From Candidatus Gastranaerophilales bacterium (GTDB lineage: Bacteria > Cyanobacteriota > Vampirovibrionia > Gastranaerophilales > Gastranaerophilaceae): a stretch of 49,782 nucleotides of DNA. Both the position numbers and the translations under genes were made by a program. Below, piece after piece: positions 1 to 49,782 of the stretch (position 1 is its first letter; every line of letters starts with the position of its first letter). The stretch covers positions 1-49,782 of the forward strand of contig CALUSW010000006.1 of assembly GCA_944323535.1 (NCBI GenBank), in the 5' to 3' direction. The notes beneath the pieces were generated by a model. It searched no databases. It was not told the DNA's origin and saw only the letters and a program-made list of their open reading frames with translations.

Positions 1-77
1 TTTTCGTTAAAACAAGTGTACTTTCATATAGTGAAATTCTTAAATCTACAGAGATAAAAGCCAGAGACATAATATAA
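1..77 (+). CDS. 3' end of a gene, possibly FlhA/SctV-type export gate protein
   Basis: Only the last 24 codons are in the window. They are read in the frame that begins at base 3 and stop at TAA 75-77. The visible peptide contains VLSYSEI followed by a basic/hydrophobic end (IKARDII). The C-termini of FlhA and related type III export-gate proteins often end with a VLS-x-x-EI element followed by a short beta strand, so a flagellar or type III export gate is a possible assignment. That rests on one short motif. The frame is open to the window edge and the two other forward frames stop earlier (TAA at 8-10 in one, TAA at 55-57 in the other), which supports a real gene end but not the function. 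Confidence 0.4.
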   Translation, partial: FVKTSVLSYSEILKSTEIKARDII

Positions 78-100
78 AAAACTTATATAATCTAGTGTCG

Positions 101-135
101 TATTAAAGTGAAAATTCAACATTTTCACTTTAATA
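101..135. terminator. Perfect 15-bp hairpin, probable bidirectional terminator
   Basis: Bases 101-115 (TATTAAAGTGAAAAT) and 121-135 are exact reverse complements around the 5-nt loop TCAAC. The hairpin lies 23 nt after the stop of the rightward partial gene and 10 nt after the stop of the leftward mini-ORF, so it could end transcripts from both sides. There is no long T run, so intrinsic termination strength is uncertain. Confidence 0.6.
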
Positions 136-144
136 CTCACCTTT

Positions 145-306
145 TCAATACGCCGCTCTCAAAATTTCACTCACGCCGCCGGCTGCTTGGTTGCTCGCAT
201 TAAACGGGTTTTCGCCCTGCTCGTCTTGCTCATCGCAAGCCGAAGAGACTGCACCCTCTGCTCGCAATCCGCTTATCGTGAAATTTTGTTCGGGCGATAT
301 TTTCAT
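145..306 (-). CDS. 53-aa mini-ORF in a GC-richer intergenic block (repeat-like)
   Basis: An uninterrupted leftward frame runs from ATG (306-304) to TGA (147-145). It starts MKISPEQNFTISG and ends GGVSEILRAAY. Its base composition is visibly GC-richer than all surrounding genes, with runs such as GCCGCCGG, so it looks like inserted material or a dispersed element rather than a native gene. No Shine-Dalgarno site precedes the ATG. The sequence is rich in N, Q, E and A and has no signal peptide or membrane segment. It may be a chance frame inside a non-coding repeat; nothing indicates a function. The bases around it (78-100 and 307-367) show only A/T-rich sequence and the promoter region of the next gene. 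Confidence 0.3.
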   Translation of the reverse strand: MKISPEQNFTISGLRAEGAVSSACDEQDEQGENPFNASNQAAGGVSEILRAAY

Positions 307-367
307 ATTGGGCAATTATGTGATAATCATATATAATGCTTATATTAATAATTAGAAGGATTTTAAG

Positions 368-988
368 ATGAAACTTGCGGTCTTTGATTTTGATTCTACT
401 TTAATGCAGGGAGAAACACTTGAATTTATTGCAAGAGAATATAAAATAGAACCTCTGATGAAACAAATTACAACTGACGCTATGGAAGGAAAAATAGACT
501 TTTTCGAAAGTCTTATAAAAAGGGTTGCACTTTTAAAAGGAGCAAAAGAAGAAAAAATAAAACAAATTTGCGAAAATCTGCCTTATACAAAAGGAGCAAA
601 AGAAACAATAACCGAGCTGAAAAAAGCCGGCTACAAAGTTGTATGTTTTTCCGGCGGATATGAAACGGCAACAATTCCCGCACAAAAAATTCTCGGATAT
701 GATGCCCAGTTTTCAAATATATTTCATTTTAAAAACGGTGAATTAACAGGCTTAGTCGGCGGTGAAATGATGTTTTCGGACAGTAAAGGAAAAATGCTTA
801 AAAGATTGCAGACAATTCTTAATATAAAACCTGAAGATACACTTGCTGCGGGCGACGGGGCGAACGATTTGAGCATGTTCCAATATGCCGGTAAAAAAGC
901 TGCATTCTGCGCGAAACCTGTACTTAAAAAAAATGCAAATATAATAATAGATAATAAAGATTTAACCGAAATATTAAATTATATTTAG
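368..988 (+). CDS. HAD-family phosphatase, phosphoserine phosphatase (SerB)-like
   Basis: 206 aa. All HAD motifs are present: motif I DFDSTL (residues 7-12, nucleophile D7 and general acid D9), motif II S95 in CFSGG, a conserved lysine region near 140-145, and motif III GDGANDL (162-168). The four-helix cap after motif I and the spacing match the SerB class, which removes phosphate from phosphoserine in the last step of serine synthesis. Related HADs act on other small phosphate esters, so the substrate is inferred. The length is normal for a SerB lacking an ACT domain. The start is supported by AGAAGGA about 7 nt upstream, and TATAAT occurs near 332-337. It is transcribed alone and converges on the small leftward gene, overlapping its stop by 4 nt. 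Confidence 0.8.
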   Translation: MKLAVFDFDSTLMQGETLEFIAREYKIEPLMKQITTDAMEGKIDFFESLIKRVALLKGAKEEKIKQICENLPYTKGAKETITELKKAGYKVVCFSGGYETATIPAQKILGYDAQFSNIFHFKNGELTGLVGGEMMFSDSKGKMLKRLQTILNIKPEDTLAAGDGANDLSMFQYAGKKAAFCAKPVLKKNANIIIDNKDLTEILNYI

Positions 989-1146
989 TCCTTCACAACG
1001 GCAAGATTTAAAGTATAATACTCGTCATCAAAGTCTGTTATTGCCCACCTTAAGACATCCAGACCCATTTTTTTGAGTTCATCTTCTATATATTTGCTTG
1101 TAAATTCTTCAGGTACTTTAACCTTTACTTCTTTTGTAGTAATCAT
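985..1146 (-). CDS. 53-aa conserved-looking small protein coupled to glmS
   Basis: Begins MITTKEVKVKVPEEF and ends LNLAVVKD. It is acidic/basic mixed, soluble, with a predicted helix (KYIEDELKKMG) followed by beta-type sequence (LRWAITDFDDEYYTLNLAVV). The start ATG overlaps the glmS stop codon by one base (TAATG), the classic arrangement for translational coupling, and the gene ends tail-to-tail over the last 4 nt of the phosphatase gene. Codon usage is like that of its neighbours. I do not recognise a family. The coupling suggests it is made together with GlmS, but a role in amino-sugar synthesis is only a guess from position. Confidence 0.65.
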   Translation of the reverse strand: MITTKEVKVKVPEEFTSKYIEDELKKMGLDVLRWAITDFDDEYYTLNLAVVKD

Positions 1147-2993
1147 TATTCCACCGTAACCGATTTAGCTAAGTTTCTCGGCTGATCGACATCTTTTCCT
1201 AAAAATTCCGCTATATAATATGCCAGAAGCTGCAACGGTACACATGTAAGTGCAGGTGACAGAATTTCGCTTATATCCGGAATTCTTAATACATAATCAA
1301 ACAGCATATCTATATTTTTATCACATGAAGATGTAAGTGCAATAAGTTTTGCATTTCTTGCTTTTGCCTCTTCACTGTTTGATAGTATTTTATCATAAGA
1401 TATTCCGCCGGGAATTAAAATGGATAAAACAGGCATGGTCTCATCCAGCATTGCAATCGGACCGTGTTTCAGTTCTCCTGCCGGATATCCGGTTGCATTG
1501 ATATAGCTGATTTCTTTTAATTTTAATGCCCCTTCATAGGCAGAAGCGAGGTTTATTCCGCGCGCAATATATATAAAATTCTTATATGAAGAGAATTTTC
1601 TTGCGCATTCCTGAATGCCGGAAGTATTAGAAAGAATTTCTTCTATTTTTGTAGGAAGTTGTATAAGCTCGTGTTTAAGATTTTTTAAATATGTTTTATC
1701 AAGTGTTTCTTTTATTTCGGCAAGATGCATTGCAAGCAGATAAAAAGAGATTAATTGTGCCGTGTATGATTTTGTTGCGGCAACACTAACCTCAATACCC
1801 GCATTAACAGGAATTAGGCTGTCGGCAAGCCTTGCCATGTTTGAATCGGGACGATTTGTTATTATGAGGACATGTGCATTTTTTTCTTTTGCCTGTTTAA
1901 TTGCAGTTATGGTATCAGCAGTTTCTCCTGATTGTGAAACACCTATTACAAGAGTTGACGAGTCGGTTGTAGTTTTTCTGTATATATATTCGCTGGATGC
2001 TTCCACTTCAACAGATATACCTGCAAAATCTTCTATTATGTATTTCCCGACCATAGCCGCATGCAGCGAAGTACCGCATGCAATAATTTCGATTTTATTC
2101 AGTTTTTTCAATATTTCTTTATCTAATTTTACTTCATTTAAGATTACAGGACCGTCTATGTCATAAATTTTTCCGTTTAAAACATTTCTGATTACGTCTG
2201 GCTGCTCATGTATCTCTTTCAGCATAAAGTGTTTAAAACCGAGTTTGCTGAGTGCTACAGGCTCCCAGGGAAGTATTTCCGTCTTTTTATGTAATATATT
2301 TCCGTCTGTATCGGTTATTTTGATATTATCTTTTGTAATAACAGCAATTTCATTGTCGTCAAGATATATTGCTTTTTTCGTATATTCAATAATTGCAGGA
2401 GTATCACTTGCAATAAAGTTTTCGCCTTCACCTGCGCCGACCAGCATAGGAGCATGCTTTCTTGCACCGACTATTACATCGGGTACATCTTTATGCATTA
2501 CACAAACAGCATATGCGCCCTGCAGTCTTTTTACCGAGTTTCTTACAGCTTTTTCCAAATCTTTTGTTTTTGAATATTCATCAGCCATTAAGTGCGCAAT
2601 AGTTTCAGTATCTGTTTCGGAACGGAATTTGCATCCTTTTTTTATGAGTTCTTCTCTTAATTCTTTATAATTTTCTATAATCCCGTTATGTACAACAACA
2701 AGATTTCCGCATGTGCATGTGTGCGGGTGCGCATTAACCAGAGATGGCGCGCCATGGGTTGCCCATCTTATATGACCTATTCCGCTTGTCGGATGTTTTA
2801 ATTCATGTTTTTTTTCTTCAATCTCATTTTTTAAATTTATGAGTTTTCCAAGCGACTTATATACTTTAATCCTGTTATCATCCCGAAGCGCAATTCCGGC
2901 AGAATCGTAACCTCTGTATTCCAGATTGGTAAGTCCTTTTAATAAAACGCTTACTACATCTCTATAGCCTGTATATCCTACAATTCCGCACAT
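1146..2993 (-). CDS. glmS: Glutamine-fructose-6-phosphate aminotransferase (isomerizing)
   Basis: 615 aa, full length. It converts fructose-6-phosphate and glutamine to glucosamine-6-phosphate, the first step toward UDP-GlcNAc for peptidoglycan and lipid A. The N-terminal glutaminase domain (1 to about 220) starts MCGIVGY with the catalytic Cys2 exposed after Met removal and contains the HNGIIENY motif. Two SIS isomerase domains follow (GVSQSGETADT near residue 355, then a second near 460-600). The C-terminus DQPRNLAKSVTVE is the invariant family end. Shine-Dalgarno AGAGGGG precedes the ATG, and a TATAAT box lies at 3027-3022, so it may have its own promoter 70 nt downstream of the MATE gene. 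A 53-aa gene is coupled to its stop codon. Confidence 0.97.
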   Translation of the reverse strand: MCGIVGYTGYRDVVSVLLKGLTNLEYRGYDSAGIALRDDNRIKVYKSLGKLINLKNEIEEKKHELKHPTSGIGHIRWATHGAPSLVNAHPHTCTCGNLVVVHNGIIENYKELREELIKKGCKFRSETDTETIAHLMADEYSKTKDLEKAVRNSVKRLQGAYAVCVMHKDVPDVIVGARKHAPMLVGAGEGENFIASDTPAIIEYTKKAIYLDDNEIAVITKDNIKITDTDGNILHKKTEILPWEPVALSKLGFKHFMLKEIHEQPDVIRNVLNGKIYDIDGPVILNEVKLDKEILKKLNKIEIIACGTSLHAAMVGKYIIEDFAGISVEVEASSEYIYRKTTTDSSTLVIGVSQSGETADTITAIKQAKEKNAHVLIITNRPDSNMARLADSLIPVNAGIEVSVAATKSYTAQLISFYLLAMHLAEIKETLDKTYLKNLKHELIQLPTKIEEILSNTSGIQECARKFSSYKNFIYIARGINLASAYEGALKLKEISYINATGYPAGELKHGPIAMLDETMPVLSILIPGGISYDKILSNSEEAKARNAKLIALTSSCDKNIDMLFDYVLRIPDISEILSPALTCVPLQLLAYYIAEFLGKDVDQPRNLAKSVTVE

Positions 2994-3064
2994 AAATAAT
3001 TCCCCTCTGATGTCCTTTATAATTATAATACATTATAAAATAATCAAATGATATTAAATTATTA

Positions 3065-4435
3065 TTAAATTTTTGCTTCCTTTTTTACAGGTGATAATTT
3101 ATTGTGTTTAGCAAGATAAATTAAATATGCAAATCCTGTTAAAGAAGAAATAACGGTCGCACATGGCGCTGCAATGCCAAGGTGGAATAATCCTGCTCCG
3201 GGTATCATTGAGGTTAATATAAAACCCAGAGGGACTCTTATTGCAAAAGCCGAGAAAATACTGTTTGCAGCGGCAAATATTGTTCTGCCCGAACCAAATA
3301 AAAACCCGTTAATACAAAATAAAAAAGGTACCATTAAATAATCAAAACTAAAGCTTTTCAAATATAAAGCGCCTGCCTCAAGTACACTTTCATCAGTAGT
3401 AAATATTGCAATGGCGCTTCTCGGAGCAATTTGCTGCCATATGAAAAATATTGCTCCAAAGGAAAAAGCAAAGTATATTGATAATTTTAAAGCTTTTACG
3501 GCTCTGTGCATGTTGTCTGCACCGATACTTTGAGCGGTTAGTGCTGTAAGTGCCATTGCAAAAGAGCCGGCAGGAAGCATCATAAATCCGTTCAGCCTTG
3601 CAACAGAACCGTATGCGGCAGATGCTGCAACCCCCATGGAATTTGCAATTGAAAACAAAAATAAAAATGATAAAGGTATTAGTGTATCCTGCAGTGAAAG
3701 CGGCAAGCCTATTTTAAATAACTCTTTTGCTATTTGTATATCAAATTTAATTTTTCTGAATTGAAATTTAAAAACGAAGTCGCCGTGTCTTAAATATAAT
3801 ACTCCAATAATAACACTAACAGCCTGCGAAATTACTGTTGCTATTGCGGCACCTTCCGCGCCCATATTGTATTTCCCGACAAGAATTATGTCAAGAACTA
3901 TATTTATAAAACAAGAAATTGCAACAAAATACATAGGTGCAATAGAATTTCCTAATCCTCTTAATATGGCGCTTATACCGTTATAAGCAAATATAAAAAT
4001 CAGTCCGACAGTGCATACAAAAACATAGTCCAGCGTAGAGCTAAATGCTTCCTTCGGTGTTTTTAAAATATTTAATATTTGTTCATCAAAAAATATTATT
4101 AAAAAACTCAATAATATTGCAGCCGCAACAAAACATATCGTCATTGTATTTATTATTTTTACAATATTCTCATATTGTCTTGCCCCGAAGGCCTGTCCGA
4201 TTAATACTGTTGAGCTTACGGTTAATCCCGTTATAAAAAATGTTACCGTCTGCAAAAGCTGTGAACCCGTTGCAACAGCCGCAACAACACTGCTGTCACA
4301 AAATTTCCCCACAATAATCAAATCGGCAGCGCCGTATAATGCCTGTAAAAAATTTGCACCTACAAACGGAAGTGCAAACATTAACAATGTTTTAAATAAG
4401 TTTCCCTGTGTTAAATCTTTTTGTGCCGTACTCAT
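3065..4435 (-). CDS. MATE-family multidrug/toxin exporter
   Basis: 456 aa with about twelve hydrophobic helices in two halves, the normal size and topology of the MATE (NorM/DinF) transporters of the inner membrane, which export organic cations or other toxic compounds in exchange for Na+ or H+. Family features include the N-terminal FKTLLMFALPFVGANFLQAL segment, FFITGLTVSSTVLIGQAFGA and the second-half GAxSFAMALTALTAQSIGA-like block. The start lies 1 nt after the stop of the ATP-grasp gene (TAAAATG), so both are one operon; a peptide or small molecule made by the ATP-grasp enzyme could be its cargo, but this is only suggested by position. Substrate unknown. Confidence 0.9.
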   Translation of the reverse strand: MSTAQKDLTQGNLFKTLLMFALPFVGANFLQALYGAADLIIVGKFCDSSVVAAVATGSQLLQTVTFFITGLTVSSTVLIGQAFGARQYENIVKIINTMTICFVAAAILLSFLIIFFDEQILNILKTPKEAFSSTLDYVFVCTVGLIFIFAYNGISAILRGLGNSIAPMYFVAISCFINIVLDIILVGKYNMGAEGAAIATVISQAVSVIIGVLYLRHGDFVFKFQFRKIKFDIQIAKELFKIGLPLSLQDTLIPLSFLFLFSIANSMGVAASAAYGSVARLNGFMMLPAGSFAMALTALTAQSIGADNMHRAVKALKLSIYFAFSFGAIFFIWQQIAPRSAIAIFTTDESVLEAGALYLKSFSFDYLMVPFLFCINGFLFGSGRTIFAAANSIFSAFAIRVPLGFILTSMIPGAGLFHLGIAAPCATVISSLTGFAYLIYLAKHNKLSPVKKEAKI

Positions 4436-4436
4436 T

Positions 4437-5588
4437 TTATATTTCTATAAATTCCCCTAAGTCCATTTTGAGTATTTTGTTAATTTCATTAATATTTTTA
4501 GATTTGCCGAAAACAATCGCAAAAAGAGGTTTTGTTTTATAATCTGTTTTTCTTATTTCTAACGGGCTTTCAAGACAGGCAATAAATTTATCATAATTTA
4601 CTGATTTAATCTTATTTTTATCCAAAGACGAAGGAACTTCCGCACTTAAAAAATAATACAGTTCATCTCCCTTATTATCTAAAATATTTTTCCAATCAGG
4701 TTTTTTATCATTCATATAATATTCATAGACATTTATCCCGTATGCCCAATAAGCAAGATCGGTATCGCACCACCCGGCAAAGCGCATCGGATTTACTTCA
4801 ATCGGGATAATATTGTTTCCGTCTGCCCTTAATTCTATATGCATTGGAAAATTCTTTAAATCCGCAGCTTCGCCTATTTTTTCAAGAAGTTCATTAAATC
4901 TGTCCAGATTGTCTTTTATAACCTTTTTTGAAGTATAGTATACCCTGTCTGAAACATCGTTTTCATCCAAAAACGGATGATGAAAAATATTCAGAATAAC
5001 AGCTTCGCCTTTGCTGTTATAGTATGCATCTATAGCAAACTCGTCACCCTCTGCCATTTGTTCTATAAGAAATCTTGAAGAATTTACTACTTCTTTAGGA
5101 AATATATCTTTAAAATTTTGTATATCGCTGCTAAGCTTATTTATTGCGGTGTTAAATTCCTCTTTAGTACGGATCGGATATACTCCGAAACTGAGAAATC
5201 CGATAGCAGGTTTTAATACAAACGGAAATTTAAGTTCTTCAGTATTAAGCTTTTCTAAGTCTTCGTATAAAATTTCTTTATAGTAAAAATCGGGATAAAT
5301 ATTTTTTAATAAATCCCTGAACTTTGCTTTATCTTTAAAGAGTGTAACTTTTTCAGGAATATCTGCAGATTTCAGATTATTCATAATCCATTCAATTGAA
5401 TTTTCCGAATTCGTATATAATTTAAAATTCTGATGATTTTCCGCATAATCGACGGCTTGTTTATCATCAATTAAAACTTCATTAATTCCGAGATTTTCTG
5501 CTGCCGAATTTTTAAGTGTTTTATATTTATTTTTCTTTATTGTATTAACAAGCAGTTCTGAAATATATGGCGGATTTAATATAAACAT
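4437..5588 (-). CDS. ATP-grasp domain carboxylate-amine ligase
   Basis: 383 aa from the ATG at 5588, chosen over an upstream in-frame ATG (5654) because GGAGA sits about 10 nt before it. The ATP-grasp fold is shown by FPFVLKPAIGFLSFGVYPI near residues 120-140 (ATP-binding lysine and glycine loop), IEQMAEGDEFAIDAYY in the middle, and IPIEVNPMRFAGWC near 270 (Mg-binding Glu and Asn). The N-terminal about 100 residues look like the pre-ATP-grasp domain. Enzymes of this class join an acyl phosphate to an amine (peptide, amino acid or nucleotide-precursor ligases). The specific reaction cannot be told. It sits directly upstream of a MATE exporter in one transcription unit. Confidence 0.8.
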   Translation of the reverse strand: MFILNPPYISELLVNTIKKNKYKTLKNSAAENLGINEVLIDDKQAVDYAENHQNFKLYTNSENSIEWIMNNLKSADIPEKVTLFKDKAKFRDLLKNIYPDFYYKEILYEDLEKLNTEELKFPFVLKPAIGFLSFGVYPIRTKEEFNTAINKLSSDIQNFKDIFPKEVVNSSRFLIEQMAEGDEFAIDAYYNSKGEAVILNIFHHPFLDENDVSDRVYYTSKKVIKDNLDRFNELLEKIGEAADLKNFPMHIELRADGNNIIPIEVNPMRFAGWCDTDLAYWAYGINVYEYYMNDKKPDWKNILDNKGDELYYFLSAEVPSSLDKNKIKSVNYDKFIACLESPLEIRKTDYKTKPLFAIVFGKSKNINEINKILKMDLGEFIEI

Positions 5589-5822
5589 TATTAATTTTCT
5601 CCGGTGTAAATACATAAACATTGCCATAATAAAACGAAAATTATCTATTTTCAATTATTATTATAATTTTATTATTAAGAAATATTAAGATAAATATATA
5701 CTTTAAAAGCCTTTAATGATAAGAAAAAAACAAATTTATATAATATAGTATATATTAAATATAGCAATTTTATATAATAAAATTTTTTTATATAAATAAG
5801 GATACGAAATGAGGAATTGAAA

Positions 5823-6560
5823 ATGGCACTAGAAAACATTGTATCAATCAGCTACAAAAACAACAGTGATTCATCTGCATCTTTAAATACTAATGAACTG
5901 CTGGTAAGTAAAGCAAAGGCATTGGGTATTGATGTTAAAAAATATTATGTATATGATGAGCAGGGCAATCAGACCGGAATTGACTACTCAAAATTAAATA
6001 TGGCAATAAATTTGAAAAAAGAAGAACAAAATAATATTTCTAATAATAATTCAGGTTCTGATACGTTTTATTCAAGTATGACGGAAACTCAATCCTCTGT
6101 TGATAACAACAAAAAAGAAGCAAAAAATTCGAAAAAAGAAATAGAAAATAATTTTGACGACGCTGTTAAAAAATATTCTGAATTTTTTGATATAGATGCC
6201 AAATCTACAACACAAGAAGGAAAAATTGCGAAACAATGGGAAGAAGCAGAAGCTAAAGCTAATAAATTAACCAGTGTAACCGCATCAGATACTACTATAC
6301 TCGAAGGTGTTAAAGAATTTATAACAAAATTAACAAATCTTGTTAATGATACAAAAAACTTTAAAGCCTCAGAAGAATTTGAAGCTGATAAAGAATCCGC
6401 AATATCTTTAAATACCCTGAGAGATTTACAGGAAAGACAGAATAAAATTAGTGTTTATACTGAAGATGCGGAAAAAGAAAATATATTGGGAAATAATCCG
6501 TTCTTAAAATCGGCATTTGAAACTACTGATGATAGAAATATTTATGGATTTGTTTTTTAA
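5823..6560 (+). CDS. Hypothetical acidic helical protein
   Basis: 245 aa, not recognised. The start ATG at 5823 is preferred to the TTG at 5817 because GAGG lies 8 nt upstream. The first 70 residues are mixed, then a low-complexity N/S/E/K-rich linker (about 75-120) leads into a long charged alpha-helical part with coiled-coil character. There is no signal peptide or membrane helix. Codon use is as in the neighbours. A very A/T-rich 160-bp region with several TATAAT-like boxes separates it from the divergent ATP-grasp gene, and a strong hairpin terminator follows, so it is a single-gene unit. The style (soluble, N/S-rich N-terminus, no known domain) resembles other unassigned proteins in this window. 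Confidence 0.75.
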   Translation: MALENIVSISYKNNSDSSASLNTNELLVSKAKALGIDVKKYYVYDEQGNQTGIDYSKLNMAINLKKEEQNNISNNNSGSDTFYSSMTETQSSVDNNKKEAKNSKKEIENNFDDAVKKYSEFFDIDAKSTTQEGKIAKQWEEAEAKANKLTSVTASDTTILEGVKEFITKLTNLVNDTKNFKASEEFEADKESAISLNTLRDLQERQNKISVYTEDAEKENILGNNPFLKSAFETTDDRNIYGFVF

Positions 6561-6582
6561 ATAAAAGATAATAAATTTTTTT

Positions 6583-6613
6583 AAGAGAAAAATTTAAAAT
6601 TTTTCTCTTTTTT
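6583..6613 (+). terminator. Rho-independent terminator
   Basis: Bases 83-95 of this block (AAGAGAAAAATTT at 6583-6595) pair exactly with 6597-6609, followed by a T run to 6613. It lies 23 nt after the stop of the preceding gene. Confidence 0.85.
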
Positions 6614-6696
6614 ATTTATAGTATAATTTTTATATTGCATTTATAATAAAGTAAGTTATTTACTGACAATTAGTTGTAAAAGTTAAAGTAAAATAT

Positions 6697-6770
6697 GCCT
6701 CTGTAGCTCAGCTGGATAGAGCGCTTCCGTCCTAAGGAAGGCGTCGCACGTTCGAATCGTGTCAGGGGTA
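6697..6770 (+). tRNA. tRNA-Arg (anticodon CCT)
   Basis: A complete cloverleaf: acceptor GCCTCTG pairs with CAGGGGT (G-U at pairs 1 and 4), D arm GCTC/GAGC, anticodon stem CTTCC/GGAAG with loop GTCCTAA giving anticodon CCT, T arm GCACG/CGTGT with loop TTCGAAT, discriminator A. It reads AGG codons. The 3' CCA is not encoded; a T run follows at once and may terminate the transcript. Confidence 0.95.
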
Positions 6771-7092
6771 TTTTTTGTGTTATAATAGGAAATTTTATAA
6801 TTTAAAATTTTTAACTTTTTACAAATATTAAGTTTTGTTAATTAATTTTGTTTTTTTTAACAATTAATTTATGCAAAAAATCTTTATATAAACATACCAA
6901 GCAATCTCAAAAATAAGTGTTCAAAAATAATAAATTCAAAAGAGATATTAAGATTCCTGTTTATAGAGCGTTTTGGCTGTAATAAAAATCAGTCTGTATT
7001 GAAAACGTTTAAAGTAATCTACGATATTAAATTCCGAAATAATGTTCTAAAAATAATAGTGATATTAAGTGTTCAAAAAGGGGAGGAAACAC
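6771..7092. other. 322-nt intergenic region without a gene
   Basis: Very A/T-rich. It must hold the promoter of the EF-hand gene and ends with the strong Shine-Dalgarno GGGGAGG at 7080-7086. The 11-mer GTGTTCAAAAA occurs twice (near 6918 and 7068), with related short repeats around it, which might be a regulatory site. No open frame of note on either strand. Confidence 0.5.
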
Positions 7093-7944
7093 ATGAATAC
7101 AAACAACTTAAACATGATTGGCAACTTTGGGGCTAATTCGGTACAAAATTATTCGCTTGGGCAGTCAGACCAAAGTGCAAAACAAGAAGCAGTTGAAGAA
7201 AAATTAATTGATTTTTCTTTTACATCTAATCAAAAAGAAATGGTCAGTGAAGAACTTAATGCTTCAACAGACTATTTAGGAGAAATTGATGAAGATGGCG
7301 ACGGAAAAGTTACTGATAATGAACTTCTCGGTTTCCTTAAATCTTTATTTAACAAAAACAAAGATGAAGATTTAACCGGTAAACTTGATTCAAACGGAGA
7401 TGGCATTATTACTCAGGAAGAAGTCGATGCATACAATGAAACAAATAACGGTGCAGAGGAAATTACCGGTGAAGAAGTTCCGGCGGCTCCGGAAGAAGCA
7501 GAAACAGCAGAAGAAGAAAAAGATTATTTGCCAGAGCTTGATACGGATGGTGACGGAAAAGTAACCGAGGATGAAATTCTTTCATTCATTGAATCTAAAT
7601 TAAACTCCGATGTTCCGGAAGAAGAACTTGTTGATATTTCAGGTGAAATAGATTCAAACGGAGACGGTATAATTACTCAGGAAGAACTTGATTCTTATAA
7701 TTACAGAACTCAAGATATAACTGATAAACTTGATGCAAACGGTGACGGAATTATTACTCAGGAAGAAATTGATGAATTTAACAAGGCTAATGAAGCTCCG
7801 GAAGAAAATTTTAAGGATGATAATCCGGAATATATAACACTTCCCTGGTCTGGACATGGTGAATTTACTATAGGAAATGATAATCCTCACATACAGTATT
7901 TAAAAGAAGAAGTAAATTCAGAAGAGGTTGTAGAAGAGTTATAG
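7093..7944 (+). CDS. EF-hand calcium-binding repeat protein
   Basis: 283 aa from the ATG at 7093, which has GGGGAGG 6 nt upstream (an in-frame ATG at 7069 has none). Five canonical 12-residue EF-hand loops of the D-x-D/N-x-D-G-x-I/V-x-x-x-E type lie at 66-77, 99-110, 150-161, 187-198 and 214-225. Four of them are nearly the same unit (NGDGIITQEE or DGDGKVTEDE), so the protein grew by internal duplication. Spacers are E/A/P-rich. The C-terminal tail (about 247-283) is distinct, with TLPWSGHGEF. There is no signal peptide or sortase/LPxTG motif, so whether it acts inside or outside the cell is unclear. It probably binds several Ca2+ ions; the partner is unknown. A terminator follows. Confidence 0.85.
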   Translation: MNTNNLNMIGNFGANSVQNYSLGQSDQSAKQEAVEEKLIDFSFTSNQKEMVSEELNASTDYLGEIDEDGDGKVTDNELLGFLKSLFNKNKDEDLTGKLDSNGDGIITQEEVDAYNETNNGAEEITGEEVPAAPEEAETAEEEKDYLPELDTDGDGKVTEDEILSFIESKLNSDVPEEELVDISGEIDSNGDGIITQEELDSYNYRTQDITDKLDANGDGIITQEEIDEFNKANEAPEENFKDDNPEYITLPWSGHGEFTIGNDNPHIQYLKEEVNSEEVVEEL

Positions 7945-8021
7945 ATAAAAATAAAATATAATAATATCCCTCGTTATTCCTATAAATCGTATTCTTATTA
8001 AAGCAAAATCACGCCGACAAA

Positions 8022-8052
8022 GGTGCAAATGAATAATTTGCACCCTTTTTTT
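8022..8052 (+). terminator. Rho-independent terminator of the EF-hand gene
   Basis: GGTGCAAAT (8022-8030) pairs perfectly with ATTTGCACC (8036-8044) around loop GAATA, followed by a T run. It overlaps the 3' end of the convergent radical SAM gene. Confidence 0.9.
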
Positions 8053-9145
8053 ATAATTTTTTCTTTTTTACAAATTGTTCTTTTTTTGCGCCGTAGAGGT
8101 GATGCCGATATAATTCTTTTATTTTGTTATTAAAATATTTAAATTTGATATATTTATATATTTGGTTAAATATATTATCTTTTTTTGTATCTTTATTATT
8201 TGTTGATTGAAAATAAAAAGAATAAAATTCTGTAATAAAGCCTTGTTTTTTAGCTATTTCATCCATTTTTTGAGCAAGATTTATATAATAGGAATCTATT
8301 TGCCATTTTGTTTCACGGCAGTATCTGGCATCTATATCAATTATTAGATTTTTAATCCCGAGTTTTTTTGCAATTTTAAGGAACTTTTTAAATTCTCCAA
8401 TATTGTCATTATATGTAGGAATTATAATATATTTAAGTCTTATAGCTTCTTTTGATTTTTCAGTTTTTGCATATTTAGCTAAAGAATCCATAACTTTATC
8501 AAAAGCATCAACTCTTTTAATTGTCTTAAAGGTTTTTCTGCAGCCGCAATCTAATGAAACTATAATATAAGTCGATGCTTCATCCATAGCCCTGAATAGT
8601 GTATCCGAATATTTTACGGCATTAGTAGGAACAAAAACTCTTGCATAATTGTTTACTGCAAATAATTCAAGGAGTTCATCACATTCTTTATATATAGTAA
8701 ATTCGCCGCCGCCTATATGGAGTTCGCAGCCCTGTTTTATTACGCCCTGTTCTTTGAAATATTTTAAAATCGGTAATATCGGGTAAACTTTATTTGTTTT
8801 TTCAAATACTTCGTTGTTGCTTGTACAATATATACAGTCAGCATTACAGGCGCTGAAATGGGTTATTGTAATATAATCTATATATTTTTCATCACTCCAG
8901 TCAGCTTCTTTAATGTGATAGCAATCCTTGCATTCTCTGGGACAACCGCCTTTTTTGAATATGCCGGAGTACTCTTCTATTTTTTTAAACAGCTCATCAG
9001 GCGGAATGATTTCCCCTTTATAATTGTCATATAAAACAGGAGGACATTGCCCGTCAACCTGGTCTACCGGAGAATAACAGCAGGAAGCCAGTTTATTGTC
9101 AAAAAAGCATAATCCGTGTTGTAATATTTTACAATTTTTGTACAT
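8051..9145 (-). CDS. Radical SAM protein with Cys-rich N-terminus
   Basis: 364 aa. The radical SAM 4Fe-4S motif CxxxCxxC is C100-C104-C107 (CNADCIYC), followed by the GGGE-type SAM-binding loop (HIGGGEFT) and a TIM-barrel pattern. The N-terminal 75 residues carry eight further cysteines (5, 13, 22, 23, 34, 68, 72, 75), as in proteins whose auxiliary-cluster cysteines precede the barrel. The reaction is unknown; relatives modify peptides, sugars or lipids. The start lies 3 nt after the ribH stop (TAAAGTATG), so they are co-transcribed, yet a link to riboflavin is not obvious. The C-terminus is very lysine-rich. It may belong functionally with the surface-sugar genes upstream and the similar radical SAM gene at 13.6-15.0 kb. 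Confidence 0.85.
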   Translation of the reverse strand: MYKNCKILQHGLCFFDNKLASCCYSPVDQVDGQCPPVLYDNYKGEIIPPDELFKKIEEYSGIFKKGGCPRECKDCYHIKEADWSDEKYIDYITITHFSACNADCIYCTSNNEVFEKTNKVYPILPILKYFKEQGVIKQGCELHIGGGEFTIYKECDELLELFAVNNYARVFVPTNAVKYSDTLFRAMDEASTYIIVSLDCGCRKTFKTIKRVDAFDKVMDSLAKYAKTEKSKEAIRLKYIIIPTYNDNIGEFKKFLKIAKKLGIKNLIIDIDARYCRETKWQIDSYYINLAQKMDEIAKKQGFITEFYSFYFQSTNNKDTKKDNIFNQIYKYIKFKYFNNKIKELYRHHLYGAKKEQFVKKKKL

Positions 9146-9148
9146 ACT

Positions 9149-9613
9149 TTATATTTTAGATATTAAGTTAGACATTTCAATAGCGGATTTAGCCGCATCA
9201 GCACCTTTATTTCCTGCTTTTGTGCCGGCTCTTTCAATAGCCTGCTCAAGATTATCGCAGGTTAATACACCGAAAATAACAGGAATTTCCGATTCAAGTC
9301 CGACTGCTGCAACACCTTTTGATACCTCGGCGCATACATAATCATAGTGAGAAGTAGAACCTTTTATTACGGCGCCCAGAGTTATTATTGCATTATATTT
9401 CTTTGTTTTTGCCGCTTTTTTTGCGGTCAAAGGAATTTCAAAAGCACCCGGAACCCATATTACATCTATGTTTTCATCTTTGACGCCGTGTCTTTTTAAT
9501 TCGTCTATTGCACCGGTTAAAAGTTTTGAACCGATAAACTCATTAAATCTTGCAATAACAATGCAAAATCTCTCATTTGCAGTTGTAAGCATTCCTTCTA
9601 TAATATTTGCCAT
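9149..9613 (-). CDS. ribH: 6,7-dimethyl-8-ribityllumazine synthase
   Basis: 154 aa, normal length. It condenses 5-amino-6-ribitylamino-uracil with 3,4-dihydroxybutanone phosphate, the penultimate step of riboflavin synthesis. Family features are the ARFNEFI substrate loop, [24 protein letters not shown] with catalytic His89, and [16 protein letters not shown] near the end. CAAGGAG precedes the start. A 112-nt A/T-rich gap separates it from the upstream acyltransferase gene, so it probably has its own promoter. No other rib synthesis genes sit next to it; ribF is 6 kb upstream on the same strand. Confidence 0.97.
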
Positions 9614-9725
9614 ATTTGCTCCTTGGAAAAATCTTTTATATTTTGATTTTACTATATTAAAATAAAATATAAAACTTTTATTAGTAAATATTTACAAGAA
9701 TAAATATGTTTAAATTTTACTTTAT

Positions 9726-10364
9726 CTATCCTATTCTTAAGGCAGGATTACCCAGCATATAGCAGTTATCTTTGCAGCCTTTATAAACTGCACTTAACGG
9801 AGCAATTTTATTATAGCTGCCGATTTTAGCACCGGGGAGCAGAATTGAATTTGCACCTATTTGGTTCATATCCCCTGCTTTTACATTTCCTAAAAGCTGA
9901 GAACGCGGACCAAAGAAATTAAAATTGCCGACTTCAACATCATGACCTAAAACAATATTGCCGTTGAACAAATTTCCATTTTTTATTTTAACGTGCGGTG
10001 AAGTAATTCTTGTTGCATTAAAAATATTCCCTTCTCCAACTTCAACATAGTCATTTATATATGAATTAACCGTAATTAATGTATAAAATTTTAAGCCCAT
10101 AGCCTTTAAGTCATAGTATATTTTACTTCTTAATTTTGGATATCCGGCACCAATAACGACATAATCATTTTCTGAAAATTTATGTTCTGACACTTCTCCT
10201 TTATAAAACTTCTGCAAATTAAGATAATCTACCGTATGACCGTAGCCTCCGTGCCCTAGAAAACCTGCAAATTGTATGTCAGGGTTTTGTTTTGAAATAT
10301 CGCTTATATAATTAAAACATTCACGAGCAAAACCATTGCCGCCAACTACATATATTCTTTTCAT
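9726..10364 (-). CDS. PglD/NeuD-type sugar acyltransferase (left-handed beta-helix)
   Basis: 212 aa. The N-terminal alpha/beta domain begins MKRIYVVGGNGFARECF, like the nucleotide-sugar-binding domain of PglD/NeuD. From about residue 95 onward the sequence has hexapeptide-repeat character (ITSPHVKIKNGNLFNGNIVLGHDVEVGNF..., with LLGNVKAGDMNQIG later), a left-handed beta-helix that binds acyl-CoA or acyl-ACP; the family catalytic His is probably the one in VLGHDVEVG. The gene is last in a tight cassette (1 nt after the SDR stop) with an ACP and KASIII, so the donor could be an acyl-ACP and the acceptor an amino- or hydroxy-sugar of a surface glycan. Exact substrates are inferred from context. 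Confidence 0.8.
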   Translation of the reverse strand: MKRIYVVGGNGFARECFNYISDISKQNPDIQFAGFLGHGGYGHTVDYLNLQKFYKGEVSEHKFSENDYVVIGAGYPKLRSKIYYDLKAMGLKFYTLITVNSYINDYVEVGEGNIFNATRITSPHVKIKNGNLFNGNIVLGHDVEVGNFNFFGPRSQLLGNVKAGDMNQIGANSILLPGAKIGSYNKIAPLSAVYKGCKDNCYMLGNPALRIG

Positions 10365-10365
10365 T

Positions 10366-11100
10366 TTACATATACCCGCAATCTATAATATAATTCTGTG
10401 TATTTATCCATTTAGCTTCATATGATAAAAGGAAAACTATCATATTTGATACATCCGTTGCTTCTCCGCATCCAAAAGGATATTTTGAATTTTCTTGTTC
10501 TATCTTATGTGCGGTAAGCGGAGTTTTAACATCGGATGGAGAAACACAATTTATTCGAATACCCTGTGTTTCACTAACTTCTCTTGCAAAACTTTTCATT
10601 GATGCTGCAATTGCTGCTTTTGAACCGCCATAGACTCCGTGCCCTTTATCAGATTTTACTCCTGAAATTGATGATATAACGACAATTGAAGCCCCTTTTC
10701 CTATATTATTTCTTCTGTCACAAAATCCTTTAACCATAAATAACGGAGCAAAATAGTTTATATCAAAAATTTCTTTTGCTTTAGTTAAATCAATTGCCTG
10801 CAATGGTGCAATATTGGCAACTCCGGCACAGTATGCTAATCCTGTAAATTTACCATATTTATTTTTTAATTCTTTTATATAGACAGGTAGTTCTTCTATC
10901 TTTTCTGTTAGGTCTTTTACTTCAATATGAAAATTATCGGGATATTTGCATTTCAATTTTGTTTCATTTAAACGTTCTTTATTTCTTGCAATTGCTATAA
11001 CAGTTGCGCCAAGTTCATTTAGTTGAATGGCAGTAGATTGCCCTAGTCCTGAACTTGCACCTGTTACGATAATGACATCATTTTTCTTAAATGAAATCAT
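10366..11100 (-). CDS. Short-chain dehydrogenase/reductase, FabG-like
   Basis: 244 aa classical SDR: cofactor loop TGASSGLG (13-20), CAG at 91-93 in place of NAG, and the catalytic set Ser144, Tyr157 and Lys161 (YGGSK). Size and motifs fit 3-oxoacyl-ACP reductases. The start overlaps the ACP stop codon (ATGA) and the next gene follows 1 nt after its stop, so it almost certainly works on the product bound to that ACP, reducing a 3-oxoacyl group to a 3-hydroxyacyl group. An alternative is a sugar oxidoreductase in the same glycan pathway. Confidence 0.85.
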   Translation of the reverse strand: MISFKKNDVIIVTGASSGLGQSTAIQLNELGATVIAIARNKERLNETKLKCKYPDNFHIEVKDLTEKIEELPVYIKELKNKYGKFTGLAYCAGVANIAPLQAIDLTKAKEIFDINYFAPLFMVKGFCDRRNNIGKGASIVVISSISGVKSDKGHGVYGGSKAAIAASMKSFAREVSETQGIRINCVSPSDVKTPLTAHKIEQENSKYPFGCGEATDVSNMIVFLLSYEAKWINTQNYIIDCGYM

Positions 11101-11324
11101 TGAATATTTTCTCCGGCAAGTTCAATTAAATCTGAAACGGTTTTAAGTTCGCTTAATTGAGATAAACTGATTTTTATTCCAAATTGTTTATCATAAAAAG
11201 CCATTAGTGCCATTTTTGATAATGAATCCCATTCATCGTAATCTTCAATATTATCTTCAACTTTGCATGAGTCTTCTCTTTGCAAAATATCTTCTAATTC
11301 TGTTAAAAATTCTTCCTGTTTCAT
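11097..11324 (-). CDS. Acyl carrier protein of a dedicated cassette
   Basis: 75 aa from the ATG at 11324. This start is chosen because AAAGGAG lies 6-7 nt upstream; an upstream in-frame ATG (11354) would overlap the KASIII gene. It is acidic with four-helix ACP character. The phosphopantetheine attachment motif is DSL at 33-35 within DEWDSLSKMAL, so Ser34 carries the arm. It is not the fatty-acid-synthesis ACP by context: it lies between a KASIII-like synthase and an SDR, both within a few bases, in a surface-sugar operon. It should carry the acyl chain extended by KASIII and reduced by the SDR before transfer. Confidence 0.88.
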   Translation of the reverse strand: MKQEEFLTELEDILQREDSCKVEDNIEDYDEWDSLSKMALMAFYDKQFGIKISLSQLSELKTVSDLIELAGENIQ

Positions 11325-11326
11325 TT

Positions 11327-12478
11327 TTATTCTCCTTTTATTTTCTTTTTCCAATAGTCAATATATTCTTCTCTTGATTTATGATTTTCATCAGGTTTGT
11401 AATTTCTAATACCCGAGCAATAAATTTTATCTAAATTTAGAACGCATGAAGCTACAGCAAGCCCGTTGCCAAAACCGCAGCATAATATTTTATTTTTATT
11501 TTCCTGAACTTTATCTTTTATATTGAAAGATATTGCTGTAGGAATAGAACAAATTGATTGATTTCCAAGTGCTTCAAAAGAAAAATACGGTGCTTTTTCA
11601 TCATTAAAACCGACTCTGCTGCTTATAGTTTGGACAATTTGTTTGTTTGCCTGATGCAGCATTAAATAGTCAATATCCTCTTTGTTGATTTTAGAATATT
11701 CAATTAATTCTTCAATATTTGGAGGTACGCAATTCATTGTAAAATTAAAAACTGCGATTCCGTCCAGATGTAAATCAACTAATCTTTCTTTGTTTCCGGT
11801 CGGAGTTGTCAGCCATTCTGTTAATTCTTTATCTTTTTCATTGTATAAAAAAGGAAGTCTATAACCCGAAGCAGGTTTTATAATTGCTTCATAGCCTTCA
11901 CTTTTTACGGTTATATTGAAATAAGAGTCATTAATTTCATCACTACAGTACTCAAGAAATGTAGCGCTTCCGCCATCGCCGAAAACAGGTGCAACATTTC
12001 TATCTGCAGGATCAACACCTGATGACGGAGTGTCTCCGGCAAGAAGCAGTACGTTTTTGACTGCTTTAGATTCAATTAAAGAACCTGCGGTATATAATCC
12101 GTATACCCAGCCTGTGCACCCTTGTCTGATATCAAAAGCTATACAATTCTCGCTCAAACCCAATTTATTATGTATGTAATATGCATTGGCAGGCGATGAA
12201 TGATCAGGGCGCTGAACAACAAATATTATTGCATCTATTTGATTTCTATCAAGTTTCATTTCTTTTATCAGAATATCAGCAGCATTTATACATAAATCAG
12301 AAGCAGTTGTACCTTCTTCTACTACTCTTCTTTTATGAAATCCGACTATTTTTCGCATTCTGTCTATTTTTTTTATATTATTGCCATAATATTTTGCCTC
12401 ATCGTATATATTTATTTCTTTTTCCGGAACAACCGTACTCATTCCTTTTATTTTTACATGTTGAAATTTAGAAAACAT
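11327..12478 (-). CDS. 3-oxoacyl-ACP synthase III-like protein
   Basis: 383 aa from the ATG at 12478, with AGGAAG about 8 nt upstream; a TTG two codons earlier overlaps the preceding stop and is too close to that site. Thiolase fold with the KASIII triad in place: Cys121 (RQGCTGW), His275 (LMLHQAN) and Asn306 (LGNQSI). It is longer than housekeeping FabH (about 320 aa), with an insertion around 195-240 and a charged C-terminal tail after about 345. It should condense a short acyl-CoA with a malonyl group on the adjacent ACP. KASIII plus ACP occur together in glycan-modification islands such as the Pseudomonas aeruginosa a-type flagellin locus, which gives a parallel for this cassette. Confidence 0.88.
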   Translation of the reverse strand: MFSKFQHVKIKGMSTVVPEKEINIYDEAKYYGNNIKKIDRMRKIVGFHKRRVVEEGTTASDLCINAADILIKEMKLDRNQIDAIIFVVQRPDHSSPANAYYIHNKLGLSENCIAFDIRQGCTGWVYGLYTAGSLIESKAVKNVLLLAGDTPSSGVDPADRNVAPVFGDGGSATFLEYCSDEINDSYFNITVKSEGYEAIIKPASGYRLPFLYNEKDKELTEWLTTPTGNKERLVDLHLDGIAVFNFTMNCVPPNIEELIEYSKINKEDIDYLMLHQANKQIVQTISSRVGFNDEKAPYFSFEALGNQSICSIPTAISFNIKDKVQENKNKILCCGFGNGLAVASCVLNLDKIYCSGIRNYKPDENHKSREEYIDYWKKKIKGE

Positions 12479-12480
12479 AA

Positions 12481-13602
12481 TCAAACTTCCTCTTTTGTTC
12501 TCTGTCTTTTATTTATATACTTGTAATCCTGTTTTAATTTTGTTATATCTTTTTTGATTAATTTTAGTTTGTTTATTTGTGCATATAATTTCCAGCCAAG
12601 TCTGGTTCCAAAAATTTTTTTGTACTGATTTACTTCTTTTTTATTTACAAATAAGCAAATTTCTTTGTCATATTTAAAATCTAACCAGCTGTTTATTGCA
12701 TACCATTGTTTTATTTTCCAAAATTCTCTTTGATTTTCGTTATATTTGCTTATGACTCCAAAATGAGTATAGTTATAAACAGAAGTTTTCTTGTCTTCAA
12801 AATAGCAATAACCTTTATCTAATGTTGTTAAATATAAATACATGTCTGATAACAACATCTTTTTATACTCTTTTGAATAATCTACAACGTGTCTGTGAAT
12901 TCTTGTACTTGGATGTAAATAGTAAAATCTACCAATAGAAATCGGATTTTTTATATTTTTTGCTTTATGTAATGTATGTTTATAATCGATTTTATTACCT
13001 TTTTCAAGGAAATAGTTATTAGTTCCGTATACGGCATACTCAGGATTCTGTTCTAAAAAATTAATCGCTTTTTCTATTTTATCATTAGTAATCCACCAAT
13101 CATCTCCGTCTATATAGCTCCAATATTTAGTATTTAAACTTCTTATTGCATATCCAAAATGTATACTGTTTGTATTTTTTTTCTGCAAAATATATTCAAT
13201 TTTTTCCGGATATTTTTTTGCATACTCAAAGCAGATTTTTGTTGTTCCGTCAGTCGAAGCATCATCACAAATTTTGATAATATAATCATATTTCGTTTCT
13301 TGAGATAAAAGGCTTTGTATACATTTTTCTATTGTTGTTTTATGATTGTATGTTAACAATATAATAGTAAGTATTGGATTTTTATTTTTTCTGTTTTTAT
13401 TTAATTCGTCAATTACAGATTTATATTCATAATATTTTGCGAGTTTCTTTTCTTCTTTCTTTTGTTTGAAAAATTCAAGTTTCTCTTTATTTGGTATAGT
13501 GTATTTAAAAATTCCTATCGAATATCTTCTTTTATACCTGTTTAAAAAAGAATTATTAAGATTACTTATACGTAAAAACTTACTTCTATACGGCTTTTTC
13601 AT
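12481..13602 (-). CDS. Family 2 glycosyltransferase
   Basis: 373 aa. After a basic N-terminal extension of about 75 residues, the GT-A fold begins with ILLTYNH (81-87). The nucleotide-sugar-binding motif DDASTDGT is at 113-120 and the metal-binding DGDD at 165-168. The C-terminal 180 residues are aromatic and lysine-rich with no membrane helix. It transfers a sugar (type unknown) to a growing surface polysaccharide or glycoprotein at the cytoplasmic face. AGAGG lies 5 nt before the start, and the gene sits 8 nt after the radical SAM gene and overlaps the KASIII region at its stop, so all are one operon. Confidence 0.9.
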   Translation of the reverse strand: MKKPYRSKFLRISNLNNSFLNRYKRRYSIGIFKYTIPNKEKLEFFKQKKEEKKLAKYYEYKSVIDELNKNRKNKNPILTIILLTYNHKTTIEKCIQSLLSQETKYDYIIKICDDASTDGTTKICFEYAKKYPEKIEYILQKKNTNSIHFGYAIRSLNTKYWSYIDGDDWWITNDKIEKAINFLEQNPEYAVYGTNNYFLEKGNKIDYKHTLHKAKNIKNPISIGRFYYLHPSTRIHRHVVDYSKEYKKMLLSDMYLYLTTLDKGYCYFEDKKTSVYNYTHFGVISKYNENQREFWKIKQWYAINSWLDFKYDKEICLFVNKKEVNQYKKIFGTRLGWKLYAQINKLKLIKKDITKLKQDYKYINKRQRTKEEV

Positions 13603-13610
13603 ATTTACCT

Positions 13611-14972
13611 CTATGCTTCAAATCCGTATTTTCTGTCAAATTCTTCTTTAGATATCGGTCTTGCAGATACACAATTTTTCATACAACCTTCATATTTTTC
13701 AGACATATATTCTTTTCTTAATTTTCTTCTATGTAAGTCATTAAAAAGAAGATTGAAATCTAATTTATCATTTTTAATATAATTTTTTATGTTATATACT
13801 TTTTTAAATGGTCTCCAAGCACAGACTTCCATCATTCCATCAGTGTACAAGCGTATGTGATTCCAAGGATTTTCGCATATCATTCTTCCCTTATATTCAC
13901 GTTTATGCCAACAAGCACCTTCTACATGTTCAAAATAAGTTAAAAGTTTTTTCCCGTATTTTTTTCTAATCTGTGTTCTCTCGTTGTATAATTCTTTAAT
14001 ATCTTTAAAATTTTTAGCTATAGCCCATATATCGGCATATTTTTCTTGTAAACTTTCTATGCTTATTTTTTCTACTTTCTTTTCATATTCAGATAAATTT
14101 GCGGGCATAAAAATTCTAAAGTAAAAATAAACTTTTCCTTTTAATAATTTTTCAAGTTCTAAAACTGTCATCAGCGCTTCATCAAAACCCGATTTATCTT
14201 TAATATATGTGTTCTTTAATGGGTTTTCCCGATGATCAAAATAAAAACCGAAGCTTTGTAAATTCCAGTTTATTCCCATTTTTACGAAATCTCTTGCGAT
14301 ATGGTAATTTGTTGAATTTAGTACACTTGATATACTCGGCTTAAAAGAAGAAAGTCCTCTTTCTTGCAAATAAATTATATAGTTTTCTATATTGTTTTTT
14401 ATTGTAGTGAATACTCTGTCTTTTTCCCATACAGTTTTCTTAAAGGTTTCTTCATCGATTGCATTTACAGAAAATTTGACAACCATTAAACTTTTTGCCG
14501 CAAGTTCAAACCACCTTTTATTAAATGCAATACCGTTTGTTTCAATAAAGAAATTTATATGCGGATAATGCTCATTTATCCATTTTAAATATTCATAGCC
14601 TTCTTTACAATGCGTAATTTCGCCATATGTCGGAATAATTGTCTTTGTTTTTTCATATAAAGGCTCAAGATATTTATATAGCATATCTTGTGAAATCATT
14701 TGTCTGGTTTGTCTTGTTTGATTGTTTGCACTGCAAAATTTACATCTGCAATTACAATCATTATTGAACATTAATTGAAGGGTAATATCATCAGGAATTC
14801 CTATATATAAAGAAGGATCATGCATAATTTTGTAGTTTTCATAGGCTTCTTTGAATTTTTCAATATCATCCCTTTTTATTTTTATTCTTGTGCCTAAAAC
14901 CGTAATTACTTTATGTGTTTTTTCTTTATTATTTTTAACCGAAAATATTGCTTCAAGTGTTTTATTACTCAT
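13611..14972 (-). CDS. Radical SAM protein with SPASM-like C-terminus
   Basis: 453 aa. The CxxxCxxC motif is C73-C77-C80 (CNCRCKFC). About 30 residues later the sequence shows the TYGEITHCKEGYEY stretch of the SAM-binding region. A C-terminal set of cysteines (EGACWHKRE, GRMICENPW, MMEVCAWRPF, YEGCMKNCVS) looks like a SPASM/Twitch auxiliary Fe-S cluster domain. The N-terminal 55 residues are an extra domain. Relatives modify peptides or carry out chemistry on sugars or lipids. Its place between two GT2 genes at the head of the acyl-sugar cassette suggests a role in making or modifying the surface glycan; the reaction is unknown. AAAGGAG precedes the start. Confidence 0.85.
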   Translation of the reverse strand: MSNKTLEAIFSVKNNKEKTHKVITVLGTRIKIKRDDIEKFKEAYENYKIMHDPSLYIGIPDDITLQLMFNNDCNCRCKFCSANNQTRQTRQMISQDMLYKYLEPLYEKTKTIIPTYGEITHCKEGYEYLKWINEHYPHINFFIETNGIAFNKRWFELAAKSLMVVKFSVNAIDEETFKKTVWEKDRVFTTIKNNIENYIIYLQERGLSSFKPSISSVLNSTNYHIARDFVKMGINWNLQSFGFYFDHRENPLKNTYIKDKSGFDEALMTVLELEKLLKGKVYFYFRIFMPANLSEYEKKVEKISIESLQEKYADIWAIAKNFKDIKELYNERTQIRKKYGKKLLTYFEHVEGACWHKREYKGRMICENPWNHIRLYTDGMMEVCAWRPFKKVYNIKNYIKNDKLDFNLLFNDLHRRKLRKEYMSEKYEGCMKNCVSARPISKEEFDRKYGFEA

Positions 14973-14997
14973 ATTTTTCTCCTTTGGAATTATATTT

Positions 14998-15389
14998 CTA
15001 TTCTTTTGAAAAAAGTATCAAAGGGGATGATACAGACATCAAAAAAACAGCATATCCGGCGCTTGCTTTTTCGCATAAATCCATAAAATTCGCAAGGCAG
15101 CCCATGTTTTGCTGTCTTCTTATGTGTTTTATAATATCCGGATACTTTTTTGAATATTGCGATACTATTTCGCTTGTTCCGTCTGTTGAGCAGTCATCAC
15201 CTACCAAAACTTCAAATTCAAAGTTGGTTTTCTGCATTAAAAAACTGTTAAGAGCGTCACTTATATAATCTTTTTGGTTATATGTTACACATATAATCTG
15301 TACTACAGGGGTGTTATCGGAGTTGTGGCTTAAAAATCCCCCCCCCCGTTGGAATTTTGTTTATTTATAGAATGGTATTTATTTTTCAT
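14998..15389 (-). pseudogene. Truncated family 2 glycosyltransferase, frame interrupted by a G10 run
   Basis: An ATG at 15389 opens a frame (MKNKYHSINKQNSN then glycines) that reaches ten consecutive G (15347-15338 on this strand) and stops at TAA 15332-15330. The GT2 sequence starts in the frame used after the tract: FLSHNSDNTPVVQIICVTYNQ, then VLVGDDCSTDGT. A tract of eight or eleven G would join the two frames exactly, so expression may switch by slippage. The other end is short too: the frame ends at TAG 15000-14998 where GT2 enzymes normally continue with the DxD metal site and about 150 more residues. The product would be about 130 aa, so it is probably a broken remnant, or a sequencing error in the homopolymer adds to the damage. 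Confidence 0.7.
15338..15347. repeat. Homopolymer of ten C (G10 on the coding strand)
   Basis: The only C/G run of this length in an otherwise A/T-rich window. It lies about 15 codons after a start codon of a glycosyltransferase frame, the typical position of a slippage tract. See the glycosyltransferase fragment. Confidence 0.95.
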
Positions 15390-15515
15390 AAATTATAGTA
15401 ATCTCCAAGACAACATGATTAAATAATAAAAGTTAGATAATGTAAACTTATAAATTACATTTAGTAACAAATTATTAATCTTAGAAGCTTGATGTTTTTG
15501 TTTCTAACTGATAAG

Positions 15516-15662
15516 CCCCTGAAACAGTCTTGAATTTTCCTTACGGCTCAGGCAATCCGTTGCATTTCGTAAAAACTTTTCAGTTTTTACTACATTTCAC
15601 CTGCCTCTCGCCTTTTCAGCATTCCGCTTCGCTTCAGCTTACGGAAAATCCGCAGTTCAGGG
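15516..15662. repeat. Intergenic element with imperfect terminal inverted repeats (MITE-like)
   Basis: The left end CCCCTGAA...ATTTTCC and the right end GGAAAATCC...TTCAGGG are inverted copies with a few mismatches. Inside is a perfect 8-bp hairpin (GTAAAAAC, loop TTTTCA, GTTTTTAC) near 15568-15589. The block is GC-richer than its flanks and has no gene. With the next hairpin it fills the 384-nt space between the glycosyltransferase fragment and ribF; the rest (15390-15515) is A/T-rich and featureless. It looks like a dispersed non-coding repeat. Confidence 0.5.
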
Positions 15663-15682
15663 TGACAGGGTGGTTTAATGTC

Positions 15683-15703
15683 ATCCCGAACTCGTTTCGG
15701 GAT
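15683..15703. repeat. Palindromic repeat ATCCCGAA-n5-TTCGGGAT
   Basis: A perfect 8-bp stem with loop CTCGT. This consensus (hairpins like TCATCCCGAA...TTCGGGATCT) is a common kind of dispersed intergenic palindrome in bacteria. It could also act as a weak terminator after ribF, but no T run follows. Confidence 0.6.
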
Positions 15704-15773
15704 CTTACCGGAAAACATCTATAGCGCCAGATTGGCAAGCTCCAGAAAGAAATCAGGGTGATAGTTTAAAACT

Positions 15774-16721
15774 TTAATATTTTTTCTCTTTAAATGAAAT
15801 ACTGCTATGAAGAAAATGCTGATATATATCTGTAAATGCAATGTCACGCATTATCTGGGCTTTTAATTTATCAGTACTTTCAAATTTCATTTGATTTCTT
15901 ATTTTTGCAATAAAAGATATTTTTATTCTTTTTCCGTAAATATTTTCATCAAAATCTATAATATGAACTTCGGATTTTAACCGGCTGTTATTATTTAAAG
16001 TGGGAGCATATCCATAATTTAATACTCCGTTGTATTCTTTTTCTTCTATTTTTACTTTTACATAATAGACTCCGTGAGGGATTTTTACTTTATCTTCGGG
16101 ATAAATAAAATTAGCACTCGGGAACCCGAGTTTTGCTGCAATGTGTTCTCCTTCAATAACAGAAACATTTATAAAATAATAATATCCTAAGAGTGATCCT
16201 GCTTGCGGGAAATTGCCAAGATGCAGTCTGTTTCTTATTTCAGAACAGCTGACAACTGTATCATTTACCACAAAAGGAGGAACTTCAAAATATTTATATT
16301 TATAAATGTCTTTATATTTTCTTAAAAAACAGCTGTCGCCTTCTTTGTTAAAACCGAAGTGGTGATTAAATCCGGTTGTAATTGCAAGAGGGGAAAAATA
16401 TTTTATTAACACATTTTCCAAATAATCTTTCGCCCTTATATTTGAATACTTTTCAAAGTCAAGCAATATAACATTTTCAATGCCTATATTCTCCAGAATG
16501 TTAAGTCTTTCTTCAAGTGTAAGTATTAATTCTACTTTATTATCAGATAAAAAATTTAGCGGATGAGATTTAAAAGTTATTACAACTGAAGAAGCATTGT
16601 TTTCTTTTGCAAGATTGATAGTATTTTTTAAGACCACACGATGCCCCAAATGCAAGCCGTCAAAAAAACCCAGTGCTAAAGAAGATTTATTAATATATGT
16701 TAAATCGTTAAAAATTTGCAT
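15774..16721 (-). CDS. ribF: Bifunctional riboflavin kinase / FAD synthetase
   Basis: 315 aa, standard length. The N-terminal adenylyltransferase domain has GFFDGLHLGH (18-27) with the HxGH motif and, further on, ITTGFNHHFGFNKEG and VSCSEIRN (the ISSTxIR equivalent). The C-terminal riboflavin kinase domain begins near 185 with the GEHIAAKLGFPSANF loop that binds ATP-Mg and riboflavin, and continues with GVYYVKV and the E(V/L)HIIDF motif. It makes FMN and then FAD. No Shine-Dalgarno site is present; a promoter ends 6 nt before ATG, so the mRNA is probably leaderless. It is divergent from the GH13 gene. Confidence 0.97.
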   Translation of the reverse strand: MQIFNDLTYINKSSLALGFFDGLHLGHRVVLKNTINLAKENNASSVVITFKSHPLNFLSDNKVELILTLEERLNILENIGIENVILLDFEKYSNIRAKDYLENVLIKYFSPLAITTGFNHHFGFNKEGDSCFLRKYKDIYKYKYFEVPPFVVNDTVVSCSEIRNRLHLGNFPQAGSLLGYYYFINVSVIEGEHIAAKLGFPSANFIYPEDKVKIPHGVYYVKVKIEEKEYNGVLNYGYAPTLNNNSRLKSEVHIIDFDENIYGKRIKISFIAKIRNQMKFESTDKLKAQIMRDIAFTDIYQHFLHSSISFKEKKY

Positions 16722-16727
16722 AGTGTA

Positions 16728-16756
16728 ATTATAGACAAAAATTAAATTATGTTGAA
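16728..16756 (-). promoter_or_regulatory. ribF promoter giving a leaderless transcript
   Basis: On the minus strand, -35 TTCAAC (16756-16751), a 17-nt spacer, and -10 TATAAT (16733-16728). The ATG begins 6 nt after the -10 box, where transcription itself should start. No ribosome binding site can fit. Confidence 0.7.
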
Positions 16757-16783
16757 TACTAGTTTATTAGAGAGATATTAAAA

Positions 16784-18895
16784 ATGTCTAATAATATTTA
16801 CAATGTAAATTTACATCGTACGCCGTGTGTTTTTGATACCTGGAGTAAGTATCTTGGTGCTTATTTCACTGAAAACGGCGAAGCTGTGTTTAAGCTTTTT
16901 ACTTTTCCTGAGGTTAAAAATGTTACTTTAGAAATAAAATCGTTTAAAAAGCCTTTAAAGTCGTTTGAAATGTTAAACATGGGAAAGGGTATCTGGCAGC
17001 TTGAACTCGAAGCGGGAATTGTAAAAAACCTTGACAGGTATAGATTTGTTATTGACTATAAGGGCGAGCTTATTCCCGTTAAAGATCCTTGTTCAATGTA
17101 TCAGGATTCTTATTTTAAATGGTCAAAAATATATAATCATTCACTTTTTGAGTGGACGGATAATGACTGGATGTGCGGAAATATTTCAAGAAGAATAAGC
17201 CGCATATCAAATGAAACAAACCGGCTTTCTCCCGTTGAAATGCTTAAAATATATGAACTCCATATAGGAACGCTTACGGATGAGGGCACTTTTTTATCGG
17301 CAAAATCACAAATAAAAAGGATTTCTGAAGATTTGCGTTTTAATGCGATTGAAATTATGCCGGTTGAAAATACATATTCTTTTAACTGGGGATATGACGG
17401 AGTCGATAAATATGCTCCAAACCATACATACGGCACTCCTGATGATTTAAAAGAACTGATAAATTATGCCCATAATTTCGGTCTGAATGTAATAATGGAT
17501 ATAGTTCCAAATCACATCGGGCCTGATATTGCACAGCTTCATAAAACAGGACCTTATACAGACGGAGATAATTGTTTCGGCTATAAATTTAACTATGAAA
17601 AAGATGAAAACAGCGTTTATGTCCGTGATTTTATTATCGGCGCCGCTCTAAACTGGCTAATAAATTATCATTGCGACGGTTTAAGAGTTGATATGACAAA
17701 ATTCATGTGCAGCGATTATACAATGAAACAAATGGTTGCCGAGATTAATTACCACTGCCCTGAAGCATTTCTTATAGCAGAAGACGGACGGGATAATGAC
17801 CATAGAATTACAAAACCTTTTACACAGACGGAAATTGATGAAAATGAATTAAATCACGAAAATTTTATAAATAAAATAAGAAAAAATGATGTTTCACTTG
17901 CTAACATCGGGTTTGATACCGAGTGGGATTTCCCTTTTCATAAACAAATCGCATCTTCAATTTTAGGCTCATGGGATTGCAGAATAAAAAGTTTATGTGC
18001 GCTGGATTTTTCGCTCAGAGATGCCCAATCCAGAGTAAAATATGCTATGAGCCATGATGAAATAGGCAATATCGACGGAACCCGCCTTATTTCTAAAATT
18101 ATGGTTAATGAATTAAAACTTAATGATAAAGTCTGTGAATGCTGCCATAGCCTTAAGTGTAAACTGGCTGCCCATGCCGCTCATAATATTCTTATATCTC
18201 TAGTAACGGGCAAACTTGAAAAGATGACAGAAGAGGAGAGAAAACAATTCTTTGAAAAGAACTCTCTTACTGCTGATTTTACAATAGAACAAATCATAAA
18301 AGCCTATATTAACGCTATAAAAATGCATAAACTTGCAATAGGCAAGGTTTATTCAATTCCGGGTCCTAAAATGATTTTTCAGGGAGATGAAAGTGCAAAT
18401 CCTTCATATTTTAAATTTTTCAGAAAATTTTCTATAGGTCCCGAACCCTATTTATTGGAAAAAGGCTATAAACCGGGGCTGGAGGCTTTTCTTGATTCAA
18501 AACTTTCTTCTGTCAAAATTTGTGAAAAATACCTTTTCCTTAATAAAGCCGTTGAAACTTATGTAAGAGATTTAAATATTCTATGCGAGCAAAATATTGC
18601 GCTGACTACAGGAAATATTGAAAAAACAGTTGTTCATGAATTTTCGGATACCCATGCTATATATTGCAAAAAAATATATAATGAAATTTTTTCAATATCT
18701 AATTTTTCAAGTATACAATATTATAAAAACTACGGAATATTATTCCCTAAAGGCAGGTGGAGAGAAATATTGAATTCTGATTCCATTCAATACGGCGGAG
18801 AAGGGAAATATTTGAACTCCGAAATTACAACAGAGCCTTATTCCTATATTTCCCTTCCCGCATACGGTATTACGTTCTTTGAAAAAGTACTATGA
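16784..18895 (+). CDS. GH13 family enzyme, branching-enzyme / TreZ-like
   Basis: 703 aa, complete. N-terminal beta-sandwich (CBM48-like, about 25-125), then the (beta/alpha)8 barrel starting with KIYELHIGTLTDEGTF. The GH13 catalytic triad is seen: nucleophile Asp303 (DGLRVDMTKF), acid/base Glu333 (LIAEDGR) and Asp425 (SHDEIGN). The YELHIGT, NWGYDGVDKYAPNHTYG and VPNHIGPD blocks are most like malto-oligosyltrehalose trehalohydrolase and the GlgB group. It therefore acts on alpha-1,4-glucans, either forming alpha-1,6 branches (glycogen) or releasing trehalose. No treY or glgA/glgC neighbour settles this, although two nucleotidyltransferase-domain proteins occur elsewhere in the window. GAGAGAT precedes ATG by 6 nt. 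Confidence 0.85.
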   Translation: MSNNIYNVNLHRTPCVFDTWSKYLGAYFTENGEAVFKLFTFPEVKNVTLEIKSFKKPLKSFEMLNMGKGIWQLELEAGIVKNLDRYRFVIDYKGELIPVKDPCSMYQDSYFKWSKIYNHSLFEWTDNDWMCGNISRRISRISNETNRLSPVEMLKIYELHIGTLTDEGTFLSAKSQIKRISEDLRFNAIEIMPVENTYSFNWGYDGVDKYAPNHTYGTPDDLKELINYAHNFGLNVIMDIVPNHIGPDIAQLHKTGPYTDGDNCFGYKFNYEKDENSVYVRDFIIGAALNWLINYHCDGLRVDMTKFMCSDYTMKQMVAEINYHCPEAFLIAEDGRDNDHRITKPFTQTEIDENELNHENFINKIRKNDVSLANIGFDTEWDFPFHKQIASSILGSWDCRIKSLCALDFSLRDAQSRVKYAMSHDEIGNIDGTRLISKIMVNELKLNDKVCECCHSLKCKLAAHAAHNILISLVTGKLEKMTEEERKQFFEKNSLTADFTIEQIIKAYINAIKMHKLAIGKVYSIPGPKMIFQGDESANPSYFKFFRKFSIGPEPYLLEKGYKPGLEAFLDSKLSSVKICEKYLFLNKAVETYVRDLNILCEQNIALTTGNIEKTVVHEFSDTHAIYCKKIYNEIFSISNFSSIQYYKNYGILFPKGRWREILNSDSIQYGGEGKYLNSEITTEPYSYISLPAYGITFFEKVL

Positions 18896-18897
18896 TA

Positions 18898-19629
18898 TTA
18901 AATATACCAACCGTTTTCTCTCAAAAATTTAGTGCATTCTTCTTTGCTCATAACTTCCGTTGCTGTTTCATAATTATCATTAAAACGTCTGTCAGTATAA
19001 TATGTAACTTCATATGTATCATCACCAAGCCGCTTTATAGTACCTGAAGATAGTCCTTTATTTTTTAATAATGATTCTTCGTCAAGAGTACGTACCTTTG
19101 GCTCATGTTTGTAGCCTCCGACATACGAAGTAAATATTACATTATATTCACCAGGATTTTTTGATGGTTTTATTTCTGTTGAACCGGTATTTAAAATGTG
19201 TGGACGTATTAATACCTTATCATCTGATAATCGAACACCTGAATTAAATTGTAAATCAAATTTTTCTTCAGGTGATTTTGTTGTTATATTGGGGTTATAT
19301 GCCTTTATTGAATTTGCCGGTACACTGGGCAGTTCATCTGAAAGTTTTTCCATAAATGTTTCGTAATTCATAAATTCGCCCTGTATATTTCCGTTTTTAT
19401 CGGGTTTTGCAGCTTTATCAAATACATATATTCCGGTTAATTCTTTTCCGTTTTCTTTAAGTGTTAGTTTTTTTGCCAGATATGTTTTTCCATCTTTTTT
19501 ACTGGTGAACTCTACTGTATTAAAACTGTCAATTCCGTTTTTGTTTTTTTCCGTTGAAGCTTTTGCTTTATTTGCAAAGTTATAATTTGATACAGTTTTC
19601 CCTATTTGACTTACATTCTTTGTTTCCAT
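18898..19629 (-). CDS. Hypothetical protein
   Basis: 243 aa, not recognised. There is no signal peptide or membrane helix. The first 35 residues are K/N/A/S-rich and likely disordered. Beta-rich sequence follows (FTSKKDGKTYLAKKLTLKE..., GIYVFDK) and a C-terminal part with many charged residues ending CTKFLRENGWYI. AAAAGGAG lies about 7 nt before ATG. It ends 2 nt from the stop of the convergent GH13 gene. A 28-bp perfect palindrome sits between waaA and its ribosome binding site. Confidence 0.75.
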   Translation of the reverse strand: METKNVSQIGKTVSNYNFANKAKASTEKNKNGIDSFNTVEFTSKKDGKTYLAKKLTLKENGKELTGIYVFDKAAKPDKNGNIQGEFMNYETFMEKLSDELPSVPANSIKAYNPNITTKSPEEKFDLQFNSGVRLSDDKVLIRPHILNTGSTEIKPSKNPGEYNVIFTSYVGGYKHEPKVRTLDEESLLKNKGLSSGTIKRLGDDTYEVTYYTDRRFNDNYETATEVMSKEECTKFLRENGWYI

Positions 19630-19650
19630 ATTTAAACTCCTTTTTAAAAC

Positions 19651-19678
19651 TAATAAATAAACAATTGTTTATTTATTA
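19651..19678. promoter_or_regulatory. 28-bp perfect palindrome, operator or hairpin
   Basis: TAATAAATAAACAA (19651-19664) is followed directly by its exact reverse complement. It starts 42 nt after the waaA stop and ends 21 nt before the start of the leftward hypothetical gene. With no loop it fits a dimeric repressor site at least as well as a terminator. Confidence 0.5.
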
Positions 19679-19720
19679 AAAAAATTTGTTTTAGCAGAAT
19701 TGTTGATATAAAATAAAATA

Positions 19721-20977
19721 TTAAATTTTATTAAGAACATAATTAATTGCACCCTGGTTTTCTTTAAAAACAGAAAATGCATTACGGCTGTAATTATTAT
19801 ATTTTTCTTTATCTTTATAAAAAGATATTAATTCATCTGCAAAATCATATTCATCAAGAACAATTTGCGCACATTTTTTCTCTGTAAGAATTTTGTATAC
19901 ATCTTTAAAGTTAAAAATACACGGACCTGACAATACCGGTTTTCCCCAGATATTCGCCTCAAGCGGGTTATGTCCTCCTGTGGAAGAAAAACTTCCGCCT
20001 ATAAAGGCAATGTATGAAATTGAAAATAACTTAGCCAATTCTCCCATTGTATCAAGAAGTATAATATCATTCTTCAAAAAATTGTCGTTAAGAGAACGTT
20101 TACCCCAATTATATTTTGTCTCCTTGAGCAATTTGACAACATCTTCAAACCGCTGAGGATGTCTTGGCGCAATTAAAAGTTTTGCATCTTGACAGCTTTT
20201 TTTTAAAATATCAAAAGCATATAAAACAAGTTCATCTTCGCCTTTATGGGTGCTTGCGGCTGTAAAAATTCTGTAATCTCCGGTTTTTAATTCGTCTTTG
20301 TATTTATTTATTTCCGTCCCGGAAAGGTTTTGTGAAATATCAAATTTTAAATTTCCCATAACCTCTACTTTTTCTGTTTTGGCACCTATTCCAATCATCC
20401 TTTTGGCATCATCATTTGACTGCATAAATATTTTTTCATACCTGTTTAATACAGGTGCTAAAAATAATTTGATTTTCTTATATCCGTTATAAGAATGCGG
20501 GGAAATTCTTCCGTTTATAGTATATACCTTTATTCCTTTTGCCTTAGCAATAGTAACGAAACAAGGCCATATTTCTGTTTCGGCAATTATTATTTTCTGC
20601 GGTTTAAATGTGTTTAAGAAAGATAAAACGCTAAAGAAAAAATCATAAGGATAATAAGTTACCTTATCAGCAATATTTGCAAAAACTTTTTGTGCAATGT
20701 CCTGTCCTGTTTTTGTTGTTGTTGTTATTATGATCGTTTCATCGGGATGTTGTTCCCGATATTTTGTCACAAGCTCTTTTATTGCATTTGTTTCTCCGAC
20801 GGAAACAGCATGAAAAACCGTTACATGCTTATTTATATTTTGATTGTCAAATTTGTAAAATCCCAGTTTTTGAAAAAAACCCGCCCTGAATTTAGGTTTT
20901 ATGATAAATGCCGCCGCAATAAACGGCAACAACGCTATAGATAATAATATTAGTACTGAATTATATATAAAAATCAT
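19721..20977 (-). CDS. waaA: 3-deoxy-D-manno-octulosonic acid (Kdo) transferase
   Basis: 418 aa, normal length. It adds Kdo from CMP-Kdo to lipid A precursor at the inner face of the inner membrane. An N-terminal membrane anchor (MIFIYNSVLILLSIALLPFI...) is followed by a GT-B fold. HAVSVGETNA (56-65) contains the conserved catalytic Glu62. ETEIWPCFV, NGRISPHSY and GSFSSTGGHNPLEA near residue 320 are the other signatures (HNPLE is the CMP-Kdo-binding motif). It starts 1 nt after the secA stop (TAATATG), so secA-waaA form one operon. Its presence shows that the cell makes LPS. Confidence 0.95.
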   Translation of the reverse strand: MIFIYNSVLILLSIALLPFIAAAFIIKPKFRAGFFQKLGFYKFDNQNINKHVTVFHAVSVGETNAIKELVTKYREQHPDETIIITTTTKTGQDIAQKVFANIADKVTYYPYDFFFSVLSFLNTFKPQKIIIAETEIWPCFVTIAKAKGIKVYTINGRISPHSYNGYKKIKLFLAPVLNRYEKIFMQSNDDAKRMIGIGAKTEKVEVMGNLKFDISQNLSGTEINKYKDELKTGDYRIFTAASTHKGEDELVLYAFDILKKSCQDAKLLIAPRHPQRFEDVVKLLKETKYNWGKRSLNDNFLKNDIILLDTMGELAKLFSISYIAFIGGSFSSTGGHNPLEANIWGKPVLSGPCIFNFKDVYKILTEKKCAQIVLDEYDFADELISFYKDKEKYNNYSRNAFSVFKENQGAINYVLNKI

Positions 20978-20978
20978 A

Positions 20979-23675
20979 TTATTTCTTTTCTTCAGGATTA
21001 TCCATTAAAATGGTCTGTTCCGGAGGAATAAAATCAGAGGGCATTCCCATTTGATCAGGACTTACAATTTGTATACCGAATTTCGTTCTGAATAAATGCT
21101 TAACGGTATCGCTTTGAATTTCATACATCATATTGTTAAACATATCGTATGCTTCTTTTTTATATTCAAGCAGAGGATTTTTTTGCCCGTAGGCTCTTAA
21201 GCCTATACCGTCTCTTAGCATATCTATGTTATGAAGATGATCAATCCATTTATTATCGACAACTCTTAAAAGCAGGTCTTTTTCAAGGCTTCTCATAACG
21301 TTGTCAGAGGTAAACGGTTTTTCTTTTTTATGTTCAAGATGATATTGCTCGGCAACCTGATTATAAAAATTAACAGTATTTTCTTCATGTTCTTTGTATG
21401 CTTCAATAGCAAAATCGCGTATTTTCGCATAAGCGTTCTCAAATTTAAGCCCTTGTATATCCTTAACTTCTATGTGTGATAACTGCGGAATCTCGGAATG
21501 AATTTCTTTTACAAGAGATACTAAATCCTCATATATGTATTCATCCGGATTCATACCGGGAGCAATATATGTTTTAAGAAGTCTGTCCGTTTCACGTTCA
21601 ATCATGTAAAGAATATCGTCTCTTAAATCTGTATTTTCAAGTACTCTGTTTCTTTGAGAATAGAATTTTTCACGCTGTAAATTCATAACATCGTCATATT
21701 CAAGAACACTTTTTCTTGCATCAAAATGAAAGGTTTCGACTTTTTTCTGGTTGCTTTCAATCTGTCTGGTAATAAGACGATTTTCTATTGCCATATCTTC
21801 TTCAATATTGAAGGAATTCATTAAAGCCATAATCTGCTGGCCGCCAAAAATTCTCATTAAACTGTCTTCAAGAGATAAGAAAAATCTTGTGGACCCGGGG
21901 TCGCCCTGTCTTGCAGCACGGCCTCTGAGCTGATTATCTATACGTCTTGATTCATGTCTTTCAGTACCAATAACGTGCAGCCCGCCTGCCGCAACAACTT
22001 TTGCATGTTCTTCTTCCGTAATCTTTCTTGTTTTTGCTAAAACTTCATTTTTAATTTTTTCATAATCCGGACTTGTTTCGGGAGTGATTCCTTTTGCGTC
22101 AAGTTCCTGTTTTGCCAGATATTCGGGATTACCGCCCAGAAGTATATCTGTACCTCTGCCGGCCATATTTGTTGCTATGGTAACAGCTCCGAATCTTCCT
22201 GCCTGTGCGATAATATAAGCTTCTTTTTCGTGGTGTTTTGCATTCAATATATTATGTTTGATTCCGCGTTTTTTTAGAATATCCGAAACAAGCTCTGATT
22301 TTTCAATGCTTATTGTACCAACAAGAACTGGTCTGCCCTCTTTATGCATTTTTATAATTTCATCTACAACGGCCTGATATTTGATTTTTTCGGTTTTGTA
22401 AATAATATCAGGGAGGTCTATTCTTATATCTTTTTTATTTGTGGGAATTCTTGTAACTTCAAGATTATATATTTTCCCGAATTCAGCTTCTTCAGTCATA
22501 GCAGTACCCGTCATACCGGCTAGTTTTGGATAAAGCCTGAATAAATTTTGAAAAGTAATACTTGCAAGCGTTTGTGTTTCATCCTGAATTTTAACGCCTT
22601 CTTTTGCCTCAACGGCCTGATGAAGTCCGTCTGACCAGCGGCGGCCGTCCATTAATCTTCCCGTAAATTCGTCAACTATAACTACTTCACCGTTCTTTAT
22701 TACGTAATCAGTATTAAGATGAAATAATTCTTTTGCTTTTAATGCCTGCAATAGATGATGTGCATACTGGTTATTTATGTCAAACAAATCTGGAATTTCA
22801 AGTATTTCCTGAGCTTTGTCTATACCTTCTTCCGTCAAAATAACATTTTTATTTTTTTCATCAACTTCATAGTGCTTATTTTTTACCAGCTGCGGAGCTA
22901 CAGCCGCCATAGTTCTATATAATTCTGCAGATTTTTCAAGTCTACCGCTTATAATTAACGGTGTTCTTGCTTCATCTATCAATATACTGTCAACTTCATC
23001 TATAATTGCATAATTATAAGGACGTTGAACTCTCTGCTCAACAGATGTAGCCATATTATCTCTTAAATAGTCAAAGCCGAATTCATTATTTGTTCCGTAT
23101 GTAATATCACAATTGTATGCTTTTTTCTTTAATTCAAAATCATCATAACTATTCATGCTGGATAGTATAACACCGACTGAAAGCCCTAAAAACTTGAATA
23201 TTTTTCCCATCCAGTCGCTGTCTCTTTGAGCCAGATAATCATTTACGGTAACTATATGAACCCCTTTGCCGGTTAATGCATTCAAATAAGCAGGCAGTGT
23301 AGCAACCAGAGTTTTACCTTCTCCGGTTCTCATTTCCGCAATTTGCCCTTCATGAAGAAAAATACCTCCCAATAGCTGAACATCGAAATGGCGCATATTA
23401 AGAACTCTTCGTCCTGCTTCTCTAACTGTAGCGAAGGCTTCGGGAAGTATTGCATCCAGTGCATGTTTTTCAAGTTCTCTGTCTTTTTTTAAATCAGATG
23501 AAGTTTGTCTTTCCGCTAATATTTTTTTAAATTCAAGTGTTTTATTTTTTAATTCTTCATCCGTCAGTTTTGTAAATTCAGGTTCTAATTTGTTTATATG
23601 CTCAACAATTGGCATCATTTTCTTTATTTTATTATTATTGGGATCTCCAAATAATTTAATCAGAAAATCAATCAT
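20979..23675 (-). CDS. secA: Preprotein translocase ATPase SecA
   Basis: 898 aa. The motor of Sec export. Walker A is MRTGEGKTL (115-123); the DEVDSILIDEARTPL Walker B region, TGTAMTEEAEFGKIY, VGTISIEKSELVS, ATNMAGRGTDI and RGRAARQGDPGS are all intact. Helical scaffold and wing follow (SVLEYDDVMNLQREK..., GLRAYGQKNPLLEYK...). The C-terminus ends NPEEKK with no CxCxSGKK zinc-binding tail, so this SecA lacks the SecB/lipid-binding C-terminal linker. A clear AGGGAG precedes ATG. Confidence 0.98.
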   Translation of the reverse strand: MIDFLIKLFGDPNNNKIKKMMPIVEHINKLEPEFTKLTDEELKNKTLEFKKILAERQTSSDLKKDRELEKHALDAILPEAFATVREAGRRVLNMRHFDVQLLGGIFLHEGQIAEMRTGEGKTLVATLPAYLNALTGKGVHIVTVNDYLAQRDSDWMGKIFKFLGLSVGVILSSMNSYDDFELKKKAYNCDITYGTNNEFGFDYLRDNMATSVEQRVQRPYNYAIIDEVDSILIDEARTPLIISGRLEKSAELYRTMAAVAPQLVKNKHYEVDEKNKNVILTEEGIDKAQEILEIPDLFDINNQYAHHLLQALKAKELFHLNTDYVIKNGEVVIVDEFTGRLMDGRRWSDGLHQAVEAKEGVKIQDETQTLASITFQNLFRLYPKLAGMTGTAMTEEAEFGKIYNLEVTRIPTNKKDIRIDLPDIIYKTEKIKYQAVVDEIIKMHKEGRPVLVGTISIEKSELVSDILKKRGIKHNILNAKHHEKEAYIIAQAGRFGAVTIATNMAGRGTDILLGGNPEYLAKQELDAKGITPETSPDYEKIKNEVLAKTRKITEEEHAKVVAAGGLHVIGTERHESRRIDNQLRGRAARQGDPGSTRFFLSLEDSLMRIFGGQQIMALMNSFNIEEDMAIENRLITRQIESNQKKVETFHFDARKSVLEYDDVMNLQREKFYSQRNRVLENTDLRDDILYMIERETDRLLKTYIAPGMNPDEYIYEDLVSLVKEIHSEIPQLSHIEVKDIQGLKFENAYAKIRDFAIEAYKEHEENTVNFYNQVAEQYHLEHKKEKPFTSDNVMRSLEKDLLLRVVDNKWIDHLHNIDMLRDGIGLRAYGQKNPLLEYKKEAYDMFNNMMYEIQSDTVKHLFRTKFGIQIVSPDQMGMPSDFIPPEQTILMDNPEEKK

Positions 23676-23748
23676 TCTCCCTAATCTCCGATAATCTTAT
23701 TGTTAAAAGAATTTTAACATATAAATATTTTTTAATAAATTTTTATTC

Positions 23749-23846
23749 ATGTAAATTTTTCTTAATATATCATTTTACATAAGCAAAAATTATATTTGAT
23801 TGTTTTATTTAATGCAGAATAGTAATGGTAAAGAAGGTAAAATATA
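23749..23846 (+). promoter_or_regulatory. Upstream region of first duplicated gene (conserved copy 1)
   Basis: About 98 nt nearly matching 24544-24640: ATGTAAATTTTTCTTAATATATC at the left end (23 nt, in two halves identical in both copies), then AGCAAAAA, then TTGATTGTTTTA (a possible -35) and a weak -10 near 23818. Conservation of this non-coding stretch in both copies marks it as the promoter and leader. Confidence 0.6.
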
Positions 23847-24521
23847 ATGAATGTTTCTGCTGTAAATTGTACTCCTATTAAACCTCAAGTTTCTTTTGGT
23901 AACGATTCGGATACAAATTATAATCAAATTATCAATAAAACCCAAGAGCTAAACGATCAATTAGTACATTCCGACCAAATCAAAAAACCGCTTGCCATTG
24001 CCGGGTCTCTTGGTCTTGCCGCACTTGCGGCATATGTTACCGGGCAGAAAATAGCAAGCCCTTTTGCAAAGAAAATTATCGGAAAAAATACTGAAAATGC
24101 AAAAACACTTGCGTGTTGTTTTGAAGATACTTTGAAACGCGGTTCAGCTGCTGTTAGAGAAAAAGCTTCAAAATTAATGGGGGATACCTCCACAAAAACA
24201 GGGAAATTAAAGAATACGGCAGGTAAAATTCTGGAAAAAACAGAAAAATTTGCAAGAAATGCTTATAAAAAAGTTGCCTATTTAGGTATTGATGACAATG
24301 TCGAAGCTGCAGATAAAGCAGTTAAATCTTTCCAAAATATCGGCGGTTTTGCAGCAGTTCCTGCAGCTATTGCTATAACTACATCTAAGGATGTAGATGG
24401 CAACGGTGTGAGTGATATGCTCCAAACAGAAGCAAATCCTTATGATAAAACCCGTAATAAAATGGATAAATATATGCATAATGCCTATGTGCTAACTGAA
24501 TTAATAGATACAATTTTGTAA
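23847..24521 (+). CDS. SFG-motif glycine-rich membrane-type protein, copy 1
   Basis: 224 aa, family not recognised. The N-terminus reads MNVSAVNCTPIKPQVSFGN, with the PQVSFG motif at 13-18. A hydrophobic glycine/alanine stretch (about 49-73) could be a membrane segment. A helical, lysine-rich middle follows, then a second hydrophobic part (about 165-180) and a Ca-loop-like DVDGNGVSDML (about 183-193). The C-terminus ends KYMHNAYVLTELIDTIL. It is a close paralogue of the next gene, colinear from start to end. There is no cleavable signal peptide. Role unknown; the SFG motif recurs in unrelated proteins of this window. Confidence 0.8.
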   Translation: MNVSAVNCTPIKPQVSFGNDSDTNYNQIINKTQELNDQLVHSDQIKKPLAIAGSLGLAALAAYVTGQKIASPFAKKIIGKNTENAKTLACCFEDTLKRGSAAVREKASKLMGDTSTKTGKLKNTAGKILEKTEKFARNAYKKVAYLGIDDNVEAADKAVKSFQNIGGFAAVPAAIAITTSKDVDGNGVSDMLQTEANPYDKTRNKMDKYMHNAYVLTELIDTIL

Positions 24522-24543
24522 TTGCAGTATAAGTAGTATAATT

Positions 24544-24640
24544 ATGTAAATTTTTCTTAATATATCGTTAATAAAAAGCAAAAAATAAGCTTGATTGTTT
24601 TAGTTAGTGTAGAATAATAAAGTAAGAAAGGTATTACATC
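24544..24640 (+). promoter_or_regulatory. Upstream region of second duplicated gene (conserved copy 2)
   Basis: Matches 23749-23846: the same left block beginning ATGTAAATTTTTC at 24544, AGCAAAAA, and TTGATTGTTTTA at 24591. The gene downstream therefore has its own promoter and the duplication included regulatory DNA. Confidence 0.6.
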
Positions 24641-25297
24641 ATGGATGTTTCTGCAGTAAATTGTACTCCTATTAAGCCCCAGGTTTCATTTGGAAACGAT
24701 GAAGATACAAATTATGCGCAAGTTTTAAGAATAACAAAAGACTTGAATGATGAATTTGTCCATTCTGATGAAATAAAAAAACCTCTGGCTGCTATGGCAT
24801 CAATTGGTTTAGCCGGTTTGCTTGCATTTGCCGGCGGTAAAAAGATTGGTTCAATAATATCATCGCTTTCTAAAAATAGGCTTCCTCAGGCATTTGAAGG
24901 GGCTTTAAAAAATGGATCTAAAGCAGTTAAAGATACTGCTGCAAAATTGGTTAAAGAAAATCCCTCCACTAAGCTCGAAAAAGCAAAAAATATAGCAGGT
25001 AAAGTTATCGGTAAAACAGAAGAACTTGCAAGAAAAGGTTATAAAAAATTAGCTTATGCAGGTATTCCTAATGAAGCTACGGCTGCTGATAAGGCAACAA
25101 GCGCATTTAAAAATATTGCAGGCTGGGCAGGCGTTGCAACAATATTCCCCGGTATTTGTTCCAGAGATACTGATGACGATGGTGTAAATGATATTCTCCA
25201 AAAAGGACAGAATGCATATACGGGAACTGAAACTAAATTTAACAAATATATGCATAATACATCAGTTCTTGCTGATTTAGTAGAAACATTAACATAG
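24641..25297 (+). CDS. SFG-motif glycine-rich membrane-type protein, copy 2
   Basis: 218 aa. Same layout as the upstream copy: MDVSAVNCTPIKPQVSFGN at the N-terminus, a hydrophobic G/A stretch near 50-70, a K-rich helix, and DTDDDGVNDILQ near 177-188 in place of DVDGNGVSDML. The last 45 residues (KFNKYMHNTSVLADLVETLT) align with copy 1. The two N-termini are almost identical over about 20 residues while the middles have drifted, so the first 20 residues and the end are under stronger selection. The gene is followed by a strong terminator. Function unknown. Confidence 0.8.
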   Translation: MDVSAVNCTPIKPQVSFGNDEDTNYAQVLRITKDLNDEFVHSDEIKKPLAAMASIGLAGLLAFAGGKKIGSIISSLSKNRLPQAFEGALKNGSKAVKDTAAKLVKENPSTKLEKAKNIAGKVIGKTEELARKGYKKLAYAGIPNEATAADKATSAFKNIAGWAGVATIFPGICSRDTDDDGVNDILQKGQNAYTGTETKFNKYMHNTSVLADLVETLT

Positions 25298-25315
25298 TTT
25301 TTTCTTATATATTTT

Positions 25316-25349
25316 AAAAACGAACTACACAAAGTAGTTCGTTTTTTTT
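25316..25349 (+). terminator. Rho-independent terminator
   Basis: ACGAACTAC (25320-25328), loop ACAAA, GTAGTTCGT (25334-25342), extended by AAAA/TTTT pairs, then a T run to 25349. It directly abuts the folP promoter. Confidence 0.92.
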
Positions 25350-25354
25350 ATAAT
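25326..25354 (+). promoter_or_regulatory. folP promoter giving a leaderless transcript
   Basis: -10 TATAAT at 25349-25354, 6 nt before ATG. The best -35 at 17-nt spacing is TACACA (25326-25331), inside the preceding terminator's stem and loop. No Shine-Dalgarno site. Confidence 0.55.
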
Positions 25355-25360
25355 CAATCT

Positions 25361-26545
25361 ATGAATGAAATTTTTGTAAAAAATGCTGATAAAAATGTAT
25401 TAAAAGAATTAAATTCAATTGGATTTGACAGTTATACGGCTGCTAAATATTCTGATAAATATAGAGGAAAAGCATATAAGCTGTTTAACTTGAAACCGTA
25501 TGAAGCAAATATTCTTAAACAGTTATGTCTATCCTTGGGTTTTGACTGTGCAGTAAGCAGAGACACTATTACTTGCAAATGTGAATATACTGATTGTTTA
25601 ATTTTTGCAAATTATTATCAAATTAACAATTTAATTATCAAGCTTAAAGAACAGCCGTTTAGATTAAAATATGCGGCAAAGTGTTTACAGGACGTATTAA
25701 ATTTAGAAAAATTACCCGAATTAAAATGCGGTAGGTATGTATTCGACTGGACAAGGCCTTATGTAATGGGGATTTTAAATTGTACTCCGGATTCTTTTTC
25801 AGACGGGGAAAAATATAATACAGAAGAAAAAGCGTTAATTAAAATTGAAGAAATGCTTCAGGACGGGGCGGATATAATAGATATCGGAGGGGAATCTACA
25901 CGTCCCGGAGCGCAGCCTCTTTTGCCTGAAGAAGAAATAAATAGAGTTATCCCTGTAATAAAAGCTGTAAGGTCTAAAAATATTGACATTCCTTTAAGTA
26001 TAGATACAAGAAATTATTTAACGGCAAAGGCGGCAATTGAAGAAGGCGCCAATATAATCAATGATGTATCGGGACTTGATTATGATGAAAATCTTTTAAA
26101 TTTTATTACAGAAAATAATATTCCGGTTGTTATAATGCATTCTGATAAAGTGCCTGCCGTTTCTAAGGATTTTTCAGGCGGAGATATTGCGGAACAAATA
26201 TATTTATCGCTTTTACAAAAGATTTCTATGCTTAAAGAAAGAGGAATGGATTCTTGTAATATAATAGCTGATATCGGTATTGGTTTTGGAAAGTCATTTG
26301 ACTCTAATTTTGAACTTTTAAGACGTGTTTGTGAATTTACATCGTTAAATGTTCCTTTACTAATAGGAATATCAAGAAAATCATTCATCAGAAAAGAATT
26401 TAATATTGATTTTGAAGAAGCAGATATTCCTACTGCGTTATATTCCGCTATTCTTACCGGTATTAATATTCACAGGGTTCATAATGTAAAGCTTACAAAA
26501 CAATATTTAATTTATGCCCAAAAATTAAAACAAATTATTAAGTAA
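25361..26545 (+). CDS. folP: Dihydropteroate synthase with N-terminal extension
   Basis: 394 aa. The TIM-barrel enzyme (from about 128) joins pterin pyrophosphate and p-aminobenzoate for folate synthesis. Signatures are VMGILNCTPDSFSDG, DIIDIGGESTRPGAQ, LSIDTRN with ANIINDVSG, VVIMH, DIGIGFGKSFDSN, LIGISRKSF and RVHNV near the end. The first about 125 residues are an extra domain absent from the short bacterial enzymes (about 280 aa) but known from long-type DHPS proteins; in this copy it is Cys-containing and lacks a recognisable motif. No ribosome binding site; see promoter. It converges on the YkgJ-like gene. Confidence 0.95.
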   Translation: MNEIFVKNADKNVLKELNSIGFDSYTAAKYSDKYRGKAYKLFNLKPYEANILKQLCLSLGFDCAVSRDTITCKCEYTDCLIFANYYQINNLIIKLKEQPFRLKYAAKCLQDVLNLEKLPELKCGRYVFDWTRPYVMGILNCTPDSFSDGEKYNTEEKALIKIEEMLQDGADIIDIGGESTRPGAQPLLPEEEINRVIPVIKAVRSKNIDIPLSIDTRNYLTAKAAIEEGANIINDVSGLDYDENLLNFITENNIPVVIMHSDKVPAVSKDFSGGDIAEQIYLSLLQKISMLKERGMDSCNIIADIGIGFGKSFDSNFELLRRVCEFTSLNVPLLIGISRKSFIRKEFNIDFEEADIPTALYSAILTGINIHRVHNVKLTKQYLIYAQKLKQIIK

Positions 26546-26567
26546 GAAAACCCTTTATTATGACAAA

Positions 26568-26972
26568 TTACTTTCTGAGATATTGCTTTTTCAGTATTTC
26601 TTCAAAACTTTCAACAGGTTTAAAATAAAAACCGCATTTTTCTGACATTACACCGTGCATTTTTAAAATTTTCTCCGAAGGATACCTTCGGCAGATAGAT
26701 GGTCTGAATCTATGTATAGTACATATACTTTTTTCTTTATCAAATTTGTTGCATTTAAAAACAAGTCCGTTATTATCTTTATCAACAATTTCAAGAAAAG
26801 TATAAAAAGGATGAAGTTTTTTCAGTTTAAGAAATTCATCTTCGGTTTTGATTATTCCCTTTTTGTGGTTAACATATATTTTTGAACAGCAATCACCGCA
26901 TCTGCTGCATTTACCGTATCTGTAATATGTTCTTTTTAATATATATTTATAAAAAATTTTTTTCAGAAGCAT
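26568..26972 (-). CDS. YkgJ-family CxxCxxCC Fe-S or zinc-binding protein
   Basis: 134 aa. The CxxCxxCC motif is C22-C25-C28-C29 (CSRCGDCCS). A second cluster of cysteines is in VFKCNKFDKEKSICTIHRFRPSICRRYP, a family hallmark, and one more follows in SEKCGFYF. The family (UPF0153/YkgJ) is a small metal-cluster protein with no settled function. The N-terminus is basic and amphipathic. It is transcribed from a promoter overlapping that of uvrC, with TATAAT 7 nt before ATG and no Shine-Dalgarno site. Confidence 0.88.
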   Translation of the reverse strand: MLLKKIFYKYILKRTYYRYGKCSRCGDCCSKIYVNHKKGIIKTEDEFLKLKKLHPFYTFLEIVDKDNNGLVFKCNKFDKEKSICTIHRFRPSICRRYPSEKILKMHGVMSEKCGFYFKPVESFEEILKKQYLRK

Positions 26973-26979
26973 ATTCTAT

Positions 26980-27012
26980 ATTATATCAACATAATTTGAA
27001 CTGTTGTAAAAT
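26980..27012. promoter_or_regulatory. Divergent overlapping promoters of the YkgJ-like gene and uvrC
   Basis: Leftward -10 TATAAT at 26985-26980, 7 nt from the YkgJ-like ATG (possible -35 TTACAA at 27009-27004). Rightward -10 TAAAAT at 27007-27012, 6 nt from the uvrC ATG. The two promoters share sequence in 46 bp between start codons, so both mRNAs should be leaderless and expression may be mutually exclusive. Confidence 0.55.
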
Positions 27013-27018
27013 ATTAAT

Positions 27019-28863
27019 ATGAATATAAAAGAGCAATTAAGATTAATCCCTGAATCAAGCGGTTCTTATCAATTTTATGATAAGGACAACACAATTATTT
27101 ATGTCGGCAAAGCAAAAAACTTAAAAAAACGTGTTTCCAGTTATTTTAATAAGAAACACACATCTGTAAAATTGTCCGTTATGGTTCCTCAAATAGCCAA
27201 AATTGAATTTATTATTACAAATTCAGAGGTTGAAGCTTTAATATTAGAATCGCATCTCATAAAAAAATACAAGCCGAAATACAATGTCTTATTGAAGGAT
27301 GATAAAAAATTTCCATATTTTCTTATTACAAAAGAAGATTATCCCAGAATACTGGTAACAAGAAAAAGAAACAAAAACATGCTTGAAGGCAAATATTACG
27401 GACCTTATACAAATGCTAAAGCTATGTATGCAACGCTTGATCTTCTAAAAAAATTATTTCCGCTGAAACAATGTAAAACACCAAAGTTCAAAGACAGACC
27501 CTGTATTTATTATCAAATCGGAAGATGTATGGCTCCATGCCAGAAAAAAATAACATCTGAAGAATATAAAAAATTAATAAAAAATGTTGAACTTTTCCTG
27601 TCCGGTAAACAAATGCAGCTTGTTGACGAATTAAAAAAAGTTATGGAAAAATATTCTGCACTTGAAGAATATGAAAAAGCCGCAAAATATCGTGATAGCT
27701 ATTTTGATGTTCTTAAAACCATTGAAAAACAAAAGGTTGTTTATGAAAATACAAATATTAATCAGGATATTATTTCAATCAGTACAGATGAATTTTTATG
27801 CGGAATATCTCTTTTACAAATAAGAGACGGAAGGTTAACAAATAAAAAAGATTTTGAAGTTTCAAAATCCGATTATGATTCTGATGAAGAAATAATAAGC
27901 TATTTTATCAAAGAATACTATCAAATGTCTGATGATATACCTGATGAAATAGTTTTTTCAACAGAACTAAATAATGAAGATAAAGAGATATTTGAAAAAT
28001 GGCTTGCTTTTAAAAAAGGTTCAAAAGTTTTAATTAATTCAAAAATAAATAAAAAAAACAGCGAAATTTTAGAACTTGCCTTTAAAAATTCAGAGTATCA
28101 TTTAAATGAAATGAAAATTAAATCATTGCAGGAAATTCAAAATAATTATAATGAGACCGGATCTTACATACAGGAAAAACTCGGTTTAAAAAAATTTCCG
28201 CACAGAGTTGAATGCTTTGATATTTCACACATTCAAGGAACAAATACAGTTGCGTCTATGGTTAGCTTTTTTAATGGAATGCCTCAAAAAAGCGAATATA
28301 AAAAATTTAAAATTAAAACTCTTGAAGATGGTAAACCTGATGATTTTAAATCAATGAGAGAAGTTATTACAAGACGATATTCAAGGCTTCAAAAAGAAAA
28401 TCTCTCATTTCCGGATTTAATTATTATTGACGGAGGAAAAGGACAGTTATCATCGGCAGTTGAAATATTAAATGAGTTGAATATAAAAAATCAGGATATA
28501 GTATCTCTTGCAAAAAGGATAGAAGAAGTTTTTGTCCCTGATAAATTACAATCAATAATATTTCCAATGAATTCTCAGGCTCTATTTTTCTTTCAAAGAA
28601 TAAGAGATGAAGCTCACAGGTATGCTATTACATACCATAGACTACTAAGAGAAAAAGAAGCTTTACATTCAGATTTAGATAATATAAAAGGACTGTATTT
28701 AAAAAACAAAAAACTGCTTCTTGAAAAATATTCTTCTGTTTCTAAGATATCAAAGCTGACAAAAGAGGAACTTATGCTGTTACTCTCAAAACATCAGGCA
28801 CAGCTTGTATATGATTACTTTAATTCTAAACTCAAAAAACTTGACACTAAAAATTCCGGTTGA
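27019..28863 (+). CDS. uvrC: Excinuclease ABC subunit C
   Basis: 614 aa, full length. It makes both incisions in nucleotide excision repair with UvrA and UvrB. The GIY-YIG nuclease domain is at the N-terminus (SYQFYDKDNTIIYVGKAKNLKKRV). A Cys-containing linker (PCIYYQIGRCMAPC) follows, then the UVR motif region near 200-235 (EEYEKAAKYRDS), the RNase H-like nuclease domain with FDISHIQG, IIIDGGKGQLS, and the C-terminal helix-hairpin-helix pair (IKGLYLKNKKLLLEKYSSVSKI). A leaderless start is proposed. The radical SAM gene follows 28 nt after its stop. Confidence 0.97.
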   Translation: MNIKEQLRLIPESSGSYQFYDKDNTIIYVGKAKNLKKRVSSYFNKKHTSVKLSVMVPQIAKIEFIITNSEVEALILESHLIKKYKPKYNVLLKDDKKFPYFLITKEDYPRILVTRKRNKNMLEGKYYGPYTNAKAMYATLDLLKKLFPLKQCKTPKFKDRPCIYYQIGRCMAPCQKKITSEEYKKLIKNVELFLSGKQMQLVDELKKVMEKYSALEEYEKAAKYRDSYFDVLKTIEKQKVVYENTNINQDIISISTDEFLCGISLLQIRDGRLTNKKDFEVSKSDYDSDEEIISYFIKEYYQMSDDIPDEIVFSTELNNEDKEIFEKWLAFKKGSKVLINSKINKKNSEILELAFKNSEYHLNEMKIKSLQEIQNNYNETGSYIQEKLGLKKFPHRVECFDISHIQGTNTVASMVSFFNGMPQKSEYKKFKIKTLEDGKPDDFKSMREVITRRYSRLQKENLSFPDLIIIDGGKGQLSSAVEILNELNIKNQDIVSLAKRIEEVFVPDKLQSIIFPMNSQALFFFQRIRDEAHRYAITYHRLLREKEALHSDLDNIKGLYLKNKKLLLEKYSSVSKISKLTKEELMLLLSKHQAQLVYDYFNSKLKKLDTKNSG

Positions 28864-28891
28864 TACCATTTTATTATGGAAAGAAAAAACT

Positions 28892-29983
28892 ATGACAAAT
28901 AAACTTGAAAAACCTCAGCAGATAACTTTTGATTTAACTGACAGATGCCAGATGCAGTGTGTAACTTGCTCAAAGTGGAAAACAGTGCCTTCTGATGTTA
29001 TATCGAAAGAACTTACAACAGAAGAATGGAAAAAAGCAATATCAGATTTAAGAAATTGGCTCGGTGAAGGTTTTTGGGTCTGTTTTTCCGGAGGAGAGCC
29101 GTTTCTTCGTCAAGATATATTTGAACTTGCCGAATATGCAAATTCTCTGGGTGTGAAAGTAGCTTCGATGACAAACGCTTTCGGCATTCAAAATTTATAT
29201 GAAAAAATCATTGATTCTCCCATTGAATCATTAAACATATCTTTGAATGCTATTAATAATCCGTTAATACATGATGCTTCCCGCGGACGTGACGGTTCAT
29301 ATGAAAAGATTATCGATACCATAATGGAACTTATAAAACTAAGAAATGAAAAACAAAAATCATTAGGAATTAACATTGCGACTATAATGCTTCCTGAAAA
29401 TCTTGAAGAAATTATTCCTCTCGTTGAATTTGTTACAAAAAACAAAATAAACGGTATTATGTTTCAATTATTTGATGATAAAGAATCTTTCCACGGCTAT
29501 TATTATCAAAAAGGGTGTATGACCTCTACATATAAAATGCCTAAAGACCTCAGAATTCAATATAAAAATATGTCAAAAAGAGCGATTGAAATAATTGACA
29601 GATTAATTGAAATGAAAAGAGCCGGACATTCTATATATAATTCATATGAACAGCTTTATGCAATGAAGATATTCTTTAATAATCCGGATGATATTTTAAA
29701 AGATATTGTCTGCGATGTCGGCTCTACAAATTTTGCAATTGATCCTTACGGTGATGTAAGATTATGCTTTAACATGACTCCTGTAGGAAATATTAAAGAT
29801 GAAAAACCGGAAAATATATGGATTAATTCAAATTCGGAAAAATGCAGGTTGATGACAAAATCCTGCAAAATGTATTGCAGAATGCTAAATTGTAATTTCA
29901 AACATAATTTTGCTAATTTTAATAAGGGCTTTTTTACTAAGTGCATTAATAAAGTCAAAAAAATTCTTACAGGTAAAAAATAA
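28892..29983 (+). CDS. Radical SAM / SPASM protein
   Basis: 363 aa from the ATG at 28892; an in-frame ATG at 28805 lies inside uvrC and is less likely, since GGAAAG sits just before 28892. CxxxCxxC is C19-C23-C26 (CQMQCVTC), then CFSGGEPFLRQDI (the GGE motif). The C-terminal SPASM part has CDVGS...YGDVRLCFNM and three further cysteines (SCKMYCRMLNC). SPASM proteins use extra Fe-S clusters in modifying ribosomal peptides or enzymes, but no precursor peptide is evident next to it. The next gene begins 1 nt after its stop (TAATATG), so an AAA ATPase is co-translated with it. Confidence 0.88.
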   Translation: MTNKLEKPQQITFDLTDRCQMQCVTCSKWKTVPSDVISKELTTEEWKKAISDLRNWLGEGFWVCFSGGEPFLRQDIFELAEYANSLGVKVASMTNAFGIQNLYEKIIDSPIESLNISLNAINNPLIHDASRGRDGSYEKIIDTIMELIKLRNEKQKSLGINIATIMLPENLEEIIPLVEFVTKNKINGIMFQLFDDKESFHGYYYQKGCMTSTYKMPKDLRIQYKNMSKRAIEIIDRLIEMKRAGHSIYNSYEQLYAMKIFFNNPDDILKDIVCDVGSTNFAIDPYGDVRLCFNMTPVGNIKDEKPENIWINSNSEKCRLMTKSCKMYCRMLNCNFKHNFANFNKGFFTKCINKVKKILTGKK

Positions 29984-29984
29984 T

Positions 29985-31196
29985 ATGTCAGATACATTAA
30001 CATCACTTTTACTTGTTTCAATTTTTAAAAATATACTTAATGATGAAGTTATTGCTTTTTATATAAGATTTTTATCTTTGTTTGAAAGTAATAGTTCTTT
30101 TGAAATTACATTAAAGTCATATTCGGATTTTATTTCAAAATTGTATGAAAAACAGGATAATCAAAATCTATATTTATATTTAAAAAAATTATTATATACA
30201 GATGAAAATCTTATATCAAAAGGCTGCAGCAGCTGTATTAAGGAAAATGAACAAATATTAAATACTGCGCGCTATGAGCTTAAATTATTTGATAATTTAT
30301 TCAAATATGATTATGTAAAAATTAAAGAAATTTTTATTAAAAAATTTCCTGAAAAAGAAGAAATAATACTACATCTTCCTTCGTTTTCTATTGATGGTTT
30401 TAGAAATTTTGATTTTGATGAATTGCTAGAATCCTATAAAAAATACGGATACGGGATATTTTCATGTTATACCGCTTTTAAATTTAATGAAAATAAAGAA
30501 ATACTTCCAATTAAATATTTTGATAGCATAACTTTTTCTGATTTAAAAAATTATGAGTATCAAAAAAATATCATTAAGTTAAATACAAAAGCATTTTTGG
30601 AAGGTAAAGAAGCAAATAATATACTTTTATACGGCGACAGGGGCTGCGGAAAATCGTCAACCGTCAAAGCTCTTATTAATGAATTCGCAGATTATAATCT
30701 TAAAATAATACAGGTATATAAAGAAAGCTTTATATATCTTTTTGACCTATATGAAAAATTGAGAAATCTGCCTTTAAAATTTATTATTTTTGCCGATGAT
30801 ATTTCATTTGAAGAAGATGATAAGAATTTTTCTTCAATAAAGGCAGTTCTAGAAGGTTCATTGACTGAAAAACCTTCAAATACCGTAATATATGCCACTA
30901 CAAACAGAATGCATATGGTAAAGGAATCTTTCACATCACGGGAAGGCAGTGAAATTCATTATAATGACACAATAGACGAAATGGTTTCTCTTTCAGACAG
31001 GTTTGGCATAATGTTGACATTTTCGTTATTAAATAAAAATGAATATCTTGACATTGTTTCAAAAATTGCAAATGATTGCTGTGTGCCTGTATGTGAAAAT
31101 TTAATGAAAAAAGCTGAAGAATTTGCGGTTCTGAAGGGAATAAGAACTCCGAGAGTTGCACGACAATTTATTACTGATTATATAGCAGAACTTTGA
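29985..31196 (+). CDS. AAA ATPase of the DUF815 type
   Basis: 403 aa from the ATG at 29985 (1 nt after the preceding stop). About 190 helical N-terminal residues, then an ATPase core: Walker A GDRGCGKSS (217-225), Walker B FIIFADD (266-272), a sensor-like ATTNR, and the C-terminal GIRTPRVARQF. The layout (N-terminal region, LYGDRGCGKSS, FADDISFE, TNRxHMVKE) is that of DUF815 proteins, a widespread ATPase family of unknown role. It shares a transcript with the radical SAM/SPASM gene and possibly uvrC. No metal-binding residues beyond the ATPase were seen. A 97-nt gap to the next gene holds nothing obvious. Confidence 0.8.
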   Translation: MSDTLTSLLLVSIFKNILNDEVIAFYIRFLSLFESNSSFEITLKSYSDFISKLYEKQDNQNLYLYLKKLLYTDENLISKGCSSCIKENEQILNTARYELKLFDNLFKYDYVKIKEIFIKKFPEKEEIILHLPSFSIDGFRNFDFDELLESYKKYGYGIFSCYTAFKFNENKEILPIKYFDSITFSDLKNYEYQKNIIKLNTKAFLEGKEANNILLYGDRGCGKSSTVKALINEFADYNLKIIQVYKESFIYLFDLYEKLRNLPLKFIIFADDISFEEDDKNFSSIKAVLEGSLTEKPSNTVIYATTNRMHMVKESFTSREGSEIHYNDTIDEMVSLSDRFGIMLTFSLLNKNEYLDIVSKIANDCCVPVCENLMKKAEEFAVLKGIRTPRVARQFITDYIAEL

Positions 31197-31293
31197 ATTG
31201 TAAATTAATTTATCATTTTATTTTACTTCATAACAAATTTTTTTATGCCATGTTTTAAAATATTACGTGGTCTTAATTTTAGAGGGTATGTTT

Positions 31294-32739
31294 ATGAAAA
31301 TACAAAATATTTCTGCATATAATATGTATACAAAAAAAGGATTATCGAATACTACGGCTAATAATAAAAATATTCCGTCTTTTCAAAAATCAACTCCTGT
31401 TCAAAATAGGGGAATAAATGGTGACAGGCTTGTGTTAAAAGGAAAAGCAGATGAGTATTTTGTAATAAAAAGCAATCTATCCAATCCTAAAATCGGATCA
31501 AAGTTTTTATTGGAGTCTAAACTTCCCGAATACAAAGGACTAAGATTATTAATTACTCCTGATACAAAAATTCAGTCCGATGAAATGTATATTGGTATTG
31601 CAAAGAAAGGAGAAAGAACACCGAGTTTTAAAGGCAGACTGTATGGCAGTATCAGGCAAAACGGAAAAGATATTGATTATAAAATGCAGGAGGAATACAT
31701 TCGTTTCTGGACAGACGGAATGCACTCAAAAGTTAATCAGGAATATAAAGATACTGAATATGCTCCTAAAATAAAGCGAGACTATAATTTCTTTATTCCG
31801 TCGGACGGCGACGGTACAAGATATCGTGATATTACAGCTCTGCAAGGCTGGGTAACTAAACCTGCTTCTTACATACCTGCTCAGCTTAACGGGAAAAATA
31901 TGTCGCTTGTTCAAAATGTAATTTCAAATTTTACCAGAACCGGTAAATTAGATAAAATGTTTGATTTTGTTCGTGTAAAACCGGCTCAAGGCAGTGCTTA
32001 TGCCTTTTTGGAAGGATTAAAAGACGGTAAAATTAGTACGAATAGACCTATCGTTTTCAGCTGGGGCGATAATTTTACGGATGTAAATATTGCAAAATTA
32101 ATGTACAATCACGAAAAATCAGGATCCGGTTTTACTATAACTACAATTCCTGTTGAAAAAGAGAAGACGAAAAGCTTAAGCATATGTAAAATAGATTCAC
32201 TTGATAATAAAAATATACAAGAATTTGTAGAAAAACCTCAGGACGATGATTATATAGAAAGTTGTGTAGTTCCTGAACTTGGAGAAAATATGTGTCTTGC
32301 AGCCGTCGGACCTTATGTTATTTCACCACAGGTACTAAGTTGGATAAAGGATAAATATATTAAAGATACGGAAAGTTTCAGAAATCCAGACAAAGGCTAT
32401 GACTTTTCTTCTATGATAATTACTCCTGCTCTACAGGCATTAAAAAACGGAGAGATTACAAATGAAAACGGCAGCCCGTTGAATATGAAGCTTGAAGTAA
32501 TTTCAGATAGTGATACCTGGTCTGATCTTGGCAGCCAAAAAGATTTCTCAAAAGCAATGCAGGATATAAAAATAGGAAAATATTCCAATCTTCCTTATGA
32601 AATTTTGTGTACAATAGGCAAAAATATTGATGATAAAGGAAATATAACCTTTAACATAACATCAAGAAAACTTTTTGACTCTATGGTTTCTAAGCTTAAT
32701 TTAGATGCTCAAAACGTAATCGCTTATTGCAATGAATAA
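31294..32739 (+). CDS. Sugar-nucleotidyltransferase-domain protein with SFG-type N-terminus
   Basis: 481 aa from the ATG at 31294 (GAGG 9-10 nt upstream; an ATG two codons earlier is too close to it). The core resembles nucleotidyltransferases: DGDGTRYRDIT (171-181) in place of the GGxGTR loop, TKPASYIP (188-194), FSWGDNFTD (metal-binding Asp), FVEKPQ, AAVGPYVISPQV, and DTWSDLGSQKDF near the end (W-x-D-x-G-T equivalent). Many pyrophosphorylases such as GlgC have this order. The first 160 residues are additional and contain IPSFQK (27-32) and TPSFKG (109-114). It may make an NDP-sugar, but the altered loop leaves activity uncertain. Confidence 0.7.
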   Translation: MKIQNISAYNMYTKKGLSNTTANNKNIPSFQKSTPVQNRGINGDRLVLKGKADEYFVIKSNLSNPKIGSKFLLESKLPEYKGLRLLITPDTKIQSDEMYIGIAKKGERTPSFKGRLYGSIRQNGKDIDYKMQEEYIRFWTDGMHSKVNQEYKDTEYAPKIKRDYNFFIPSDGDGTRYRDITALQGWVTKPASYIPAQLNGKNMSLVQNVISNFTRTGKLDKMFDFVRVKPAQGSAYAFLEGLKDGKISTNRPIVFSWGDNFTDVNIAKLMYNHEKSGSGFTITTIPVEKEKTKSLSICKIDSLDNKNIQEFVEKPQDDDYIESCVVPELGENMCLAAVGPYVISPQVLSWIKDKYIKDTESFRNPDKGYDFSSMIITPALQALKNGEITNENGSPLNMKLEVISDSDTWSDLGSQKDFSKAMQDIKIGKYSNLPYEILCTIGKNIDDKGNITFNITSRKLFDSMVSKLNLDAQNVIAYCNE

Positions 32740-32754
32740 GGTTTAAGCTATAAT
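32727..32754 (+). promoter_or_regulatory. proBA promoter giving a leaderless transcript
   Basis: -35 TTGCAA (32727-32732), 16-nt spacer, -10 TATAAT (32749-32754), ATG 6 nt later. The -35 lies in the last codons of the preceding gene. No Shine-Dalgarno site. Confidence 0.7.
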
Positions 32755-32760
32755 TAATCT

Positions 32761-33894
32761 ATGGATATAAATAATTCAAAAAGAATTGTATTTAAATTTG
32801 GTACAAATGTTTTAAGAAACGAAGAAAAAGAAATATCTCTTTCCCGTATATATTCTTTTATTGAAGACATTTCAAAACTCCATAGACAGGGCAAAGAAAT
32901 TATTATTGTTACGTCAGGAGCAGTTGGCTTGGGGTCTAAAACATTAAATGTTGACTCTAATGACAGCTTATCCATTAAACAGGCATGTGCTGCAGTAGGT
33001 CAGTGCCAGTTAATGTCTATTTATGAGGACGGCTTTAATAAGTATTCTATAAATACAGCACAGGTATTACTGACGGAAGATGACTTTACAAACAGAATTA
33101 AATATCTGAGTTTGAATAATGTTTTAAATACACTTCTTGATTTAAAGGTTATACCGGTAATTAACCAAAATGATACGGTATCAACAACTGAACTTGAAGA
33201 CTCCGGTATTTCTATATATGGAGTGAGTTTTTCAGATAATGATAAACTTTCCGCACTGGTCGCAAGTAAACTTGACGCGGATTTACTGGTTATTCTTTCG
33301 GATATAAACGGATTATATGATGATAATCCTAAAGAAAATCCTGACGCTCATTTGATTACGGAGGTAAAAGAGATAACGGAAGAAATCGAAAAATACGGAC
33401 AATCAGCTTCAAAAGGCGGCAGAGGCGGGATGAAAACAAAATTACAGGCTGCAAAAGTTGTTACACATTCGGGCGGTTCTGTAATTATTGTAAACGGTAA
33501 ATCTCCACAGGTAATAAATCGCTTGTTTTCAGGTGAAAAAATGGGAACGGTGTTTTATCCGGTTGAACAGTTATCACAAAAAAGACGCTGGATTGCTTAT
33601 GCTACAAATATTACCGGTCAGTTGATAGTTAATGAAGGTGCTAAAAAAGCTATTAAAGAAAAAAATAAAAGTCTTCTTGCAATCGGAGTCATGAATATTA
33701 ACGGCTGCTTTGACAGGGGTGATGTTATTTCTATTCTTGATGAAGATAATAATGAATTTGCAAGAGGTATTGCCAATTATTCTTCAGATGATTGCAGAAA
33801 AATAATTGGAGAACACTCTGACAATATATACCAAATTTTAGGATATAAGAATTACGACGCAATTATAACTAAAGATAATATTGCACTATTATGA
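32761..33894 (+). CDS. proB: Glutamate 5-kinase
   Basis: 377 aa, full length with a C-terminal PUA domain. It phosphorylates glutamate in the first step of proline synthesis. The amino acid kinase domain begins KFGTNVLR and has IIIVTSGAVGLGSK, PVINQNDTVSTTEL and LLVILSDINGLYDDNP, then GGRGGMKTKLQAA. The PUA domain (from about 280) begins RRWIAYATNITGQLIVNEGAKKA, then GVMNINGCFDRGDVISI. The proA start follows on its stop codon. Confidence 0.97.
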   Translation: MDINNSKRIVFKFGTNVLRNEEKEISLSRIYSFIEDISKLHRQGKEIIIVTSGAVGLGSKTLNVDSNDSLSIKQACAAVGQCQLMSIYEDGFNKYSINTAQVLLTEDDFTNRIKYLSLNNVLNTLLDLKVIPVINQNDTVSTTELEDSGISIYGVSFSDNDKLSALVASKLDADLLVILSDINGLYDDNPKENPDAHLITEVKEITEEIEKYGQSASKGGRGGMKTKLQAAKVVTHSGGSVIIVNGKSPQVINRLFSGEKMGTVFYPVEQLSQKRRWIAYATNITGQLIVNEGAKKAIKEKNKSLLAIGVMNINGCFDRGDVISILDEDNNEFARGIANYSSDDCRKIIGEHSDNIYQILGYKNYDAIITKDNIALL

Positions 33895-33905
33895 AGGAGC
33901 AGCCG

Positions 33906-35153
33906 ATGAATAATATTTTGCAAATTGCCGGACTAGCAAAAGAAGCTTCTGTTTCCGCATTACATTTGACAACTGAAATAAAGAACAGGTTATTGACTGA
34001 TATTTATAATGCCTTAAAAGAAAATAAGGAAAGAATTTTAAATGCAAATCTTAAAGATGTTAAAAATGCAGAAAGATTATTAAATGAAGGAAAAATTACG
34101 CTTTCATTATATAAAAGACTTATACTTGATGAAAATAAATTCAGAGATATGGTTCAGGGGGTAAATGATGTTTCTCTACTGGAAGATCCTGTCAATAAAG
34201 TAATGTGGTCTAAAGATATTGCTGAAGGAATAACTTTGAAAAAAATAACCTGCCCTATAGGTGTTTTAGGTATTATTTTTGAGGCAAGACCTGATGTGAT
34301 ATCTCAAATTATTTCTTTGTCAATAAAAACATCTAATGCAGTTATTTTAAAGGGCGGAAGTGAAGCTGAAGAAACAAACAAAATAATATTTAATATTATA
34401 AAAAATATATTGGATTCTTACAGTGATATTCCTTCTGATATGATAAATCTGATACATTCAAGAGAAGATGTAAAAGAACTTTTAAGCCTCGATAAATATA
34501 TAAATTTAATAATTCCGCGCGGATCTAACTCGCTTGTTAAATACATTAAAGAAAATACAAAAATACCTGTTCTCGGACATTCTGACGGTATCTGCCATAT
34601 TTATATAGATGAATTTGCAGATGAGTCTAAAGCACTTAAAATATGTATTGATGCAAAGTGCCAGTATCCAAGTGCCTGTAACTCTGTTGAAACTGTACTT
34701 GTTCATAAGTCTTTAAAAGATACTTTTTTAAATAAACTTAAAACTGAATTTATTAAAAATGATGTTAAAGTAAACGAGAATTTAGAAGATTGGTCTATTG
34801 AATACGGAGACAAAACTGTTTCGTTAAAAATTGCAGAAAATATAGATGAAGCTATAATGCATATTAATAAATACGGTTCCGGACATACTGACTGCATAAT
34901 TACGGAAAATGATGAAAATGCGGAAAAATTTATGCTTCTTGTTGACTCTGCAGGCGTATATAAAAATATTTCTACTCGTTTTGCAGACGGATTTAGATAC
35001 GGTTTTGGCGCTGAAGTAGGTATTTCTACAAATAAAATACATGCAAGAGGACCTGTAGGACTTGAAGGACTTACTATATATAAATATCGTTTATACGGAA
35101 ACGGTGATATAGTAAATGATTTTGTAACCGGAAAACGTCATTTTTATAAATAA
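33906..35153 (+). CDS. proA: Gamma-glutamyl phosphate reductase
   Basis: 415 aa from the ATG at 33906. That start has AAGGAG 6 nt upstream, within the 3' end of proB; the ATG at 33891 overlaps the proB stop but has no such site. It reduces glutamyl phosphate to glutamate semialdehyde with NADPH. Aldehyde dehydrogenase fold: GVLGIIFEARPDVISQI, ILKGGSEAEETN, PVLGHSDGICHIYID, and YPSACNSVETVL with catalytic Cys258. The C-terminal LEGLTIYKYRLYGNG block is the family end. Confidence 0.96.
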   Translation: MNNILQIAGLAKEASVSALHLTTEIKNRLLTDIYNALKENKERILNANLKDVKNAERLLNEGKITLSLYKRLILDENKFRDMVQGVNDVSLLEDPVNKVMWSKDIAEGITLKKITCPIGVLGIIFEARPDVISQIISLSIKTSNAVILKGGSEAEETNKIIFNIIKNILDSYSDIPSDMINLIHSREDVKELLSLDKYINLIIPRGSNSLVKYIKENTKIPVLGHSDGICHIYIDEFADESKALKICIDAKCQYPSACNSVETVLVHKSLKDTFLNKLKTEFIKNDVKVNENLEDWSIEYGDKTVSLKIAENIDEAIMHINKYGSGHTDCIITENDENAEKFMLLVDSAGVYKNISTRFADGFRYGFGAEVGISTNKIHARGPVGLEGLTIYKYRLYGNGDIVNDFVTGKRHFYK

Positions 35154-35232
35154 TTATAAACTTTTTACCTAATAATAACAAAAAAAATATTTATGATATT
35201 TGTATAAATAGTTTATAAAAGAGGTTTATATT

Positions 35233-35733
35233 ATGATTTCAAAATTATCAATTTCTTCTCCTTCTATATCTTTAAATTCACAGAAGTTGTCAGCTCCTTC
35301 ATTTGGATTTGCAAAATTGAATGATATAGGAAGAGCAACTGCTGATTCATTCGGGTATCAGCATAATGAATTTTTAGATGCAGCTTTATTCAGAAAACAG
35401 GGAATTTTTAAAAAGTCAGCTCTAAGCTCAAAATTATCTGACGGCGAAAAATTTTCTGATATTTGTAAAACATACGGATGCACAAATAATTCAAAAACTA
35501 ATGCAGAATTTATTAATAGTCAGATTTTATCATCAAAATCTTCTTCAGCTTTAAAAAAATTGAATTCCGATGAGTTGAAAACAGGTTTGTCTTTACTGTA
35601 TATGAGTAATTATGACAATCCTGAATTGTCTTTAAATGAAACAAAAGCTTTACTTCAAATGTTAAGAGAATCATTAGAACCAGGTGAATACATAAAGCAT
35701 ATAGGTTTGCTTGAAGCAGGAACAATAAAATAA
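35233..35733 (+). CDS. Small SFG-motif protein
   Basis: 166 aa, not recognised. The first 25 residues are Ser/Leu-rich (MISKLSISSPSISLNSQK) and lead into APSFGF (21-26). The rest is polar and mostly helical, with no signal peptide or membrane helix. A GAGG Shine-Dalgarno site lies about 10 nt upstream. It sits between proA and a strong terminator and reads rightward toward a leftward nucleotidyltransferase-like gene that carries the same type of motif (TVSFG). Function unknown. Confidence 0.7.
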   Translation: MISKLSISSPSISLNSQKLSAPSFGFAKLNDIGRATADSFGYQHNEFLDAALFRKQGIFKKSALSSKLSDGEKFSDICKTYGCTNNSKTNAEFINSQILSSKSSSALKKLNSDELKTGLSLLYMSNYDNPELSLNETKALLQMLRESLEPGEYIKHIGLLEAGTIK

Positions 35734-35735
35734 GA

Positions 35736-35776
35736 AATAAAGAAAAGAGAAACTAAAAATTTCTCTTTTCTTTATT
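35736..35776 (+). terminator. Terminator of the small SFG-motif gene
   Basis: A perfect 17-bp stem (35736-35752 with 35760-35776), loop CTAAAAA, rich in A and T so the T side doubles as a T-rich tail. Confidence 0.8.
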
Positions 35777-35786
35777 ATAATTTTTG

Positions 35787-35823
35787 AAAAATAAACTGTC
35801 TTTATAAGACAGTTTATTTTTTT
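35787..35823 (-). terminator. Bidirectional hairpin terminator
   Basis: 35787-35802 pairs exactly with 35806-35821 (core AAACTGTCTT/AAGACAGTTT, loop TAT), flanked by A and T runs on both sides. It ends the leftward nucleotidyltransferase-like gene and backs up the rightward terminator 10 nt away. Confidence 0.88.
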
Positions 35824-35830
35824 GATTTAT

Positions 35831-37840
35831 TTATTTTTGTTTTTCGTTTATTGTTATCAGGCCGTTATCTATGTATTCCTTAACAACTGAAGAATCTACT
35901 TTTTCAGCTATAGGAACAACCATGACCTGTCCGTCGATAATATATTTACTTTCTATTTCAGCCTTTTGTTCAGGAGTAGAAGCAACAAGACCTGTTTGAG
36001 TATTAATACTATCTAGAACATGTTTTCTTTCAAAGTCTTCAAGCGGAAAATCATTGCTTGCTATTTGCATTGTTGTATGATATAAAGCGTTTAATGTACC
36101 GCAGTCAGCCCAGGGCTCATCAGTTGGTACCGCAATTATTTTCTGGTCGCCAAGTAATGCTTTTGCTTCTTCTACAGCTTCTGCCGGAATAGTTCCTTCT
36201 TTAGCATCAACTACTTTAGCAATATCTTCTGTTATTTCTTCAATATCATCTTTTTGAGTTAATGACATTAATATAGGTACAAATGTTTTAGACCAGTCTC
36301 TGGGCTCTTTACCCTTTCCTGCAGGGAAATAAGGTTCAAGTTTTGCAAGAGCACCAAAAGCTTCTTTACTAACAGAGAATTGGAATGTGTTTGTCAGACA
36401 TTTTCCGTCTTTTTCATAACCTTCCGGAATTGTTTTTGGTTTTTCTGCGAATTCTAATATTTCATTATTTTCGCCAAGTTTCATAATGCCGAAATTACCT
36501 TTAGCATCACCTGATTTTACTTCTTTAGCAATCATTACAATTGCTGCTTCTCCGGAGTTCATAATGTCTGCCATTTTACGGGAAGCCTCAGTCATTCTTG
36601 ACATCGAATCATTAGGGAATAAAGTCAGACTCTTTCTGCCTTCTCTTTCCATTTTATTATATAGATCGACTGTAAAACCGCCGTTTCCTTTGTTAACACC
36701 GGATTGATTTAAGTAAAACTTAATATTATCACCTATTTTCAGTTTTCCTTTAGAACAATCAAGTAAACCTGCATTATGTAAGGAAATAAAAGTTGTTTCC
36801 ATAGGTGTTAAGCCGGTTGCTGTTCTAAATACACCTTTTGTAGATTGTGCACCATTTTGTTTTCCGTGAAAAATTCCGGAAGAAGAAGCATTTGTATATT
36901 CAGCTCTTGATCCGAACCCTCCTGCAAGCATTGCCAATTGTGTATTTTTTGCATCAGGATTAGCTACAAATTGTTTTAAAATTATCTCATCATTATTAAC
37001 TTTATCAACAAAAGATTTAATACTGCTAATAATTTCAGGTACAAAACGACCGTCTTCCATTCCTATAACAATTTCAGTCCCCTCTCCTATAGAAGGAGTA
37101 TGAACTCTTTTTTCAACAGGCTGAACATCAGGGGTAAACGGTGTAAAGACATTCCCTTTCTGTGTTGCATTGACGGATAGTCTTTTTTCTTCATCAGTAA
37201 TTTTGGTAAAATTACCGGTATTTGTTAATAATACATTGTTTCCGTCTTCTACTACAGCCATCAATTTTCCTTTTGTATTAAGGACATAAGTATGTTCCGG
37301 TATATCAGGATCTTGAGTAATTTTAATCAGTTGAGTCAAAGGTAATTTTTTATCAACCGGATCAGTTGTTTTTCTGGGTTTTCTCACTGCCATCTCATAT
37401 AATATACCGTCGGGCATCTTTTTTAATTGAGTTCTTGCTTCCGTAACGGTTCTTTTATCAGGATCAGATGAAACTTCAATATTTGTTTTAATTGCATCAA
37501 AATCATTTGGTAAATCATCATAATATTTATCAACCAATTCTGATACATGAACTCTTGAACCGACAGATTCACCTTTCATGCCTTTTGATAAATCACGGCA
37601 TGTGCTCATTTGCTGGTTTAATTCCTTAAAAGCTTGTGATAGGCTTTGTCCGAAGCTTACTGTTTTAGCAAGATTAATGCCATGATAAGCCTGATATGCA
37701 TTCACAAGGCTTGTTGCTGTATAGTTACCTGAAAAAGCAGGTTTACTTACCAAAGTGTTTGAATTGGCAGGTGTAGATAACTTTGTTTCATTTTGTTTTA
37801 AATTTGGATTTACAATCCCTGCCCCAATTTTTTGAATCAT
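35831..37840 (-). CDS. Large sugar-nucleotidyltransferase-domain protein with SFG-type N-terminus
   Basis: 669 aa from the ATG at 37840 (AAAGGGA about 7 nt upstream; an ATG six codons earlier lacks one). The nucleotidyltransferase loop is MLAGGFGSR (304-312), unlike the GxGTR consensus only in Ser for Thr. FPNDSMSRM (metal site region), FAEKPK, FQFSVSKEAF and EPWADCGTLNAL (W-D-G-T) follow in family order. Before it lie about 300 extra residues with KPAFSG (33-38) and TVSFG (60-64), then a region (about 95-235) of unknown fold. Probably binds an NTP and a sugar phosphate; product unknown. It shares core order and N-terminal style with the protein at 31.3-32.7 kb. Confidence 0.75.
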   Translation of the reverse strand: MIQKIGAGIVNPNLKQNETKLSTPANSNTLVSKPAFSGNYTATSLVNAYQAYHGINLAKTVSFGQSLSQAFKELNQQMSTCRDLSKGMKGESVGSRVHVSELVDKYYDDLPNDFDAIKTNIEVSSDPDKRTVTEARTQLKKMPDGILYEMAVRKPRKTTDPVDKKLPLTQLIKITQDPDIPEHTYVLNTKGKLMAVVEDGNNVLLTNTGNFTKITDEEKRLSVNATQKGNVFTPFTPDVQPVEKRVHTPSIGEGTEIVIGMEDGRFVPEIISSIKSFVDKVNNDEIILKQFVANPDAKNTQLAMLAGGFGSRAEYTNASSSGIFHGKQNGAQSTKGVFRTATGLTPMETTFISLHNAGLLDCSKGKLKIGDNIKFYLNQSGVNKGNGGFTVDLYNKMEREGRKSLTLFPNDSMSRMTEASRKMADIMNSGEAAIVMIAKEVKSGDAKGNFGIMKLGENNEILEFAEKPKTIPEGYEKDGKCLTNTFQFSVSKEAFGALAKLEPYFPAGKGKEPRDWSKTFVPILMSLTQKDDIEEITEDIAKVVDAKEGTIPAEAVEEAKALLGDQKIIAVPTDEPWADCGTLNALYHTTMQIASNDFPLEDFERKHVLDSINTQTGLVASTPEQKAEIESKYIIDGQVMVVPIAEKVDSSVVKEYIDNGLITINEKQK

Positions 37841-37924
37841 TTGTTTTCCCTTTCTCATGTGCAGAAATATACGATAATTCTATAAAACCCCTAAAAATAA
37901 AATTTGCTATTATAACATCAATTA

Positions 37925-39133
37925 TTATTTATTTTGAGCATTAAGTATTGTAATTATTAATTCATTGATTTTATGAGGTGTAAACAAAGAAAATCCCGTT
38001 TTTGTAAATTTATAATCGTTATTTTCTTTAGATAGAATTCCAATTTCTTTATTATTATCCTTTATAATGCCGGCACCATTTAATAATTGATATGAATAAA
38101 CTTTTCCAAATCTATATACATTTACTTTATCATACACTTGCTCTGCCAGCAGTTTACCTTTTGTATTATATACGGCATAAGTATCATTTCTTTCTGCCAG
38201 AATTACAGGTGTAGAGAAATGTTCGCAAGGTGTTGTTAATTTATATGAATCATATATGGCAGGAACTATTGTTTTGCCGGTTTCTGTCTCCAAACCTATT
38301 TTTGTTCCGGATGTTGTTACATAATAATTCTTTTTACCAATGGTAATCAGTGAGTTATTATTTTTAATATTATTTGATTTATTATCTGATTCATTTATAA
38401 CGTCTTTTTTTATTTTTCCCGGAATTTTCATTTCTTGTATTTCATATACAAAACCATCGTTATCATTTTCATGAGCATTTATTTTTTCATATATAGTTTG
38501 CTTATTACTTCCGGATAGTCTAAATTCAGGTCTTATATTGGCTGCTAAAATATAGTTTTTATTTGTTTGAACAGTATATAATTCATTTTCGGGAATAAGT
38601 TTTCCTGTGTTATAAAAAAGCTTATATTTTCCGTTTTGTTTTGCTGAAATATATTCATTGCCATTGCTGTATAATATACCTACATTTTGGAATTCGGGAT
38701 ATAAAATAATATTGCCGTTCTTATCAATAAGACCGTATTTTCCGTCTTTTTTAGTCTTGATGTATTTATCCGTTAAAAACATATCATCATATTCAGTAAT
38801 AAAAATTACAGAATTTTCGTCATTTATATATCCTGTTTGATTATTTATTTTTATTTTAAATTCGGTTTTATTTGTTTTATTAAAAGAAATTATTTCATCT
38901 GCAACAGGTTCTAGTATAAATTTATTCGTTTTTTTATCTATAATTCCGAATTTTTCGTCTGCTTCAACAAATGAAAAATTGTTAAACCCCATAACTTCTT
39001 TATATTCAGTAATAACAGAATTTTTCTCATTTATAATCTGATAGTCATTCTCTGTTAGAGCAAAAGAAGCTGATAGAGTTACATTAAATAAAAGTAATAA
39101 AACAAGCCCCTGAACTATATACATTTTTTTCAT
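37925..39133 (-). CDS. Secreted WG-repeat protein
   Basis: 402 aa. A signal peptide (MKKMYIVQGLVLLLLFNVTLSASFALT) is followed by WG-type beta repeats, the clearest being KKDGKYGLIDKNGNIILYPEF with related units KFGIIDKKTNKFILEP, GKYKLFYNTGKLIPE, and YAVYNTKGKLLAEQVYD toward the end. These propeller-like repeats usually mediate binding outside the cytoplasm. There is a K/N/D-rich linker around 250-265. AAGGAG precedes the start. Ligand unknown. It is probably periplasmic or surface exposed. Confidence 0.82.
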   Translation of the reverse strand: MKKMYIVQGLVLLLLFNVTLSASFALTENDYQIINEKNSVITEYKEVMGFNNFSFVEADEKFGIIDKKTNKFILEPVADEIISFNKTNKTEFKIKINNQTGYINDENSVIFITEYDDMFLTDKYIKTKKDGKYGLIDKNGNIILYPEFQNVGILYSNGNEYISAKQNGKYKLFYNTGKLIPENELYTVQTNKNYILAANIRPEFRLSGSNKQTIYEKINAHENDNDGFVYEIQEMKIPGKIKKDVINESDNKSNNIKNNNSLITIGKKNYYVTTSGTKIGLETETGKTIVPAIYDSYKLTTPCEHFSTPVILAERNDTYAVYNTKGKLLAEQVYDKVNVYRFGKVYSYQLLNGAGIIKDNNKEIGILSKENNDYKFTKTGFSLFTPHKINELIITILNAQNK

Positions 39134-39189
39134 AATGTCTCCTTTTTCTTAATGAACTATAATATCATCTGGCAAATATTAGGGCAAGA

Positions 39190-40212
39190 TTATAAAATTC
39201 TTTTAATTAAAAGTTTTATATCATCAGTTATATCTGTTTTATACTTTACGTTTCCCGCAATTATTTTTGAAAGTTTTGCTTTTTTAAATTCTCCTAAATG
39301 TCTGGATTTATAATAATATTCAATATTTTCGCACATACTGTTATATATGTGAAAATCAGACTTTACAGCAGGCAGTGTTTGCATATATTCTCCATTTAAA
39401 GATCTTTTCAAAAGATTAATTGACAATATATCTTCAAACTCTCCGTTCTCAATTATCAAGATTTTGTCTTTTCTGAGCATTTGTTTTTGTAGAAATTGAC
39501 AAATTTCTTTTGCGTCACTATCGAATAATAAAACAATAGGAATGTTTAATTTGTCTTTCAGCTTGAGATATAAAGAAGGACTTTTGCTTTTACCGCCGGA
39601 ACCAATGATGTATATTCCCTCTTTATCAAAATTACAGCCCAATTTTGAAGCAAAAACAGGCAAAAGAATTTCTTCCGTAATTCCTTCTGCTATTATGAGT
39701 TTTCTTATCGGATATTTTAACCCGAAATTCATTCGAATATTTATCAAGTCATTAAGTGAAAATGAGCAGTTATTAAAACTTTCATTAACTTTTATTAAAA
39801 ATTTCAAATTTATAGGAGCTTTTTCATAATTTACTTTTTTTAAAACGGGGAAAATGTTTAGATGAGTATTTAATAAAGTTTCTGTATTAGCATCAATATT
39901 TTTAAAAGTGGATTTAATAACGGAAATTAAAGCCATTTGAGCACATCCGCTATCTTTTGTTTTTCCGAATATATTATAAACCGATTCATTCCATATTTTT
40001 TGAAATAAAACGGAAATTTCTTCCGAATTGAAATTTTCAATTTCCTTTTGAGAATATTTCGGATAAATAAGATTTTTTAATATAACAGAATTAAAAACTC
40101 TTGAAAAAGAGTCTTCAGGCAGCTTAAAACGGGATAATCTATCAAGATTAATAATAAGTTCTTCCAATGTAAGAAATTTAATTTTAACAAAATCTTTTAC
40201 GCTAGAATTCAA
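39190..40212 (-). CDS. Stand-alone OLD-type TOPRIM protein
   Basis: 340 aa from a TTG codon at 40212 (weak GGTGAT about 7 nt upstream; no ATG occurs for 90 codons). From about 170 it has the OLD-family TOPRIM pattern: LIIAEGITEEILLPVFA (E176 and E180/E181), IIGSGGKSK (204-210), LLFDSDAKEI (D231 and D233), and FEDILSINLLKRSL. The 170 residues before it are helical with no ATPase motif, so the usual N-terminal ABC-type ATPase of OLD nucleases is missing. It may be a nuclease module or act with another protein. It starts only 10 nt after the terminator of the preceding gene. Confidence 0.7.
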   Translation of the reverse strand: MNSSVKDFVKIKFLTLEELIINLDRLSRFKLPEDSFSRVFNSVILKNLIYPKYSQKEIENFNSEEISVLFQKIWNESVYNIFGKTKDSGCAQMALISVIKSTFKNIDANTETLLNTHLNIFPVLKKVNYEKAPINLKFLIKVNESFNNCSFSLNDLINIRMNFGLKYPIRKLIIAEGITEEILLPVFASKLGCNFDKEGIYIIGSGGKSKSPSLYLKLKDKLNIPIVLLFDSDAKEICQFLQKQMLRKDKILIIENGEFEDILSINLLKRSLNGEYMQTLPAVKSDFHIYNSMCENIEYYYKSRHLGEFKKAKLSKIIAGNVKYKTDITDDIKLLIKRIL

Positions 40213-40222
40213 TTAAATCACC

Positions 40223-40248
40223 AAAAAAAGGAGCGTTTTTAACGCTCC
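40223..40248 (-). terminator. Rho-independent terminator of the DUF561 gene
   Basis: On the minus strand GGAGCGTT (40248-40241), loop AAA, AACGCTCC (40237-40230), then a run of seven T. It lies between the DUF561 stop and the TTG start of the TOPRIM gene. Confidence 0.92.
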
Positions 40249-40258
40249 TTTATAAATA

Positions 40259-41017
40259 TTAAACCATTGATAACTGTTTATTTGATTTTGAATTTACAGC
40301 TTCAACAAGAGATTTAACAACAGCAATCATTGCAATTGTCGAGTTTAGTTTATTTACACAGGAACCGACACCTATAGCACTTGCGCCTGAAGCAAAAGCA
40401 AGAGGTGCTGTAGTTGTGGTAATTCCTGATGCTGTCATTACAGGAATTGAAACATTTCTTACTAGTTCAATTGTGTTTGAAATTGATACTTCTGCAGTTT
40501 GAAGCAATCCTCTTGCGCCGGCTTTTGAAGGTGTTACCGTTGCTGCTCCCTCTGTTTGTATTAAATCTATTCCCATTTCCTCAAGTTTCATAGCCAGTGA
40601 TACTTGTTCTGAAATATCAATATGTCCGGGAACAGTAACACATATAAAAGTTTTTTGTCCTTGTAAAAGCTCTAATGTTCTGTTTACAATTTCTAAAACC
40701 TGATTAGCATTAAATCTTTTACCTTTTTTATATAAAACATCAAAGTTGCCGACTTCAATTGCATCAGCCCCTAATTTAACAGCATCTGCAAGTTCTTCAG
40801 GAACTATTGAAGAAACAAATACAGGTAAAGAAGTCATATCTTTTACCATTTTAATAATTTCTTTATCATAGCAAATGTCTACTGCGCCGGCACCGCCAAT
40901 TTCAGCTGCGGTTACAACATTTTTAACCGACTCTTTATCAAAATTATCAATACCTGCAATAATTTTTACAGCTTTTTTTGATTCCAAATCTTTTTTAAAT
41001 AAATCTATTCTGTTCAT
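40259..41017 (-). CDS. DUF561 / Ycf23-family TIM-barrel protein
   Basis: 252 aa from the ATG at 41017, which has GGAGG 6 nt upstream (an open frame extends further but would cross the upstream gene's terminator). KIIAGIDNFDKESVKNVVTAAEIGGA, VSSIVPEELADAVKLGADAIEVGNFD, ICVTVPGHIDISEQVSLAMKLEE-type blocks and GASAIGVGSCVNKLN match what I know of Ycf23, a protein of plastids and cyanobacteria. The fold is a TIM barrel, probably an enzyme binding a phosphorylated ligand, but no activity is established. TGGTATAAT (-10 at 41054-41049) lies upstream. The gene is the best taxonomic marker in the window. Confidence 0.88.
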   Translation of the reverse strand: MNRIDLFKKDLESKKAVKIIAGIDNFDKESVKNVVTAAEIGGAGAVDICYDKEIIKMVKDMTSLPVFVSSIVPEELADAVKLGADAIEVGNFDVLYKKGKRFNANQVLEIVNRTLELLQGQKTFICVTVPGHIDISEQVSLAMKLEEMGIDLIQTEGAATVTPSKAGARGLLQTAEVSISNTIELVRNVSIPVMTASGITTTTAPLAFASGASAIGVGSCVNKLNSTIAMIAVVKSLVEAVNSKSNKQLSMV

Positions 41018-41065
41018 GTAATCCTCCAAAATAAAGTCTGACTTGTTCATTATACCACAGAAAAT

Positions 41066-41100
41066 AAAAGAGAAACAGTTGTAAAAGCTGTTTCTCTTTT
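41066..41100 (-). terminator. Rho-independent terminator
   Basis: On the minus strand AAAAGAGAAACAG (41100-41088) pairs with CTGTTTCTCTTTT (41078-41066) with a 9-nt loop; the stem's T-rich side forms the tail. It ends the hypothetical gene at 41.1-41.6 kb, 17 nt after its stop. Confidence 0.85.
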
Positions 41101-41117
41101 GAAAAAATAAATCAAAT

Positions 41118-41621
41118 TTAATTATTATGTCCCGTCCAGCGATGATCAATAGCCGATTGCTTTTCTGTAGCATTCAAAGAAGCAGTCCAGATATTAGCTG
41201 CTAATGACAGGACCCCGACAGCGACAGCAAGAGCTTTATTTGGAATTTTCTTTGCTGTTTCACCGGATTTTGCCGCCATTTTTCCTTTTATACCGTTTAT
41301 AATACTGCCGCCTGTATAAACAACGGAACCTGCGACAATACCCGTCGAAATTCCTTTTGCAGTACCTTTTACATATTCACCTGTTGTTGAAAAGAACTTT
41401 TTAATATTTCCTATAAAACTTTTAAGTTTATGTATAGGACCTTGAGATTTTGTTTGATTTTCAGAAGAAATCTCAACTGTATCAGCAGTATTATTTTTTA
41501 CATTTGAAGCAGACAAAGAATCACTTACTTTTAATTTTTCATTTTGTACAGAATTCTGCATATTTGAGGGCTGACTTTTATTATAATTAGGAATTTGAAT
41601 GTTATTAAATACGTCTGACAT
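41118..41621 (-). CDS. Hypothetical protein with glycine-rich hydrophobic segments
   Basis: 167 aa, not recognised. The N-terminal 65 residues are N/S/Q/K-rich and likely disordered. The part after about 75 is hydrophobic with small residues (GISTGIVAGSVVYTGGSIINGIKG near 88-112, then ALAVAVGVLSLAANIW near 130-146), which suggests two membrane-inserted helices. The C-terminus ends DHRWTGHNN. The layout (polar N-terminus, G/A-rich helices, K-rich region) resembles the duplicated pair at 23.8-25.3 kb, although no SFG motif is seen. GAGG lies 10 nt before ATG. Confidence 0.7.
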   Translation of the reverse strand: MSDVFNNIQIPNYNKSQPSNMQNSVQNEKLKVSDSLSASNVKNNTADTVEISSENQTKSQGPIHKLKSFIGNIKKFFSTTGEYVKGTAKGISTGIVAGSVVYTGGSIINGIKGKMAAKSGETAKKIPNKALAVAVGVLSLAANIWTASLNATEKQSAIDHRWTGHNN

Positions 41622-41695
41622 ATATATTTACCTCACTTTTATCTAGTTCTTATAAAACACCTCATATATGTTTTTTGTCTTTTTTTATTGAATTA

Positions 41696-42412
41696 TTAAT
41701 TTTTGTTAACTAAAGAAAGCATTTCACTGACAGCGCAATCGAGTCCCGTAAAAATGGCTCTGGATATTATACTGTGTCCTATATTCAATTCATATAAACC
41801 GTCAATATCGTGCATTTTTGATACATTTTGATAATTAAGTCCGTGCCCTGCATTAACTTTTAAACCGAGCAAATGAGCAAAAGAAGCAGCCTGTTTAAGT
41901 TTTTTGAATTCAATATCTTCATTGGATTTTCCATATGCTCTTGAAAAAGCACCGGTATGCAATTCAATAAATTGAGCTCCTGTTTCAGCGGCTGCACTAA
42001 CTTGATTTCTTTCGGGATCAATAAATAAACTGACTTGTATTCCTGCTTCAATAAGAGGTTTAACATATTCCTTAATTTTCCCCGGCTGTGAATATACATC
42101 TAAACCTCCCTCTGTAGTAATTTCCTGTCTGTTTTCCGGAACAATACAGCAAGAGTACGGCAGTATTTCCAACGCAATTTTTTTCATCTCGTAAGTTGCT
42201 GCCATTTCAAGGTTCAGTTTGCATTTTAAGTCATTTTTTATAGCAAATACATCATAGTCGACTATGTGTCTTCTATCCTCCCTTAGATGAGCGGTAATGC
42301 CATTTGCACCAGCTTTAATACATACTTGCGCAGCCTCAATAACGGAAGGTTCTAATTCTCCTCTGGCATTTCTTAAAGTGGCAACGTGATCAATATTAAC
42401 GCCTAATAACAT
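41696..42412 (-). CDS. pdxJ: Pyridoxine 5'-phosphate synthase
   Basis: 238 aa, normal length. It condenses 1-deoxyxylulose 5-phosphate with 3-amino-2-oxopropyl phosphate in the DXP-dependent vitamin B6 pathway. LGVNIDHVATLRNARG at the N-terminus, ITAHLREDRRHI, IVPENRQEITTEGGLDV, SLFIDPE, IELHTGAFS and LKVNAGHGLNYQNV near 195 are the family signatures, including the conserved His and Glu of the active site. GGAG lies 8 nt before ATG. Confidence 0.97.
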   Translation of the reverse strand: MLLGVNIDHVATLRNARGELEPSVIEAAQVCIKAGANGITAHLREDRRHIVDYDVFAIKNDLKCKLNLEMAATYEMKKIALEILPYSCCIVPENRQEITTEGGLDVYSQPGKIKEYVKPLIEAGIQVSLFIDPERNQVSAAAETGAQFIELHTGAFSRAYGKSNEDIEFKKLKQAASFAHLLGLKVNAGHGLNYQNVSKMHDIDGLYELNIGHSIISRAIFTGLDCAVSEMLSLVNKN

Positions 42413-42513
42413 AAATATTCTCCAAGTATTTTTATAAATTTGTCTTATTATTATAAAATTAAATTCGGGTATTTACAATATAAATTTTAATGCTAGTATT
42501 AAATTATTGATAT

Positions 42514-42585
<72 letters not shown>

Positions 42586-42603
42586 TTCTTCTTTTCCTAA
42601 TAC

Positions 42604-42679
42604 GGGCGGTTAGCGCAGCTGGTAGCGCATCACATTGACATTGTGGAGGTCGCTGGTTCGAGTCCAGTACTGCCCACCA
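42604..42679 (+). tRNA. tRNA-Val (anticodon GAC)
   Basis: Acceptor GGGCGGT/ACTGCCC, anticodon stem TCACA/TGTGG with loop TTGACAT giving GAC, T loop TTCGAGT, and an encoded CCA (42677-42679). It lies 18 nt after tRNA-Asn, so both are probably co-transcribed. Confidence 0.95.
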
Positions 42680-42737
42680 TTCCTATTTCTTACTATTTTT
42701 TTCTTAAACAATATATGTTTGTTTGAAAGTTTCTAAT

Positions 42738-43484
42738 TTAAAAAATAAATTCAAACACAATACCATAAATCTTTTTTTCAGAATAGTTATTAATAACATA
42801 TAATGCCGTATCATTTTTTGAAGTGTCAACAGGTATGGTTTTCATAATTACACCATCAATATCGGTAATCTCGTTTTTTATATTTTTTAAAACATTTACT
42901 CCTTGCCGGCTTTGTTCATTATTTTTTTGATTGAAAAAAAGTTCTACAGTTAATTCATCATTTTTATAAGGATCTGTGACATGCGTAATTTTTAAGTTTT
43001 TTGTTCCTTGGGGTAAGTTAAACTTAATAGAGTTAAATGTTCTTTTTTCAATAGATGTATCATATATCAGAAGATATTTTGAATTTGGACAATAGTGTAT
43101 TTCATTTAGACTTAATGCTTTTTTTAGATATGGATATTTTTTGTTTATTCTTGCATAAAATTCTGAACTTGGATTTCGTTCAATACAAAAAGGAACAAGA
43201 GAATTTGCAGAGCCGCTTACACAGCCTGCAGTTAGATTTTGTTCCAGTTTTCTTTTATAAAGCCAGCCGGCAAGTCCTAAAACTGATGCCCCGCCTATTG
43301 AACCAAGTGTTATTGCTGTAATAGCACCGCCGGATAGTCCGTCATTACTGCTGTTGTTTTGTTCAGAAGCTGCTGCAGGATTGTCATTTATAGCAAATAC
43401 AAATGTTGGTTGACCAACTCGCGCATATGCAACTGGGATTGTAAATGTAATAATAATTAATATTGATATTATTTTTTTTAACAT
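42738..43484 (-). CDS. Secreted or membrane-anchored protein next to pilin-like genes
   Basis: 248 aa, no known family. A signal peptide (MLKKIISILIIITFTIPVAYA) is followed by an N/S/A-rich stretch and a glycine-rich membrane helix (about 55-78, GGAITAITLGSIGGASVLGLAGWLYK), so the C-terminal about 165 residues probably sit on the cytoplasmic or periplasmic side of one span. That domain contains three cysteines and beta-type sequence (YLLIYDTSIEKRTF). It starts 2 nt after the stop of a pilin-like gene, making one leftward operon. It might anchor or assist the pilus; function unknown. Confidence 0.7.
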   Translation of the reverse strand: MLKKIISILIIITFTIPVAYARVGQPTFVFAINDNPAAASEQNNSSNDGLSGGAITAITLGSIGGASVLGLAGWLYKRKLEQNLTAGCVSGSANSLVPFCIERNPSSEFYARINKKYPYLKKALSLNEIHYCPNSKYLLIYDTSIEKRTFNSIKFNLPQGTKNLKITHVTDPYKNDELTVELFFNQKNNEQSRQGVNVLKNIKNEITDIDGVIMKTIPVDTSKNDTALYVINNYSEKKIYGIVFEFIF

Positions 43485-43486
43485 AC

Positions 43487-43963
43487 CTAAACTCGTCCAA
43501 GTGTTATTACTAAATGTGCCCTATACGTAGTACATACTGTTGTATCGTGTGTAAGTATTTTCGGAGTAAAATAATCTGTTTCAATTTTATCGTGCGGATT
43601 TGTAATTGTATATGATGAAGGAGTTACTGATAAATCTTGATTGTCCAGCGGGTATCTGCCGCATGTACTACAGCAGCTTTCCATTTTTGCACTAACCTGA
43701 ATAGGGTCTGATAAATTTGTTGTGATTCTTACTGTAAAAGGACTAAGACAAAGACGATAGCATTTTTCGTTTATATATTCGGTACTTCTTATTGCTACAT
43801 TTTTCAATTCATCATCTTTGTCATATTCAACATTTTCAACAATAATTTTTTCTATATGCAAAACTTCGGGAACTTCTGCTTGTACAATCTGTGATGACAG
43901 GTTCTCAGCAAATACACTTGAACAGGTAAATAGACTTACTATAATTAATATAATTTTCTTCAT
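43487..43963 (-). CDS. Pilin-like secreted subunit, Cys-rich
   Basis: 158 aa. Signal peptide (MKKIILIIVSLFTCSSVFA), then an alternating hydrophobic N-terminal segment (SQIVQAEVPEVLHIEK) like that of the two rightward pilin candidates, then a beta-sandwich type sequence with six cysteines in the mature part (EKCYRLCLS, ESCCSTC, TVCTTY). The C-terminus TTYRAHLVITLGRV also resembles their last strand (TYEAHITL, VYEAVITL). It is therefore a likely pilus subunit or tip/base adaptor stabilised by disulfides. No ribosome binding site; a weak TATAGT lies 9 nt before the ATG. Confidence 0.65.
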   Translation of the reverse strand: MKKIILIIVSLFTCSSVFAENLSSQIVQAEVPEVLHIEKIIVENVEYDKDDELKNVAIRSTEYINEKCYRLCLSPFTVRITTNLSDPIQVSAKMESCCSTCGRYPLDNQDLSVTPSSYTITNPHDKIETDYFTPKILTHDTTVCTTYRAHLVITLGRV

Positions 43964-44091
43964 ATCAATGGAACTATATTAATAACAAAAAGAATAAAAA
44001 TTCCCTGGTAAGCCACTTATGAAACTACCTAATAGTTTTTATACAGACAGACATTTTTCTTCTTCATAAGAAATTTTATAAAGGAATAAAC

Positions 44092-45012
44092 TTGAGGATT
44101 ACATTTAGAATGAAAAAAATAGTTCATTTTATAATAATCACATTAATTATGATAACATCCTTGTCTGCAAAAGCTGACATGTTTATGCGGGCTGAACAAT
44201 TAGGAATGCCTGTTATCACATCAGCTTCTGTAACATCTAATATTAATTTAACATATCCTCAGATTGGAATTTCCAGACTTTTTGCAACTGCTCTTGAACC
44301 TTATATTACAAATAATGATAATTCAAATATTAAAATTCCTGTAAACAAATTATTTCTTATATGTGATGGGCAGTCATATCAACTAAGCAATATCAGACAT
44401 CAATTGTTTTATATTGATAGCTTTGGAGATATAGATTTTACACGAACGGCGCAAAAAAATTTAAGTCTGCGTATCGAAAATATAGGAGAACTTCCCGCAG
44501 GTACTTATTCTATTCCGTTAAAATTTGTTAACAGAACAAGTTTAATCCAAGAATATGAATGTGATTTTGTACTTACTTTCGTAATTGAAGAAAAACAGTT
44601 AATTTCATCTTTTAGCGGTGATCCTTATATTATATTGAGTGAAGATGATGTTTTTAATGACCAAATATCAGTGAAAAACAAGAATGATGTCAAACTTGAT
44701 TTATATTCCAATACAAATTGGGTTTTATGGCTGGACACATCTAATATTGGAGCTTTGGAAGGCGAATATTCATTTCGTATAAAAAGTTATACAGGAAACA
44801 TTATAAATTATGAACAAAACTTAATTCCTCTCTTGCCCGACAAACGTTATGTTCTTGCAAAAGGAAGTTCTACCCTTCAAGGCACTGAACAAGGGAATAC
44901 TATTCCTACAAGTCTTATTATTGAATATTCATTTAAAAATATAAACAAAGATGAATATATAAAAGAGGGCATAAGACAAAACCCGCTGATTTATATTATG
45001 GAGAACGAATAG
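44092..45012 (+). CDS. Secreted protein heading the chaperone-usher operon, possible adhesin
   Basis: 306 aa from TTG 44092, chosen because AAGGA lies 6 nt upstream; an ATG at 44110 (300 aa) is the alternative, with GAGG 12 nt away. Signal peptide (about residues 7-28) ends LSAKA. The mature protein is beta-rich, in two parts: about 30-165 (NLSLRIENIGELPAGTYSIPLKFV) and 170-300 (SISVKNKNDVKLDLYSN, LEGEYSFRIKSYTG). This two-domain secreted beta protein in front of a chaperone gene fits a tip adhesin or minor subunit, but no family is recognised. The start of the chaperone gene is 1 nt after its stop. Confidence 0.6.
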   Translation: MRITFRMKKIVHFIIITLIMITSLSAKADMFMRAEQLGMPVITSASVTSNINLTYPQIGISRLFATALEPYITNNDNSNIKIPVNKLFLICDGQSYQLSNIRHQLFYIDSFGDIDFTRTAQKNLSLRIENIGELPAGTYSIPLKFVNRTSLIQEYECDFVLTFVIEEKQLISSFSGDPYIILSEDDVFNDQISVKNKNDVKLDLYSNTNWVLWLDTSNIGALEGEYSFRIKSYTGNIINYEQNLIPLLPDKRYVLAKGSSTLQGTEQGNTIPTSLIIEYSFKNINKDEYIKEGIRQNPLIYIMENE

Positions 45013-45013
45013 A

Positions 45014-45835
45014 ATGAAAAAATTACTGACATTTATAGTTTTTCTTTGTACTGTATCAATCAGCCAAGTTCAAGCTGCGGTAAAAGTATCACCTACTTTA
45101 ATTGAGTTGAATGCAAACAAAAGCAACGGAAATTATCTTACAACATCATTTTGTGTTCAAGCAGATAAAAATGAAATAATAAGGTATAAACTTTATCCTG
45201 AATATTTCACAATAACAGATGAAGGCAAAATGAATGCAATTACTGCTGCTGATAAACCGGATAATCTTATTCCGCGTGCAAGATTTGTTCCAAACGAATT
45301 TACGCTAAAAAACGGTATTCCGCAATTGGTCCGGGTTACCTTTACGGATTTAAAAAGTTTACCTGACGGCGAATCAAGAATGGTAATGTTCATAGAAGAT
45401 GTAGCTGCAAAAGAAATTATATTGCCGAATAAAAATAAAAATGTAAATACGAAACTTATTGTAAAAACGAGACTGGGTATTCCGATTTATGTTGATAAAG
45501 GACGTTTTGTAAAAGCGGGTTCATTTGATAATTTATCAGTGGAAAGAAATAATAAAAATTTGGTTTATCATATGCAGCTTTCATCAAAGGGTAACAGCAA
45601 GGTACGCTACCATGGAAAAGCCCAGATTATAAAAGATAAAAAATTAATACAAGAATTTAATATGAACAGCAATACTATTAGGGCGAACGGTAATTTTAAA
45701 GAGTCAGGCTTAATACCGAATAATCTTGAAGATGGAGATTATATTTTTAAAGTTATTTTAACTTATAAAAACGAAAAAGGTGAAAATAAAAATCTCATAA
45801 AAGAAATTTCGTTTAATGTAAGTAATTCAATTTAA
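45014..45835 (+). CDS. Periplasmic PapD-like pilus chaperone
   Basis: 273 aa. Signal peptide (to about residue 21, VQA|AVKVSP). The mature protein begins VKVSPTLIELNANK, then RARFVPNEFTLKNGIPQLVRVTF and GESRMVMFIEDV, corresponding to the G1/F1 strand region (RFxPxxFTLxxGxxQxVR) of PapD-like N-terminal domains. It continues with VKTRLGIPIYV and a second domain (NKNLVYHMQLSSKGNSKVRYHG). Such chaperones fold pilus subunits in the periplasm by donor-strand complementation and hand them to the usher. Sequence style is closest to the alternative (CFA/I) type. It is 12 nt upstream of the first pilin gene (AAGGAG before that). Confidence 0.75.
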   Translation: MKKLLTFIVFLCTVSISQVQAAVKVSPTLIELNANKSNGNYLTTSFCVQADKNEIIRYKLYPEYFTITDEGKMNAITAADKPDNLIPRARFVPNEFTLKNGIPQLVRVTFTDLKSLPDGESRMVMFIEDVAAKEIILPNKNKNVNTKLIVKTRLGIPIYVDKGRFVKAGSFDNLSVERNNKNLVYHMQLSSKGNSKVRYHGKAQIIKDKKLIQEFNMNSNTIRANGNFKESGLIPNNLEDGDYIFKVILTYKNEKGENKNLIKEISFNVSNSI

Positions 45836-45847
45836 GGAGAAAACAAT

Positions 45848-46459
45848 ATGAACAAAACAAAACTATTTACATCACTTTTAGCTTTTTGTGCAACATGCGT
45901 GTGTGCATATGCTGAAAACTTTGATACACAAATTTTGCGTGCTACCTTAGCTCCGTTTGTTGATATTAAAGCAGAAACTGACATTCAGACAAAAACCATT
46001 GATCCTTCAACAGGTAATTTAGACAATGCTTTTTCTTCAATATTTACAATCCGTGCAAATGATGAAATTGATTTGTATCTTACTGCCAAGGCAGACACCG
46101 CTAACGGTTTTGAACAGGCATTCTTTAAGAAGGCAGGTGTTGTATATGTAATATTAACAAATACTACAAAAAAACCTGTTGTTGCAGCACTGAATGATAT
46201 AAAAACAGGAACTGCAATACCTGCTAATAATGCAAATGCAATTGCCTATCCTGTAACCGGTATTACAATCGGCGGTGCAACGGAAGGTATTGAACCTCAA
46301 TATAATGACAGCAAAAGCCAGTATGAGTTTAAGGTAAATCCCGGAATAACCACTGCAACGACTACGATATCTTCTTCTGTTGATTCCACAACTTATTATT
46401 TTGATGATAATGCAGGAACCTATGAGGCTCACATAACATTAACAGATACTACAACATAG
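45848..46459 (+). CDS. Pilin-like subunit, candidate major pilin
   Basis: 203 aa. Signal peptide (ends CAYA). The mature N-terminus has an alternating hydrophobic segment, TQILRATLAPFVDIKAE, like the donor strand of CFA/I-class pilins (pattern ISVTASVDPVIDLLQ). FSSIFTIRANDEIDLYLT and VVYVILTN follow and the C-terminus is AGTYEAHITLTDTTT. Threonine/serine-rich, no cysteine in the mature part. It aligns with the next gene over its whole length. Highest-expressed pilins often have the strongest ribosome binding site, and this gene has AAGGAG 7-8 nt before ATG, so it may be the major subunit. Confidence 0.7.
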   Translation: MNKTKLFTSLLAFCATCVCAYAENFDTQILRATLAPFVDIKAETDIQTKTIDPSTGNLDNAFSSIFTIRANDEIDLYLTAKADTANGFEQAFFKKAGVVYVILTNTTKKPVVAALNDIKTGTAIPANNANAIAYPVTGITIGGATEGIEPQYNDSKSQYEFKVNPGITTATTTISSSVDSTTYYFDDNAGTYEAHITLTDTTT

Positions 46460-46470
46460 GATATTCTTTG

Positions 46471-47076
46471 ATGAAAAATCATTTTATTGTTTTATTATTA
46501 ATATTACTTACAGCGCCGGAATATACCGGCGCTGCGGTAATGGATAGTGTAATTACGACTATTGTGCCGCCTGCTGCCATTGTTAAAGCAATACCTTCTT
46601 CTAAAAATAACAGTGTTATAAATCCGGAAAACGGATTTCAATCAGGGTTGGAAGCCATATTTAATATTAAGACAAATGGCGATGATAATACATATGATTT
46701 TATTTTATCAGGAAGCATAGATACTCTGGAAGGTGTCAGAAATGCCTATGTAATGAACAATGAAAAGCTATATTTGATGCTTGCAAATAAAGACCGCCTG
46801 CCTGAAGCCAATGCCGTCTTTGATATTATGTCAGGCAGCCCGTCTAAAAATCCTAATATAATTGCTTACCCTGTTATTAATACTTCTTCTTTCGATATTA
46901 AACCATTGAACTACAAAGGCGAGCTTTGCTGCCGAATTTTAAGCGGAAATATACAGGATATGAATATTTCTCAAATAATATCAAATATCCCTTTGTTAAA
47001 TACATATTCTATTGGTGAAGATTCAGCGGGAGTCTATGAGGCTGTAATAACTCTTAATATATACAGGAAGCCCTGA
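46471..47076 (+). CDS. Pilin-like subunit, paralogue (minor pilin)
   Basis: 201 aa from ATG 46471 (a TTG one codon earlier is adjacent). Signal peptide ends TGA|AVMDS. The alternating N-terminal segment SVITTIVPPAAIVKA is followed by INPENGFQSGLEAIFNIKT (compare IDPSTGNLDNAFSSIFTIR), LYLMLAN, NIIAYPVIN (compare NAIAYPVTG) and the C-terminus AGVYEAVITLN. It is thus a diverged copy of the upstream gene, with one pair of adjacent cysteines near the middle. It is coupled to the usher-like gene, whose ATG overlaps its TGA (ATGA reading as TGATG). Confidence 0.7.
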   Translation: MKNHFIVLLLILLTAPEYTGAAVMDSVITTIVPPAAIVKAIPSSKNNSVINPENGFQSGLEAIFNIKTNGDDNTYDFILSGSIDTLEGVRNAYVMNNEKLYLMLANKDRLPEANAVFDIMSGSPSKNPNIIAYPVINTSSFDIKPLNYKGELCCRILSGNIQDMNISQIISNIPLLNTYSIGEDSAGVYEAVITLNIYRKP

Positions 47077-49782
47077 TGAAATTCTTTATACTTTTAGTTT
47101 TGTTGTTTTTGAACAGTTTTTGCTGTGTATTTGCACAAAATGAACAGACTACAATAACCTCTTTGGAATTAAACGGTTCAAATTATTATGATATTGAAAT
47201 AATGATGCTAACTGATAGTAAAATATATCTGCCGGTAAAACAAATAGCAAAAATTTTTAATTTACCTGTTGAAGTAAATCATTCTCAAAAAGATTTGTCA
47301 TTTTCTAATTTTGAAGGCGAAAATATTTATGTAAGCAAATTCGAAATATTTTTAAATAATAATATTCTTTCAGACTCATTAAAATTTCAAAAAGAAGGTA
47401 TTATCGAAATTAATGAATTTTATATTGATAAAAATACTGCGGATCGTATTTTTAATTCAGAATTTACAATTGATAATAGTACTTTATACATAAAGGCTCA
47501 AAACAAATATATTATAAAAAAACCCGCAGAGTTAGCAGATGAAGAAATACAAGAAAAAAACATTTTAATGCCGAAGGAAAAAGGCAATCTTTCTTTCGAT
47601 ACATTTGAAATCAACAACTCTATGATGAATGATTCGACAAAACAGGTATACCTAAACGCTACGCAAAATAATGTAATGTTCGGTAATAATACAAGAATGA
47701 GCCTGAAAGGTAAATTGTACAATGGTGATTATTCATTAAATTTCAATACAAATAACTATACACAGCAGTTTTTTTCATTTGGAGGACTTAGTTTTTCTTA
47801 TAGAAATAAGTGGCGAGATAAATTATATTATGAATTAGGTCAGGTTTCCGGATTTAAAAATAATTATAATTCAATTGGGACAATGCTTATAGGCGCACAG
47901 TTGTCAGATTATAATGAATATGAAAAAAATGATAATCTTTCATTAAACAATTTTTTGAAGAAGGGAGAGTCGAAACATCGTATTTTAGCAGGAATTTCAG
48001 GTTTTAACAATAGATTATTTAGTTCAAATGGGTATATTTATCAGATGACATCAAAAAAACTGGTGGCCGGGGTGAGCAGACAGTATGGAATTAGTGATAG
48101 TATGACTCTCGATACAAAACTTATTTTCGACAAAAATATTAAAAAAAATGATGATGCTATATTTTTAACCAATTTGTATAATGATTATTCAATACTATCT
48201 TCCGGAGTTTACCGTAATCCAAATACAATGGAAGGTATAAGCTTAATTAATTCTCTAAATTTATATAGAAATGAAATTTATAAATTCGATGCTCTTATAG
48301 GAATATCTCTAATGAAAGATTTTAACTATAATGCTTCCTCATATAATCCGGGATATTCATTATCATTTGAAAATGTTTTTGATTATCAGAATTCTACTCT
48401 TAAATTAAGACTCTATCAACAGTCTCCAAACTATTATGTAGCAGGTTCAGATTCAGGGTTTATTTGCGACAGACTTGGAGCAGAAGCTTCATATAGTTAT
48501 AACAGTGAAAGATTTAATACAAATATACGCTATACAAGATATTTTTCAAATCTTGATAAACGATATAAAGGCGGTATTACAACCTTTGACGAAGCTAATA
48601 TAAATGCAGGTTCGAAATTTTTTAATTTTGCTAAACTTAGGCTTAATGGAAATTTAAGATATGGAGAAAACAGCATCGGACACAATTTGAATTATTACTA
48701 TAATTTAAATGCTTCAAAGAGTATAAATTCTAAATTAACTATGGAAGCAGGATATATGGGAAATGCTTATAATACTCAATATAACTCTTTAAGTTCATAT
48801 TCAAACGGTTTTAAAAGTAATTATAGTAATATATATTGCAATACCAGCTGCCGGCTTCCAAAAAATAAAGGGATTATAGGATTTGGACATGAAAGTGTAA
48901 AGTATGAATCCGGAGGAACGAAAAATGACTATAATATGATAAAATTAAATTATCGTTTTCCAGAGTTCAAACGGATAATTTTATCTCTGGGTACTGGTTA
49001 TAAATATCAAGGATATGATAACGGTTGCACATATACTGCGTCTATTGGATACAGAACAAAAACAGGAATGATTATAAGCCTAAATTACCAGTATAATACT
49101 GCAATGGGCTATATGTTTAATAATATGTATATTCCTGCAAATTCAAGACATTCTGTTAATTTTGCCTTTAATGATACCTTCGCATTTTCAGGCTGCGGAT
49201 TACATTCAATAGGTACGACCTCATCAGATGAAGGATTTGTTGAAATAGCTGCTTACATTGATAAGAATCATAATAATATATTAGATAAAGAAGATATAAA
49301 AGTTCCCGATGTTCCAATAAAAGTTGCCTGGAAAAGTCAGGCGATTAAAACAAAAAGAAACGGTTTCTGTCCACTTCAAAGTGTAGAGAAAGGCTATTAT
49401 GAGATTAAACTTGACGGAGATAATTTGCATGCAAATCTGTCTCCCGAAAAAGATTTAAATAAATCGATATATGTTGAACCTATGAAGATAACCAGAGTTG
49501 AATTTCCTCTAAAAAGTACTGTTGGCAATATTTCCGGAAAACTAAAAATACAAGATGAATTTAACAGAAAGATGGTCATTACAGATTTTATAGTAAGTCT
49601 TTTTGATATGGAAGGTCAGGAGGTTGCATATTCAACAATTGACAATTCCGGCAATTATTATTTTTCGGGTATATCACCGGGAAAGTATAAAATTTCGCTG
49701 GATCAAAATTTTGTGAATGACTACAATTTAATTCCGGATAATGATAGAGGCGAGGTTTTTATTGATATTCCATATGTTTATA
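47076..49782 (+). CDS. Usher-like outer-membrane protein, 5' part
   Basis: Open to the window edge; 902 codons are visible with no stop. Signal peptide (MKFFILLVLLFLNSFCCVFA). Residues about 25-150 form an N-terminal domain (IYLPVKQIAKIFNLPVEVN and FYIDKNTADRIFNS) like the subunit-targeting domain of ushers. About 165-715 is a series of beta strands with Y, N, S and G (amphipathic, typical of a large outer-membrane barrel). From about 720 the sequence is FVEIAAYIDKNHNNILDKEDI, similar to domains with a D-x-N-x-N-x-x-x-D loop at usher C-termini, then another carboxypeptidase-regulatory-like beta domain (about 805-885). Usher is the best reading, but no plug domain was picked out. Confidence 0.65.
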   Translation, partial: MKFFILLVLLFLNSFCCVFAQNEQTTITSLELNGSNYYDIEIMMLTDSKIYLPVKQIAKIFNLPVEVNHSQKDLSFSNFEGENIYVSKFEIFLNNNILSDSLKFQKEGIIEINEFYIDKNTADRIFNSEFTIDNSTLYIKAQNKYIIKKPAELADEEIQEKNILMPKEKGNLSFDTFEINNSMMNDSTKQVYLNATQNNVMFGNNTRMSLKGKLYNGDYSLNFNTNNYTQQFFSFGGLSFSYRNKWRDKLYYELGQVSGFKNNYNSIGTMLIGAQLSDYNEYEKNDNLSLNNFLKKGESKHRILAGISGFNNRLFSSNGYIYQMTSKKLVAGVSRQYGISDSMTLDTKLIFDKNIKKNDDAIFLTNLYNDYSILSSGVYRNPNTMEGISLINSLNLYRNEIYKFDALIGISLMKDFNYNASSYNPGYSLSFENVFDYQNSTLKLRLYQQSPNYYVAGSDSGFICDRLGAEASYSYNSERFNTNIRYTRYFSNLDKRYKGGITTFDEANINAGSKFFNFAKLRLNGNLRYGENSIGHNLNYYYNLNASKSINSKLTMEAGYMGNAYNTQYNSLSSYSNGFKSNYSNIYCNTSCRLPKNKGIIGFGHESVKYESGGTKNDYNMIKLNYRFPEFKRIILSLGTGYKYQGYDNGCTYTASIGYRTKTGMIISLNYQYNTAMGYMFNNMYIPANSRHSVNFAFNDTFAFSGCGLHSIGTTSSDEGFVEIAAYIDKNHNNILDKEDIKVPDVPIKVAWKSQAIKTKRNGFCPLQSVEKGYYEIKLDGDNLHANLSPEKDLNKSIYVEPMKITRVEFPLKSTVGNISGKLKIQDEFNRKMVITDFIVSLFDMEGQEVAYSTIDNSGNYYFSGISPGKYKISLDQNFVNDYNLIPDNDRGEVFIDIPYVY

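Follow-up and report, generated by a model that had tools for sequence, protein, structure and literature searches.

A poly-G tract parting a start codon from a truncated glycosyltransferase frame in a Gastranaerophilales genome is probably a vestigial phase-variation switch

Analysis of the window (the whole stretch of 49,782 nucleotides) located a G10 tract at the head of a probable acyl-sugar operon, at the point where a start codon and a family 2 glycosyltransferase (GT2) reading part company (Table 1). In the present frame, the ATG at 15387-15389, 14 codons ahead of the tract, opens the peptide MKNKYHSINKQNSN, which continues through three glycines, D and F to a TAA at 15330-15332. The GT2 sequence is read in a different frame (15001-15336, closed by a TAG at 14998-15000), which holds no ATG, GTG or TTG between the tract and the conserved core (VVQIICVTYNQ); its earliest in-frame start codon sits within the core itself, so an intact protein would need a start upstream of the tract. 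Coordinates and frames confirm the separation of start codon and GT2 frame described in an earlier note on this DNA, and its arithmetic, by which eight or eleven G would rejoin the two, is correct. The tract has two properties of a phase-variable locus: it is placed where one base more or less shifts the frame of the gene, and it is unbroken, beyond chance length and long enough to slip. The sole Shine-Dalgarno-like GGAG lies 13 bases from the ATG, and a scan for sigma-70 promoters 5' of this codon returned no match. Between ribF and the tract gene lies an intergenic repeat (15502-15711) with two dozen BLAST matches in the genome, the longest at about 89-96% identity, and with related copies in the relative G016.

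Table 1. Coordinates of the tract, the frames around it and the downstream genes in the window, followed by the other long G/C tracts of the genome (contig:position, with locus coordinates in brackets).
Feature	Position	Strand	Remarks
G10 homopolymeric tract, slippage-type	15338-15347	-	Uninterrupted
Frame-OFF product, as now read from ATG 15389 across the tract as far as TAA	15330-15389	-	MKNKYHSINKQNSNGGGDF*
GT2 frame after the tract	14998-15336	-	112 codons, N-terminal half of GT2 domain (Pfam PF00535), then TAG
End of homology to intact orthologues	14998-15047	-	T7 at 15041-15047, then ~40 bp of unrelated sequence
Radical SAM protein	13611-14972	-	Next operon gene
Second GT2	12481-13602	-	No tract
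3-Oxoacyl-ACP synthase III-like (KASIII)	11327-12484	-	
Acyl carrier protein (ACP)	11097-11354	-	
Short-chain dehydrogenase/reductase (SDR)	10366-11100	-	
Hexapeptide (LbH) acyltransferase-like	9726-10364	-	
G10	C10:27359 (L018:3360-3369)		9 bases before GTG of GT10 fucosyltransferase, clpP adjoining
C10	C15:32897 (L019:3898-3907)		Parts N-terminal stretch from rest of ALGX/DHHW acetyltransferase-like gene, out of frame
G12	C54:7252 (L020:3753-3764)		In short ORF upstream of radical SAM-like gene
Tract	C95:1528		Between two small genes, FMN-reductase/hydrolase cluster

The Pfam PF00535 match of the frame behind the tract (E 9.9e-18) covers profile positions 2-85 of 168, which confirms the truncated protein end remarked on in the earlier note. 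This stub keeps GDDCSTDGT and lacks the second DxD (CDGDD) and everything beyond it; it is thus not a complete GT-A domain with both acidic motifs, as a functional GT2 would be. Frame restoration would yield only ~125 residues, and with half a GT2 domain and the second DxD missing the ON state would be unlikely to give a functional protein. Three intact orthologues with full-length frames of ~780 aa are found in the genomes G004, G210 and G403, to whose start the stub is 63-68% identical (66, 68 and 63%); as closest relatives of the stub they match at 76% (G403), 78% (G210) and 70% (G004), and that of G004 is a fusion of GT2 and CDP-glycerol glycerophosphotransferase (PF00535 + PF04464). Their second DxD begins where homology to the stub stops, and all three begin a few residues ahead of the core and are free of tracts. 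No orthologue carrying the same tract was found among 363 genomes of the family, the three closest being tract-free; homologous tracts of other lengths in the same gene of relatives were found for other genes of the lineage, not for the window gene. A search of the genome for a second copy of the missing GT2 half found none. Comparison by eye showed no homology between the final ~40 bp of the stub and the 3' end of the intact gene in G004. In the part that aligns with G004, dN is 0.16 and dS is saturated, which points to selection over most of the gene's history and to a truncation that is recent relative to the divergence. The proposal that tract switching turns on a working glycosyltransferase is therefore not supported here, because the gene ends at the second DxD, the intact orthologues lack the tract and the lost half is absent from the genome.

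The assignment of the tract to the head of an acyl-sugar operon is borne out by the genes that follow, a set that would suit the making and attachment of an acylated sugar. Orthologues of four of these genes lie together on contig 13 of the rabbit MAG G030 (KASIII 77%, ACP 63%, SDR 68% and hexapeptide protein 77%), in a cluster that likewise includes radical SAM and GT2 genes and is preceded by six tracts within 20 kb. G030 and G021 each carry an in-frame G9 in their radical SAM homologue, at the same codon, and the KASIII homologue of G040 has a G10 immediately before its start codon. A search with the radical SAM protein led to named relatives, which are MAGs of Candidatus Gastranaerophilales; 'Lapin' (rabbit) appears in the isolate names of two.

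Counting of exact G/C run lengths of at least 6 across the 1.90 Mb genome gave 15 runs of 6, none of 7-9, four of 10 and one of 12, so that the five runs of at least 8 measure 10, 10, 10, 10 and 12. A first-order model built on the composition of the window predicts 95 runs of at least 6 and 0.10 of at least 10. Runs of 6-9 are depleted and runs of at least 10 are in excess, and the G10 is not a product of chance; when the window was shuffled 100 times by dinucleotides, its observed count of G8 windows was never reached. Four of the five tracts lie in or beside surface-sugar or biosynthetic genes. The tract before the fucosyltransferase is at Shine-Dalgarno distance, and the one before the G040 KASIII gene (L137:5351) is placed similarly. 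An MBOAT-like gene downstream of the ALGX/DHHW tract is likewise in two pieces, and on C54 a run of A's splits the radical SAM-like gene in its turn (L020, about 4979-5097).

Long tracts are a property of the lineage: G runs of at least 9 occur in 36 of 41 genomes of the genus. Across the class sample, tracts of at least 9 number 0-176 per genome in the same family, with genera g18 and g19 near zero and g2, g3 and g6 at dozens to more than 100; most other families of the class have few. Some of these raw counts are inflated by contig-end G runs in G007 and G008. Runs of more than 20 G, some at contig ends, were seen in G007:C108 and G008:C55 and C60, and are probably artefacts of two-colour sequencing. 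Run-length curves from samples of 140-400 kb of four relatives (G016, G029, G030 and G032), not chosen for glycan genes, dip at 6-8, where counts are close to zero, and rise to a hump at 9-11. In 260 kb of G016 there were 1, 0, 9, 10 and 3 runs of length 7, 8, 9, 10 and 11, in stretches partly picked from a list of tract places, which biases density upwards and leaves the shape of the curve unbiased. The 400 kb of G029 held 7, 0, 2, 6, 1 and 2 runs of length 6 to 11, and the samples of G030 and G032 one tract each. The reading frame is broken between halves of at least 60 residues at 7 of 36 genic tracts, a figure to which 5'-proximal breaks like that of the window come in addition, versus 2 of 549 runs of 4-5 G or C (Fisher p 6e-8). 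Among 61 tract-linked ORFs, prepilin N_methyl (9), ALGX/DHHW (4) and acyltransferase 3 (Acyl_transf_3; 3) families stand beside methyltransferases, TupA ATP-grasp, GT2, FkbM, hexapeptide, LicD and MmeI-type methylase families, whereas 61 random ORFs were mostly housekeeping. A G13 at position 1501 of locus L065 in G027 is in frame within an MmeI-type restriction-modification protein, a candidate phase-variable methylase.

At several sites the same position carries tracts of different length in relatives or paralogues. In G016, nine prepilin-like paralogues begin with an ATG and about seven codons, followed by a tract 9, 10 or 11 long (C9 in one case) and a FTLAEVLITLVIIG motif. On manual reading the G11 copy alone is in frame; an automated frame call also marked L181 as in frame, owing to an ATG three codons before its tract. 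Loci of this family include L176, L177, L180, L181, L184, L186 and L187 on G016 contigs 1 and 2. One GT2 gene bears two tracts, which measure 11 and 10 in G030, 10 and 10 in G021 and 9 and 11 in G028; the first lies upstream of the start and the second at the 3' end. The upstream tracts (L138:2950, L140:3288 and L117:2751) lie about 30 bases upstream of a TATAAT box, and transcriptional phase variation in these three species is possible. Among the ALGX/DHHW genes of G033 and G030 a C9 recurs at one and the same codon; two copies are in frame there and one is out of frame.

Loss of mismatch repair was considered as a general cause of the tracts and rejected, since MutS1 and MutL were found in the window's own genome and in most relatives. 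G016, which has the highest count among the genus genomes counted (119 tracts of at least 9, most preceded by C), has MutS1 and gave no MutL hit; G006 likewise gave no MutL hit, yet has almost no tracts. Some other phase-varying genera, for example Neisseria, likewise have MutS1 and MutL.

We interpret the G10 as most probably a tract of the slipped-strand-mispairing, phase-variation type. This lineage would have gained it at the 5' end of a GT2-glycerophosphotransferase gene that heads a surface acyl-glycan operon, and it would be one member of a lineage-wide contingency set. Replication slippage would alter the length of such G/C tracts by one and move genes in or out of frame, presumably also in living populations; the window copy would now be OFF and, the 3' part of the gene being lost as well, the switch is probably vestigial. 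A surface role for the glycan is likewise presumed, and the likely order of events is gain of the tract and then truncation. Against this interpretation stand the tract-free orthologues, by which the site is not conserved, the 13-base distance of the sole Shine-Dalgarno-like site from the ATG, and the presence of MutS1 and MutL, which would lower slippage; in an assembly of 121 contigs, a local misjoin or an error of one in tract length is also possible. For the phase variation suggested in the earlier note, the type of tract, the tract-rich lineage and the proximity of the orthologous operon to many tracts speak in favour, and the part without support is the switching of a working enzyme at this locus.

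It is unlikely that the switch is still in use, with tract length deciding whether ribosomes cross the stub to its end and thereby tuning the downstream operon via translational coupling or polarity, or with the short GT2-fold peptide functional in itself. This would explain why the tract is uninterrupted although the genome has no G runs of 7-9, why the GT2 frame is still open over its whole length and why the stub ends only 25 bp before the radical SAM start, but a GT2 domain cut to half, with the second DxD gone, is an unlikely enzyme, the coding strand of the stub showed no terminator-like site, and the radical SAM gene has its own AAGGAG site. We regard as improbable an artefact of short-read metagenome assembly, in which tract length or truncation would stem from collapsed or misjoined GT2 copies: the fragmentation of the assembly, several further GT2 genes in the genome and the contig-end runs of G007 and G008 are compatible with it, but the tract lies inside a contig of 49.8 kb and its flanks are unique, the lost half of the domain was found nowhere else in the genome, and independent assemblies show homologous tracts at the same codon. 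The least likely alternative, a neutral stretch of G in a dead gene that never took part in switching, would suit the truncation and the tract-free orthologues, but is hard to reconcile with five runs of at least 10 versus 0.1 expected and none of 7-9, mostly at surface-sugar or biosynthetic genes that include the frame-broken ALGX/DHHW gene and the fucosyltransferase.

Beyond the vestigial switch itself, we hold with somewhat greater confidence that Gastranaerophilales, which are relatives of the cyanobacteria, run a large poly-G phase-variation programme. It would comprise more than 100 loci in the richest genomes and act on surface glycans, O-acetylation, pseudopilins and DNA methylases, mismatch-repair genes being present in most genomes, and the window locus would be a decayed part of it. 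If so, a common and almost uncultured gut lineage uses hypermutable switches that have been described mainly in mucosal pathogens, which would imply strong diversifying pressure on a commensal from phage, immunity or mucus. In the open-access literature we found no paper that joins Gastranaerophilales with phase variation, a Melainabacteria match being concerned with flagellins; most subscription journals lie outside this scope and novelty is provisional. The window gene is of little weight beyond pointing to the lineage-wide pattern, and better targets are the prepilin tracts of G016 and the glycan cluster of G030.

Among known systems, the GT2-CDP-glycerol glycerophosphotransferase fusion (PF00535 + PF04464) is matched by the stub at the start of its intact orthologues, but the stub is half a GT2 domain without the second DxD and without PF04464. 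Simple sequence repeats in Helicobacter canadensis give phase-variable expression and C-terminal switching (PMC2823697); they resemble the present tracts in being homopolymeric and in some cases near gene 3' ends, a placement shared by tracts in G030, G021 and G028 (GT2 and radical SAM genes), whereas the window tract is 5'-proximal and its gene truncated. The Campylobacter phasome, the nearest system so far described, with many poly-G/C phase-variable genes per genome (PhasomeIt, PMC6321876), differs in that the tracts described here belong to an unrelated phylum, the non-photosynthetic Cyanobacteriota, with MutS1 and MutL present and, in G016, a prepilin family under putative tract control. 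In both, the genomes are AT-rich and their frame-shifting poly-G/C tracts concern mainly genes for surface structures, of which tract-free homologues exist.
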